IMG/VR virus record: IMGVR_UViG_3300017713_000036
Span: 1 to 33,061 of that record
Strand: one strand, 5' to 3'
DNA: 33,061 nt
From: a virus
Shown here: one piece after another, positions 1-33,061 of the stretch
Layout of the letters: every line of letters begins with the position of its first letter
Position numbering within the stretch: position 1 is the first letter of the stretch
Translations under genes and position numbers: made by a program
The notes under the pieces: model-generated
Seen by the model: the letters and a program-made list of their open reading frames with translations, nothing else
Told to the model about the DNA's origin: nothing
Database searches by the model: none

Positions 1-718
1 GCGATGATAGGTTTGGTGTTGCACCTTGATTATCATATAGTGCTTGGTCATCGGATACGGTTACAATATCTTCTGTTGATTTGAAACCAACAACAGCAGT
101 CGGATACCGAGTGTACTTAGATAGAATAAGACTCTGTGGTGCTGCAAATACAAAGTGGCCACGAGTAAAGAAATCACCAGCAGAACTTGAGATCTGACAC
201 CCTTGACCAACCGCAGGGTTTGCCACAGTGTTTGTTGATTGTACCGTAAGAGTTACCGTACCATTGGAAATATCTTCACTCGCACTCATGCGGATTGGAT
301 TCTCACCCGCTGTCGCACCACTAGTGTTGGTGTACTGCACATACAATGTATCTGGGTCACTACCTTCAGCAGCAACTACTTTCAGTACTCGTGCTTTTAC
401 CGTAGAGGTTTGTCCAGTGAACTCCGTACCCAACAGTGTTGTAGTATCAGCAGGTAATACATTGGTAGTTGTGTTTAGTTTGATAAACTCGAAATCACTG
501 GTAATACTAGGCCCGCCGGGATTTACCGCAGCACCTTCATTAAAGATATTTCGACCAAAACGAGCAATCTCTTCTTGGATGATTGTCTGCATCTGAGTGA
601 GTTCTCGTGCCTGTAGTGCACGACCACTATTGAACAGTATTCGATGATAGTTGTCACTATCAACAAAATCGTCCTTATATGTGGTGGAGAATACGTTAGA
701 TGTAAATGTATTTGGCAT
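1..718 (-). CDS. DUF4815-type virion structural protein (partial, C-terminus outside window)
   Basis: This gene starts at 718 (MPNTFTSNVFS...) and runs open through the left edge, so 239 codons are visible and the C-terminus is missing. Residues about 20-60 carry the motif DSDNYHRILFNSGRALQARE followed by LTQMQTIIQEEIARFGRNIF, which I recognise as the start of the DUF4815 family found in structural proteins of marine T4-like phages. The visible remainder is rich in beta-strand-type, Thr/Ser/Val sequence, as expected of a fibre or baseplate-periphery protein. It is the last visible gene of the baseplate operon, 12 bases after gp8, with AAGGTATAGAG before the ATG as a likely ribosome site. In T4 the place after gp8 is held by gp9/gp10, so a role at the fibre-baseplate junction is plausible but inferred. 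Confidence 0.75.
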   Translation of the reverse strand, partial: MPNTFTSNVFSTTYKDDFVDSDNYHRILFNSGRALQARELTQMQTIIQEEIARFGRNIFNEGAAVNPGGPSITSDFEFIKLNTTTNVLPADTTTLLGTEFTGQTSTVKARVLKVVAAEGSDPDTLYVQYTNTSGATAGENPIRMSASEDISNGTVTLTVQSTNTVANPAVGQGCQISSSAGDFFTRGHFVFAAPQSLILSKYTRYPTAVVGFKSTEDIVTVSDDQALYDNQGATPNLSS

Positions 719-730
719 CTCTATACCTTA

Positions 731-2098
731 TTATATTTGTATTACGATTTTGATATCTTCGGTCTGATCTGTTGAACGAGTAACCGCAGCACGGTTATCA
801 ACATACAAAAGTTCACCGGAAAACGCATCAATCTCAGGGTCTATGTAAGGAGTAATAGAAGCATTCAATACGCCTGCTCCGTTACCATCAATTTCTGTAA
901 TGTTCTCACCAGCAGCGAAGTCACCGAATCCAGTTTCTTCGGTTTGGTGATACCAAATACCACCGTTTCCTCCAGAGTCTGCTCTATCTATCAGTGCCTT
1001 AATATTGGAAGTAGCACCTTGGATTGTATTATCAGCAGTAAATCCACTCGTTACACTAGAGAGGTCTAGTTGCTTTAGAAATTTACCGTTGGCCTCAGTG
1101 AAGTCAACACCAGCAGCAGAATCCTTTAATCCTTTCATCAAACCAACTTGACGGAAGTCATTTCCTACAATAAAGTCACCATTAACAGTACCCTCTGGTT
1201 TTACGTTGAACATAATTGCAGTGGAACGAAGGTCATCTCTTGGATCACCTCCAAGTCCTAAAGGAGTTGATAAGATTGCTCTTACCGCTGCGGGTTTGCT
1301 GGGTGATCCACCACCTGATACAACAACATTGGCATAGTCATACCCAGAACCTAATGTGTAAGAACCAGAACTATCAATTAGTTCTACCTTTACAACCTGT
1401 CCACCAGAAGTAGTCGCACCAGCCTTTGCCTTCGTGCCATTACCTACAACGGTGATAGTGGGATCTGATGTATATCCAGCACCACCGGAGTCTACATAGT
1501 AACCTACAATCTGACCAGAAATCGCAGCAGTCTGTACAGCAAGTTGTTCAACATCAGGAGCAGGAGAATCTGGGTTAGTCGCACCTTGTAACTTCACGGG
1601 AAGATAGTTGGCAGAAACAAACTTGGTTGCATCCAATGCACTAATAGAGTATAAGAACTTCCAAATATAACCATCAGCAGTATCAAACGGAACACCCGTT
1701 GTATTACCGGAAGGTTGTACAGTTGATACCTGTGCGTTTCCAGCAGCATTCATAGACTGTTGAATACACATGTATACTTGGTTATTGTCATTCATTACAT
1801 AGTATGTTTGTGCTGGATAACCAACTTGTGCATCATCATATGCTGAATAGATTGCACCGGATGACCAGTTATATCGTGGTACAACAAAGGATAGGTCAAC
1901 AATGGCCTTACCCGACTGAGCAGATAACCTAAAGTTTCGCTCTTCTCTCTGAGTATTTATTGCCGTGGGTGCAATATCAGAGTCGTTCCAATCTTCGGAA
2001 CGACCAATTACCGCATAATAATCTTCAGACGCAAGATTAAAGTCAGCCTGAAGACTCTTAATAACTTGCTTTTTTAGTCTATTAGTTACAATCGCCAT
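731..2098 (-). CDS. 8: Baseplate wedge protein gp8
   Basis: A 455-residue homologue of T4 gp8, which dimerises in the baseplate wedge and helps bind gp6, gp7 and gp10. The family is seen at both ends: an N-terminal stretch with IGRSEDWNDSD, then VVPRYNWSSG and, near residues 140-152, DGYIWKFLYSI, matching T4 gp8's GRSEPW, VIPRRDW and DGYVWEYLFEI. The C-terminus FSGELLYVDNRAAVTR..DQTEDIKI matches T4's HSGEMIYMENRPPI..DQTEEINI. T4 gp8 is about 334 residues; the extra length is a Gly/Ser/Val-rich insertion around residues 190-280 that looks like an added beta domain. It lies between the fibre-like gene and the DUF4815 gene, with GGGTAAT before the start. It is part of the late minus-strand baseplate operon. 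Confidence 0.88.
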   Translation of the reverse strand: MAIVTNRLKKQVIKSLQADFNLASEDYYAVIGRSEDWNDSDIAPTAINTQREERNFRLSAQSGKAIVDLSFVVPRYNWSSGAIYSAYDDAQVGYPAQTYYVMNDNNQVYMCIQQSMNAAGNAQVSTVQPSGNTTGVPFDTADGYIWKFLYSISALDATKFVSANYLPVKLQGATNPDSPAPDVEQLAVQTAAISGQIVGYYVDSGGAGYTSDPTITVVGNGTKAKAGATTSGGQVVKVELIDSSGSYTLGSGYDYANVVVSGGGSPSKPAAVRAILSTPLGLGGDPRDDLRSTAIMFNVKPEGTVNGDFIVGNDFRQVGLMKGLKDSAAGVDFTEANGKFLKQLDLSSVTSGFTADNTIQGATSNIKALIDRADSGGNGGIWYHQTEETGFGDFAAGENITEIDGNGAGVLNASITPYIDPEIDAFSGELLYVDNRAAVTRSTDQTEDIKIVIQI

Positions 2099-2102
2099 TT
2101 TA

Positions 2103-3128
2103 TTACCCTGTTACCGTGCCGTTATTGGCCACGAAGAACCATTTACTTTTTGTGTTATTCCAGACCAGATGACATCCCTGACCTTCAAGAAATTTAATGA
2201 ACCCATTACCAGAGTCAATACCAAAGATATTTGATGTGCCACCCACAGGAGTTAGGTTTACTTCACCCGCTCCAACATTTGAAAATATCTTAGACTCTCC
2301 TTGGATAGTGCCATCAGCAATAGTAGGAACAATCTTACTACCGGAGTTGAAGATAGTCAGTGGTTCGGTCAGATCAATTGCCGTGGTAGATGCAACATCT
2401 GTTCCCTTTTCAAGAACTAGTTTATTTACAATCTCTACAGCACCAGTACCCTTGGCACCTATTTTAAGACTGATGTTAGCATCGTCTCCATCTACATCAA
2501 GTGCAGCACCACCACCAGTCGCAGCATTGGTGATTGTTAGGAAGTTCACTGCATTAGAAACATTCGCAAACTTTGTGTATTCATTACCTGAACTGTCCAA
2601 TAGTAAACCACCATTGGCCAGACCGTGAAGTGTTGGATTAGAGAATGTAAGTGCATCAATAGTCTTATTGGTCAAGGTCTGAGTCGCATTTGCAAATACA
2701 AATGTGTCACTAGCACCAAGAGCAGGTAGAGTTATCGTGCGGTCTGCCGAAAGTTCATTGACACCAAAAACATACTGGTGATTAAGAGAGGTATCATTAA
2801 TCTGTGGTAATGTCAAAACAGGAGCTGTCAGAGTCTTATTCGTCAGAGTCTGTACACCCGAATCTAGGAGTATCGTACCACTGCTATCTGGAAGGTAGAT
2901 GTTTCTATCCGCAGTCGGTTCTACGACTTGCAACAGAGTCTCAAAAGCGTCTTCAGTCTGTCCTTCAAATAGAACACCACCTTCAGTCAAGGATACTGAT
3001 GCAGTATCCCCACCCACTGATAAATATAATTCAGTGAAATTCTCATTAATCTTCTGGGCAGCAGTACGCAGGGTATCCCCTGTACCATCATTCGCTGTTG
3101 TTCCACGATTTATAGTTTGTCGTGCCAT
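2103..3128 (-). CDS. Fibre-like virion structural protein
   Basis: A 341-residue protein. Its N-terminus (MARQTINRGTTANDGTGDTL, then RTAAQKINENFTELY) is a module I have seen at the start of many marine-phage tail-fibre and baseplate-periphery proteins, probably an attachment or trimerisation segment. Repeated TLTNKTL motifs around residues 95-100 and 150-156 are typical of beta-structured trimeric fibres. The C-terminus is Gly/Val/Ile-rich and ends in a compact domain (HLVWNNTKSKWFFVANNG). No enzymatic motif is visible. It sits between the gp7-like core and gp8 and has its own TATAAATA late promoter 23-30 bases upstream. The exact T4 counterpart is unclear; gp9, gp10 and gp11 occupy nearby positions in T4 but show no obvious similarity. 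Confidence 0.65.
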   Translation of the reverse strand: MARQTINRGTTANDGTGDTLRTAAQKINENFTELYLSVGGDTASVSLTEGGVLFEGQTEDAFETLLQVVEPTADRNIYLPDSSGTILLDSGVQTLTNKTLTAPVLTLPQINDTSLNHQYVFGVNELSADRTITLPALGASDTFVFANATQTLTNKTIDALTFSNPTLHGLANGGLLLDSSGNEYTKFANVSNAVNFLTITNAATGGGAALDVDGDDANISLKIGAKGTGAVEIVNKLVLEKGTDVASTTAIDLTEPLTIFNSGSKIVPTIADGTIQGESKIFSNVGAGEVNLTPVGGTSNIFGIDSGNGFIKFLEGQGCHLVWNNTKSKWFFVANNGTVTG

Positions 3129-3150
3129 TTTCTAATCCGTTTGTTTTATA

Positions 3151-3158
3151 TATTTATA
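3151..3158 (-). promoter_or_regulatory. Late promoter TATAAATA before the fibre-like gene
   Basis: A perfect TATAAATA on the minus strand in the gap after the gp7-like gene. The predicted start is near 3145, about 17 bases before the ATG of the 341-residue protein. It probably boosts the fibre-like protein, gp8 and the DUF4815 protein. Confidence 0.7.
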
Positions 3159-3164
3159 AGGGTT

Positions 3165-4172
3165 TTAGGTGCCAATTAGCAATTGTTTTACATACTGATC
3201 TGAATCACCACTATAGAAAATATGTTTCTCTTGATCCATCGTCTCAAAGAAGAAGTTATTACTCATATCCATACCATTCGTCTCAAACTGATCCGAATCA
3301 TCGAATGTGGGTGATGTCGCAGTCTGCGCTTCACGCAATGAAGAATACTGATTCTCAATTGTTTGAATCTGATCAAGAGAGAATGTTCTCAAATCAGTAA
3401 GTACTGGGTTAATTCTTGATAACATACCATCTGAATCACTATATAGGTCATCCACCAATGCGGTCAAATCAAGAGTTGCTAGTTCACCAAAACTTGCATT
3501 GTTCTCTATCACAATAGGTGGTGGAGGTGCAATAATAACTTGAGGGGCTGTCAGAGCATCTTCTACCGCAGATACGATCTGAACCTGACTACCAACAAAC
3601 ATACCAGCCGGATGTACAAACAGTTTGTAAGGTTCTTTCCACTTATTAAACGCGATTTCAGACCTGACAAGGATAGCGAAAGTCTGGTATAATTTGTTGT
3701 CAGTGATAAACTTCTGAGAGTTAAAACCAATCTCAGATCCAGTTTCACCCACCTTGAATACTTGTTCTTTAGTATAAATCACTTCGGGGTCAATACTAAA
3801 GAAGGTTCGGAAGAACTGTTGAATAGAATATTTGGTACCCTTAGAACGATACAGAGTATTTGAATACTTTGCCGCAGCCCGTTTGTCTGCAAACCCTTCA
3901 AAGTACGACTGACCCAGTAAGAGTTCGTCTTCAATATAAGACAGAAGATCAAGGTCTGCCTGAGTAATGTCTCGGTTGTAAAACAAGTCATTTGCAAGTC
4001 GAGCAGGGGAATCATTCCCATCCTCAAACTCGTAATACTGGTCTAATAGAGTGATCAGTTTAGGATAGGTAGAACCAAAGAACTCCGGTAACACCGTTGA
4101 TACATGGTGCTTAGGAAAGGCAATATCTCGTCTATTCAGATCCGATAAAGTATCATCGTTCTTGGTTCCCAT
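3165..4172 (-). CDS. 7: Minimal gp7-like core baseplate wedge protein
   Basis: A 335-residue protein that appears to match only the C-terminal wedge-core region of T4 gp7 (1032 residues). Shared features, in the same order, are an F..YP.LI.LLDQYYEF-type start (T4: NFEAFCEAYIQYLSDGYG), a helical stretch ending in a KRAAAKYSNTLYRSKGTKYS segment (T4: DKRDAVARFFESRSYDFYSTKGIEAS), FFRTFFSIDPEVIY (T4: LFKVLYNEEVEIE) and RSEIAFNKWKEPYKLFVHPAG (T4: SRWKSDVIRFVHPVG). The large N-terminal two thirds of T4 gp7 have no counterpart. Residues beyond about 230 are Asp/Ser-rich and probably flexible. It sits directly after gp6 with a one-base overlap, the T4 order 6-7-8. I compared the proteins from memory, so the identity is an inference to be tested by profile search. 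Confidence 0.7.
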   Translation of the reverse strand: MGTKNDDTLSDLNRRDIAFPKHHVSTVLPEFFGSTYPKLITLLDQYYEFEDGNDSPARLANDLFYNRDITQADLDLLSYIEDELLLGQSYFEGFADKRAAAKYSNTLYRSKGTKYSIQQFFRTFFSIDPEVIYTKEQVFKVGETGSEIGFNSQKFITDNKLYQTFAILVRSEIAFNKWKEPYKLFVHPAGMFVGSQVQIVSAVEDALTAPQVIIAPPPPIVIENNASFGELATLDLTALVDDLYSDSDGMLSRINPVLTDLRTFSLDQIQTIENQYSSLREAQTATSPTFDDSDQFETNGMDMSNNFFFETMDQEKHIFYSGDSDQYVKQLLIGT

Positions 4173-5998
4173 TAGTTAGTAACCCCAGGCTCTACGTCTA
4201 CGATACGAGAGAATGATCTACTACCATCAAACTCCAAGACATCATTTCTTAGAGGAGTCAGGGCACTCTGGTTGGCAGGAGTTACAGACACCTTAATGAA
4301 CTGATCGGAACCAACAAAGTTGTCGATACGCAAACCAACGATTCTGACGGTATCCCCATCGTAGTCTCCTACATTATCTACAATGACTGCGCGTTCATCT
4401 TGATCAAATACCTCTAGTTTATTCGTTCCGAGTTTATTTCTTAACACACAGGTTTTATTTTGCAATGTAAAAGCGGTAGATGTAATCACATGGTTTACAT
4501 CGTCAGGGATTGCAATAATTGTCGCGTATCTCATTACATGATCTTGTGCTAGTGTCAATGTCGGAGTAAACCGTCTCTGCATACGCACTGTGGCTCGGGA
4601 CGATAGAATCGCAGGACTAACATCATCAATCAAAGTCAATAGATTTGATCGTCGGAATGACTGATTAAAGTTACCCGTATTCGTATCAAAATAATCAAAC
4701 ACTGCTTGAGTTACATTGTCTTGAATCGTGTTGCGAGACAGAGTTGTGAGGTTCTGATTGAACTGGAAAAATAACTCGGTCTCAACAAAGGTCTTGACTG
4801 GATCATCAAACTGTACATTAAATGATGCGACAGATAACTGTGCGGCAAGATCAATGATAGAGTCCTTTGTTACCTGTATCGTAGTGTCATCAACATCGGA
4901 GTTGAATAGTATTGATATGAAGACGGAACCAAAGACTGGGTTGATCGCTTCTTCACCACCAAAGGATGTGATGTCCTTGATCAGTGTTGAGAAGTTTTGT
5001 AGTACCAGTGCGGTATAGTCTACGGCTGTTACCATTCGGTTTTGAGATGCATACTGGAAGGGAGCATTCTGACGAATAGATTCTATAGATTCCTTTTCAC
5101 CACCACCAACAGCATTGGCGACAGTAGTTACTGATGCGTTGTACGATACACCAGCAACAGTGATTGGACTCTGAGGTTCAAATGTCTTGGCAGTATCACC
5201 AGCACTACCACCTGATGCCAGATAGGTGACCGTAACCTTGCTACCAGCGGCTGGTGAACGACCCAATGTTGTACCATTACCAAAGGTCAGTTCAAAGAAT
5301 CCATTAGGAGATTCTTTCAATATGAATAGAGTAGAGTTAGCATTGATTGTCGTAGCGGACAATAGGTTGGTATATGTAGTAAACTGAGAAGAAGATGGTG
5401 ACTCATATACACGCACAACCGCAGTAGAAATATCCATCTCAGTATCGGGTATGATATAGACTGGGTTCTCTTCTTGTTGGGTCACAAGGAAGGTTTTGAC
5501 TCGTTGAGTTCCCTCGTAGACCTTGATGTTACTTTCCCCAGAGGCGTCAGTAAATATATACAGACCTTCACCGTTATCTGTGGCAGTAAGGTCTTCTATG
5601 GTCTGGAACACATACTCCGTTTCATCGACAGTCGCATTGAACTTGAAACCATCATTTAATTGTACCGTGTTGGGACGATCTGTCACACCACTAAGATTAA
5701 TGGACATCTTAATGATTGCTTGAGAGGAAGTCTTTGAGTCTGGAATATATCCTATTCCCTCTGCCAAGGAGATGATAGAACTACGCAGTTGTGCAGTCCC
5801 AAGGAAAGATTCGTTCAAGGCAAAGTTGGCGGTCAAACCATTATAATGGGTATTGTACGCCAGAACATCTAGAATATTAGACAGTCCAGATGCCTCAAAG
5901 TTATAATCCTGAAACTCTTCTTTCTGAGCAAGAAAAGTCTTGAGGTTATTCTTAATCGCATCAAAGTCTAATGATGTGGATTTGATTGTTGTTGCCAT
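4172..5998 (-). CDS. 6: Baseplate wedge protein gp6
   Basis: A 608-residue homologue of T4 gp6 (about 660 residues), which forms the inner ring of the baseplate by dimerising between wedges. The N-terminus shows the family signature: SLDFDAIKNNLKTFLAQKEEF, then YNFEASGLSNILDVLAYNTHYN and ALNESFLGTAQLRSS. The middle contains the J-like core (GGGEKESIESIRQNAPF..ASQNRMVTAVDY at about residues 298-330), common to contractile injection baseplates. The C-terminal part is beta-rich. The gene is immediately downstream of gp25 and overlaps the gp7-like gene by one base, so the wedge proteins are made together from one late transcript. Confidence 0.9.
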   Translation of the reverse strand: MATTIKSTSLDFDAIKNNLKTFLAQKEEFQDYNFEASGLSNILDVLAYNTHYNGLTANFALNESFLGTAQLRSSIISLAEGIGYIPDSKTSSQAIIKMSINLSGVTDRPNTVQLNDGFKFNATVDETEYVFQTIEDLTATDNGEGLYIFTDASGESNIKVYEGTQRVKTFLVTQQEENPVYIIPDTEMDISTAVVRVYESPSSSQFTTYTNLLSATTINANSTLFILKESPNGFFELTFGNGTTLGRSPAAGSKVTVTYLASGGSAGDTAKTFEPQSPITVAGVSYNASVTTVANAVGGGEKESIESIRQNAPFQYASQNRMVTAVDYTALVLQNFSTLIKDITSFGGEEAINPVFGSVFISILFNSDVDDTTIQVTKDSIIDLAAQLSVASFNVQFDDPVKTFVETELFFQFNQNLTTLSRNTIQDNVTQAVFDYFDTNTGNFNQSFRRSNLLTLIDDVSPAILSSRATVRMQRRFTPTLTLAQDHVMRYATIIAIPDDVNHVITSTAFTLQNKTCVLRNKLGTNKLEVFDQDERAVIVDNVGDYDGDTVRIVGLRIDNFVGSDQFIKVSVTPANQSALTPLRNDVLEFDGSRSFSRIVDVEPGVTN

Positions 5999-5999
5999 G

Positions 6000-6449
6000 T
6001 TATCTTAACCTTGCTAGTGTGGTAGTAAACTCGACTTCCTCATCAGTATTTACTACCTTAAACTTAATAGTTACATCTAAACTATGTCTATCAGGTTGCA
6101 GATTCACGATCACATCTATGATCTCTGCCCTTGGTTCAAACACCTGAATATTTTGTATGATATTTCTACGCAGAACTGAAGACTTGCCACGGTCAGCCAA
6201 CTCAAACAGTTGTGCCCTTATGTTACCACCAAATCGTGGACGAAAAGGTTTCTCCAAGAGATTGGTCATAACCAGTGTCTTGATCGCCTGTTTGACTGAT
6301 GCAGCACCATTCTTCTTGAAGATCTCTCCACTAGAAGGTTTTGCCTTAAAAGTCAAATCAATATCGACATAGTCCCGCACCCTCGTAGTACTAATCGAGG
6401 CTGTCTGGAGATCTCTATCTTCTTGTGCGAATGCTCTACGTATTGCCAT
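6000..6449 (-). CDS. 25: Baseplate wedge protein gp25
   Basis: A 149-residue protein of the gp25/GPW family, the sheath-anchoring wedge component at the inner baseplate. Diagnostic stretches are FKKNGAASVKQAIKTLVMTN at about 43-62, then LLEKPFRPRFGGNI and FEPRAEIIDVIV, ending with beta-strand residues. T4 gp25 is 132 residues, so the size fits. The family is related by name to lysozymes, but no catalytic residues are expected here. The start is notable: the late promoter TATAAATA ends exactly five bases before the ATG and no Shine-Dalgarno sequence is near, so the late mRNA may be leaderless. It is one base upstream of gp6. Confidence 0.9.
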   Translation of the reverse strand: MAIRRAFAQEDRDLQTASISTTRVRDYVDIDLTFKAKPSSGEIFKKNGAASVKQAIKTLVMTNLLEKPFRPRFGGNIRAQLFELADRGKSSVLRRNIIQNIQVFEPRAEIIDVIVNLQPDRHSLDVTIKFKVVNTDEEVEFTTTLARLR

Positions 6450-6454
6450 AGTAC

Positions 6455-6462
6455 TATTTATA
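6455..6462 (-). promoter_or_regulatory. T4-type late promoter TATAAATA before gp25
   Basis: TATAAATA reads on the minus strand in the gap between the 197-residue gene and gp25. By the T4 rule (the motif occupies -13 to -6) transcription would begin on the A of the gp25 ATG. It should drive gp25, gp6 and the genes beyond. Confidence 0.75.
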
Positions 6463-6471
6463 ACCTTTTAT

Positions 6472-7065
6472 TTAATCTTTTTCTTTGATTTCTACTAATT
6501 CGTCACCACTCATCAACTCATTATTGAAATAAGTTTCTACATTACGATCAAAGGTGACATCAAATGTCGCTGGCATATTCGGAAACTCCAGACCAATCTG
6601 TGCGGTCACACTACCATCAATATTGTATGTGTCATAGTCCAAGTAGAGAGTACCAAAGTTGATGTAATCCTTCCAATACTCGGCAACATCAAAGGTCTTC
6701 TCTAGGTCAATATTACCTTCTCTATCAATGACTTGATAGTATACTAATCTACCGTTACCCTTTTTACCCATCGCATCATCAGACAGATCAATAGTCTTTA
6801 GGTCAAAGACACCTTCCGATACGATCAGTCGGACATCATTGAAGTTCTCGGTGTTGCCATTGATAATCCTCATGGCCTCTGCTTGCATGTACAGGTTACG
6901 AGCAATCTGTAGTCTGGAATCTTTACTTGCCACATGATTGAAAGATGTTCTGTCACCATACGCACCAAGGAACTTGGCAATAGTAATCCCAGGCGCAAGT
7001 CTGGTTGAAGAGTTTATGTCACTGCGGAACTCTGGATTGTATACCGGATCAACTAATACTATCAT
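6472..7065 (-). CDS. Unidentified structural-operon protein, 197 aa
   Basis: I do not recognise this 197-residue protein with confidence. It lies between the gp5-type beta-helix gene (overlap of four bases) and gp25, so it is likely a hub or wedge component. No signal peptide or membrane segment is visible. The middle (about 55-140) holds a helical region followed by GNGRLVYYQVIDREGNIDLE and a segment FDVAEYWKDYINFGTLYLDYD. The order of helices and strands reminds me weakly of M15-type DD-peptidases seen in other marine T4-like phages, but the His and Asp zinc ligands of that family are not present, so if related it is catalytically dead. The C-terminus (EFPNMPATFDVTFDRNVE) is beta-rich. Treat the M15 idea as speculation. 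Confidence 0.55.
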   Translation of the reverse strand: MIVLVDPVYNPEFRSDINSSTRLAPGITIAKFLGAYGDRTSFNHVASKDSRLQIARNLYMQAEAMRIINGNTENFNDVRLIVSEGVFDLKTIDLSDDAMGKKGNGRLVYYQVIDREGNIDLEKTFDVAEYWKDYINFGTLYLDYDTYNIDGSVTAQIGLEFPNMPATFDVTFDRNVETYFNNELMSGDELVEIKEKD

Positions 7066-8513
7066 GGTGTAAATCTCTTCCCTCTGTTCTCTACCGCATT
7101 ACCAATAGGTTCAAATCCAAATCTAGATGATGGTGATTTCTTTACTGTCCTACCGATGGCAGGAGGTGTTTTTGATTGATAGTCTGGGTTCAGTCTTTCT
7201 TCGGAAACAAGAATACCACCCACCTTATCTCGTGTACTAGAGTTACGGAAGGCTGATCGAATCTCTTGGGTTGTCGGAATCTTATCAAACACCTGTTCGT
7301 AATCATCGGTCAACAGGATCTTGTTCTTCAGAGTGTCTCCCGCATCCACCACGACATTCTTGATTGCGTATGATCCTGAAGTTGCATGTGAGACCACAAG
7401 AATAGGTGTGAGTGGGGCTTCACCTGTGATCGCTGCCTGTACCTTAGTTGCCTCTGCGACAGTTGGGTCAGATGCAGCACCCGCTGCTCCTAATGAACCC
7501 GCAGTTCCGGCCTTCTGTGCTTGGAATGCAGTCTTGGCTGCATCTGCCACATTCGCATTATAGGAACGAATCGCTTCGTCTGCAATACCCTTGAATGTAC
7601 CGTGGAAGATTGCACCAGAAGATTCTGCCAATGCACCTTCATTACCTTGGTAAACATTACCAGTGAAGTCAACCTTCTTACCACCGATTGCACCCTTCTG
7701 TCCCAGAACAGAGACATACTTCGCACCTGTAATATTGGTGTTCTTGGAGGATACCGCAAAGGACTCCTTACCAGACACAAAGATGTTATCTTCTGATGCT
7801 ATCTCTATATTACCCTCAACATAGTTTGTCTGATCAAACTTGACAAACTGGTTGTTGTCTGCTAACATAATATCCGTATGAGTACCAATCGTCTTTGTTG
7901 TCTTGGTCTTCTTGGTGGTGTAGGTTGAGTTACCCGTTACGGTGGTCTTATGATTGTGTTCAATCGCCTCAACCTTATTACCCGCGACATTGAGGTTCAT
8001 GTTTCCACCAACATCAATATTATAGTCACCCGTCACTTTCAGGTTTAGATTACCATTGTAGACGAGGTTTCCGTGTCCCTCTACAATGACAGTCTGATCA
8101 CCACCTGTGACCTCCACCTTATTGTTGACAGCAGAGATAACAACAGATCCATCTGCTCTCATCTCTACACCCGCACCTGTGCGGTGTTTGATTAGTACTC
8201 GTTCACCGCCTGGTGTATCGTCCTGTTCAATAACATGACCAGAAGTAGTCTCTTGTACTTGGTTGAACGGATACTCTGATGGTCTCTGTGGTTGTAGATT
8301 GAGAGACACCCCAAAGTCACCACCACCCACATACAGATCATTTATCTTTAATCCACGCGCGGCTTGGTTGACAGACGAACCAAAGTTGTAGTCTCGCTTG
8401 GGATACTCTCCGGTAGGATCTTGCATACCATCATAGGGTACACCGAGGGTGTCCTCGTTACCAGAACCAAGTTTACCAACCCTTAAATCGTAGTTGTCCT
8501 TCTTAGTTGTCAT
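7062..8513 (-). CDS. 5: gp5 C-terminal beta-helix (spike needle) as a separate protein
   Basis: A 483-residue protein carrying the needle half of the T4 gp5 spike. Residues 31-53 (DPTGEYPKRDYNFGSSVNQA) resemble T4 gp5's DPTGQYPRRLGNDTNVLNQ, which in T4 precedes the lysozyme domain. Residues 80-112 (SEYPFNQVQETTSGHVIEQD, then DTPGGERVLIKHRTG) resemble the segment that in T4 follows the lysozyme. Residues 120-200 contain alternating V.G.. repeats (VEVTGGDQTVIVEGHGNLVY, LNLKVTGDYNIDVGGNMNLN), the signature of the triple-stranded beta-helix. Residues about 310-365 are Ala-rich, and the C-terminus is basic with no PAAR-like motif seen. So the lysozyme insertion is absent here. It overlaps the amidase gene by 11 bases and the next gene by four. 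Confidence 0.8.
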   Translation of the reverse strand: MTTKKDNYDLRVGKLGSGNEDTLGVPYDGMQDPTGEYPKRDYNFGSSVNQAARGLKINDLYVGGGDFGVSLNLQPQRPSEYPFNQVQETTSGHVIEQDDTPGGERVLIKHRTGAGVEMRADGSVVISAVNNKVEVTGGDQTVIVEGHGNLVYNGNLNLKVTGDYNIDVGGNMNLNVAGNKVEAIEHNHKTTVTGNSTYTTKKTKTTKTIGTHTDIMLADNNQFVKFDQTNYVEGNIEIASEDNIFVSGKESFAVSSKNTNITGAKYVSVLGQKGAIGGKKVDFTGNVYQGNEGALAESSGAIFHGTFKGIADEAIRSYNANVADAAKTAFQAQKAGTAGSLGAAGAASDPTVAEATKVQAAITGEAPLTPILVVSHATSGSYAIKNVVVDAGDTLKNKILLTDDYEQVFDKIPTTQEIRSAFRNSSTRDKVGGILVSEERLNPDYQSKTPPAIGRTVKKSPSSRFGFEPIGNAVENRGKRFTP

Positions 8514-10308
8514 TCACAATCTCCGGTGGACTCAATGGCCCTTTGCTGACAGGATCAGTAGTGATATTAGTCTTGCGGAATACCGACTCAACATAATCTA
8601 CCACATCAAAATATGGATCAAGTTCTACCTCATCAATGTCATTATGACCAAACACTTGACCACCTGAATACTTACGATAGAATGATCGTAGAAACTTTTC
8701 AAGTGTCGTGTACTGTTCGCGTGTAAATGACTGAGCAGATCTAAAGTCGGTTGGGTTTTCTCCCCCCGATGAAATATTTAGACCCCCCACCAGAACGAGA
8801 CCAATAGAATATACATCATGTCCATTCACTACGGCATGTTCTCCGTTACGGTTGATCGGTCTGCCTCGTTGAAGTCTACCGTCTCGTCGGATAACATAAT
8901 GATATCCAATACCATCATGGCCTAGTTCATTGTGAATGTTGTTGATCTCTATCGCACCAATATCTTTATCAGTATAAGATTCGGTTGCGTGTACAATCAC
9001 TTCAGTGATATCTCGTTTGATACTCGCAAACTCAGCGTCCAGTTCCTCTACAGATGCGATATAAGTGAAGACTTCATCTCCAGTGGTACGACCAGTCCAT
9101 TTCGCGTTGTTGGCATCAACCGGAACACCCTCGTCAAACAGACTTGCATCCACAACAACAGACCCGCTGATCGTGGTATCTAGTTGACTAAGACCATTGT
9201 CAATAGTAATAATCTCGTTTGTGGCTGCCTCAACCTCCGCCGCAGGAACCCCCTGTTTGTTTGCCTCGTTCACTACCTTATCGTTCAGGAGTATAGGAGT
9301 AGTCGCATCTTGTTCTGCGATTACGGTTTTCATCCTATCCGAGACATTAGGTGACTTATTTGCCAATGACTTGACTGCTTTAGTTTTCTCTACAGGATCT
9401 TTAGTTGCAAACTGAGCAAGGATCTCTTGTCTCTCTTTCTCTGTCGCAGAGATACCGCCAGGAACTAGATTCTGAATAAATGCACTCGCACTTCCGGTTA
9501 GTTTTTCTGCCACATTCTGTAAAACACCGGATAATCCAGTCTCTGTCCTTTGATTAAAGGCTGAAGTGAAATCGGAAACATCACTCGTAAACTTATCAAC
9601 CACCGAGTTGGTATCTTTTAATACGGTCTTGGAAAGTGCCTTGACATCACCAAACTTAGATAATGAGTTCTTGGGATCAGGTAACTTTGCGGTCAGTCCA
9701 CCAATACCAGTGGCATCAGATACCGCATCCTTGGCAGTATCCGCAACACTACTCAGAGATGCAACCGGAGTAACCTCACCAACAACATCATCAATACTAG
9801 GGATCTTCAGATCAGGAAGAGCAGCAGTAATACTTGACAGTTCGTCATTATCTGCAATCGTCGCGGTGAACTCGGATATATCCGTCATTGATTCACCGGA
9901 GATGGTTGTTACCTTATCAACTGCTTCCTGAACATCTTGGGGTGCACCACCACCTACCACTGCCATTGCAGAAGACGCAGTATCTCCACCTGACTGAGTC
10001 ATTGCAGGAAGTCCCACAATAGAAGGTAGTGCCGCAGAAGGACTTGCCGTTCCACTCAAGCCAGGAATACTGTCGGTGATTTTACCCACACCATCCTTGA
10101 GAACTTCATTGGGTGATATCGCGGATTCTCCAAGACTCTTAATACCACCCAAGGTCTGACCATCAATCGCACCAATCTTACTGGTGGTCTTGGCAAACTT
10201 CTCTTCTACTGCCTGTACCGAGGTATCAGCATATACCGCATTGTTTAGTGATCGTTTGTTTTCTTCTGCCTTTAAGACAATATCAAGATCTGATTTTTTC
10301 AATGCCAT
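8503..10308 (-). CDS. Hub-associated N-acetylmuramoyl-L-alanine amidase (Amidase_2 / T7 lysozyme-like)
   Basis: A 601-residue protein. Residues 1-400 are Ser/Thr/Asp/Val-rich with weakly repetitive helical segments and no recognised domain. Residues 433-575 form a T7-lysozyme/PGRP-type amidase: IVHATES with zinc ligand His440, GIGYHYVIRRDG with Tyr469 at the catalytic tyrosine position, SIGLVLVGGLN, and GHNDIDEVELDP with His555 and Asp564 as second and third zinc ligands (Asp replaces T7's Cys, as in AmpD). The lysine normally two residues before the third ligand is Glu562 here, so activity may be altered. The enzyme should cut the amide bond between muramic acid and the stem peptide. Lying between the two gp5 halves, it is probably the hub muralytic enzyme that replaces the T4 gp5 lysozyme; a lysis role is less likely given the context. 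Confidence 0.82.
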   Translation of the reverse strand: MALKKSDLDIVLKAEENKRSLNNAVYADTSVQAVEEKFAKTTSKIGAIDGQTLGGIKSLGESAISPNEVLKDGVGKITDSIPGLSGTASPSAALPSIVGLPAMTQSGGDTASSAMAVVGGGAPQDVQEAVDKVTTISGESMTDISEFTATIADNDELSSITAALPDLKIPSIDDVVGEVTPVASLSSVADTAKDAVSDATGIGGLTAKLPDPKNSLSKFGDVKALSKTVLKDTNSVVDKFTSDVSDFTSAFNQRTETGLSGVLQNVAEKLTGSASAFIQNLVPGGISATEKERQEILAQFATKDPVEKTKAVKSLANKSPNVSDRMKTVIAEQDATTPILLNDKVVNEANKQGVPAAEVEAATNEIITIDNGLSQLDTTISGSVVVDASLFDEGVPVDANNAKWTGRTTGDEVFTYIASVEELDAEFASIKRDITEVIVHATESYTDKDIGAIEINNIHNELGHDGIGYHYVIRRDGRLQRGRPINRNGEHAVVNGHDVYSIGLVLVGGLNISSGGENPTDFRSAQSFTREQYTTLEKFLRSFYRKYSGGQVFGHNDIDEVELDPYFDVVDYVESVFRKTNITTDPVSKGPLSPPEIVNDN

Positions 10309-11174
10309 TAGACTATCCTATCCACCAATCGTCTTGCTTGTAGTTCGACTTGTTTTATAAATGTCGCATCACCATTGTTTAGGTAGTACTTACAGAACAC
10401 CTCACAGATACCACCTTTACCCTCATAGTTAGTTGCTTGTAACAATCTAATATTGGCACTGGTTTGTGTACCCTTCAACTCATAGGCAATAAAGGCCAAC
10501 TGAGTCATGAAGAATCCAAAATCATTTGAGAAGTTTTGTAAGTCTGTATACCTGTTTCTAGAGAAGTTGGCAAGTCCTCGCGACTGTTTATTCACACCAG
10601 TTCTCATACCGGACGCAATGGTCAATGCCGAAGTCATCGCGATTGATTGTTTCACACTGTACCCAAGGTTGAGAAAGAACTTTACTGAGGTCTTTTGTCG
10701 CGATTGTAATACTCGGTTTTGTACAGCACCAGTATCTTCATTATCAATATCTGCATCTTTGGGTTTTACTGCCGCGACGATGGACTGGAATAGTCCTTCA
10801 GGTTTGTTATCTTCTCCGACATCCTCTTCTACCTGACCTCTTTGAACAGGAGTAGGTAGTTCAATGTGTGGAAGTGATCCCAGTACGATAGGAGTCTGAG
10901 AGTTCTTGCCATCCATGAACATACCAAACACCAAAGAGTTGGGTTGTAACTGAGGCATACGACCTATTCCAGATATTCCACCCTCTGTTGTAGGAGTGAC
11001 ACACTGGGCCCACGGTAGATCATTCTGAGGAATGAGTCTGGTAGATTCTGTATGCAGTCCATGAACACGAATCTTTACTCGTCCTTCAAAACCATATGGT
11101 GGTGAGGCATCTACGACAGTGGCAATGAACCATCTGGAGTTGTCACCATAAAACTCACTAAGGATACTGCTCAC
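10308..11174 (-). CDS. 5: gp5-like hub protein: OB-fold plus degenerate tail-lysozyme domain
   Basis: A 288-residue protein. Residues 14-104 (RWFIATVVDASPPYGFEGRV, KIRVHGLH, LPWAQCVTPTTEGGISGIGR, VFGMFMDG..TPIVLGS) match the N-terminal OB-fold of T4 gp5 that binds gp27. After an acidic linker, residues 160-270 resemble the phage tail lysozyme family (Phage_lysozyme2): FFLNLGYSVKQSIAMTSALT, IASGM, a GLANFSRNRYTDLQNF segment, QLAFIAYELKGT and ICEVFCKYYLN. In active members the helix ends in a Glu of an AESG-type motif; here it reads IASG with Ala187, so the domain has probably lost catalysis and may be structural. The gene overlaps the gp27-like gene by four bases and the amidase by one. The beta-helix part of gp5 is encoded separately downstream. 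Confidence 0.8.
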   Translation of the reverse strand: MSSILSEFYGDNSRWFIATVVDASPPYGFEGRVKIRVHGLHTESTRLIPQNDLPWAQCVTPTTEGGISGIGRMPQLQPNSLVFGMFMDGKNSQTPIVLGSLPHIELPTPVQRGQVEEDVGEDNKPEGLFQSIVAAVKPKDADIDNEDTGAVQNRVLQSRQKTSVKFFLNLGYSVKQSIAMTSALTIASGMRTGVNKQSRGLANFSRNRYTDLQNFSNDFGFFMTQLAFIAYELKGTQTSANIRLLQATNYEGKGGICEVFCKYYLNNGDATFIKQVELQARRLVDRIV

Positions 11175-12532
11175 GAAAGTCTCTCCAGCTTACACACATT
11201 CATTGATACCGTGTGTTGTGTACCTGAGAAGGTATGACGAGTATCGTAAATAATAAAGTCTCCTGACTTACTCTTATCTATCAACTCTTCTTCACTTGCA
11301 GTTTTGTCCTGTTCAGAGTTGTCGTTCACGATCTTGAGGTTGACGATATCACCAACACTTGCTTTTGAAACAATAAACCCAGCACCTTCTATCACCACAT
11401 TCATCATGTTCTTGTATAAGTGATTGAGAATACCTCGTCGTTCAACTTTCTTCTTGAACTTGGTAGCATCAAACTCATCATGATAACTCTTGTATCTACC
11501 GTAAGTACCACTAGAAGTCACGGTGTGATATATTCTTGGTTCAAAAACATCAACCAATGTTTCGTCCAGAGTAAACGCTGGGTCAAAGACATTTTGATTG
11601 TTGCCAATGACACCTTGTTGATTCATGTGATTAAAGGTATTTCTTATGGTATGATGTTGCGAAAAGATTTGACCCGTATTCAAGTTTGTGTTACAATACC
11701 CTGCTGACAAAGCACCCTCTTGTACTAGTTTCAGAGTGTTTGCTTGTTTGGATGCCTTCATTGCTTTAATCGCGAAGGTCTTCTCCAACTCGGTCTGGGC
11801 CTCTGCCTGAGCCACGTTGGCAGGGTTATATGTGTAAGGTAGTCTTGAGTTGAATGCTTGTTGTGATAACATGGTATCCAGATTGCCCAGACGTAAGTTA
11901 TCATCATGCATGGATGCATAGGTAAAGAATGGAGACCCTGTTATGGTGGTCGCCCGACTTGTCAACCATTTGATTGCCTGTAATGGATTCAGGTTCGGAA
12001 TAATACCCTTAATGTTTGTCTGTACAGGAGTGCTTCTATTGCCTTCTGAGTTCAGTAGATATGATAGGTCAATATCCATGTTCATTTCAGTGGCAAGTAA
12101 CTTGATCAAGATATCATCAATCTTACCACTAAACGACTTACTGATCTTCTTCATCTGTGCTAGGAATGCATGTTCGTCCAGTAAGGTAAAGACATACATG
12201 CTAGACTTACCGTTGTCTGTGGACTTTACGGATCGTTCCACACCAGTCATGATAAAGACTCGTTCAAAGACTGTGTCCAGATCGTTCTCAGCAGAAGAGA
12301 GTTCTATCAGAAACCGTTCTGTCCCCTGAAAATCAATCTTATCAAAGAGTGCTTTGTCATCTAGAATAACCACTGTTCCCGTCAAGTAAGGTTTGTCCAG
12401 ACTCTCAAAGATGTTTAACTCAGCGACAGATGTCCTGACATCAAAGAAACTCGCTTCAAACCCACCCATGCGGTCTGCACTGATCGCAGCCTCGGTGATC
12501 TTAAACTGTTGTGATTTATTTAGTTTCGGCAT
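11171..12532 (-). CDS. 27: gp27-like baseplate hub protein
   Basis: A 453-residue protein in the position expected for the hub ring, immediately before the gp5 OB-fold gene and after gp53. The N-terminal part (FFDVRTSVAELNIFESLDKP, YLTGTVVILDD) and the following GTERFLIELSS / VFIMTGVERS / YVFTLLDEHAFLAQMKKISK segments follow the strand order of tube-like hub domains in gp27/gpD proteins. The C-terminus (SVGDIVNLKIV...SGDFIIYDTRHTFSG, then VSMNVCKLERLS) has the gp27-type ending in which a short beta domain closes the hub. T4 gp27 is 391 residues. Direct identity to T4 is low as far as I can see, so the call rests on architecture and gene order. It overlaps its neighbours by one and four bases. 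Confidence 0.62.
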   Translation of the reverse strand: MPKLNKSQQFKITEAAISADRMGGFEASFFDVRTSVAELNIFESLDKPYLTGTVVILDDKALFDKIDFQGTERFLIELSSAENDLDTVFERVFIMTGVERSVKSTDNGKSSMYVFTLLDEHAFLAQMKKISKSFSGKIDDILIKLLATEMNMDIDLSYLLNSEGNRSTPVQTNIKGIIPNLNPLQAIKWLTSRATTITGSPFFTYASMHDDNLRLGNLDTMLSQQAFNSRLPYTYNPANVAQAEAQTELEKTFAIKAMKASKQANTLKLVQEGALSAGYCNTNLNTGQIFSQHHTIRNTFNHMNQQGVIGNNQNVFDPAFTLDETLVDVFEPRIYHTVTSSGTYGRYKSYHDEFDATKFKKKVERRGILNHLYKNMMNVVIEGAGFIVSKASVGDIVNLKIVNDNSEQDKTASEEELIDKSKSGDFIIYDTRHTFSGTQHTVSMNVCKLERLS

Positions 12533-13317
12533 TATGCTTCTATACGATGGAAGTTATTGAACTCAGATACCACCTTATCTACAACATCGTCCTTCAATAC
12601 ATTGATCTCTTTCAACTCGTCGTTTCGTCTCTCCAATCTATCACGATAAGTTACGGGTGTCCAACTAGAGTTAGGACTATCAAAGGCAAACAAAGTAAGA
12701 TCTTGATGTACCCCATTAGCATCCTCGTAGTGGTGAACTGCATTGTACTGTTCAGATGCTTTTACGAGAGCAGCAGTAAAAGTCTCTCCATCTTGTTCGC
12801 TGATATAGGATATGGTTTCGGTTTGGTCAAAGTTTACTGAGTTAGGATACTGACCAAAGTAAGCGCCTGGCGTTACTGAAGTGTCAATAACGAGTTGACC
12901 CATATCAAGATTACGTTTAATGATCTTACCCTGCGTACCACTGGACACACCAGTAACAATCTGACCTACCGGAAATGAGGTTGCTATGTTTGAGTTAGTG
13001 GTCACCATACGATACGGATACTTAGACTTTGCTTCTGTCAAAATATTGTAGGTCTCCACAGGCCATCCAGATAGACGGACATGATCGTTCAACAGAAAGA
13101 ATGTCCAGTAGTAATCTGTTGTACCATAGAGTTTGTATGACAATGTGTCGGGTCTCTCTCCGCTGATTATGGTGTACTTATTGTAAAATGATATATTATC
13201 TTTCAATGAATCAATCAGATCAACATACTGGGTCAGATTATCAAATATGACAGCAGGTTCGTTATCTCCGAATCGATATGGAACAATACCAAATGGTTTG
13301 AAATACTTTGTTGTCAT
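12532..13317 (-). CDS. 53: Baseplate wedge protein gp53
   Basis: A 261-residue homologue of T4 gp53 (196 residues), the wedge clamp that joins baseplate wedges around the hub and resembles a LysM fold at its start. Family features are YTIISGERPDTLSYKLYGTT followed by DYYWTFFLLNDHVRLSGWP, matching T4's RPEELANAIYGNPQLYWVLLMCNDNYDPYYGW. The middle about 105-160 is an inserted beta-rich segment (GQIVTGVSSGTQGKIIKRN) not found in T4. The C-terminus YRDRLERRNDELKEINVLKD..VVSEFNNF resembles the T4 helical end (ENEKLRQIKII..INSFMND). It overlaps gp48 and the gp27-like gene by one base each. Confidence 0.85.
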   Translation of the reverse strand: MTTKYFKPFGIVPYRFGDNEPAVIFDNLTQYVDLIDSLKDNISFYNKYTIISGERPDTLSYKLYGTTDYYWTFFLLNDHVRLSGWPVETYNILTEAKSKYPYRMVTTNSNIATSFPVGQIVTGVSSGTQGKIIKRNLDMGQLVIDTSVTPGAYFGQYPNSVNFDQTETISYISEQDGETFTAALVKASEQYNAVHHYEDANGVHQDLTLFAFDSPNSSWTPVTYRDRLERRNDELKEINVLKDDVVDKVVSEFNNFHRIEA

Positions 13318-14300
13318 TAGAATCCTTCCTCTTCAACATCTTTTCTACTGAGCGTTCTGGTTTCTTGGAATGACAGAGACATTTCAATCTCAGTAAAGTT
13401 ACCGTCCTCATGCATGGACATGGATGTATTGTTGTAGGTCACACTTACATCTCGTAAGAAGCATGGTTTGATACGAGTAGCAATCTCATCACCATCATAC
13501 TCAACCGTGATCTGAAACTTATTGGGGAATCTATACCCAATAGAGATCTCACTCGTTCCGACAGGAATATTGATCGTGTCTGGATACAACTCAGTTCGGA
13601 ATAGTTTGATGATCTCCTTTATCTCCTCTGCTTCTCGTGCAGAGGTAGCAAGAAACTTAAACGCAAAGGAAAACTCTCGCAGTCCAACAGACTTGAACAA
13701 CACACGAGTATTGGGGTTTGTTGTGACCCCACCAGCAGATCTGAATGCTCCCGCGACTTCGTCAGGGCCTTTCATCGCAAGTTTGACCGCACCTAGTTTG
13801 GCAAGATCCTTGTTTGCTGAACCCTTTAGTCCAGCAGATAGGGTTGACATGCCACCCTCAATCAAACCCGCAATGGCACCTGATCCACCCTGTAGTGCTG
13901 CTTCTGCTCCAGCACCCGCACCACCAAGGTCAAAGTTCTCGTAGGTAACATTGTCACGATACTGAAGTCCAGCAGGTAGATACAAGGATACTTGTCTTCC
14001 CATTGAGATCAACGGTCTTTCTTTTATGATTGGGACACTTGTATTAGGCCCGTTCTTATGTTCCTTTACCGACTGTTTTGTTTGTGCTGGTGTTTGTCCG
14101 GTGATTTCACTGAGTTTGTCCACACCAGCCTTGACAATATTACTTGCTGCTTCTGCAAGGTTACCTAAGTCGGTCTCTGGTTCTTCCATGACATTGAACA
14201 CCAGTCTACCCTTATACTCGTCAGGGTTGTTGAGAGGGTACTCTAGGTCTTTTACTGCCCTCGCCGCAGCAATACCCTGCACTTCATTCGGTTCTGCCAT
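13317..14300 (-). CDS. 48: Baseplate tail tube cap gp48 (gp48/gp54 family)
   Basis: A 327-residue protein at the head of the minus-strand baseplate operon. T4 gp48 (364 residues) sits on the hub and joins it to the tail tube through gp54; both have a tube-like fold. The C-terminus HEDGNFTEIEMSLSFQETRT followed by LSRKDV matches the T4 gp48 ending LPSTFTLEITMREIITLNRA. Residues 190-300 form the tube-like barrel (VLFKSVGLREFSFAFKFLAT..AREAEEIKEIIKLFR), and residues 120-190 are Gly/Ala-rich. gp48 is preferred to gp54 because a separate tube-fold protein is encoded at 15849. The gene has a TATAAATA late promoter 39-46 bases upstream and an initiation region CGGATTAGTAAAATGG. Confidence 0.75.
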   Translation of the reverse strand: MAEPNEVQGIAAARAVKDLEYPLNNPDEYKGRLVFNVMEEPETDLGNLAEAASNIVKAGVDKLSEITGQTPAQTKQSVKEHKNGPNTSVPIIKERPLISMGRQVSLYLPAGLQYRDNVTYENFDLGGAGAGAEAALQGGSGAIAGLIEGGMSTLSAGLKGSANKDLAKLGAVKLAMKGPDEVAGAFRSAGGVTTNPNTRVLFKSVGLREFSFAFKFLATSAREAEEIKEIIKLFRTELYPDTINIPVGTSEISIGYRFPNKFQITVEYDGDEIATRIKPCFLRDVSVTYNNTSMSMHEDGNFTEIEMSLSFQETRTLSRKDVEEEGF

Positions 14301-14311
14301 TTTACTAATCC

Positions 14312-14319
14312 GATAAATA
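14312..14319 (+). promoter_or_regulatory. Late promoter GATAAATA for the gp4 operon
   Basis: GATAAATA on the plus strand fits the NATAAATA late motif described for cyanophages. The predicted start is about 14325, giving a 30-base leader with AAGG five bases before the gp4 ATG. It is interleaved with the opposing late promoter at 14339-14346. Confidence 0.55.
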
Positions 14320-14338
14320 AGTTAAAAACTATTGTCTT

Positions 14339-14346
14339 TATTTATA
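14339..14346 (-). promoter_or_regulatory. Late promoter TATAAATA for the gp48 operon
   Basis: A perfect TATAAATA on the minus strand. By T4 spacing transcription would begin near 14333, with a leader of about 33 bases before the gp48 ATG. It should be a main promoter of the baseplate operon. Confidence 0.75.
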
Positions 14347-14354
14347 AGGTTTTC

Positions 14355-14849
14355 ATGGCATATTCTGGGACATATAAAGTAAAAAATACAAAGAAGTATG
14401 AGGGAGACCATACGAAGGTGGTGTACCGTTCCCTATGGGAGAAACACGCATTTAAGTGGTGTGATACTAACCCCAAGGTAAAGAAGTGGTCTTCCGAGGA
14501 AGTCATTATACCATACTTATATGAGGTTGACAAGAGATATCATCGATATTTTATGGACTTGAAGATGGTACTTGAGGATGGGTCTACATGGTTGATAGAG
14601 ATCAAACCAGACAAGGAGACTCGTATACCCACGGGTAACCGAAGAACCAAGAGGTTTATATCTGAGAGCATGACCTATGTGAAGAACATCAATAAGTGGG
14701 AGGCCGCACAGGAGTATGCCGCAGATCGTGGATGGAAGTTTGCTATCTGGACAGAGAAGAACGAACCACTGAAGACTCTCATTCCCAAATCAACAAAACC
14801 AATGAAGACATTAAAACCCCTTAAACCTTTTCAAAAACGTAAAAAATAA
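14355..14849 (+). CDS. 4: Head completion protein gp4
   Basis: A 164-residue homologue of T4 gp4 (150 residues), needed to complete the filled head so that the tail can join. The N-terminus MAYSGTYKVKNTKKYEGD matches T4's MAYSGKWVPKNISKYRGD, followed by YRSLWEKHAFKWCDTNPKVK. Residues 64-87 (RYFMDLKMVLEDGSTWLIEI, KPDKE) match T4 RRYFMDIW..FIEIKPKKE. Asp68, Glu82 and Lys84, with Glu29 ahead, have the spacing of a PD-(D/E)XK nuclease core, so a DNA-end trimming role is possible. The C-terminus is a short Lys/Pro-rich tail. First gene of the plus-strand late operon, with AAGG five bases before the ATG. Confidence 0.9.
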   Translation: MAYSGTYKVKNTKKYEGDHTKVVYRSLWEKHAFKWCDTNPKVKKWSSEEVIIPYLYEVDKRYHRYFMDLKMVLEDGSTWLIEIKPDKETRIPTGNRRTKRFISESMTYVKNINKWEAAQEYAADRGWKFAIWTEKNEPLKTLIPKSTKPMKTLKPLKPFQKRKK

Positions 14850-14850
14850 G

Positions 14851-14858
14851 TATAAATA
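14851..14858 (+). promoter_or_regulatory. Late promoter TATAAATA at the HNH gene
   Basis: TATAAATA lies directly after the gp4 stop codon and five bases before the HNH ATG. By T4 spacing the transcript would start on the A of that ATG. It may also supply the downstream tail genes. Confidence 0.65.
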
Positions 14859-14863
14859 GAACT

Positions 14864-15259
14864 ATGAAACATAAACATCACATAGTTCCAAAACACGCTG
14901 GCGGCACAGATGACCCATCTAATCTGGTGGAGTTGACTATTGAAGAACACGCAGATGCACATCGTAAGTTATACGAACAGTATGGCAGAAAGGGTGATTA
15001 TATTGCGTGGAAAGCATTATCGGGACAAATATCTGGAGCAGAAGCAAACCGACTTGCAGTAAAATATCGTGATACTTCATATATGAAAACCCCAGAGTGG
15101 GGTAAGTTGATGAGTGAAAGTGTTCAGAAAGTGTGGGATTCTGGAAAAAGAAAAAGAATAGATAGACTTAATGCTACTAAATATTTCAAGTCAAACGATA
15201 AAAAAAGAGAACGAAATAATACTCCAAGAGATTGGCATAGTAGTGGGCCAGGCAGATGA
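14864..15259 (+). CDS. HNH endonuclease (homing type)
   Basis: A 131-residue basic protein. The N-terminus holds a compact HNH motif: His5-His6 (KHHIVPKHAGG), Asn20 in DDPSNLVELT, and His29/His33 in EEHADAHRKLY, the pattern of small free-standing phage HNH nucleases that cut DNA with one metal ion. Residues 74-95 (KTPEWGKLMSESVQKVWDSG) look like a NUMOD3-type DNA-binding repeat, and the C-terminus is Lys/Arg-rich. It sits between gp4 and the gp2-like candidate, which may be adjacent in relatives, as expected of a homing gene inserted between conserved late genes. Its stop overlaps the next start as ATGA, so translation is coupled. No Shine-Dalgarno site is seen. Confidence 0.82.
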   Translation: MKHKHHIVPKHAGGTDDPSNLVELTIEEHADAHRKLYEQYGRKGDYIAWKALSGQISGAEANRLAVKYRDTSYMKTPEWGKLMSESVQKVWDSGKRKRIDRLNATKYFKSNDKKRERNNTPRDWHSSGPGR

Positions 15260-15849
15260 GTAACATATTCAACAGATTAGAACTACAGGCATTCCGTGCT
15301 GGTGTAACACCCCGTACCGAAGAATCGCGTGAATGGTTCAGAAAGAAAGCATCCAACATGCGTTCCATCAACCGACAAGAGTTGATGAAAGAGGAACCAC
15401 TAAAGACCAGAGCCCAACGAGGTGTTATTGGTACGATGCAGATGTTCTTCTATGATCCCAAAGGCAAAGACACACTACCATACTATGATACATTTCCGTT
15501 GGTGGTAGTTGTGGGGCCCGCAGAGGGTGGGTTCTATGGTCTCAACCTACACTATCTACCACCCTTGTTACGAGCAAAGATGTTGGATTCGTTGATGGAG
15601 GTTGCGTCTAGCAAGACCAGTGATGATGCGAAGTTCAACATCACATACAAACGACTACAGAGTATCTCCAAGTTACGATACTACAAACCATGCTTCAAGC
15701 ACTACTTGACCAAGCATGTACAGAGTAAGTTTGCAGAAGTACCCGCGCCTGAGTGGGAGATTGCTACATTCCTACCAACCGCAAGTTGGAGAAAGTCCAA
15801 CTCTCAGAAGGTGTTCTACGATTCAAGACAGATGATAGGTAAAGACTAA
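15256..15849 (+). CDS. Conserved late protein, candidate gp2-like DNA end protector
   Basis: A 197-residue protein with a conserved centre: MQMFFYDPKGKDTLPYYDTF, PLVVVVGPAEGGFYGLNLHY and LPPLLRAKMLDSLM at about 61-115. I have seen this block in marine T4-like phages, but I cannot place it firmly. In T4 the genes next to 4 include 2 (DNA end protector), so a gp2-type role protecting packaged DNA ends is the best guess from position; the length (T4 gp2 is about 274) is shorter. Residues 1-50 are basic and helical. The C-terminal half is Lys/Tyr/Trp-rich (ISKLRYYKPCFKHYLTKHV). No catalytic motif is seen. It overlaps the HNH gene by four bases and the next gene by one. Confidence 0.5.
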   Translation: MSNIFNRLELQAFRAGVTPRTEESREWFRKKASNMRSINRQELMKEEPLKTRAQRGVIGTMQMFFYDPKGKDTLPYYDTFPLVVVVGPAEGGFYGLNLHYLPPLLRAKMLDSLMEVASSKTSDDAKFNITYKRLQSISKLRYYKPCFKHYLTKHVQSKFAEVPAPEWEIATFLPTASWRKSNSQKVFYDSRQMIGKD

Positions 15850-16550
15850 TGGCATTTCGTATTGATGATTTCAAGTCCCAAGTGGGTGCGGGTGGTGGGT
15901 TCGCCATGGGAAATCTGTACAAGATTTTCCTGCCACCTATCAACGGTGATGCAAGAGAGATGAACCTATTGTGCAAGGCAGCATCATTGCCTGGCCGTCA
16001 GATCTTATCTACCGAGAACCAGATTGGTCTAACGACCACTAAACAGGCATACGGATATGCGGTAGGTGATATCACCCTGACCTTTATCTGTATGAATGAC
16101 ATGAAGGTACGAACCTACTTTGAACAGTGGCAGAACCTCGCAGTAAACCAAGAGACATTAGAAGTTGGATACTACAATGACTATACCCATCCGGTCATTA
16201 TTCAACACATCAAGAAAGGTACATCGTTTCCTCTTTATAAGAAAGAGATATTTGATTCGGGTAAGATCCCATCATCTATCAGGGGACGATTACCAAGACT
16301 AGGGCCATTAGATCTTGCACAGGGTGAGATTGATTTGAATGCAGTATTTGGTGATGATATCACCTATACTTTAGTCCTAGATAAAGCATACCCAACTACA
16401 CTAAACGAAATACCGTTGGGTGACGATGGGCAGTTGATGGAAGTAACCGTACAATTGTCTTACAAGAATTGGTCAAGTAAAAGTGGTGACGCTGGTGGCG
16501 GTGGTTTCATTGAAGGAATTGCAGGCGAATTGATCAGGAAGTTTTTATAA
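15849..16550 (+). CDS. Tail-tube-fold protein (gp19/gp54-like)
   Basis: A 233-residue protein with the features of a T4 gp19-family tube protein: LYKIFLPPINGDAREMNLLC, then KAASLPGRQI (the loop also seen in tube and cap proteins), YGYAVGDITLTFICMNDMKV, RTYFEQW and a final VTVQLSYKNWS strand. The family makes the inner tube or, as gp54, the first tube-like ring on the baseplate. Because this gene is next to gp26 and the tape-measure candidate rather than to a sheath gene, a baseplate tube initiator (gp54-like) role is favoured over the major tube. The C-terminus is Gly-rich with a hydrophobic end. It overlaps its upstream neighbour by one base. Confidence 0.65.
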   Translation: MAFRIDDFKSQVGAGGGFAMGNLYKIFLPPINGDAREMNLLCKAASLPGRQILSTENQIGLTTTKQAYGYAVGDITLTFICMNDMKVRTYFEQWQNLAVNQETLEVGYYNDYTHPVIIQHIKKGTSFPLYKKEIFDSGKIPSSIRGRLPRLGPLDLAQGEIDLNAVFGDDITYTLVLDKAYPTTLNEIPLGDDGQLMEVTVQLSYKNWSSKSGDAGGGGFIEGIAGELIRKFL

Positions 16551-16565
16551 TATTTGGAGCATATT

Positions 16566-17276
16566 ATGGCATTACCTAAGTTAAATGATACCTTGAAGTA
16601 TGAGATGACGATTCCGTCATCGGACAGGCAGATTACATACAGACCCTACTTGGTCAAGGAAGAGAAGATTCTACTCTCTGCGTTTGAGTCTCAGGATGAG
16701 AAACAGGCAATGAGAGCAATGATGGACACGGTAGTCGCATGTGTCTACGAGGATATTGTATCCTCTGAACTGGCCACATTTGATGTGGAGTATATGTTCA
16801 CCCAGATTCGTAGTAAGTCTGTGGGTGAGTCATCTAACCTGACGGTGAGGTGTCAACAAGAAGAGTGTGACGGCACGACTGAAGTGAGTGTTGATCTATC
16901 AACGGTAGAGGTATTCAAGACTGATGTTGATAATGTAATTCAACTCACTGATGATATCTCTATTGAGATGCGATACCCGACATACGACTCGTTTGTGAGA
17001 CATTATAAGGATGGTATGACGGAGGCAGACTTTGGGTTTGCTATGTTAGAGGATTGTGTTGTATCCATAATGACAGAGGATGAACAGTTCCTCGCGAGTG
17101 ATGTAAGCAGAAAGGAGTTGAGTGGGTTTATCGACTCAATGACGAATAAACAGTTTGAACAGGTAGGTGAATTCTTGAAGACTGTACCTGCCATGAAAAA
17201 GGATATAGAGTTCACGTGTTCCAAGTGTGGAGAAGATAGCACGATTACTCTGGAGGGTATCCAAGATTTTTTTTAG
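16566..17276 (+). CDS. 26: Baseplate hub assembly chaperone gp26
   Basis: A 236-residue homologue of T4 gp26 (208 residues; T4_baseplate family), which assists hub assembly. The start MALPKLNDTLKYE with YRPYLVKEEKILLSAFES is the family signature; the ATG at 16566 is preferred over an upstream TTG because TTGGAG lies at the right distance for a ribosome site. Two Cys pairs, Cys96/Cys101 and Cys218/Cys221 (CSKC), could form a zinc ribbon. The region 133-150 (IEMRYPTYDSFVRHY) is also typical. It is followed, overlapping by one base, by a small gp51-like gene, a pairing resembling the chaperone gene pairs of other phage tails. Confidence 0.82.
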   Translation: MALPKLNDTLKYEMTIPSSDRQITYRPYLVKEEKILLSAFESQDEKQAMRAMMDTVVACVYEDIVSSELATFDVEYMFTQIRSKSVGESSNLTVRCQQEECDGTTEVSVDLSTVEVFKTDVDNVIQLTDDISIEMRYPTYDSFVRHYKDGMTEADFGFAMLEDCVVSIMTEDEQFLASDVSRKELSGFIDSMTNKQFEQVGEFLKTVPAMKKDIEFTCSKCGEDSTITLEGIQDFF

Positions 17277-17461
17277 TGTGCCTCTCACACGATACTTTGG
17301 TCAATCATTTTAAGACCAACTTCGCGTTGATGCAGCACTTTCAGTATTCACTACAAGACATCGAACATATGATGCCTTGGGAGAGAGAGGTCTATCTCGT
17401 GTTACTTGAGGAACACTTGAAAGAACGAGAAGAACAGATGAAAGAACAACAAAGGCGTTGA
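17276..17461 (+). CDS. 51: Small gp51-like hub assembly protein
   Basis: A 61-residue protein starting with GTG that overlaps the gp26 stop by one base. The core MMPWEREVYLVLLEEHLKER is the hallmark of a small protein found after the tail chaperone in many phages; in T4-like phages it is annotated gp51, a hub assembly catalyst. The last 20 residues are a charged helix (EEQMKEQQRR). The N-terminus has a short FALMQHFQYSLQDIE helix. T4 gp51 is larger, so the match is partial. The GTG start is supported by tight coupling to gp26; no better ATG exists upstream, and the first internal Met would remove the conserved N-terminal helix. Confidence 0.6.
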   Translation: MCLSHDTLVNHFKTNFALMQHFQYSLQDIEHMMPWEREVYLVLLEEHLKEREEQMKEQQRR

Positions 17462-17467
17462 TAACAA

Positions 17468-19240
17468 ATGGCAACACTTGATAAGGTAACAGGAGAACTG
17501 CGTCTAAATAACGCTGCGTCTGAACAACGAGACAAAGAACAGTTAGGGCAACTTGTCACTCTCAACAAACAGTTTGAGAAGTACTTCAAGTCTATGTCTG
17601 CTAGTAAGGGTGACGATCTAGAGAAAGAGCGAGAGAAGAAGGAAGAGAAGGCTCCTGCTGGTCGTGGTGATCTCGTTGCGGGTGGCGCTGCCGTTAAAGG
17701 GTCTAGTCTGGGTGTTATTGGAGCAGCACTTGTTGCGGCTGGTGCCGCAGTAGTCGGTGCTGTTGCTGGTATTTTCCGTGGTTTCGTTGATAGTCTGGAT
17801 CTCTTTACCAAAGGGTTCTTCAGTAAACAAATCAAACGTATTACAGATGGTATCACAGATTTTTTCAAGCGTTTCGGTGGTGGTGTAAAAACTGAAGTAT
17901 CATTTCTCGATAAGGGTCTTGAAGGGTTCAGGAGAGGCGTATTCAACTTCGTAAATGCATTCAAAAAGGTGGGGACTACAGTTGGGGCTGTTGGAAAAGA
18001 GGTTACTATAGTAGCAAGTGACTTCAAAAGTTTCCCTGCTAGACTGGGTGCTGCGTTTGCCGTATTCCGTCCAGCCTTCAATAACCTACAACTATTGTTT
18101 AACGATATCAAGGGTGTGTTCTCCAAGATAGGTACGGTTGCAGATACAGCAAAGGATGCTGGTGGGTTTATTTCTAAGATCGCAGAAGTAGCCAAACCTT
18201 TCTTTAGTGTATTTCAACGACTAGGTAGGTTCCTTGGCGGGCCTATCACCGCATTCATCTTTGGTGTCATCGATGCATTCAGTGGTGCTATGACAGGATT
18301 CGAGGAAACCGAAGGTAGTCTGGGAGAGAAGATCTTTGGTGGTATCATGGGTGCGATAGCTGGATTCGTCTCAGGATTCATCGGTGGTATCCTTGACCTT
18401 GGTAAGATGCTTGTTGGTTTCGTTGCAGGTCTGTTCGGGTTTGAGGATTTCAAAGAAAAACTTGCTTCCATCTCTATCACTGATTTTATCTTTGATTCCC
18501 TAATGAAGTTAAAGGATATGGTATTAGACTTCGTTAGAAGTCCCTTGGATAGTGTGAAGAGTATCTTTGGTTTCGGTGATGACGAAGAAGACGCTCCTCC
18601 TCCTGAAGTGAAAGAAGGTAACAAAGGTCTACAACGTGCGTTACGAAAACAAGAACAAGCACGACGATCCGCTAGTGGTCAAGGGCCGCAGGTAACTGTC
18701 ACGGAACCACCACCTCAAACAGTCCTAAAGACACAAGAAGCAACTGCGCCTGGGCTCAAGACCAAACCCATGAATGATGCGACAAAGGAGTTCACTGCCT
18801 ATGCCGATTCAGAAGAAGGTAAAGCAGAGTTTGCTAGGAATGCTGCGGAACGTGAGGCAAAAAAGGCAGCGATGCTTGCAAGGGCAGAGGCAGCAAAAGA
18901 AAGACGAGCAGCGAGACTCGCGAATCCAGAGGTAAGGGCATCAGAAATTGAAAGACGTAGGTCTCAGTTAGCAAGAAACGAGGGACGTTTCGCTGGCATG
19001 TCTGCCGAAGAACGAAATACGAATGCTGGTGCTATAACGGAGAGACGTATTAGCGAACTACAGGATCAGATCAAGTTCCTTGAGTCACAAGGTGCTGGTG
19101 GTGGTGCTACGGTCATTGCTCCACAGACTACTACCAATAACAACCAGAGTAGTTCTGCGATGTATGGTGACCCATCACCCGCGACAGATGACCTTGATAG
19201 AGCCGCTGATAATTTCCACAATGTCAGTTGGGTAAACTAG
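17468..19240 (+). CDS. 29: Tape-measure / tail length protein (gp29-like)
   Basis: A 590-residue protein, the same length as I recall for T4 gp29, the tail length determinant. It begins with a charged helix (about 1-60), then has Ala/Gly/Val-rich hydrophobic segments at about 70-110 (LGVIGAALVAAGAAVVGAVA) and 235-340 (Gly/Phe/Ile-rich, several membrane-like helices), as in tape measures that pass into the inner membrane at infection. Residues 370-540 are Ala/Glu/Arg-rich with coiled-coil character and include REAKKAAMLARAEAAKERRA. No enzyme domain is seen. It follows gp26 and the gp51-like gene, matching the T4 hub order 26-51-27-28-29. The function is inferred from composition and context, because these proteins diverge quickly. 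Confidence 0.68.
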   Translation: MATLDKVTGELRLNNAASEQRDKEQLGQLVTLNKQFEKYFKSMSASKGDDLEKEREKKEEKAPAGRGDLVAGGAAVKGSSLGVIGAALVAAGAAVVGAVAGIFRGFVDSLDLFTKGFFSKQIKRITDGITDFFKRFGGGVKTEVSFLDKGLEGFRRGVFNFVNAFKKVGTTVGAVGKEVTIVASDFKSFPARLGAAFAVFRPAFNNLQLLFNDIKGVFSKIGTVADTAKDAGGFISKIAEVAKPFFSVFQRLGRFLGGPITAFIFGVIDAFSGAMTGFEETEGSLGEKIFGGIMGAIAGFVSGFIGGILDLGKMLVGFVAGLFGFEDFKEKLASISITDFIFDSLMKLKDMVLDFVRSPLDSVKSIFGFGDDEEDAPPPEVKEGNKGLQRALRKQEQARRSASGQGPQVTVTEPPPQTVLKTQEATAPGLKTKPMNDATKEFTAYADSEEGKAEFARNAAEREAKKAAMLARAEAAKERRAARLANPEVRASEIERRRSQLARNEGRFAGMSAEERNTNAGAITERRISELQDQIKFLESQGAGGGATVIAPQTTTNNNQSSSAMYGDPSPATDDLDRAADNFHNVSWVN

Positions 19241-19243
19241 CAT

Positions 19244-19268
19244 AAAAAAAGGGGCACCGAAGTGCCCC
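19244..19268 (-). terminator. Rho-independent terminator of gp32
   Basis: On the minus strand GGGGCAC-TTCG-GTGCCCC forms a 7-bp GC-rich stem closed by C and G around a UUCG tetraloop, followed by seven Ts. It lies 17 bases beyond the gp32 stop. On the plus strand there is no T-tract after the stem, so it is directional for gp32. Confidence 0.9.
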
Positions 19269-19285
19269 TCAAAGGATAGAAGAGT

Positions 19286-20209
19286 TTAGTCTTCTGCTGC
19301 AAGTTTAGCAAAGTAACTTAGAGTATCATCCTCGTCTGCTGCTGCCGTGATATTCGGTTCAGGAGCAGAGGCGATAACCTGTGGTTCTTGTTCACGTGCA
19401 GATACTACTTCCGCAGTCTCGGTCAGTGAGTCATTCTTGATGGTTGCACCAGCACCCGTTGATTGACCCAGTACAACTTCCAAACGACCTTTCAGTTCGT
19501 CATAGGCCTTGTACGAAGACGGAGCAGTAAACTCTGACATGTCGTGCAACTGATTATAAGTTGCTTCGAGTCGCGTCTCATCTGCTTCCAGTAACGGTGC
19601 AGGAGCCTTGAACTCAGACTTATCATAGTTACGATATCCCGCAACATTACGAATCTTCAGTTGGAAGTCAGCACCAGTCCAGAAGTCAAACGGATTGATC
19701 GGTTCTTCGCCTGGAAATTCTGGTTGCATCTTATCCATGATCTTATCAAAGATCTTCTTGCCGAAGTCGTACATGAATACTTTACCTTCGTTGGCAGGAT
19801 TGGCAGGATCGTTCATAACCATGATGTTCGCAACATAGTGAAGTCTACGCTTCTGTTTACGTGCGATTTCTTTGTCCTCTTCAATACCAGAGTTCCATAG
19901 TCGTGAGTTGTATTCACTCACTGGGTCATTGTTACCCAGAGTCGTGAGAGACTTCTCAACATACCATTGACCCGTAGGCCCTTTGAAGAAGTGATCGAAG
20001 TAACGTACCCAAGGGAGTTCTTGACCTTCTGCCGCAGGGAGGAAACGAACAACGGCATAACCGTTACCTGATTCATCTACCGTAGGTTTCCAGAAGCGCA
20101 AGTCTTCGTACTTGTTGTTACCTTGCTTGGCACCGCCTCCCATCGCCTGTGCGGCTGCTGCCAACTGGGTGATGTCGGTACGGTTATTTTTTAGATTTGC
20201 AAAAGACAT
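19286..20209 (-). CDS. 32: Single-stranded DNA-binding protein gp32
   Basis: A 307-residue homologue of T4 gp32 (301 residues), which coats ssDNA in replication, recombination and repair. The N-terminus (ANLKNNRTDITQLAAAAQAM) carries the basic cooperativity motif. The core (KYEDLRFWKPTVDESGNGYA, VVRFLPA, PWVRYFDHFFKGPTGQWYVE, then an INPFDFWTGADFQLKI segment) is the OB-fold. The C-terminus is acidic (DEDDTLSYFAKLAAED) for binding partner proteins. The T4 zinc site (one His and three Cys) is missing: the whole protein has no Cys. It has its own sigma70-type promoter at 20243-20271, an A-rich unstructured leader with AAGGAA, and a terminator, so it can be made independently and could be autoregulated. 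Confidence 0.92.
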   Translation of the reverse strand: MSFANLKNNRTDITQLAAAAQAMGGGAKQGNNKYEDLRFWKPTVDESGNGYAVVRFLPAAEGQELPWVRYFDHFFKGPTGQWYVEKSLTTLGNNDPVSEYNSRLWNSGIEEDKEIARKQKRRLHYVANIMVMNDPANPANEGKVFMYDFGKKIFDKIMDKMQPEFPGEEPINPFDFWTGADFQLKIRNVAGYRNYDKSEFKAPAPLLEADETRLEATYNQLHDMSEFTAPSSYKAYDELKGRLEVVLGQSTGAGATIKNDSLTETAEVVSAREQEPQVIASAPEPNITAAADEDDTLSYFAKLAAED

Positions 20210-20242
20210 ATTTTTGTATTTTCCTTGTATGATTGTGTGTCC

Positions 20243-20271
20243 ACTATACCATAATGTAATCGTTTTGTCAA
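20243..20271 (-). promoter_or_regulatory. Sigma70-type promoter of gp32
   Basis: Minus strand: TTGACA at 20271-20266, a 17-base spacer, and TATAGT at 20248-20243. Expected start is near 20236. The -35 box lies just before the end of gp33, with an A/T-rich stretch upstream. Confidence 0.82.
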
Positions 20272-20274
20272 CCT

Positions 20275-20544
20275 TTATTTTAAGGGTAAGGCCTCACCCT
20301 TTTCGAGAAAGTTAAGGTTCATTGCTTCAACCTCAATCTTCTCTTTGATAGATGTCGCGATATATTTCTTGACATCCTCAATCTCTAGGTTATTCTCTTC
20401 ACAGAGATAAACCACTGCGTCCATATAGGACATTGATTTTTGTCTGACCGCATCTTCGGTCATCTTGGTGAACTTCTTCTTGTTCATGAAGTTGGACTCT
20501 TCCGAAGAAGAATCCACTCCACCCATTTGGAAATCAACTTTCAT
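20275..20544 (-). CDS. 33: Late transcription coactivator gp33
   Basis: An 89-residue homologue of T4 gp33 (112 residues), which bridges the host RNA polymerase and the gp45 clamp for late transcription with the sigma gp55. Diagnostic features are MNKKKFTKMTEDAVRQKSMS, then YMDAVVYLCEENNLEIEDVK, and KIEVEAMNLNFLEKG, the same core helices as other T4-like gp33 proteins. The first 18 residues are Ser/Glu-rich. It has its own late promoter TATAAATA at 20562-20569 and a strong GAGGAG ribosome site, so it could amplify its own expression once late transcription starts. It lies between a conserved hypothetical and gp32. Confidence 0.83.
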   Translation of the reverse strand: MKVDFQMGGVDSSSEESNFMNKKKFTKMTEDAVRQKSMSYMDAVVYLCEENNLEIEDVKKYIATSIKEKIEVEAMNLNFLEKGEALPLK

Positions 20545-21168
20545 CTATTCCTCCTCATCACTATTTATAATAGTAGAAGAACTGTGAAATTGCTTGGCAT
20601 ATTCCTTATCATTGTCAAACTCTTCCATCAGTTCGGGTGTCCAAGTCTGTCGGATATCGGGATACCACCATCCCATTGTACGCTTGGGTGTACCGTCAGC
20701 ATGGTAGGCCATTGCCTCAACCTTGTACTGTATACGACCTTCGCGTTGTTCACCATACCGATAATCTAACCAGACACCATTCGCAAGGTACTTCTTTAGA
20801 TTATCGACATAGTTCTCCAGAGCAATGTATTCTGATCTCTCCTTAGAGGCCTTCGAGTTCTTATAACTACGCATTGCCTTCAGTTCGTCTTGATTAGACT
20901 TCAACCATTGCTTGACCTTCTTCCAATGCAAAAAGTGATCTTCTGGTAGATCTCGTATGTCTTCACAGACAGACTTACTACCATCCGCACCACGTGCTTC
21001 CCGTGCCTTTGCGAGACGCTCTACCGCTGCCTTCTTCTGCTCCGCAGTCATAGGTTTGCGTTTACGTTTCACTTTGCCACGTTCAAATCCAAGTTCTTCT
21101 AGGGCACGTTTGTTCTTCGCTTCCCTAGTCTTCCTTGCTTTCTGTGCTGCTGTAAGTTTTTTTGCCAT
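20545..21168 (-). CDS. Conserved hypothetical, basic N-terminus, 207 aa
   Basis: A 207-residue protein that I have seen in marine T4-like phages but cannot assign. Residues 1-60 are strongly basic and helical (KRALEELGFERGKVKRKRKP, MTAEQKKAAVERLAKAREAR), suggesting nucleic-acid or polymerase binding. The middle (SVCEDIRDLPEDHFLHWKKV, KQWLKSNQDELKAMRSYKNS) is helical. The C-terminal half contains aromatic strands (WLDYRYGEQREGRIQYKVEA, RTMGWWYPDIRQTW) and an acidic tail. Because it lies with gp33 and gp32, a role in replication or transcription is likely. It is not an obvious gp59, which in T4 neighbours gp32. The stop overlaps the gp33 leader. Confidence 0.7.
   Translation of the reverse strand: MAKKLTAAQKARKTREAKNKRALEELGFERGKVKRKRKPMTAEQKKAAVERLAKAREARGADGSKSVCEDIRDLPEDHFLHWKKVKQWLKSNQDELKAMRSYKNSKASKERSEYIALENYVDNLKKYLANGVWLDYRYGEQREGRIQYKVEAMAYHADGTPKRTMGWWYPDIRQTWTPELMEEFDNDKEYAKQFHSSSTIINSDEEE
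20562..20569 (-). promoter_or_regulatory. Late promoter TATAAATA before gp33
   Basis: TATAAATA on the minus strand lies inside the last codons of the 207-residue gene. The predicted start near 20556 leaves a 12-base leader with GAGGAG before the gp33 ATG. Confidence 0.65.
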
Positions 21169-21180
21169 AAGGTATATAGT

Positions 21181-21486
21181 CTATGCGCCAGTTATGAGGT
21201 CATGAGTTGATGGGTACGGACTCTCCATGTTGAATGACAACAAAGAGTCTACACGAAACGAACGCCAGTCAGCCAAGTCCAAGTCAAACACACGCACCGC
21301 AAGTTGATTCTTCTCAGTGTTTGCATTCGCATCAGTCTTGGGCATCTTATCTGCTGGTATCAAATCTGATACTAGAGTTGCCTTCATTTCACGTATAGCA
21401 CCATCCTTCACTTTTGTGAATGATAAGTCTACCACACCTTGACGTAAGGTGTCAACGATTTCTTGATAATTCAAGTCTTTCTCCAT
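21181..21486 (-). CDS. SH3-like beta-barrel conserved phage protein
   Basis: A 101-residue protein beginning at MEKDLNYQEI; an ATG at 21549 in the same frame would overlap the upstream gene by 62 bases and is rejected. The motif LRQGVVDLSFTKVKDGAIRE, then MKATLVSDLIP, ending VFDLDLADWRSFRVDSLLSF, is characteristic of small T4-like marine-phage proteins usually described as SH3-type beta-barrels (V.F.K.DG..R.M..TL...VWD.....WRSFR.D). Function is unknown; they may bind nucleic acid or protein. It follows the 184-residue gene by one base and precedes the 207-residue gene. It could be driven by the predicted promoter at 21678-21706. Confidence 0.75.
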   Translation of the reverse strand: MEKDLNYQEIVDTLRQGVVDLSFTKVKDGAIREMKATLVSDLIPADKMPKTDANANTEKNQLAVRVFDLDLADWRSFRVDSLLSFNMESPYPSTHDLITGA

Positions 21487-21487
21487 A

Positions 21488-22042
21488 TTAAAAACCACCG
21501 ACTGCTTGTTGGTACCAATCTGGCATTGCACGGTTTGTCCAATTAGCAAATCGCTTCTTCTCGTTAATGTAGTAGAAACGATATGCTTCTACAGGATCTT
21601 CACGCTTGCAATACTCAGGCATTGCTTGCGCGAATTCCGTCAACCCACCATCAGGTATGTTTTCAGGAATGTAGGAGAGTATACCAGATAACTTCCTTTC
21701 TGTCAAGTGTTTTTTTCCATATCGGTAGGTATACTCTTTGCAAAGTTCTTCCCACATCTGGTGTAGGTACAGATAGTTTGCAGATGTCTTGCGAGTCCAT
21801 ATTCCACTAGGGTGATTCACATGGGACGCCTTGTAGAGAGTGTTCTCTAGGTTAGAGTTCGGATGTTTCCAACGTTTGATCTTACGACCAATCGCAGTCT
21901 TATCATAGTACTCTTCACCATCAAGAACACGATGTGCCGTGCTCATGAGCTGGGCATATTCGATGATCATCTTGACCACGTGTTTATCCAAGTGCATACG
22001 CGCAGCCTTCACTGGATTAACAGATAGGTGAAAGACATTCAT
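21488..22042 (-). CDS. Conserved marine-phage hypothetical, 184 aa
   Basis: A 184-residue protein of a family common in marine phages. The conserved parts are MNVFHLSVNPVKAARMHLDK, HVVKMIIEYAQLMSTAHRVL, then YKASHVNHPSGIWTRKTSAN with YLYLHQMWEELCKEYTYRYG, and a C-terminal YRFYYINEKKRFANWTNRAM followed by PDWY. Many His, Lys, Trp and Tyr are conserved in position, which suggests an enzyme, and similar sequences have been likened to pyrimidine-dimer glycosylases, but I cannot confirm this. No signal peptide is present. An internal sigma70-type promoter at 21678-21706 lies within its coding region. It overlaps the 84-residue gene by one base. Confidence 0.7.
   Translation of the reverse strand: MNVFHLSVNPVKAARMHLDKHVVKMIIEYAQLMSTAHRVLDGEEYYDKTAIGRKIKRWKHPNSNLENTLYKASHVNHPSGIWTRKTSANYLYLHQMWEELCKEYTYRYGKKHLTERKLSGILSYIPENIPDGGLTEFAQAMPEYCKREDPVEAYRFYYINEKKRFANWTNRAMPDWYQQAVGGF
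21678..21706 (-). promoter_or_regulatory. Intragenic sigma70-type promoter
   Basis: Minus strand: an A-tract, TTGACA at 21706-21701, a 17-base spacer and TATACT at 21683-21678, inside the 184-residue gene. It would supply the SH3-barrel, 207-residue and gp33 genes. Being coding sequence (Leu-Thr-Glu codons), it may be partly fortuitous. Confidence 0.55.
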
Positions 22043-22296
22043 TACCCTTCACCCTGTGCTACATAGTAACCCTCTGCACGAACTTTCATGTCACCAAAGT
22101 TAGGTTCATTAACCTGCTTGACAACATACAGTTGAGATCCGGTCATGAACTCGACGGCATCACGATAGTCATCAAGTTCACGGATTGGGACAACACCCAC
22201 GATGGGCATCTTCCAATCGTCCATGCCCTCAGTGAGAACATCAAACTTTTCACGCAGTAACTGGTACCGACTCTCTTCAACAAATGTCATAGGCAT
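22042..22296 (-). CDS. Hypothetical protein, 84 aa
   Basis: A small protein of unknown function. The start at 22296 (MPMTFVEESR) is chosen because its ATG overlaps the stop of the preceding gene as TAATG and is preceded by GGAG; an in-frame ATG at 22311 would lie inside that gene. The C-terminal half (VEFMTGSQLYVVKQVNEPNF, GDMKVRAEGYYV) looks like a small beta-sheet. It is acidic, soluble, and shows no motif. It belongs to the tightly packed early-type block of small genes. Confidence 0.6.
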   Translation of the reverse strand: MPMTFVEESRYQLLREKFDVLTEGMDDWKMPIVGVVPIRELDDYRDAVEFMTGSQLYVVKQVNEPNFGDMKVRAEGYYVAQGEG

Positions 22297-22607
22297 TACT
22301 TCTTTCTCCATTCACGTAACCATTTAGAACCATCGCGTTCAGCATCCGTAAAGACTGCATTAGTAAACGCTATCGGTATAACTACACCCAAGTGAATAAA
22401 TATACTGGTTAAGGTACTGTAGTCTACCCAGCCTAGGTGATCACTTGCCACAAAACCGAAGTATGCACTCCACATTGTAAACAATGCCAAGGTGAAATAC
22501 ATTTGTAGACTAGGATCTTTGACATATCTCAATGGATTATATCTCACATCCATTACAAGTCTCCAACTATCGACCACAAATATGATCGCTCTTTTTAGGT
22601 GTTTCAT
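22296..22607 (-). CDS. Small membrane protein, two transmembrane segments
   Basis: A 103-residue protein with a basic N-terminus (MKHLKRAIIFVVDSWRLVMD) and two likely membrane helices, at about 34-56 (LQMYFTLALFTMWSAYFGFV) and 66-87 (TSIFIHLGVVIPIAFTNAVF). The end is charged (TDAERDGSKWLREWRKK). Positive charges at both ends suggest both termini in the cytoplasm. The function is unknown; candidates are host membrane modification or superinfection exclusion, but context gives no proof. It starts with an ATGA overlap on the preceding gene and ends with TAATG. Confidence 0.65.
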   Translation of the reverse strand: MKHLKRAIIFVVDSWRLVMDVRYNPLRYVKDPSLQMYFTLALFTMWSAYFGFVASDHLGWVDYSTLTSIFIHLGVVIPIAFTNAVFTDAERDGSKWLREWRKK

Positions 22608-22804
22608 ACACGCTCCTCAGTATTATAAACGGTTTTTGTACCATCATTAGTAACAACAACTACTGTTGCTTCAGTGATTTCGGGAAACTGTGCGCTGAAT
22701 ACAGCGGAGTTGGCGTATGAAACCGCCGACTCGTAAGAAGTGATTGGGGCATAGAGACCTGCAAAGACCTCACCAGTTTGTGACTTAACAATGTATTTTT
22801 CCAT
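22604..22804 (-). CDS. Hypothetical protein, 66 aa
   Basis: A 66-residue soluble protein (MEKYIVKSQTGEVFAGLYAP) with a beta-hairpin-like beginning, a helix (YESAVSYANSAVFSAQF) and a closing strand (ATVVVVTNDGTKTVYN). This beta-alpha-beta order is compact but matches no family I know. GGAG lies eight bases before the ATG. The gene is coupled to its neighbours by one base before and a four-base ATGA overlap after. Confidence 0.6.
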   Translation of the reverse strand: MEKYIVKSQTGEVFAGLYAPITSYESAVSYANSAVFSAQFPEITEATVVVVTNDGTKTVYNTEERV

Positions 22805-22805
22805 A

Positions 22806-22997
22806 CTATACTCCGTAAAAGGCTCGTTCTAGTTTCTCGGTAGCGATGTCAATCAACTCGACTCGCTTCTGGGCAGTAGGAGTCATATCCTGTGCCATCA
22901 CGTTTGCAGTTCGCATCGCTGCCATTCGCAAGACATGAAGTTCTTTCTTGGTCAAGACAACAGTGATTTCTTCAGCAGCTTCACATTCGTGGTACAT
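22806..22997 (-). CDS. Hypothetical protein, 63 aa
   Basis: A 63-residue protein, mainly helical (LTKKELHVLRMAAMRTANVM and KRVELIDIATEKLERAFYGV), with an acidic beginning. Function unknown. It is the first gene behind the strong promoter at 23030-23058 and has an AAGGAA ribosome site seven bases before the ATG, so it should be well expressed early. Its promoter and leader are almost identical to those of the gene starting at 24174. Confidence 0.62.
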   Translation of the reverse strand: MYHECEAAEEITVVLTKKELHVLRMAAMRTANVMAQDMTPTAQKRVELIDIATEKLERAFYGV

Positions 22998-23004
22998 TCT
23001 TCAG

Positions 23005-23035
23005 TTCCTTTCTCATTCTCAATACAAGTATTATA
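23005..23035 (-). repeat. Promoter-leader repeat, copy 1
   Basis: Thirty-one bases covering the TATAAT box, the start region and the AAGGAA ribosome site. They match positions 24180-24210 at 30 of 31 bases on the same strand. A duplicated expression cassette in front of unrelated small genes. Confidence 0.9.
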
Positions 23036-23058
23036 AGCGATGCAGCAACTTTTGTCAA
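23030..23058 (-). promoter_or_regulatory. Consensus sigma70-type promoter
   Basis: Minus strand: A-tract, TTGACA at 23058-23053, a 17-base spacer and TATAAT at 23035-23030, both boxes perfect. It sits in the 74-base gap before the 63-residue gene. Confidence 0.9.
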
Positions 23059-23071
23059 CACTTTTTTTCAA

Positions 23072-23347
23072 TTAACGCCCACTTTTTTGATATTCATCAA
23101 TCAGTGCTTGTCCTGTCAACTTGGTTCCCATGATGACCACTTCACCAGACTCGTTCAGAGTTCGTTGGATGTGACCATCGTTGTACTGGACATCTGTCAC
23201 GGTCTTACCATCAGAGGTGTCCTCTGGACGATCATCGTACCACATGGACGATAATCCGTGAACATGGACATTGTTCACACCCTTAGCCCACTTCTCTGCT
23301 GCGATACGAGTACGCTGCTCTTCAACTGATTGACGATACTGTGTCAT
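23072..23347 (-). CDS. Hypothetical protein, 91 aa
   Basis: A 91-residue soluble protein with a helical, charged N-terminus (YRQSVEEQRTRIAAEKWAKG), a His/Asn-rich middle (VNNVHVHGLSSMWYDDRPED) and a beta-strand C-terminal half (TVTDVQYNDGHIQRTLNESG). No known family recognised. Its start overlaps the stop of the preceding gene as ATGA. The strong promoter at 23030-23058 begins just after it. Confidence 0.6.
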   Translation of the reverse strand: MTQYRQSVEEQRTRIAAEKWAKGVNNVHVHGLSSMWYDDRPEDTSDGKTVTDVQYNDGHIQRTLNESGEVVIMGTKLTGQALIDEYQKSGR

Positions 23348-23877
23348 GCGGTCTCCCTCTTTTTTGCATAGAATTCTTCGATGAGTTCGAGAACCTCGTT
23401 CTCTTTGGCAATACGCTCCTCACCATCGACACGGACTACATAGTCCTTTGTGTAGGTGCCGAATTCCTTCTCGGCATCAGAGAACATGAGCCACGACTCA
23501 GTGTAACTACGAATGACAGGAACTAGGTTACGGTACTCGTCATTCACGGTAGTACGAGTTGCTCTCCAGCGACCACGCTCAAGAGTGATAAAGATAGGAG
23601 CTTCCCAAGATTCACCGACCTTAGCGTCATCCTCGACAATATCCCAACTAATGACATACTCACGAGCAACATCATTGTTGTAAGACACGAGATCCTGAAT
23701 CACAGGCATGAAGGTGCCGTGAGCAATCTCGTTGAGATCCCTAGAAGAGAGATTCTCCATGACATAGGTGGTGCCACCCTTTGGTTTGAAGTAGGCATCG
23801 GGTTCCGTTGAAGGATACCCGTCTACATCAAACGAGTAGTTTTCCATGTATTGTGTGGTGATTACTAACTTAGACAT
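23344..23877 (-). CDS. Hypothetical protein, 177 aa
   Basis: A 177-residue acidic protein. It begins MSKLVITTQYMENYSFDVDG, contains a Trp/Arg-rich centre (GESWEAPIFITLERGRWRAT) and ends with a charged helix (ENEVLELIEEFYAKKRETA). The TTQYMENY start resembles other small marine-phage proteins of unknown function. No signal, membrane segment or catalytic motif is clear. AAGGAA precedes the ATG. It is coupled to the downstream 91-residue gene by a four-base overlap. Confidence 0.62.
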   Translation of the reverse strand: MSKLVITTQYMENYSFDVDGYPSTEPDAYFKPKGGTTYVMENLSSRDLNEIAHGTFMPVIQDLVSYNNDVAREYVISWDIVEDDAKVGESWEAPIFITLERGRWRATRTTVNDEYRNLVPVIRSYTESWLMFSDAEKEFGTYTKDYVVRVDGEERIAKENEVLELIEEFYAKKRETA

Positions 23878-23886
23878 AACAGTTCC

Positions 23887-24174
23887 TTACTTACCTTTGT
23901 AACCGAGTTTTTCCATTGCGGGTCTAGGATAGATTTCCTCCGCAAGTTCCAAATATTCCTCAACAGACACATTCTTCACAAGGAAGTTGACCCATGCTTT
24001 CCATGGCTTACGACCATACTTGAATCGAGCGATAAACTCAGGTTTTGGTTTACCGACCCAAGAAGGATGACAGTCAGGTCTCGCGACTTCGTAGTTCACA
24101 CTCTTGGTGTGACGCCCACGATACATAAGATACATACCGTCCCAAACAAACTCTTCTTTAACAAATGGGGTCAT
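23887..24174 (-). CDS. Hypothetical protein, 95 aa
   Basis: A 95-residue protein starting at 24174 (MTPFVKEEFVWDGMYLMYRG). The in-frame ATG at 24237 is rejected because that stretch is the promoter and leader, and AAGGAA lies five bases before the 24174 ATG. The protein is basic and aromatic (RFKYGRKPWKAWVNFLVKNV) and ends in a helix (VEEYLELAEEIYPRPAMEKL). It is unknown, but its compact, conserved-looking sequence suggests a host-interaction or DNA-associated role. Confidence 0.62.
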   Translation of the reverse strand: MTPFVKEEFVWDGMYLMYRGRHTKSVNYEVARPDCHPSWVGKPKPEFIARFKYGRKPWKAWVNFLVKNVSVEEYLELAEEIYPRPAMEKLGYKGK

Positions 24175-24179
24175 CTCTT

Positions 24180-24210
24180 TTCCTTTCTCATTTTCAATAC
24201 AAGTATTATA
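24180..24210 (-). repeat. Promoter-leader repeat, copy 2
   Basis: The second copy of the 31-base block found at 23005-23035, with one mismatch, holding the TATAAT box and the AAGGAA ribosome site. See the first copy. Confidence 0.9.
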
Positions 24211-24233
24211 GGCGATATCACAGGGAAAGTCAA
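24205..24233 (-). promoter_or_regulatory. Sigma70-type promoter
   Basis: Minus strand: TTGACT at 24233-24228, a 17-base spacer and TATAAT at 24210-24205, just upstream of the 95-residue gene. One mismatch to consensus in the -35 box. Confidence 0.85.
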
Positions 24234-24253
24234 ACACTTTCTTAGATCAATAT

Positions 24254-24550
24254 CTACTTACCAATGTGTTTTATATCACTTTTTGGAATAACCTGATAAG
24301 CACCCTTATTGTACGCAGGAGCAACAGTAAAGTTCTTGGACTCTTCCAACTGGAAGGTAATGTCCCTATCAGGGGTATAGGCAGTAAGAGGCACAGACTT
24401 AGTCTCAGTCTCGGTTCTCCACGCAGGGCCCACACTGTAGGACTTCATCGTCTTGAACTCAGGTTTGTACTTCTTGGTTTTTGACCATGCTTTGGTCTTG
24501 CGTTTACGACCAGACTGATCGTATTTCATAGATCCGTGGAATGATTGCAT
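24254..24550 (-). CDS. Conserved hypothetical basic protein, 98 aa
   Basis: A 98-residue, strongly basic protein from the ATG at 24550 (MQSFHGSMKYDQSGRKRKTK), preceded by AGAGGT; the longer frame from 24628 would run through the promoter. FHGSM..D and the KRKTKAWSKTKKYKPEFK stretch resemble small conserved proteins of cyanophages whose role is not known. Residues 35-75 are Pro/Thr/Tyr-rich and probably flexible. Its basic nature suggests binding to nucleic acid. Confidence 0.62.
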   Translation of the reverse strand: MQSFHGSMKYDQSGRKRKTKAWSKTKKYKPEFKTMKSYSVGPAWRTETETKSVPLTAYTPDRDITFQLEESKNFTVAPAYNKGAYQVIPKSDIKHIGK

Positions 24551-24575
24551 AGGTACCTCTCGAATATATATTAAC

Positions 24576-24604
24576 ATCATACAGACAAAAACATATTTTG
24601 TCAA
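24576..24604 (-). promoter_or_regulatory. Sigma70-type promoter
   Basis: Minus strand: A-tract, TTGACA at 24604-24599, a 17-base spacer and TATGAT at 24581-24576, ahead of the 98-residue gene. It is back to back with the late promoter at 24616-24623. Confidence 0.83.
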
Positions 24605-24615
24605 GTCTTTTTTTG

Positions 24616-24623
24616 TATAAATA
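24616..24623 (+). promoter_or_regulatory. Late promoter TATAAATA of the 24629-27234 block
   Basis: TATAAATA on the plus strand ends five bases before the ATG at 24629. By T4 spacing the transcript would start on that ATG; no Shine-Dalgarno site is present. Confidence 0.72.
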
Positions 24624-24628
24624 AACAC

Positions 24629-24895
24629 ATGACTAAAGAACTATTCGATTTCGGGTTTACCCTAGTAGACGAAGACGAACTGGAGGCAGTGCAGCAAGCA
24701 CAGTCCAAGGTTGCGTCCGTGTCCGACTCTGTGTCAGAAACCCAAGAAAAACTGGACAGTCTGTTCAATGCGATCCAACCATTGTTGAACAACCTGAAAC
24801 AAAATCCTCAGAAAGAGTATATCCTCTGGCCCAATCGACTTGAGAAGATTGAGCAGTTCGAGGACTATATACAGAATATCTACAAGGGTCAGTAA
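24629..24895 (+). CDS. Small conserved late protein, 88 aa
   Basis: An 88-residue acidic, helical protein. The start (FDFGFTLVDEDELEAVQQAQ) and the segment SLFNAIQPLLNNLKQNPQKE with YILWPNRLEKIEQFEDYIQN are a pattern I know from marine T4-like phages, where it is listed as conserved hypothetical. The central heptad pattern (about 18-50) suggests a coiled coil. As the first gene after a late promoter it is probably made late, so an assembly, scaffold or virion role is likely. It overlaps the following gene as TAATG. Confidence 0.75.
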   Translation: MTKELFDFGFTLVDEDELEAVQQAQSKVASVSDSVSETQEKLDSLFNAIQPLLNNLKQNPQKEYILWPNRLEKIEQFEDYIQNIYKGQ

Positions 24896-25704
24896 TGCTA
24901 CTATACAGATGTCACCCAATCAGTCAGAACCAGAACGCTATCGTAAACCTTAATAGAAAGGAAGAACTGTTCAAGGCTGTCTCGGAAGCACTTCCCAAGT
25001 ATAAAGGGAAGACATTGCATCCGAATGATCATATTGGGTTGGTAACTGACGCATCTGTCCTTTCAGGATTGTTGACTCTATCTGGATACAAAAATGTCCT
25101 TGTGGTGACTTCGTTTGCGGATAAAGATTATGATACCGTAGTTAAGGGTCACCAAGCACACAAGAGTGCGGGAGATCATCTGGTACCAATAGTCCATAAG
25201 GCAGCGGGAACCATGATGAACATGTATGTAACCAAGGTAAAGTCTGGTGATTGGTTCACCCCATTCTATGAGTCATATGGTGTCAAGACATTAGATGTTG
25301 ATTCACCTTTTGCACTAGATAGTACATTCAAAATTAAACCTCCGGCTGATGTCAAGTTTGATGCTGTTGTTCTACTGGGTTGTGATGCATACTCAAAAGG
25401 GAAGTTTAACGTAAAGGATATCAAGGAAACATTTACCAGATATTGCACACCAGAGTTTGATCTTATTGATGTGTATCGTCATGAGAACGACACAAGAAGT
25501 ATCGTGGGCAGTACTCCGAAACAAAATACAGTTATTGCCCAGACAATGTTTCAGGCAGTCAACACTCCGAAGAAACTTATAGATAAGACCAATGGCGCTT
25601 TTGTTAATCGTGAACTTGAGATGCCCAATATGAGAAGTGTGATCTTATACAGTAGACTTGCATCCAACATCATCAATGTTGATAAATGGTATAAGGTTTA
25701 CTAA
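24895..25704 (+). CDS. Unknown protein, paralogue A of a tandem pair
   Basis: A 269-residue protein I do not recognise. It shares a core with the next gene: residues 149-195 (PPADVKFDAVVLLG, then FNVKDIKETFTRYCTPEFDL and IDVYR) match residues 161-208 of paralogue B, with 16 of 25 identical over the last part; HIGLV..LSGLLTLSGYKNVLVVTSF at 46-74 also aligns. Both end in YKVY. Alternating strands and helices suggest an alpha/beta Rossmann-like fold, vaguely like methyltransferases or nucleotide hydrolases, but the usual glycine-rich loop is missing. No signal or membrane segment. Its place in a late block points to a virion or assembly-related job. Confidence 0.7.
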   Translation: MLLYRCHPISQNQNAIVNLNRKEELFKAVSEALPKYKGKTLHPNDHIGLVTDASVLSGLLTLSGYKNVLVVTSFADKDYDTVVKGHQAHKSAGDHLVPIVHKAAGTMMNMYVTKVKSGDWFTPFYESYGVKTLDVDSPFALDSTFKIKPPADVKFDAVVLLGCDAYSKGKFNVKDIKETFTRYCTPEFDLIDVYRHENDTRSIVGSTPKQNTVIAQTMFQAVNTPKKLIDKTNGAFVNRELEMPNMRSVILYSRLASNIINVDKWYKVY

Positions 25705-26549
25705 TGTACGATACAATGTATAACATAGTCACTGGAGTGAACGACGATAGAAGCTATCGGGTCTCACTGATCCCAGAATTGAACGATTATAAATTCAGGA
25801 ATCTAGTACGAGAAAGAATCAAGGGATACACATCTACCCTGTTGACAGACAAGATTCTTGGTACAGAACGACATATTCCACAGTCACTATTACTTAACAA
25901 CATTCTGAGTGCGAAACAGTACCAGAATGTTCTGTTCGTTCCTTCGTTTAGAAACACTCTATATCCTAGAATGATGGACGAATCCTACATTCTAAATGTA
26001 CCTAATATAAATTATCATATGATGCCGTGCACTAACAAGTACTACGAACTGCCATCAAATATGTATGTTGCATATCCAGAAGGTCACACAAGTGTGTACC
26101 ACGATTTGATGGACGGATTTGGTGTAACTTTTTGCAGGTCTAATGGAATGTATACGATGGGAGACTCAGCATATGAAGTGTCACCACCCGAAGGTGTAAA
26201 GTTTGACTGCGTCTTTCTGGCAGGACATCCCATGCCATCGGAAGACATATATTTTAATGCCGAAGACATTAAGAATGACTTCGCTTCATACTGCACACCA
26301 GACTTTGATCTACATGATGTGCGTAGGCGTTCATTATATAAAGAAGAATATCTGAGAGGAAATCCTCATCTCAACAATGTTGAAGCGCCACCTCGACTAG
26401 TGGGCGAGACAAAGGACATGACTGATGTGTTTACGTATGTATTAGAAAATTCATACCGACCCGATTTTCACGGTGACGAACTCCTGACCGACATGTTTAC
26501 TGGATATAAAATGTTACCCCACTTCCAAAAATCATACAAGGTATATTAA
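25704..26549 (+). CDS. Unknown protein, paralogue B of a tandem pair
   Basis: A 281-residue protein similar to its upstream neighbour; the shared block is PPEGVKFDCVFLAG with FNAEDIKNDFASYCTPDFDL at 161-203, and AKQYQNVLFVPSF at 70-82. It differs in an extra N-terminal segment (about 1-45, VTGVNDDRSYRVSLIPELND) and in the loop after the strand at 168-175. Cys197 in YCTP, conserved in A (Cys184), could be functional. The start codon forms TAATG with the stop of paralogue A, so the two are translated together and may form a heteromer. Function unknown. Confidence 0.7.
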   Translation: MYDTMYNIVTGVNDDRSYRVSLIPELNDYKFRNLVRERIKGYTSTLLTDKILGTERHIPQSLLLNNILSAKQYQNVLFVPSFRNTLYPRMMDESYILNVPNINYHMMPCTNKYYELPSNMYVAYPEGHTSVYHDLMDGFGVTFCRSNGMYTMGDSAYEVSPPEGVKFDCVFLAGHPMPSEDIYFNAEDIKNDFASYCTPDFDLHDVRRRSLYKEEYLRGNPHLNNVEAPPRLVGETKDMTDVFTYVLENSYRPDFHGDELLTDMFTGYKMLPHFQKSYKVY

Positions 26550-26550
26550 A

Positions 26551-27234
26551 ATGATTAAGTTCAAGAAATTCATGGTCGAGGGTGTAGATGACCCCGCAAT
26601 CTTCAAGGCAGTATTCCTTGCGGGTGGGCCTGGATCTGGCAAATCTTTCATTGCTGGTAAGACGGGTCTTACTTCTCTTGGATTAAAATTAGTAAACTCA
26701 GATGATGCCTTTGAGCGAATGCTCAAGAAAGCAGGCATGGAGCCCACACCTAAAAACATGTTTTCTCCCAAGGGACAGGAGATTCGCCAAAAAGCGAAGA
26801 CTGTCACTGGCATGAGACAGAAAGGTTACATTGGTGGAAGGTTAGGTCTTGTCATCGATGGCACCGGCAAAGATTTCGGTAAGATTCAAAAGCAAGCCAC
26901 TGCTCTAAAGAAATTAGGGTACGATGTGGCTATGATCTTTGTTAACACTGACTTAGAGACTGCACAAAGACGCAATAAAATGCGGGCTCGTTCACTGCCT
27001 ACCGCTGCGGTAACTGGTATGTGGAAAGATGTGCAGAATAATCTCGGTAAGTTTCAGAACTTTTTTAACCGTGGCTCTGAAATGATCATTGTCGATAACT
27101 CAGAAGAATCTGATTCTGAAGGCGCAATCTTAGGTGCATATCGAAAAATGAGTGCATGGGTAAAGCGACCTCCCACTTCGCCTGCTGCAAAGCAATGGAT
27201 CAAGAAGGAAAGAGAAGCAAAGAGGAGAGATTAA
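26551..27234 (+). CDS. P-loop kinase (zeta-toxin/polynucleotide-kinase-like)
   Basis: A 227-residue P-loop protein. Walker A is GGPGSGKS at 25-32. VNSDDAF at 48-54 and VIDGTGKD at 101-108 match the Asp-containing motifs of zeta-toxin and T4 Pnk-type kinases, and the arginines in TDLETAQRRNKMRARSLP (about 133-150) could form the lid. The C-terminus is basic (KQWIKKEREAKRRD). The substrate is unknown; the fold allows phosphorylation of UDP-sugars, nucleotides or RNA ends. No antitoxin gene is visible. It follows the paralogue pair in the late block. Its stop shares a TTAA with the opposing gene. Confidence 0.75.
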   Translation: MIKFKKFMVEGVDDPAIFKAVFLAGGPGSGKSFIAGKTGLTSLGLKLVNSDDAFERMLKKAGMEPTPKNMFSPKGQEIRQKAKTVTGMRQKGYIGGRLGLVIDGTGKDFGKIQKQATALKKLGYDVAMIFVNTDLETAQRRNKMRARSLPTAAVTGMWKDVQNNLGKFQNFFNRGSEMIIVDNSEESDSEGAILGAYRKMSAWVKRPPTSPAAKQWIKKEREAKRRD

Positions 27235-27446
27235 CCCCAACGATCCCAGAAGTCCACATCGTTGGCCACCTCGTTCCAAGTAAGAGTAAACAGAATAAAA
27301 CCTGCGGCAAAACTAAGGGGTTGACTCTGAGTCAGCCCGATTAGAACTTGAAATACTCCGATGATAAGACCCAGTTTATACTTCACCCTGTCCCAGACAT
27401 CCACTACACGATCCCATATCACCTGAAGTTTTAGTTTCCAGTCCAT
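27231..27446 (-). CDS. Small membrane protein, 71 aa
   Basis: A 71-residue protein with an N-terminal amphipathic helix (KLQVIWDRVVDVWDRVKYKL) and two hydrophobic stretches (about 25-39 LGLIIGVFQVLIGLT and 45-57 SFAAGFILFTLTW), ending in an Asp/Trp-rich tail. Likely an inner-membrane protein. It lies directly downstream of the 60-residue gene, with GAGGAG seven bases before the ATG. Function unknown. Its last codon meets the kinase gene tail to tail. Confidence 0.6.
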   Translation of the reverse strand: MDWKLKLQVIWDRVVDVWDRVKYKLGLIIGVFQVLIGLTQSQPLSFAAGFILFTLTWNEVANDVDFWDRWG

Positions 27447-27449
27447 ACT

Positions 27450-27632
27450 TTACTCCTCTGCGTAAACGAATTGATTGTCATCATCAACAATTACAAGTTT
27501 CTGCCCGACACCACATACTTCATCACGGTAGTTAGAAAGTTCAACATCAGACACCATATTCAAATCAAACCCCTTGTCCATACGAACAAGTACATGATTC
27601 TCGCATCGTGCGAGATTTAATCCATCAATCAT
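27450..27632 (-). CDS. Hypothetical protein, 60 aa
   Basis: A 60-residue acidic protein (MIDGLNLARCENHVLVRMDK) with strand-rich ending (QKLVIVDDDNQFVYAEE). Two Cys (10 and 40) are far apart and show no zinc-binding pattern. The ATG overlaps the end of the preceding glycosyltransferase-like gene by eight bases, and AAGGTG lies upstream. No known family recognised. Confidence 0.55.
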   Translation of the reverse strand: MIDGLNLARCENHVLVRMDKGFDLNMVSDVELSNYRDEVCGVGQKLVIVDDDNQFVYAEE

Positions 27633-28275
27633 TATTTATCACCTTACCTTTATTATTTACCACTTTTATTTCGACATTATCTCCCACAGGAATCTTGATA
27701 TTCGGGTGAACATGATACAATACAAACTTAGTATCAGGAAACTCCTTGAACATCTCAACCCATATGGGTCTCCAGTTATCAGCAAGTCTAACTGTGTTTG
27801 CTGTGCCACGATCACTTTCCAACAATAGGTCAGTGAAACTATCAAGATTCATATCAAAGATACTATCGAATCCATATATATGTACTTCATCAGCCTGCAT
27901 TTTATTACACGCATAATGGACTGCCATATGACCGCAATTAAAGTTAGTTGCAGCATATCTAACATCACCGTTCACCGCCGCATACTTGGGCACATGTCCA
28001 TAGAATCCTTTGATTAGATGTGAGTACTTCATATAGAAAGTTCCAGAATTTTCCATCCAAATCTTTGGTCTAGTACCCAGAACCCAATCATACATATCCA
28101 ATTGAATATGTCCTTCCTGTAGTGCCTTCATCATCTTGAAGTCTACCATACAGGTTGCCCACACCTCTTGCCTTGGAATAGCAAAGGGTGGCATGTTACA
28201 TACCAATAGTTTTCCAGGCGTACCCCGTTGGAAAAGTCCAGCGTTATCACCATTACCCAGAACATTCACTCTCAT
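27625..28275 (-). CDS. Putative glycosyltransferase (GT29/DUF115-like)
   Basis: A 216-residue alpha/beta protein that starts with a Rossmann-type strand and loop (MRVNVLGNGDNAGLF), followed by LLVCNMPPF and VWATCMVDFKMMKALQEG. Near residue 115 comes FNCGHMAVHYACNKMQADEV and HIYGFDSIFD, the pattern of GT29/42-like sialyltransferase folds and of DUF115, where a GNG loop binds the nucleotide sugar and a GFD-type motif follows a conserved strand. The C-terminus has a VLYHVHPN segment. The catalytic residues cannot be fixed. Position in the glycosylation cassette supports the call. Confidence 0.45.
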   Translation of the reverse strand: MRVNVLGNGDNAGLFQRGTPGKLLVCNMPPFAIPRQEVWATCMVDFKMMKALQEGHIQLDMYDWVLGTRPKIWMENSGTFYMKYSHLIKGFYGHVPKYAAVNGDVRYAATNFNCGHMAVHYACNKMQADEVHIYGFDSIFDMNLDSFTDLLLESDRGTANTVRLADNWRPIWVEMFKEFPDTKFVLYHVHPNIKIPVGDNVEIKVVNNKGKVINND

Positions 28276-28682
28276 AATATAACAAACTTCCTATTCTCAA
28301 TGTGAGCTTCTTCAATATCTTCTTTAGACTGACCCATGTAACGCACCGCATGATGTTTCTCAATCATGTACTCGTTGACTGACTTATCAGAATAAGTAGA
28401 GGTTCTCCACAGTTCACCAAGGATACGACCATACTTACCCTTACCATCCTTATGAGTCCTCAGTGTAACACCTTTAGGATCATCAAGTAGACCGTACAAG
28501 AAGTCTTTGGCAGCAAGACCATACTTCTTCTCTTCGAGGTCACGGGTACGTGATTCAGGTGTATCAATACCATACATCCGAATACGTTGTTTACGCATCC
28601 ACACACCAAACCCCAAGTCAATGTCTACATCAACGGTATCACCATCAACGACTCTTACGACATTACATCTATATTCAAACAT
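28272..28682 (-). CDS. Thermonuclease (staphylococcal nuclease-like)
   Basis: A 136-residue member of the TNase family, Ca2+-dependent phosphodiesterases that cut DNA and RNA. The catalytic set is intact: Asp15 in VVDGDTVDVDIDLG, Arg35 in QRIRMYGIDTPES with Asp40 and Glu43, and Arg86 in KYGRILGELW, corresponding to Asp21, Arg35, Asp40, Glu43 and Arg87 of the staphylococcal enzyme. No signal peptide is visible, so it acts inside the cell or from the particle. It overlaps the adjacent genes by four and eight bases. It could degrade host DNA or incoming rival DNA; the reason for its place among sugar genes is unclear. Confidence 0.88.
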   Translation of the reverse strand: MFEYRCNVVRVVDGDTVDVDIDLGFGVWMRKQRIRMYGIDTPESRTRDLEEKKYGLAAKDFLYGLLDDPKGVTLRTHKDGKGKYGRILGELWRTSTYSDKSVNEYMIEKHHAVRYMGQSKEDIEEAHIENRKFVIL

Positions 28683-28872
28683 TTAAGTACCTTATCACTT
28701 CAAGTTTATCTTCGGCTTCTGCGATTTTAGCAATCTCCTTTTCAATAGTTTCCACTATATCCGAATGTTCTCCGATACCGGCGGCATTCTGAATATAGAC
28801 TTGTATATTCGCCTTTGCCACCGCAACCTCACCTTCAAGTTTCTTTTCAAGAGCTTCTATTAAAAAATTCAT
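28675..28872 (-). CDS. Small conserved helical protein, 65 aa
   Basis: A 65-residue, Lys/Glu-rich helical protein (FLIEALEKKLEGEVAVAKAN, then IQVYIQNAAGIGEHSDIVET, IEKEIAKIAEAEDKLEVI). This exact type of sequence, with the AAGIGEH turn between two helices, recurs in marine T4-like phages as a conserved hypothetical. It likely folds as a helical hairpin or coiled coil. It overlaps both neighbours by a few bases. Function unknown. Confidence 0.7.
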   Translation of the reverse strand: MNFLIEALEKKLEGEVAVAKANIQVYIQNAAGIGEHSDIVETIEKEIAKIAEAEDKLEVIRYLNV

Positions 28873-29528
28873 ATCATTTGTTCCCGTATTATTTCTTTAC
28901 CCTTCGCCCCAGTGTGATGTATAATCTTAGGATTTTTTACATCGACACCATCTATGTAGTCTAATCTTAACGTATTGTATGTATGTGGTAGAGGATTGAT
29001 GCATGTCAACTTTTTCAACTCATCACCACCCATCATCAAATATAGTACTTCTTGATCACCTTGAACTGGATCTTGAATACATTGGTCTGCCCACGCTAGT
29101 AGTATGTTTGGAGTTCCTTCTACCAAGACCACCCCTGAGTTATACCAATCACCCAACTCGTTCCTGCGACTAGACCACGGCCTGTCCTTGATCATACCCA
29201 ATCTACCCTGTTCAGACAGATTAAATATCCCTGAGATGTCAGATGTTACCTCACAGTCAGTATCCATCCAACATGTCTTACTCACACCGTTTAGTCTAGT
29301 CGCATCAATAATCGCACGGGGTTTCTTAAACCACCCTCTTGCATTACTCTTGATTTCAATCACTAGATCGAAGTTGTTCTGAGCAAACTCAAGTCCCTCA
29401 TTACTCATACCAAAGTCAGCGCACACTATGGGAGTATCATTGTGGTTCTTGTACTTGTTTATGAACCAAGATAACTGCCACTCAGTGTTGATGTCACACC
29501 CTGTTAAAAATATGTTCAAATTAGACAT
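28869..29528 (-). CDS. GT8-like glycosyltransferase
   Basis: A 219-residue GT-A enzyme. Residues 88-91 form the metal-binding DXD motif (MDTD, Asp89 and Asp91), preceded by a KKPRAIIDATRL helix typical of GT8-type folds. Later come WYNSGVVLVEG, a GDQEVLY motif and IIHHTGAKGK, the latter being a C-terminal histidine position that completes the metal site in this family. It should transfer a sugar from a nucleotide sugar with retention. The donor and acceptor are unknown. It is coupled to its neighbours with four- and eight-base overlaps. Confidence 0.78.
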   Translation of the reverse strand: MSNLNIFLTGCDINTEWQLSWFINKYKNHNDTPIVCADFGMSNEGLEFAQNNFDLVIEIKSNARGWFKKPRAIIDATRLNGVSKTCWMDTDCEVTSDISGIFNLSEQGRLGMIKDRPWSSRRNELGDWYNSGVVLVEGTPNILLAWADQCIQDPVQGDQEVLYLMMGGDELKKLTCINPLPHTYNTLRLDYIDGVDVKNPKIIHHTGAKGKEIIREQMI

Positions 29529-30168
29529 TAATTATTTCATACTTATCGTCGTAGTTGTGTTTTGCAAGACAACCACGTTCTACTTGTATTGTAGTAAAAC
29601 TATCGTCAGCGTGAGCGACAAAAGGATAGTGTTCCTGTAACCAAGGGAACACGCCAAGATGCATATAAACATCAGTCGGTTTTGCGTATGTAGGGGCATT
29701 CTCTACCAATAGTCTTGCACCCGCCGGAGTCACCATGTACGCATGAGCGCCCGGAAAATAACTTTTGGTTGTCAAACGGTTCACCCCAATTTGTTGAGGA
29801 GTGTTCCATTTACCATAGGATGGCGCACCAATATTCATCACATAACTGAAAGGTGTTGTAGGAATAGGAGTATCCAAGACAGCATCATGCTCAAAGATAG
29901 CAAAGGGTTCTGTTCCAGATCCACACCGTTTCCACAGAGTGTGGTGTGAGAGGAATGCGGCCATGCAGTTCAGGTTGCGGGAGTATACTTCATCAAACCG
30001 TTCAGGATCAATACCCTCCTTCTCAAGCATCGATACGGGATCGTCCTTGGGTGTGATAGCATTGAACATTTTGATATCAACGCCATGACGATCACCACTC
30101 CAGATACATCGTTCTGCGGATCTTAATGATTTCTCATTATCTGCTATACCAATTACGAACGCTTTCAT
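29521..30168 (-). CDS. GT25-family glycosyltransferase, copy 1
   Basis: A 215-residue protein of the GT25 family (LPS biosynthesis type galactosyltransferases). Signature elements are the N-terminal VIGIADNEKSLRSAERCIWS, CMAAFLSHHTLWKRC at about 68-82, FAIFEHDAVL with the Glu-His-Asp metal site (about 89-98), and GAHAYMVTPAGARLLVENAP with PTDVYMHL. It resembles the 239-residue protein encoded upstream. A likely role is modifying a host surface or phage sugar; the acceptor is not known. No signal peptide. Confidence 0.82.
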   Translation of the reverse strand: MKAFVIGIADNEKSLRSAERCIWSGDRHGVDIKMFNAITPKDDPVSMLEKEGIDPERFDEVYSRNLNCMAAFLSHHTLWKRCGSGTEPFAIFEHDAVLDTPIPTTPFSYVMNIGAPSYGKWNTPQQIGVNRLTTKSYFPGAHAYMVTPAGARLLVENAPTYAKPTDVYMHLGVFPWLQEHYPFVAHADDSFTTIQVERGCLAKHNYDDKYEIINV

Positions 30169-30365
30169 ACTAAAAAGTTTATCTGACTTGAGTTGGTTGA
30201 GGTAGTAAGTTTCCCGTTATAATCATATGTAGTCACAATATAAGTCGTTTGCTGGATCTTGTGTTGTCCATCAGGAGCACGGTTTACTCGTTCAACTGTA
30301 TATGTCTGATCCGACATTCGGGGTAGATATGATACCGGAGGTATTGCGTTATTATTTTCTATCAT
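30165..30365 (-). CDS. Hypothetical protein, 66 aa
   Basis: A 66-residue protein from the ATG at 30365 (MIENNNAIPPVSYLPRMSDQ), whose ATG overlaps the stop of the upstream GT25 gene as ATGA. An earlier in-frame start would run 66 bases inside that gene and is rejected. The sequence is Thr/Gln/Asn-rich (QQTTYIVTTYDYNGKLTTST) and likely beta-structured, possibly fibre-like. Unknown function. It ends with a four-base overlap on the next GT25 gene. Confidence 0.5.
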   Translation of the reverse strand: MIENNNAIPPVSYLPRMSDQTYTVERVNRAPDGQHKIQQTTYIVTTYDYNGKLTTSTNSSQINFLV

Positions 30366-31081
30366 TTCGTTGTGGTTGATTTCAACCCTCTTTGTATGGT
30401 GGTGTAATATGGATAAACTACTCGTAACCAAGGAAACAGTTGTTTACACATCAACGCATCGTTTGGCCACATTCCAATCTCTTCCACTTTATTTAGTAAT
30501 TTCTTTGCTGCCTTTGGTGATATCAGATATGCAGAGTTACCTGCCAATCCTTGGGGAACCTCCGAAGTATCAACATTTGGTACAGATTGAACTCCCATTT
30601 GGGAACTCACCGCATTATGAAATATATCTGATCTTCGAGTTGCACCCCGTGGATCATTGAGGCCTATTATACCACCCTTCCACTGTTCTGTCAAGTCACT
30701 TGTCGCAAACTTTCTAGTGAATAGTGCATCATGTTCTAGGACAACAATTGGATCACTACCTTCAGCACACATCTTCCAACACCTCATGTGGGAGATCATA
30801 CATGCTACACGGTTGGCGTGATTCTTGGTTTCATAATGACGAAGATATAATCCCGTTTTGAAATCAAGACCATCATCTTCTGGTTTGACTGGATATGTCC
30901 ACTTTGCCCCAGACATCTCTAGACACTTCAGACCCTCGTCAATAGTGGATGGGGTTGTGGCAGGTAGTATGATAGGTTCTAGTTCAGACTCAGTTTTCTT
31001 TATAGACTCAATGACCAACCGTGTGGCCACGGTTGCCTCATGATTATTTACTAGACTGATTATGAAGGCTTTCGTCAACAT
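30362..31081 (-). CDS. GT25-family glycosyltransferase, copy 2
   Basis: A 239-residue second GT25-type enzyme. It shows KAFIISLVNNHEATVATRLV at the start, ANRVACMISHMRCWKMC (about 88-104), VVLEHDALF with the Glu-His-Asp site, GNSAYLISPKAAKKLLNKVE and WPNDALM, in the same order as the protein encoded at 29521. Similar but not close, so the two probably act on different sugars or sites. A perfect sigma70-type promoter is embedded in its coding sequence. The first 38 bases overlap the end of the gene before it. Confidence 0.82.
   Translation of the reverse strand: MLTKAFIISLVNNHEATVATRLVIESIKKTESELEPIILPATTPSTIDEGLKCLEMSGAKWTYPVKPEDDGLDFKTGLYLRHYETKNHANRVACMISHMRCWKMCAEGSDPIVVLEHDALFTRKFATSDLTEQWKGGIIGLNDPRGATRRSDIFHNAVSSQMGVQSVPNVDTSEVPQGLAGNSAYLISPKAAKKLLNKVEEIGMWPNDALMCKQLFPWLRVVYPYYTTIQRGLKSTTTK
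30666..30694 (-). promoter_or_regulatory. Intragenic consensus sigma70-type promoter
   Basis: Minus strand: TTGACA at 30694-30689, a 17-base spacer and TATAAT at 30671-30666, inside the GT25 gene (codons for Leu-Thr-Glu ... Gly-Ile-Ile-Gly). It could drive the downstream sugar genes. No A-tract lies ahead, unlike the other promoters. Confidence 0.6.
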
Positions 31082-31877
31082 CTTTTACATATTCCCAACG
31101 GGCAGATAGATAACAACCACCATGATAACTCTTATGATAATATCCAAAGGGTTCAGATAGTATTTGATACCACCCCTCTTCTGCGCTTTTTAGTTCTTTG
31201 TTCTTATATAGAGAATCCACTAAATCGATGTCCCAGCAATCTCTGGGGTGGATGATCAGGGCATCGTTGATGTAGTAGGTGGTTTCCTTACCCATCGGTT
31301 TTAGTTCATTGAACTTGTGGGTGCCATAGTAGTTCATACAGTTGAATCCGATAGGCATATCTTTATCGTATGACTCTTGGATCAGTTCTCCCCACGGAAT
31401 CTGATCAGACACAACAACATCAAAACGACTACGCACGATCATATCATACTCATCAGGTATTGATTTCATCATCTCGTTGTGAATCAAAAGTTGTTTGTGC
31501 CAGTTCGCACATGCGTGTGCGTGTACCAGTTGACTGTTGGTATAGATGGTATCATCCAGTCCAACCGCATACCGCATCTTAGATACCCTCTCCCTCTCCA
31601 ACATATGAGGAAAAATATCTCGTCGTAACTCACTAGCAGAATCGGGATAGGCCTCAGTATCAAAGACAGGATGATACTCATTCTTAGGTTCATCAAAGTA
31701 GAAGTCGGGTGAGAACCCAACCTGTTTCATGTGCACCTCACCATAGAGACCATATATCTGGTTACTCCACGTTCCGGTATAGACTTTGTCGTGAGGGACA
31801 TGTTGCTTGGTTCTTTCTATCCACTTAGGGTCACAGTGTTGATTCCACCTACCGGATAAACATAATGCAGTCTTCAT
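31044..31877 (-). CDS. Predicted glycosyltransferase, 277 aa
   Basis: A 277-residue protein that begins MKTALCLSGRWNQHCDPKWI and has DEYDMIVRSRFDVVVSDQIP near residues 142-161, an RSRFD motif common to a group of GT-A-like transferases encoded by marine phages and bacteria for surface sugars. Later YINDALIIHPRDCWDIDLVD and GGCYLSARWEYV add aromatic and acidic residues. I cannot name the sugar, and a classic DXD is replaced by RFD. Its context between GT25 and a nucleotidyltransferase supports the call. It overlaps the next gene by 38 bases. Confidence 0.55.
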   Translation of the reverse strand: MKTALCLSGRWNQHCDPKWIERTKQHVPHDKVYTGTWSNQIYGLYGEVHMKQVGFSPDFYFDEPKNEYHPVFDTEAYPDSASELRRDIFPHMLERERVSKMRYAVGLDDTIYTNSQLVHAHACANWHKQLLIHNEMMKSIPDEYDMIVRSRFDVVVSDQIPWGELIQESYDKDMPIGFNCMNYYGTHKFNELKPMGKETTYYINDALIIHPRDCWDIDLVDSLYKNKELKSAEEGWYQILSEPFGYYHKSYHGGCYLSARWEYVKDVDESLHNQSSK

Positions 31878-31878
31878 A

Positions 31879-33061
31879 CTATCTAATGGAGAATAGGTAA
31901 CTTTCCAGATCTTCAGGAGTACCCAGACCAGCCATACCGTCTGCCTCGTAGGATAGGATCTTCTTACCGCCTAGGATTGCCTGATTGAATACAGGACAGA
32001 CATAGTACTCACCGTTGACCTTCTTCCGAGATGCAATCATATCTTTTGTATATTCAACGTAATCTTCACCACGTTTCCAGTAGTAGAATCCCACTGTTGC
32101 ATTATCACTGATAGGGTTCTTCTCTGCCACCTCAGTAACCAAACCTTCAGGACTCACCTTTGCATACGACCACTTAGGATGTGTTGCTTTGAAAGTAACA
32201 ATACCACCATCCGCATCATGTTCATTCATCTTGTACATGAAGTCTAGTGAACTCCAATCTACATGTTGATCTGAGTTAGCAATGAATAACGGGTTCTTGT
32301 TGTCGATGTATTCCTCTGCGAGTAGAGTCGTACATGCAGCACCCTCTGTCACACCATCAACCTCTACTATCTTACAGTTTGGTGCGATCAGATTTAACAT
32401 GGTGTCTAGGTTATACTTCTCACGATGATCTTTCTGTACCACGAAGATATAGTTGGCCTCCATACCAATGTTATCAACCACATGTTGGATCATCGGTTTA
32501 CCATCAACATCTATCAGAGGTTTTGGGAAAGTGTATCCAGCATCAGCAAACCGACTACCCGCACCCGCCATGGGTATCAATACATTCAGTTTCTCATCTT
32601 TCCACACAGGAGTAATAATTTTCTCTGACTTGATCTTATTAATCAAGTATATATCGACCTCTTCAGGAGATGATACCCTAATAACATTCGCACCGGACAA
32701 ATACGCAGACTCAAGTCCAGCTGGTGAGTCTTCTACGATCACCGTCTCTTCAGGTAGAACTCCAACCTCGGTCATTGCTTTCCAGTAGATCTCTGGGTGG
32801 GGTTTAGGATTCGACACATCACTACTAGTCAATCTCACACTTAGATACGGAGACAATAACATCTGATCTAATATATTATCAACGGTTTTTTCAATGGCAT
32901 TTGAGCACACACCAATCGCATATCCCTCTTGCCGTAACTGTTCAAACAGGTCTAGGATGTCATGATTACGCGCAACTGTGCGTAGTGCCATAAAGGTATA
33001 TTTTTGTTTTGAATTGAAGATTCTGTCTTGAAAGTCATCTGATACGTTCATCATATCTAAC
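31879..33061 (-). CDS. HAD phosphatase-nucleotidyltransferase fusion (N-terminus outside window)
   Basis: A two-domain protein of which 391 residues from the Met at 33054 plus two further upstream codons are visible; the frame is open to the right edge. The first ~145 residues are a HAD-superfamily phosphatase with motif II (GVCSNA), motif III (NPKPHPEIY) and motif IV (VEDSPAGLESA). Motif I (DxDGT-type), with the nucleophile, is absent, so the true start lies outside. Residues 155-390 form a sugar-nucleotidyltransferase: NVLIPMAGAGSRFADAGYTF, PKPLIDVDGKPMIQHV, and FIANSDQH with the metal-binding Asp. Such fusions make activated sugars such as CDP- or GDP-derivatives. It likely feeds the downstream transferases. 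Confidence 0.82.
   Translation of the reverse strand, partial: LDMMNVSDDFQDRIFNSKQKYTFMALRTVARNHDILDLFEQLRQEGYAIGVCSNAIEKTVDNILDQMLLSPYLSVRLTSSDVSNPKPHPEIYWKAMTEVGVLPEETVIVEDSPAGLESAYLSGANVIRVSSPEEVDIYLINKIKSEKIITPVWKDEKLNVLIPMAGAGSRFADAGYTFPKPLIDVDGKPMIQHVVDNIGMEANYIFVVQKDHREKYNLDTMLNLIAPNCKIVEVDGVTEGAACTTLLAEEYIDNKNPLFIANSDQHVDWSSLDFMYKMNEHDADGGIVTFKATHPKWSYAKVSPEGLVTEVAEKNPISDNATVGFYYWKRGEDYVEYTKDMIASRKKVNGEYYVCPVFNQAILGGKKILSYEADGMAGLGTPEDLESYLFSIR

Follow-up and report, generated by a model that had tools for sequence, protein, structure and literature searches.

Paired proteins with a predicted methyltransferase-like fold behind a T4-type late promoter in marine phages

We found that two adjacent, paralogous genes of a marine virus, A and B, belong to a previously unnamed family of late phage proteins that is coherent, widespread, and unannotated, and that a conserved T4-type late promoter precedes the compact operon in which they lie, p88-A-B-kinase. 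The DNA analyzed, called the window below, is a stretch of 33,061 nucleotides (positions 1 to 33,061 of IMG/VR record IMGVR_UViG_3300017713_000036) and comes from a T4-like phage genome. The reading that we favor, with a probability of roughly 0.4, is that A and B would form a late-acting, transferase-like heteromer, with S, the type that other phages carry in single copy, as its counterpart. The operon occupies a short plus-strand island (24616-27234) inside a block of mainly minus-strand genes. From a reading of the open reading frames of the window and a match to the annotated gene order in phage C48C1, we label genes of the window as gp32-like, baseplate-like, and gp33-like. The features of the operon are as follows.

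24616..24623, plus strand: T4-type late promoter TATAAATA, exact octamer, 13 nt before p88
24629..24895, plus strand: p88, 88 amino acids (aa), with an LFDFGFT N terminus, a coiled-coil-like middle, and an EKEYILWPNR..KIEQFE C-terminal part
24895..25704, plus strand: protein A, 269 aa, predicted class I methyltransferase-like fold
25357..25380, plus strand: A residues 155-162, FDAVVLLG, strand at the place of methyltransferase motif IV
25444..25446, plus strand: Cys184 of A, a conserved residue at which strand 184-193 of the model begins
25704..26549, plus strand: protein B, 281 aa, a paralogue of A with weaker conservation
26202..26225, plus strand: B residues 167-174, FDCVFLAG, counterpart of FDAVVLLG in A
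26292..26294, plus strand: B Cys197, counterpart of A Cys184
26551..27234, plus strand: P-loop kinase, Pfam AAA_33 and Zeta_toxin, with an N terminus like a capsid targeting sequence, MIKFKKFMVE/G

The original prediction, made from the window alone, had described A and B as tandem paralogues with a short shared core. Both reading frames were found with the lengths and TAATG overlap that it gave, and the p88-A junction is also TAATG. A count by eye agrees with its 16 identities over 25 residues around KDIK..F..YCTP.FDL.DV, and both proteins do end in YKVY. We found that A and B are true paralogues, with a similarity that extends far past the YCTP core: BLASTP (E 2e-18) aligned 188 residues with 29% identity, and the Smith-Waterman score of the pair was 178, whereas 1,000 shuffles averaged 34 and never exceeded 66. 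Purifying selection acts on both genes, with dN/dS values against the nearest distinct relative (L009) of about 0.18 for A and about 0.10 for B. The slightly stronger constraint on B in this comparison argues that B is not simply decaying.

Searches of Pfam, PHROGs, and PDB sequences with A and B gave nothing significant, in agreement with the earlier statement that no family could be recognized. Among 50,697 annotated phage records, a relative was present only in phage C48C1 (Kyanoviridae), as the 283-aa S-type product WJE88026.1, annotated as a hypothetical protein; we found no mention of this phage in the papers searched. C48C1 has the same family, p88 neighbor, and late promoter as the window and differs by its single S copy. 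There was no match to the family in HTVC008M, Melnitz, or Rhizobium phage RHph_I1_18, and a search of bacterial and archaeal genomes, one per species (84,980), with two degenerate peptide patterns, which are less sensitive than a profile search, gave no relative. Scanning IMG/VR with a profile yielded 94 confirmed relatives, with 79 loci kept, all in T4-like phage contigs, and HMM searching with earlier scans added gave 94 distinct complete sequences, or 73 after thinning at 97%.

Three gene arrangements were seen in these phages: (i) p88-S, with one copy of about 283 aa and the kinase not adjoining; (ii) p88-A-B-kinase, the type of the window; and (iii) p88-A-kinase without B, in two loci (L058 and L059). 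In one further locus (L061), which retains p88 and the kinase but lacks B, the reading frame of the A-type gene (4886-5606) appears to be interrupted. The A-B junctions are TAATG or overlapping in most pair loci, and a C-terminal KVY/F is retained by most members, whatever their type. A tree of 71 sequences, which is unrooted and has long branches, resolved S and B clades and a third group made up of A and the B-less type, with high support and with longer branches for B than for A. An unrooted tree of the neighbor gene also divides the S phages from the pair phages. Being unrooted, these trees fit either direction of change, from S to A plus B or the reverse.

The constant partner of the family is p88, which the original prediction had not named. 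A p88 gene (84 to 90 aa) directly precedes the family gene in every nonredundant locus with enough upstream sequence, with the exceptions of L053 and L060, and these adjacent p88 homologues are 62 to 100% identical across the nonredundant loci (71% for C48C1). In the two exceptions (L053:4728-4991 and L060:3200-3463), an 87-aa PHROG 19805 protein, with function unassigned in that resource, is inserted between p88 and A. A distant p88 homologue also occurs without a family gene in Rhizobium phage RHph_I1_18 (L029:9980-10249), between the DNA polymerase and UvsX genes.

The late promoter that had been proposed was found at the position listed above, and it is a fixed part of this locus. Of 47 distinct marine p88 loci, 46 have the octamer TATAAATA 13 to 29 nt ahead of the p88 start, compared to an expected frequency of 0.008 per 60 nt; the exception (L091) is a row whose p88 start could not be placed. 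The plus strand of the whole window holds only two copies. This octamer is the published T4 late promoter consensus, for which the counterpart in cyanophage S-PM2 is NATAAATA (PMC2984593). Given its presence across the loci and its match to the T4 consensus, the p88/A/B module is, judged by its sequence, almost certainly expressed late.

The neighboring P-loop kinase noted in the original prediction is real (Pfam AAA_33, E 7e-10) but is not a fixed partner. A kinase 59 to 60% identical to it is located elsewhere in the genome of single-copy phages, and no kinase of this type was found in the C48C1 genome, so we dropped it as a functional partner of A and B. The N terminus shown above for the window reads MKSFKTFLDE/G or similar in S phages (L289-L292), and in two of four S-phage kinases TATAAATA is found 36 nt ahead of the measured point. 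This N terminus resembles a capsid targeting leader, and the kinase is possibly a packaged, injected protein. By eye, the starts of A (MLLYRCHPISQ) and B (MYDTMYNIVTG) have no F..F..E leader. A capsid targeting leader exists in the internal proteins of T4 (PMC3012670). The operon has in common with T4 late and internal-protein genes the TATAAATA promoter, along with a downstream kinase whose N terminus is like a capsid targeting sequence, but A, B, and p88, unlike T4 internal proteins, are without such a leader. To our knowledge, A, B, and p88 have no counterpart among T4 genes.

An alpha/beta pattern had been suspected in A and B, and AlphaFold2 models made with the family alignment resemble class I methyltransferases. 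The models cover A (pLDDT 89.9, pTM 0.90) and the S protein of L015 (pLDDT 83.7, pTM 0.87), which are about 20% identical; they share most of their alignment and so are not fully independent. On VIA re-alignment, both models placed RsmG/GidB, the 16S rRNA m7G527 methyltransferase (1xdz, 3g8b), first, with Z 9.1 for 1xdz in each case (183 residues, rmsd 4.3 for A; 197 residues, rmsd 4.2 for S) and RsmG matches at Z 9.1 and 8.7 for A. Essentially all rows shown for both models were AdoMet-fold proteins, and the alignments run from the first to the last residue (to 269 and 283), including the C-terminal strand, residues 266-268 in the A model. A Z of about 9 is modest, as the tool states a best Z of 7 to 8 for models without a clear relative. 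The best PDB rows in Foldseek were also methyltransferases, at low TM-scores of 0.2 to 0.4, with non-methyltransferase Rossmann proteins ranking lower, and fold searches of the viral BFVD gave weak matches only, mostly to methyltransferases or unnamed proteins and all below TM 0.55. By these matches, the predicted models appear to have a class I fold with its antiparallel C-terminal strand, and we consider it likely that A and S share this seven-strand methyltransferase fold; B should have the same fold, by homology.

Little of the sequence signature of these enzymes remains. In motif I, the loop after strand 1, A has VVTSFAD, B has FVPSFRN, and S has FVGHFND. None of the three contains GxGxG; the glycine motif that binds SAM is gone from A and B, and S retains a part of it, one glycine (VGH). 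While RsmG is the best structural match over the whole length, A and S are only 8 to 12% identical to it, its GxGPG motif is absent, and the family models have a long loop after strand 1. The conserved acid that ends strand 2 and contacts the ribose is also missing (...YVTKVK in A and ...VIPRPPE in S, at a position taken from the models and moderately certain). Other parts of the signature are present: FDAVVLLG in A resembles motif IV, D156 and G162 of A are invariant across the family, and there is a conserved D/N near the expected adenine site (D136 in A and N147 in B). None of the 13 family members scanned had a significant Pfam methyltransferase match, and profile-profile comparison with RsmG, Methyltransf_25, and short-chain dehydrogenases was null, with a methyltransferase-to-methyltransferase control that was also weak. 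With the usual signature mostly gone, we do not file the family as SAM methyltransferases; its members may function in a transferase-like way on a methyltransferase scaffold.

We also looked at conserved residues in the A model. The cysteine for which a catalytic role had been proposed (Cys184 in A and Cys197 in B) is conserved in 100% of S, 97% of A, and 83% of B sequences, but it opens strand 184-193. In class I methyltransferases, that strand edge points away from the active face. This placement makes a buried, structural role likelier, and we judge that the cysteine is probably structural and a catalytic role unlikely. Among A sequences, D52, S73, G93, D94, H95, H101, D136, D156, K177, D192, R195, R254, and N258 are 90 to 100% identical, and the invariant polar cluster consists of T51-D52-A53, S73, G93-D94-H95, H101, D136, D156, D192, R195, Y252-x-R254, and N258. 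Better candidates than Cys184 for the predicted active face are D52, D94, H95, H101, D136, D156, D192, R195, R254, and N258 of A. B keeps fewer of these conserved residues, and S has a different polar set of its own.

From the pairing of the genes, we infer that A and B would form a heteromer; S may form a homomer. The lower conservation of B, the fixed gene order, the coupled start and stop codons, and the occurrence of A alone in arrangement (iii) suggest A as the competent subunit, with B in a supporting role. Heteromers of a catalytic and an inactive paralogue are an established mode among seven-strand methyltransferases (PMC10908127). A, which retains the invariant polar cluster, may correspond in this respect to METTL3, and B, which would be a partner with eroded catalysis, to METTL14; those proteins are likewise paralogues with the seven-strand fold, of which one is conserved and the other eroded. 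The likeness would be in how the pair works and not in membership, as we saw no sequence relation of A and B to METTL3-METTL14, and it is the gene pairing that points to an A/B heteromer. The complex would be a transferase-like enzyme with a phage product as its substrate, acting late, in virion maturation, and p88 would be an assembly or recruiting partner. The absence of the glycine-rich SAM motif from A and B suggests that the cofactor would be bound in a modified way or would be one other than SAM.

The same loss of the SAM motif from A and B is consistent with a noncatalytic virion or assembly protein that reuses a methyltransferase-like fold, which we hold to be nearly as probable as the favored heteromer. 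In such a protein, p88, with its coiled-coil-like middle, and A/B would form a subcomplex, and the divergence of A from B would reflect two nonequivalent positions instead of one. The late promoter and compact late operon, the C-terminal KVY/F of most members of all types, and the small, late-type PHROG 19805 protein between p88 and A in two loci all fit this explanation, but the invariant polar residues on the predicted ligand face of A exceed the needs of a scaffold, and S retains a polar set of its own.

An ordinary SAM-dependent methyltransferase with a drifted motif I, in which, late in infection, A, B, or S would methylate DNA, RNA, or protein, appears unlikely: although SAM enzymes make up all of the best structural matches and S keeps its VGH glycine, the glycine loop and the acidic residue of strand 2 are missing from A and B, and neither the Pfam scan nor the profile comparison, with its weak control, gave a match. 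We regard as improbable a generic Rossmann-like fold, unrelated to methyltransferases and with a nucleotide- or sugar-handling role; the modest Z values, the low Foldseek TM-scores, and the Rossmann proteins lower in the list would agree with it, but two models of such divergent proteins both put RsmG first, end to end.

A more specific and rather doubtful extension of the favored transferase-like heteromer is that this is an undescribed late enzyme family in which a methyltransferase scaffold traded its SAM motif for another cofactor or reaction, duplication in one lineage gave an active A and a supporting B, and p88 is an obligate partner. In marine T4-like phages, p88 and the family make up an unannotated module whose late promoter is fixed and for which there are now a predicted fold and residues open to testing. 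Its single-copy and pair versions can naturally be compared to learn how a phage protein turns into a heteromer. Should A prove to be an enzyme, it would catalyze an undescribed modification step in virion maturation.

Beyond the operon, a conserved 216-aa protein (27625-28275, minus strand), with no match in Pfam and PHROG searches, faces it in most pair and single-copy phages. Farther along the minus strand (28869-33054) is a run that includes a 219-aa protein without a match in a Pfam scan and that, from the sequences, we take to resemble glycosyltransferases and a nucleotidyltransferase fused to an HAD-like domain.
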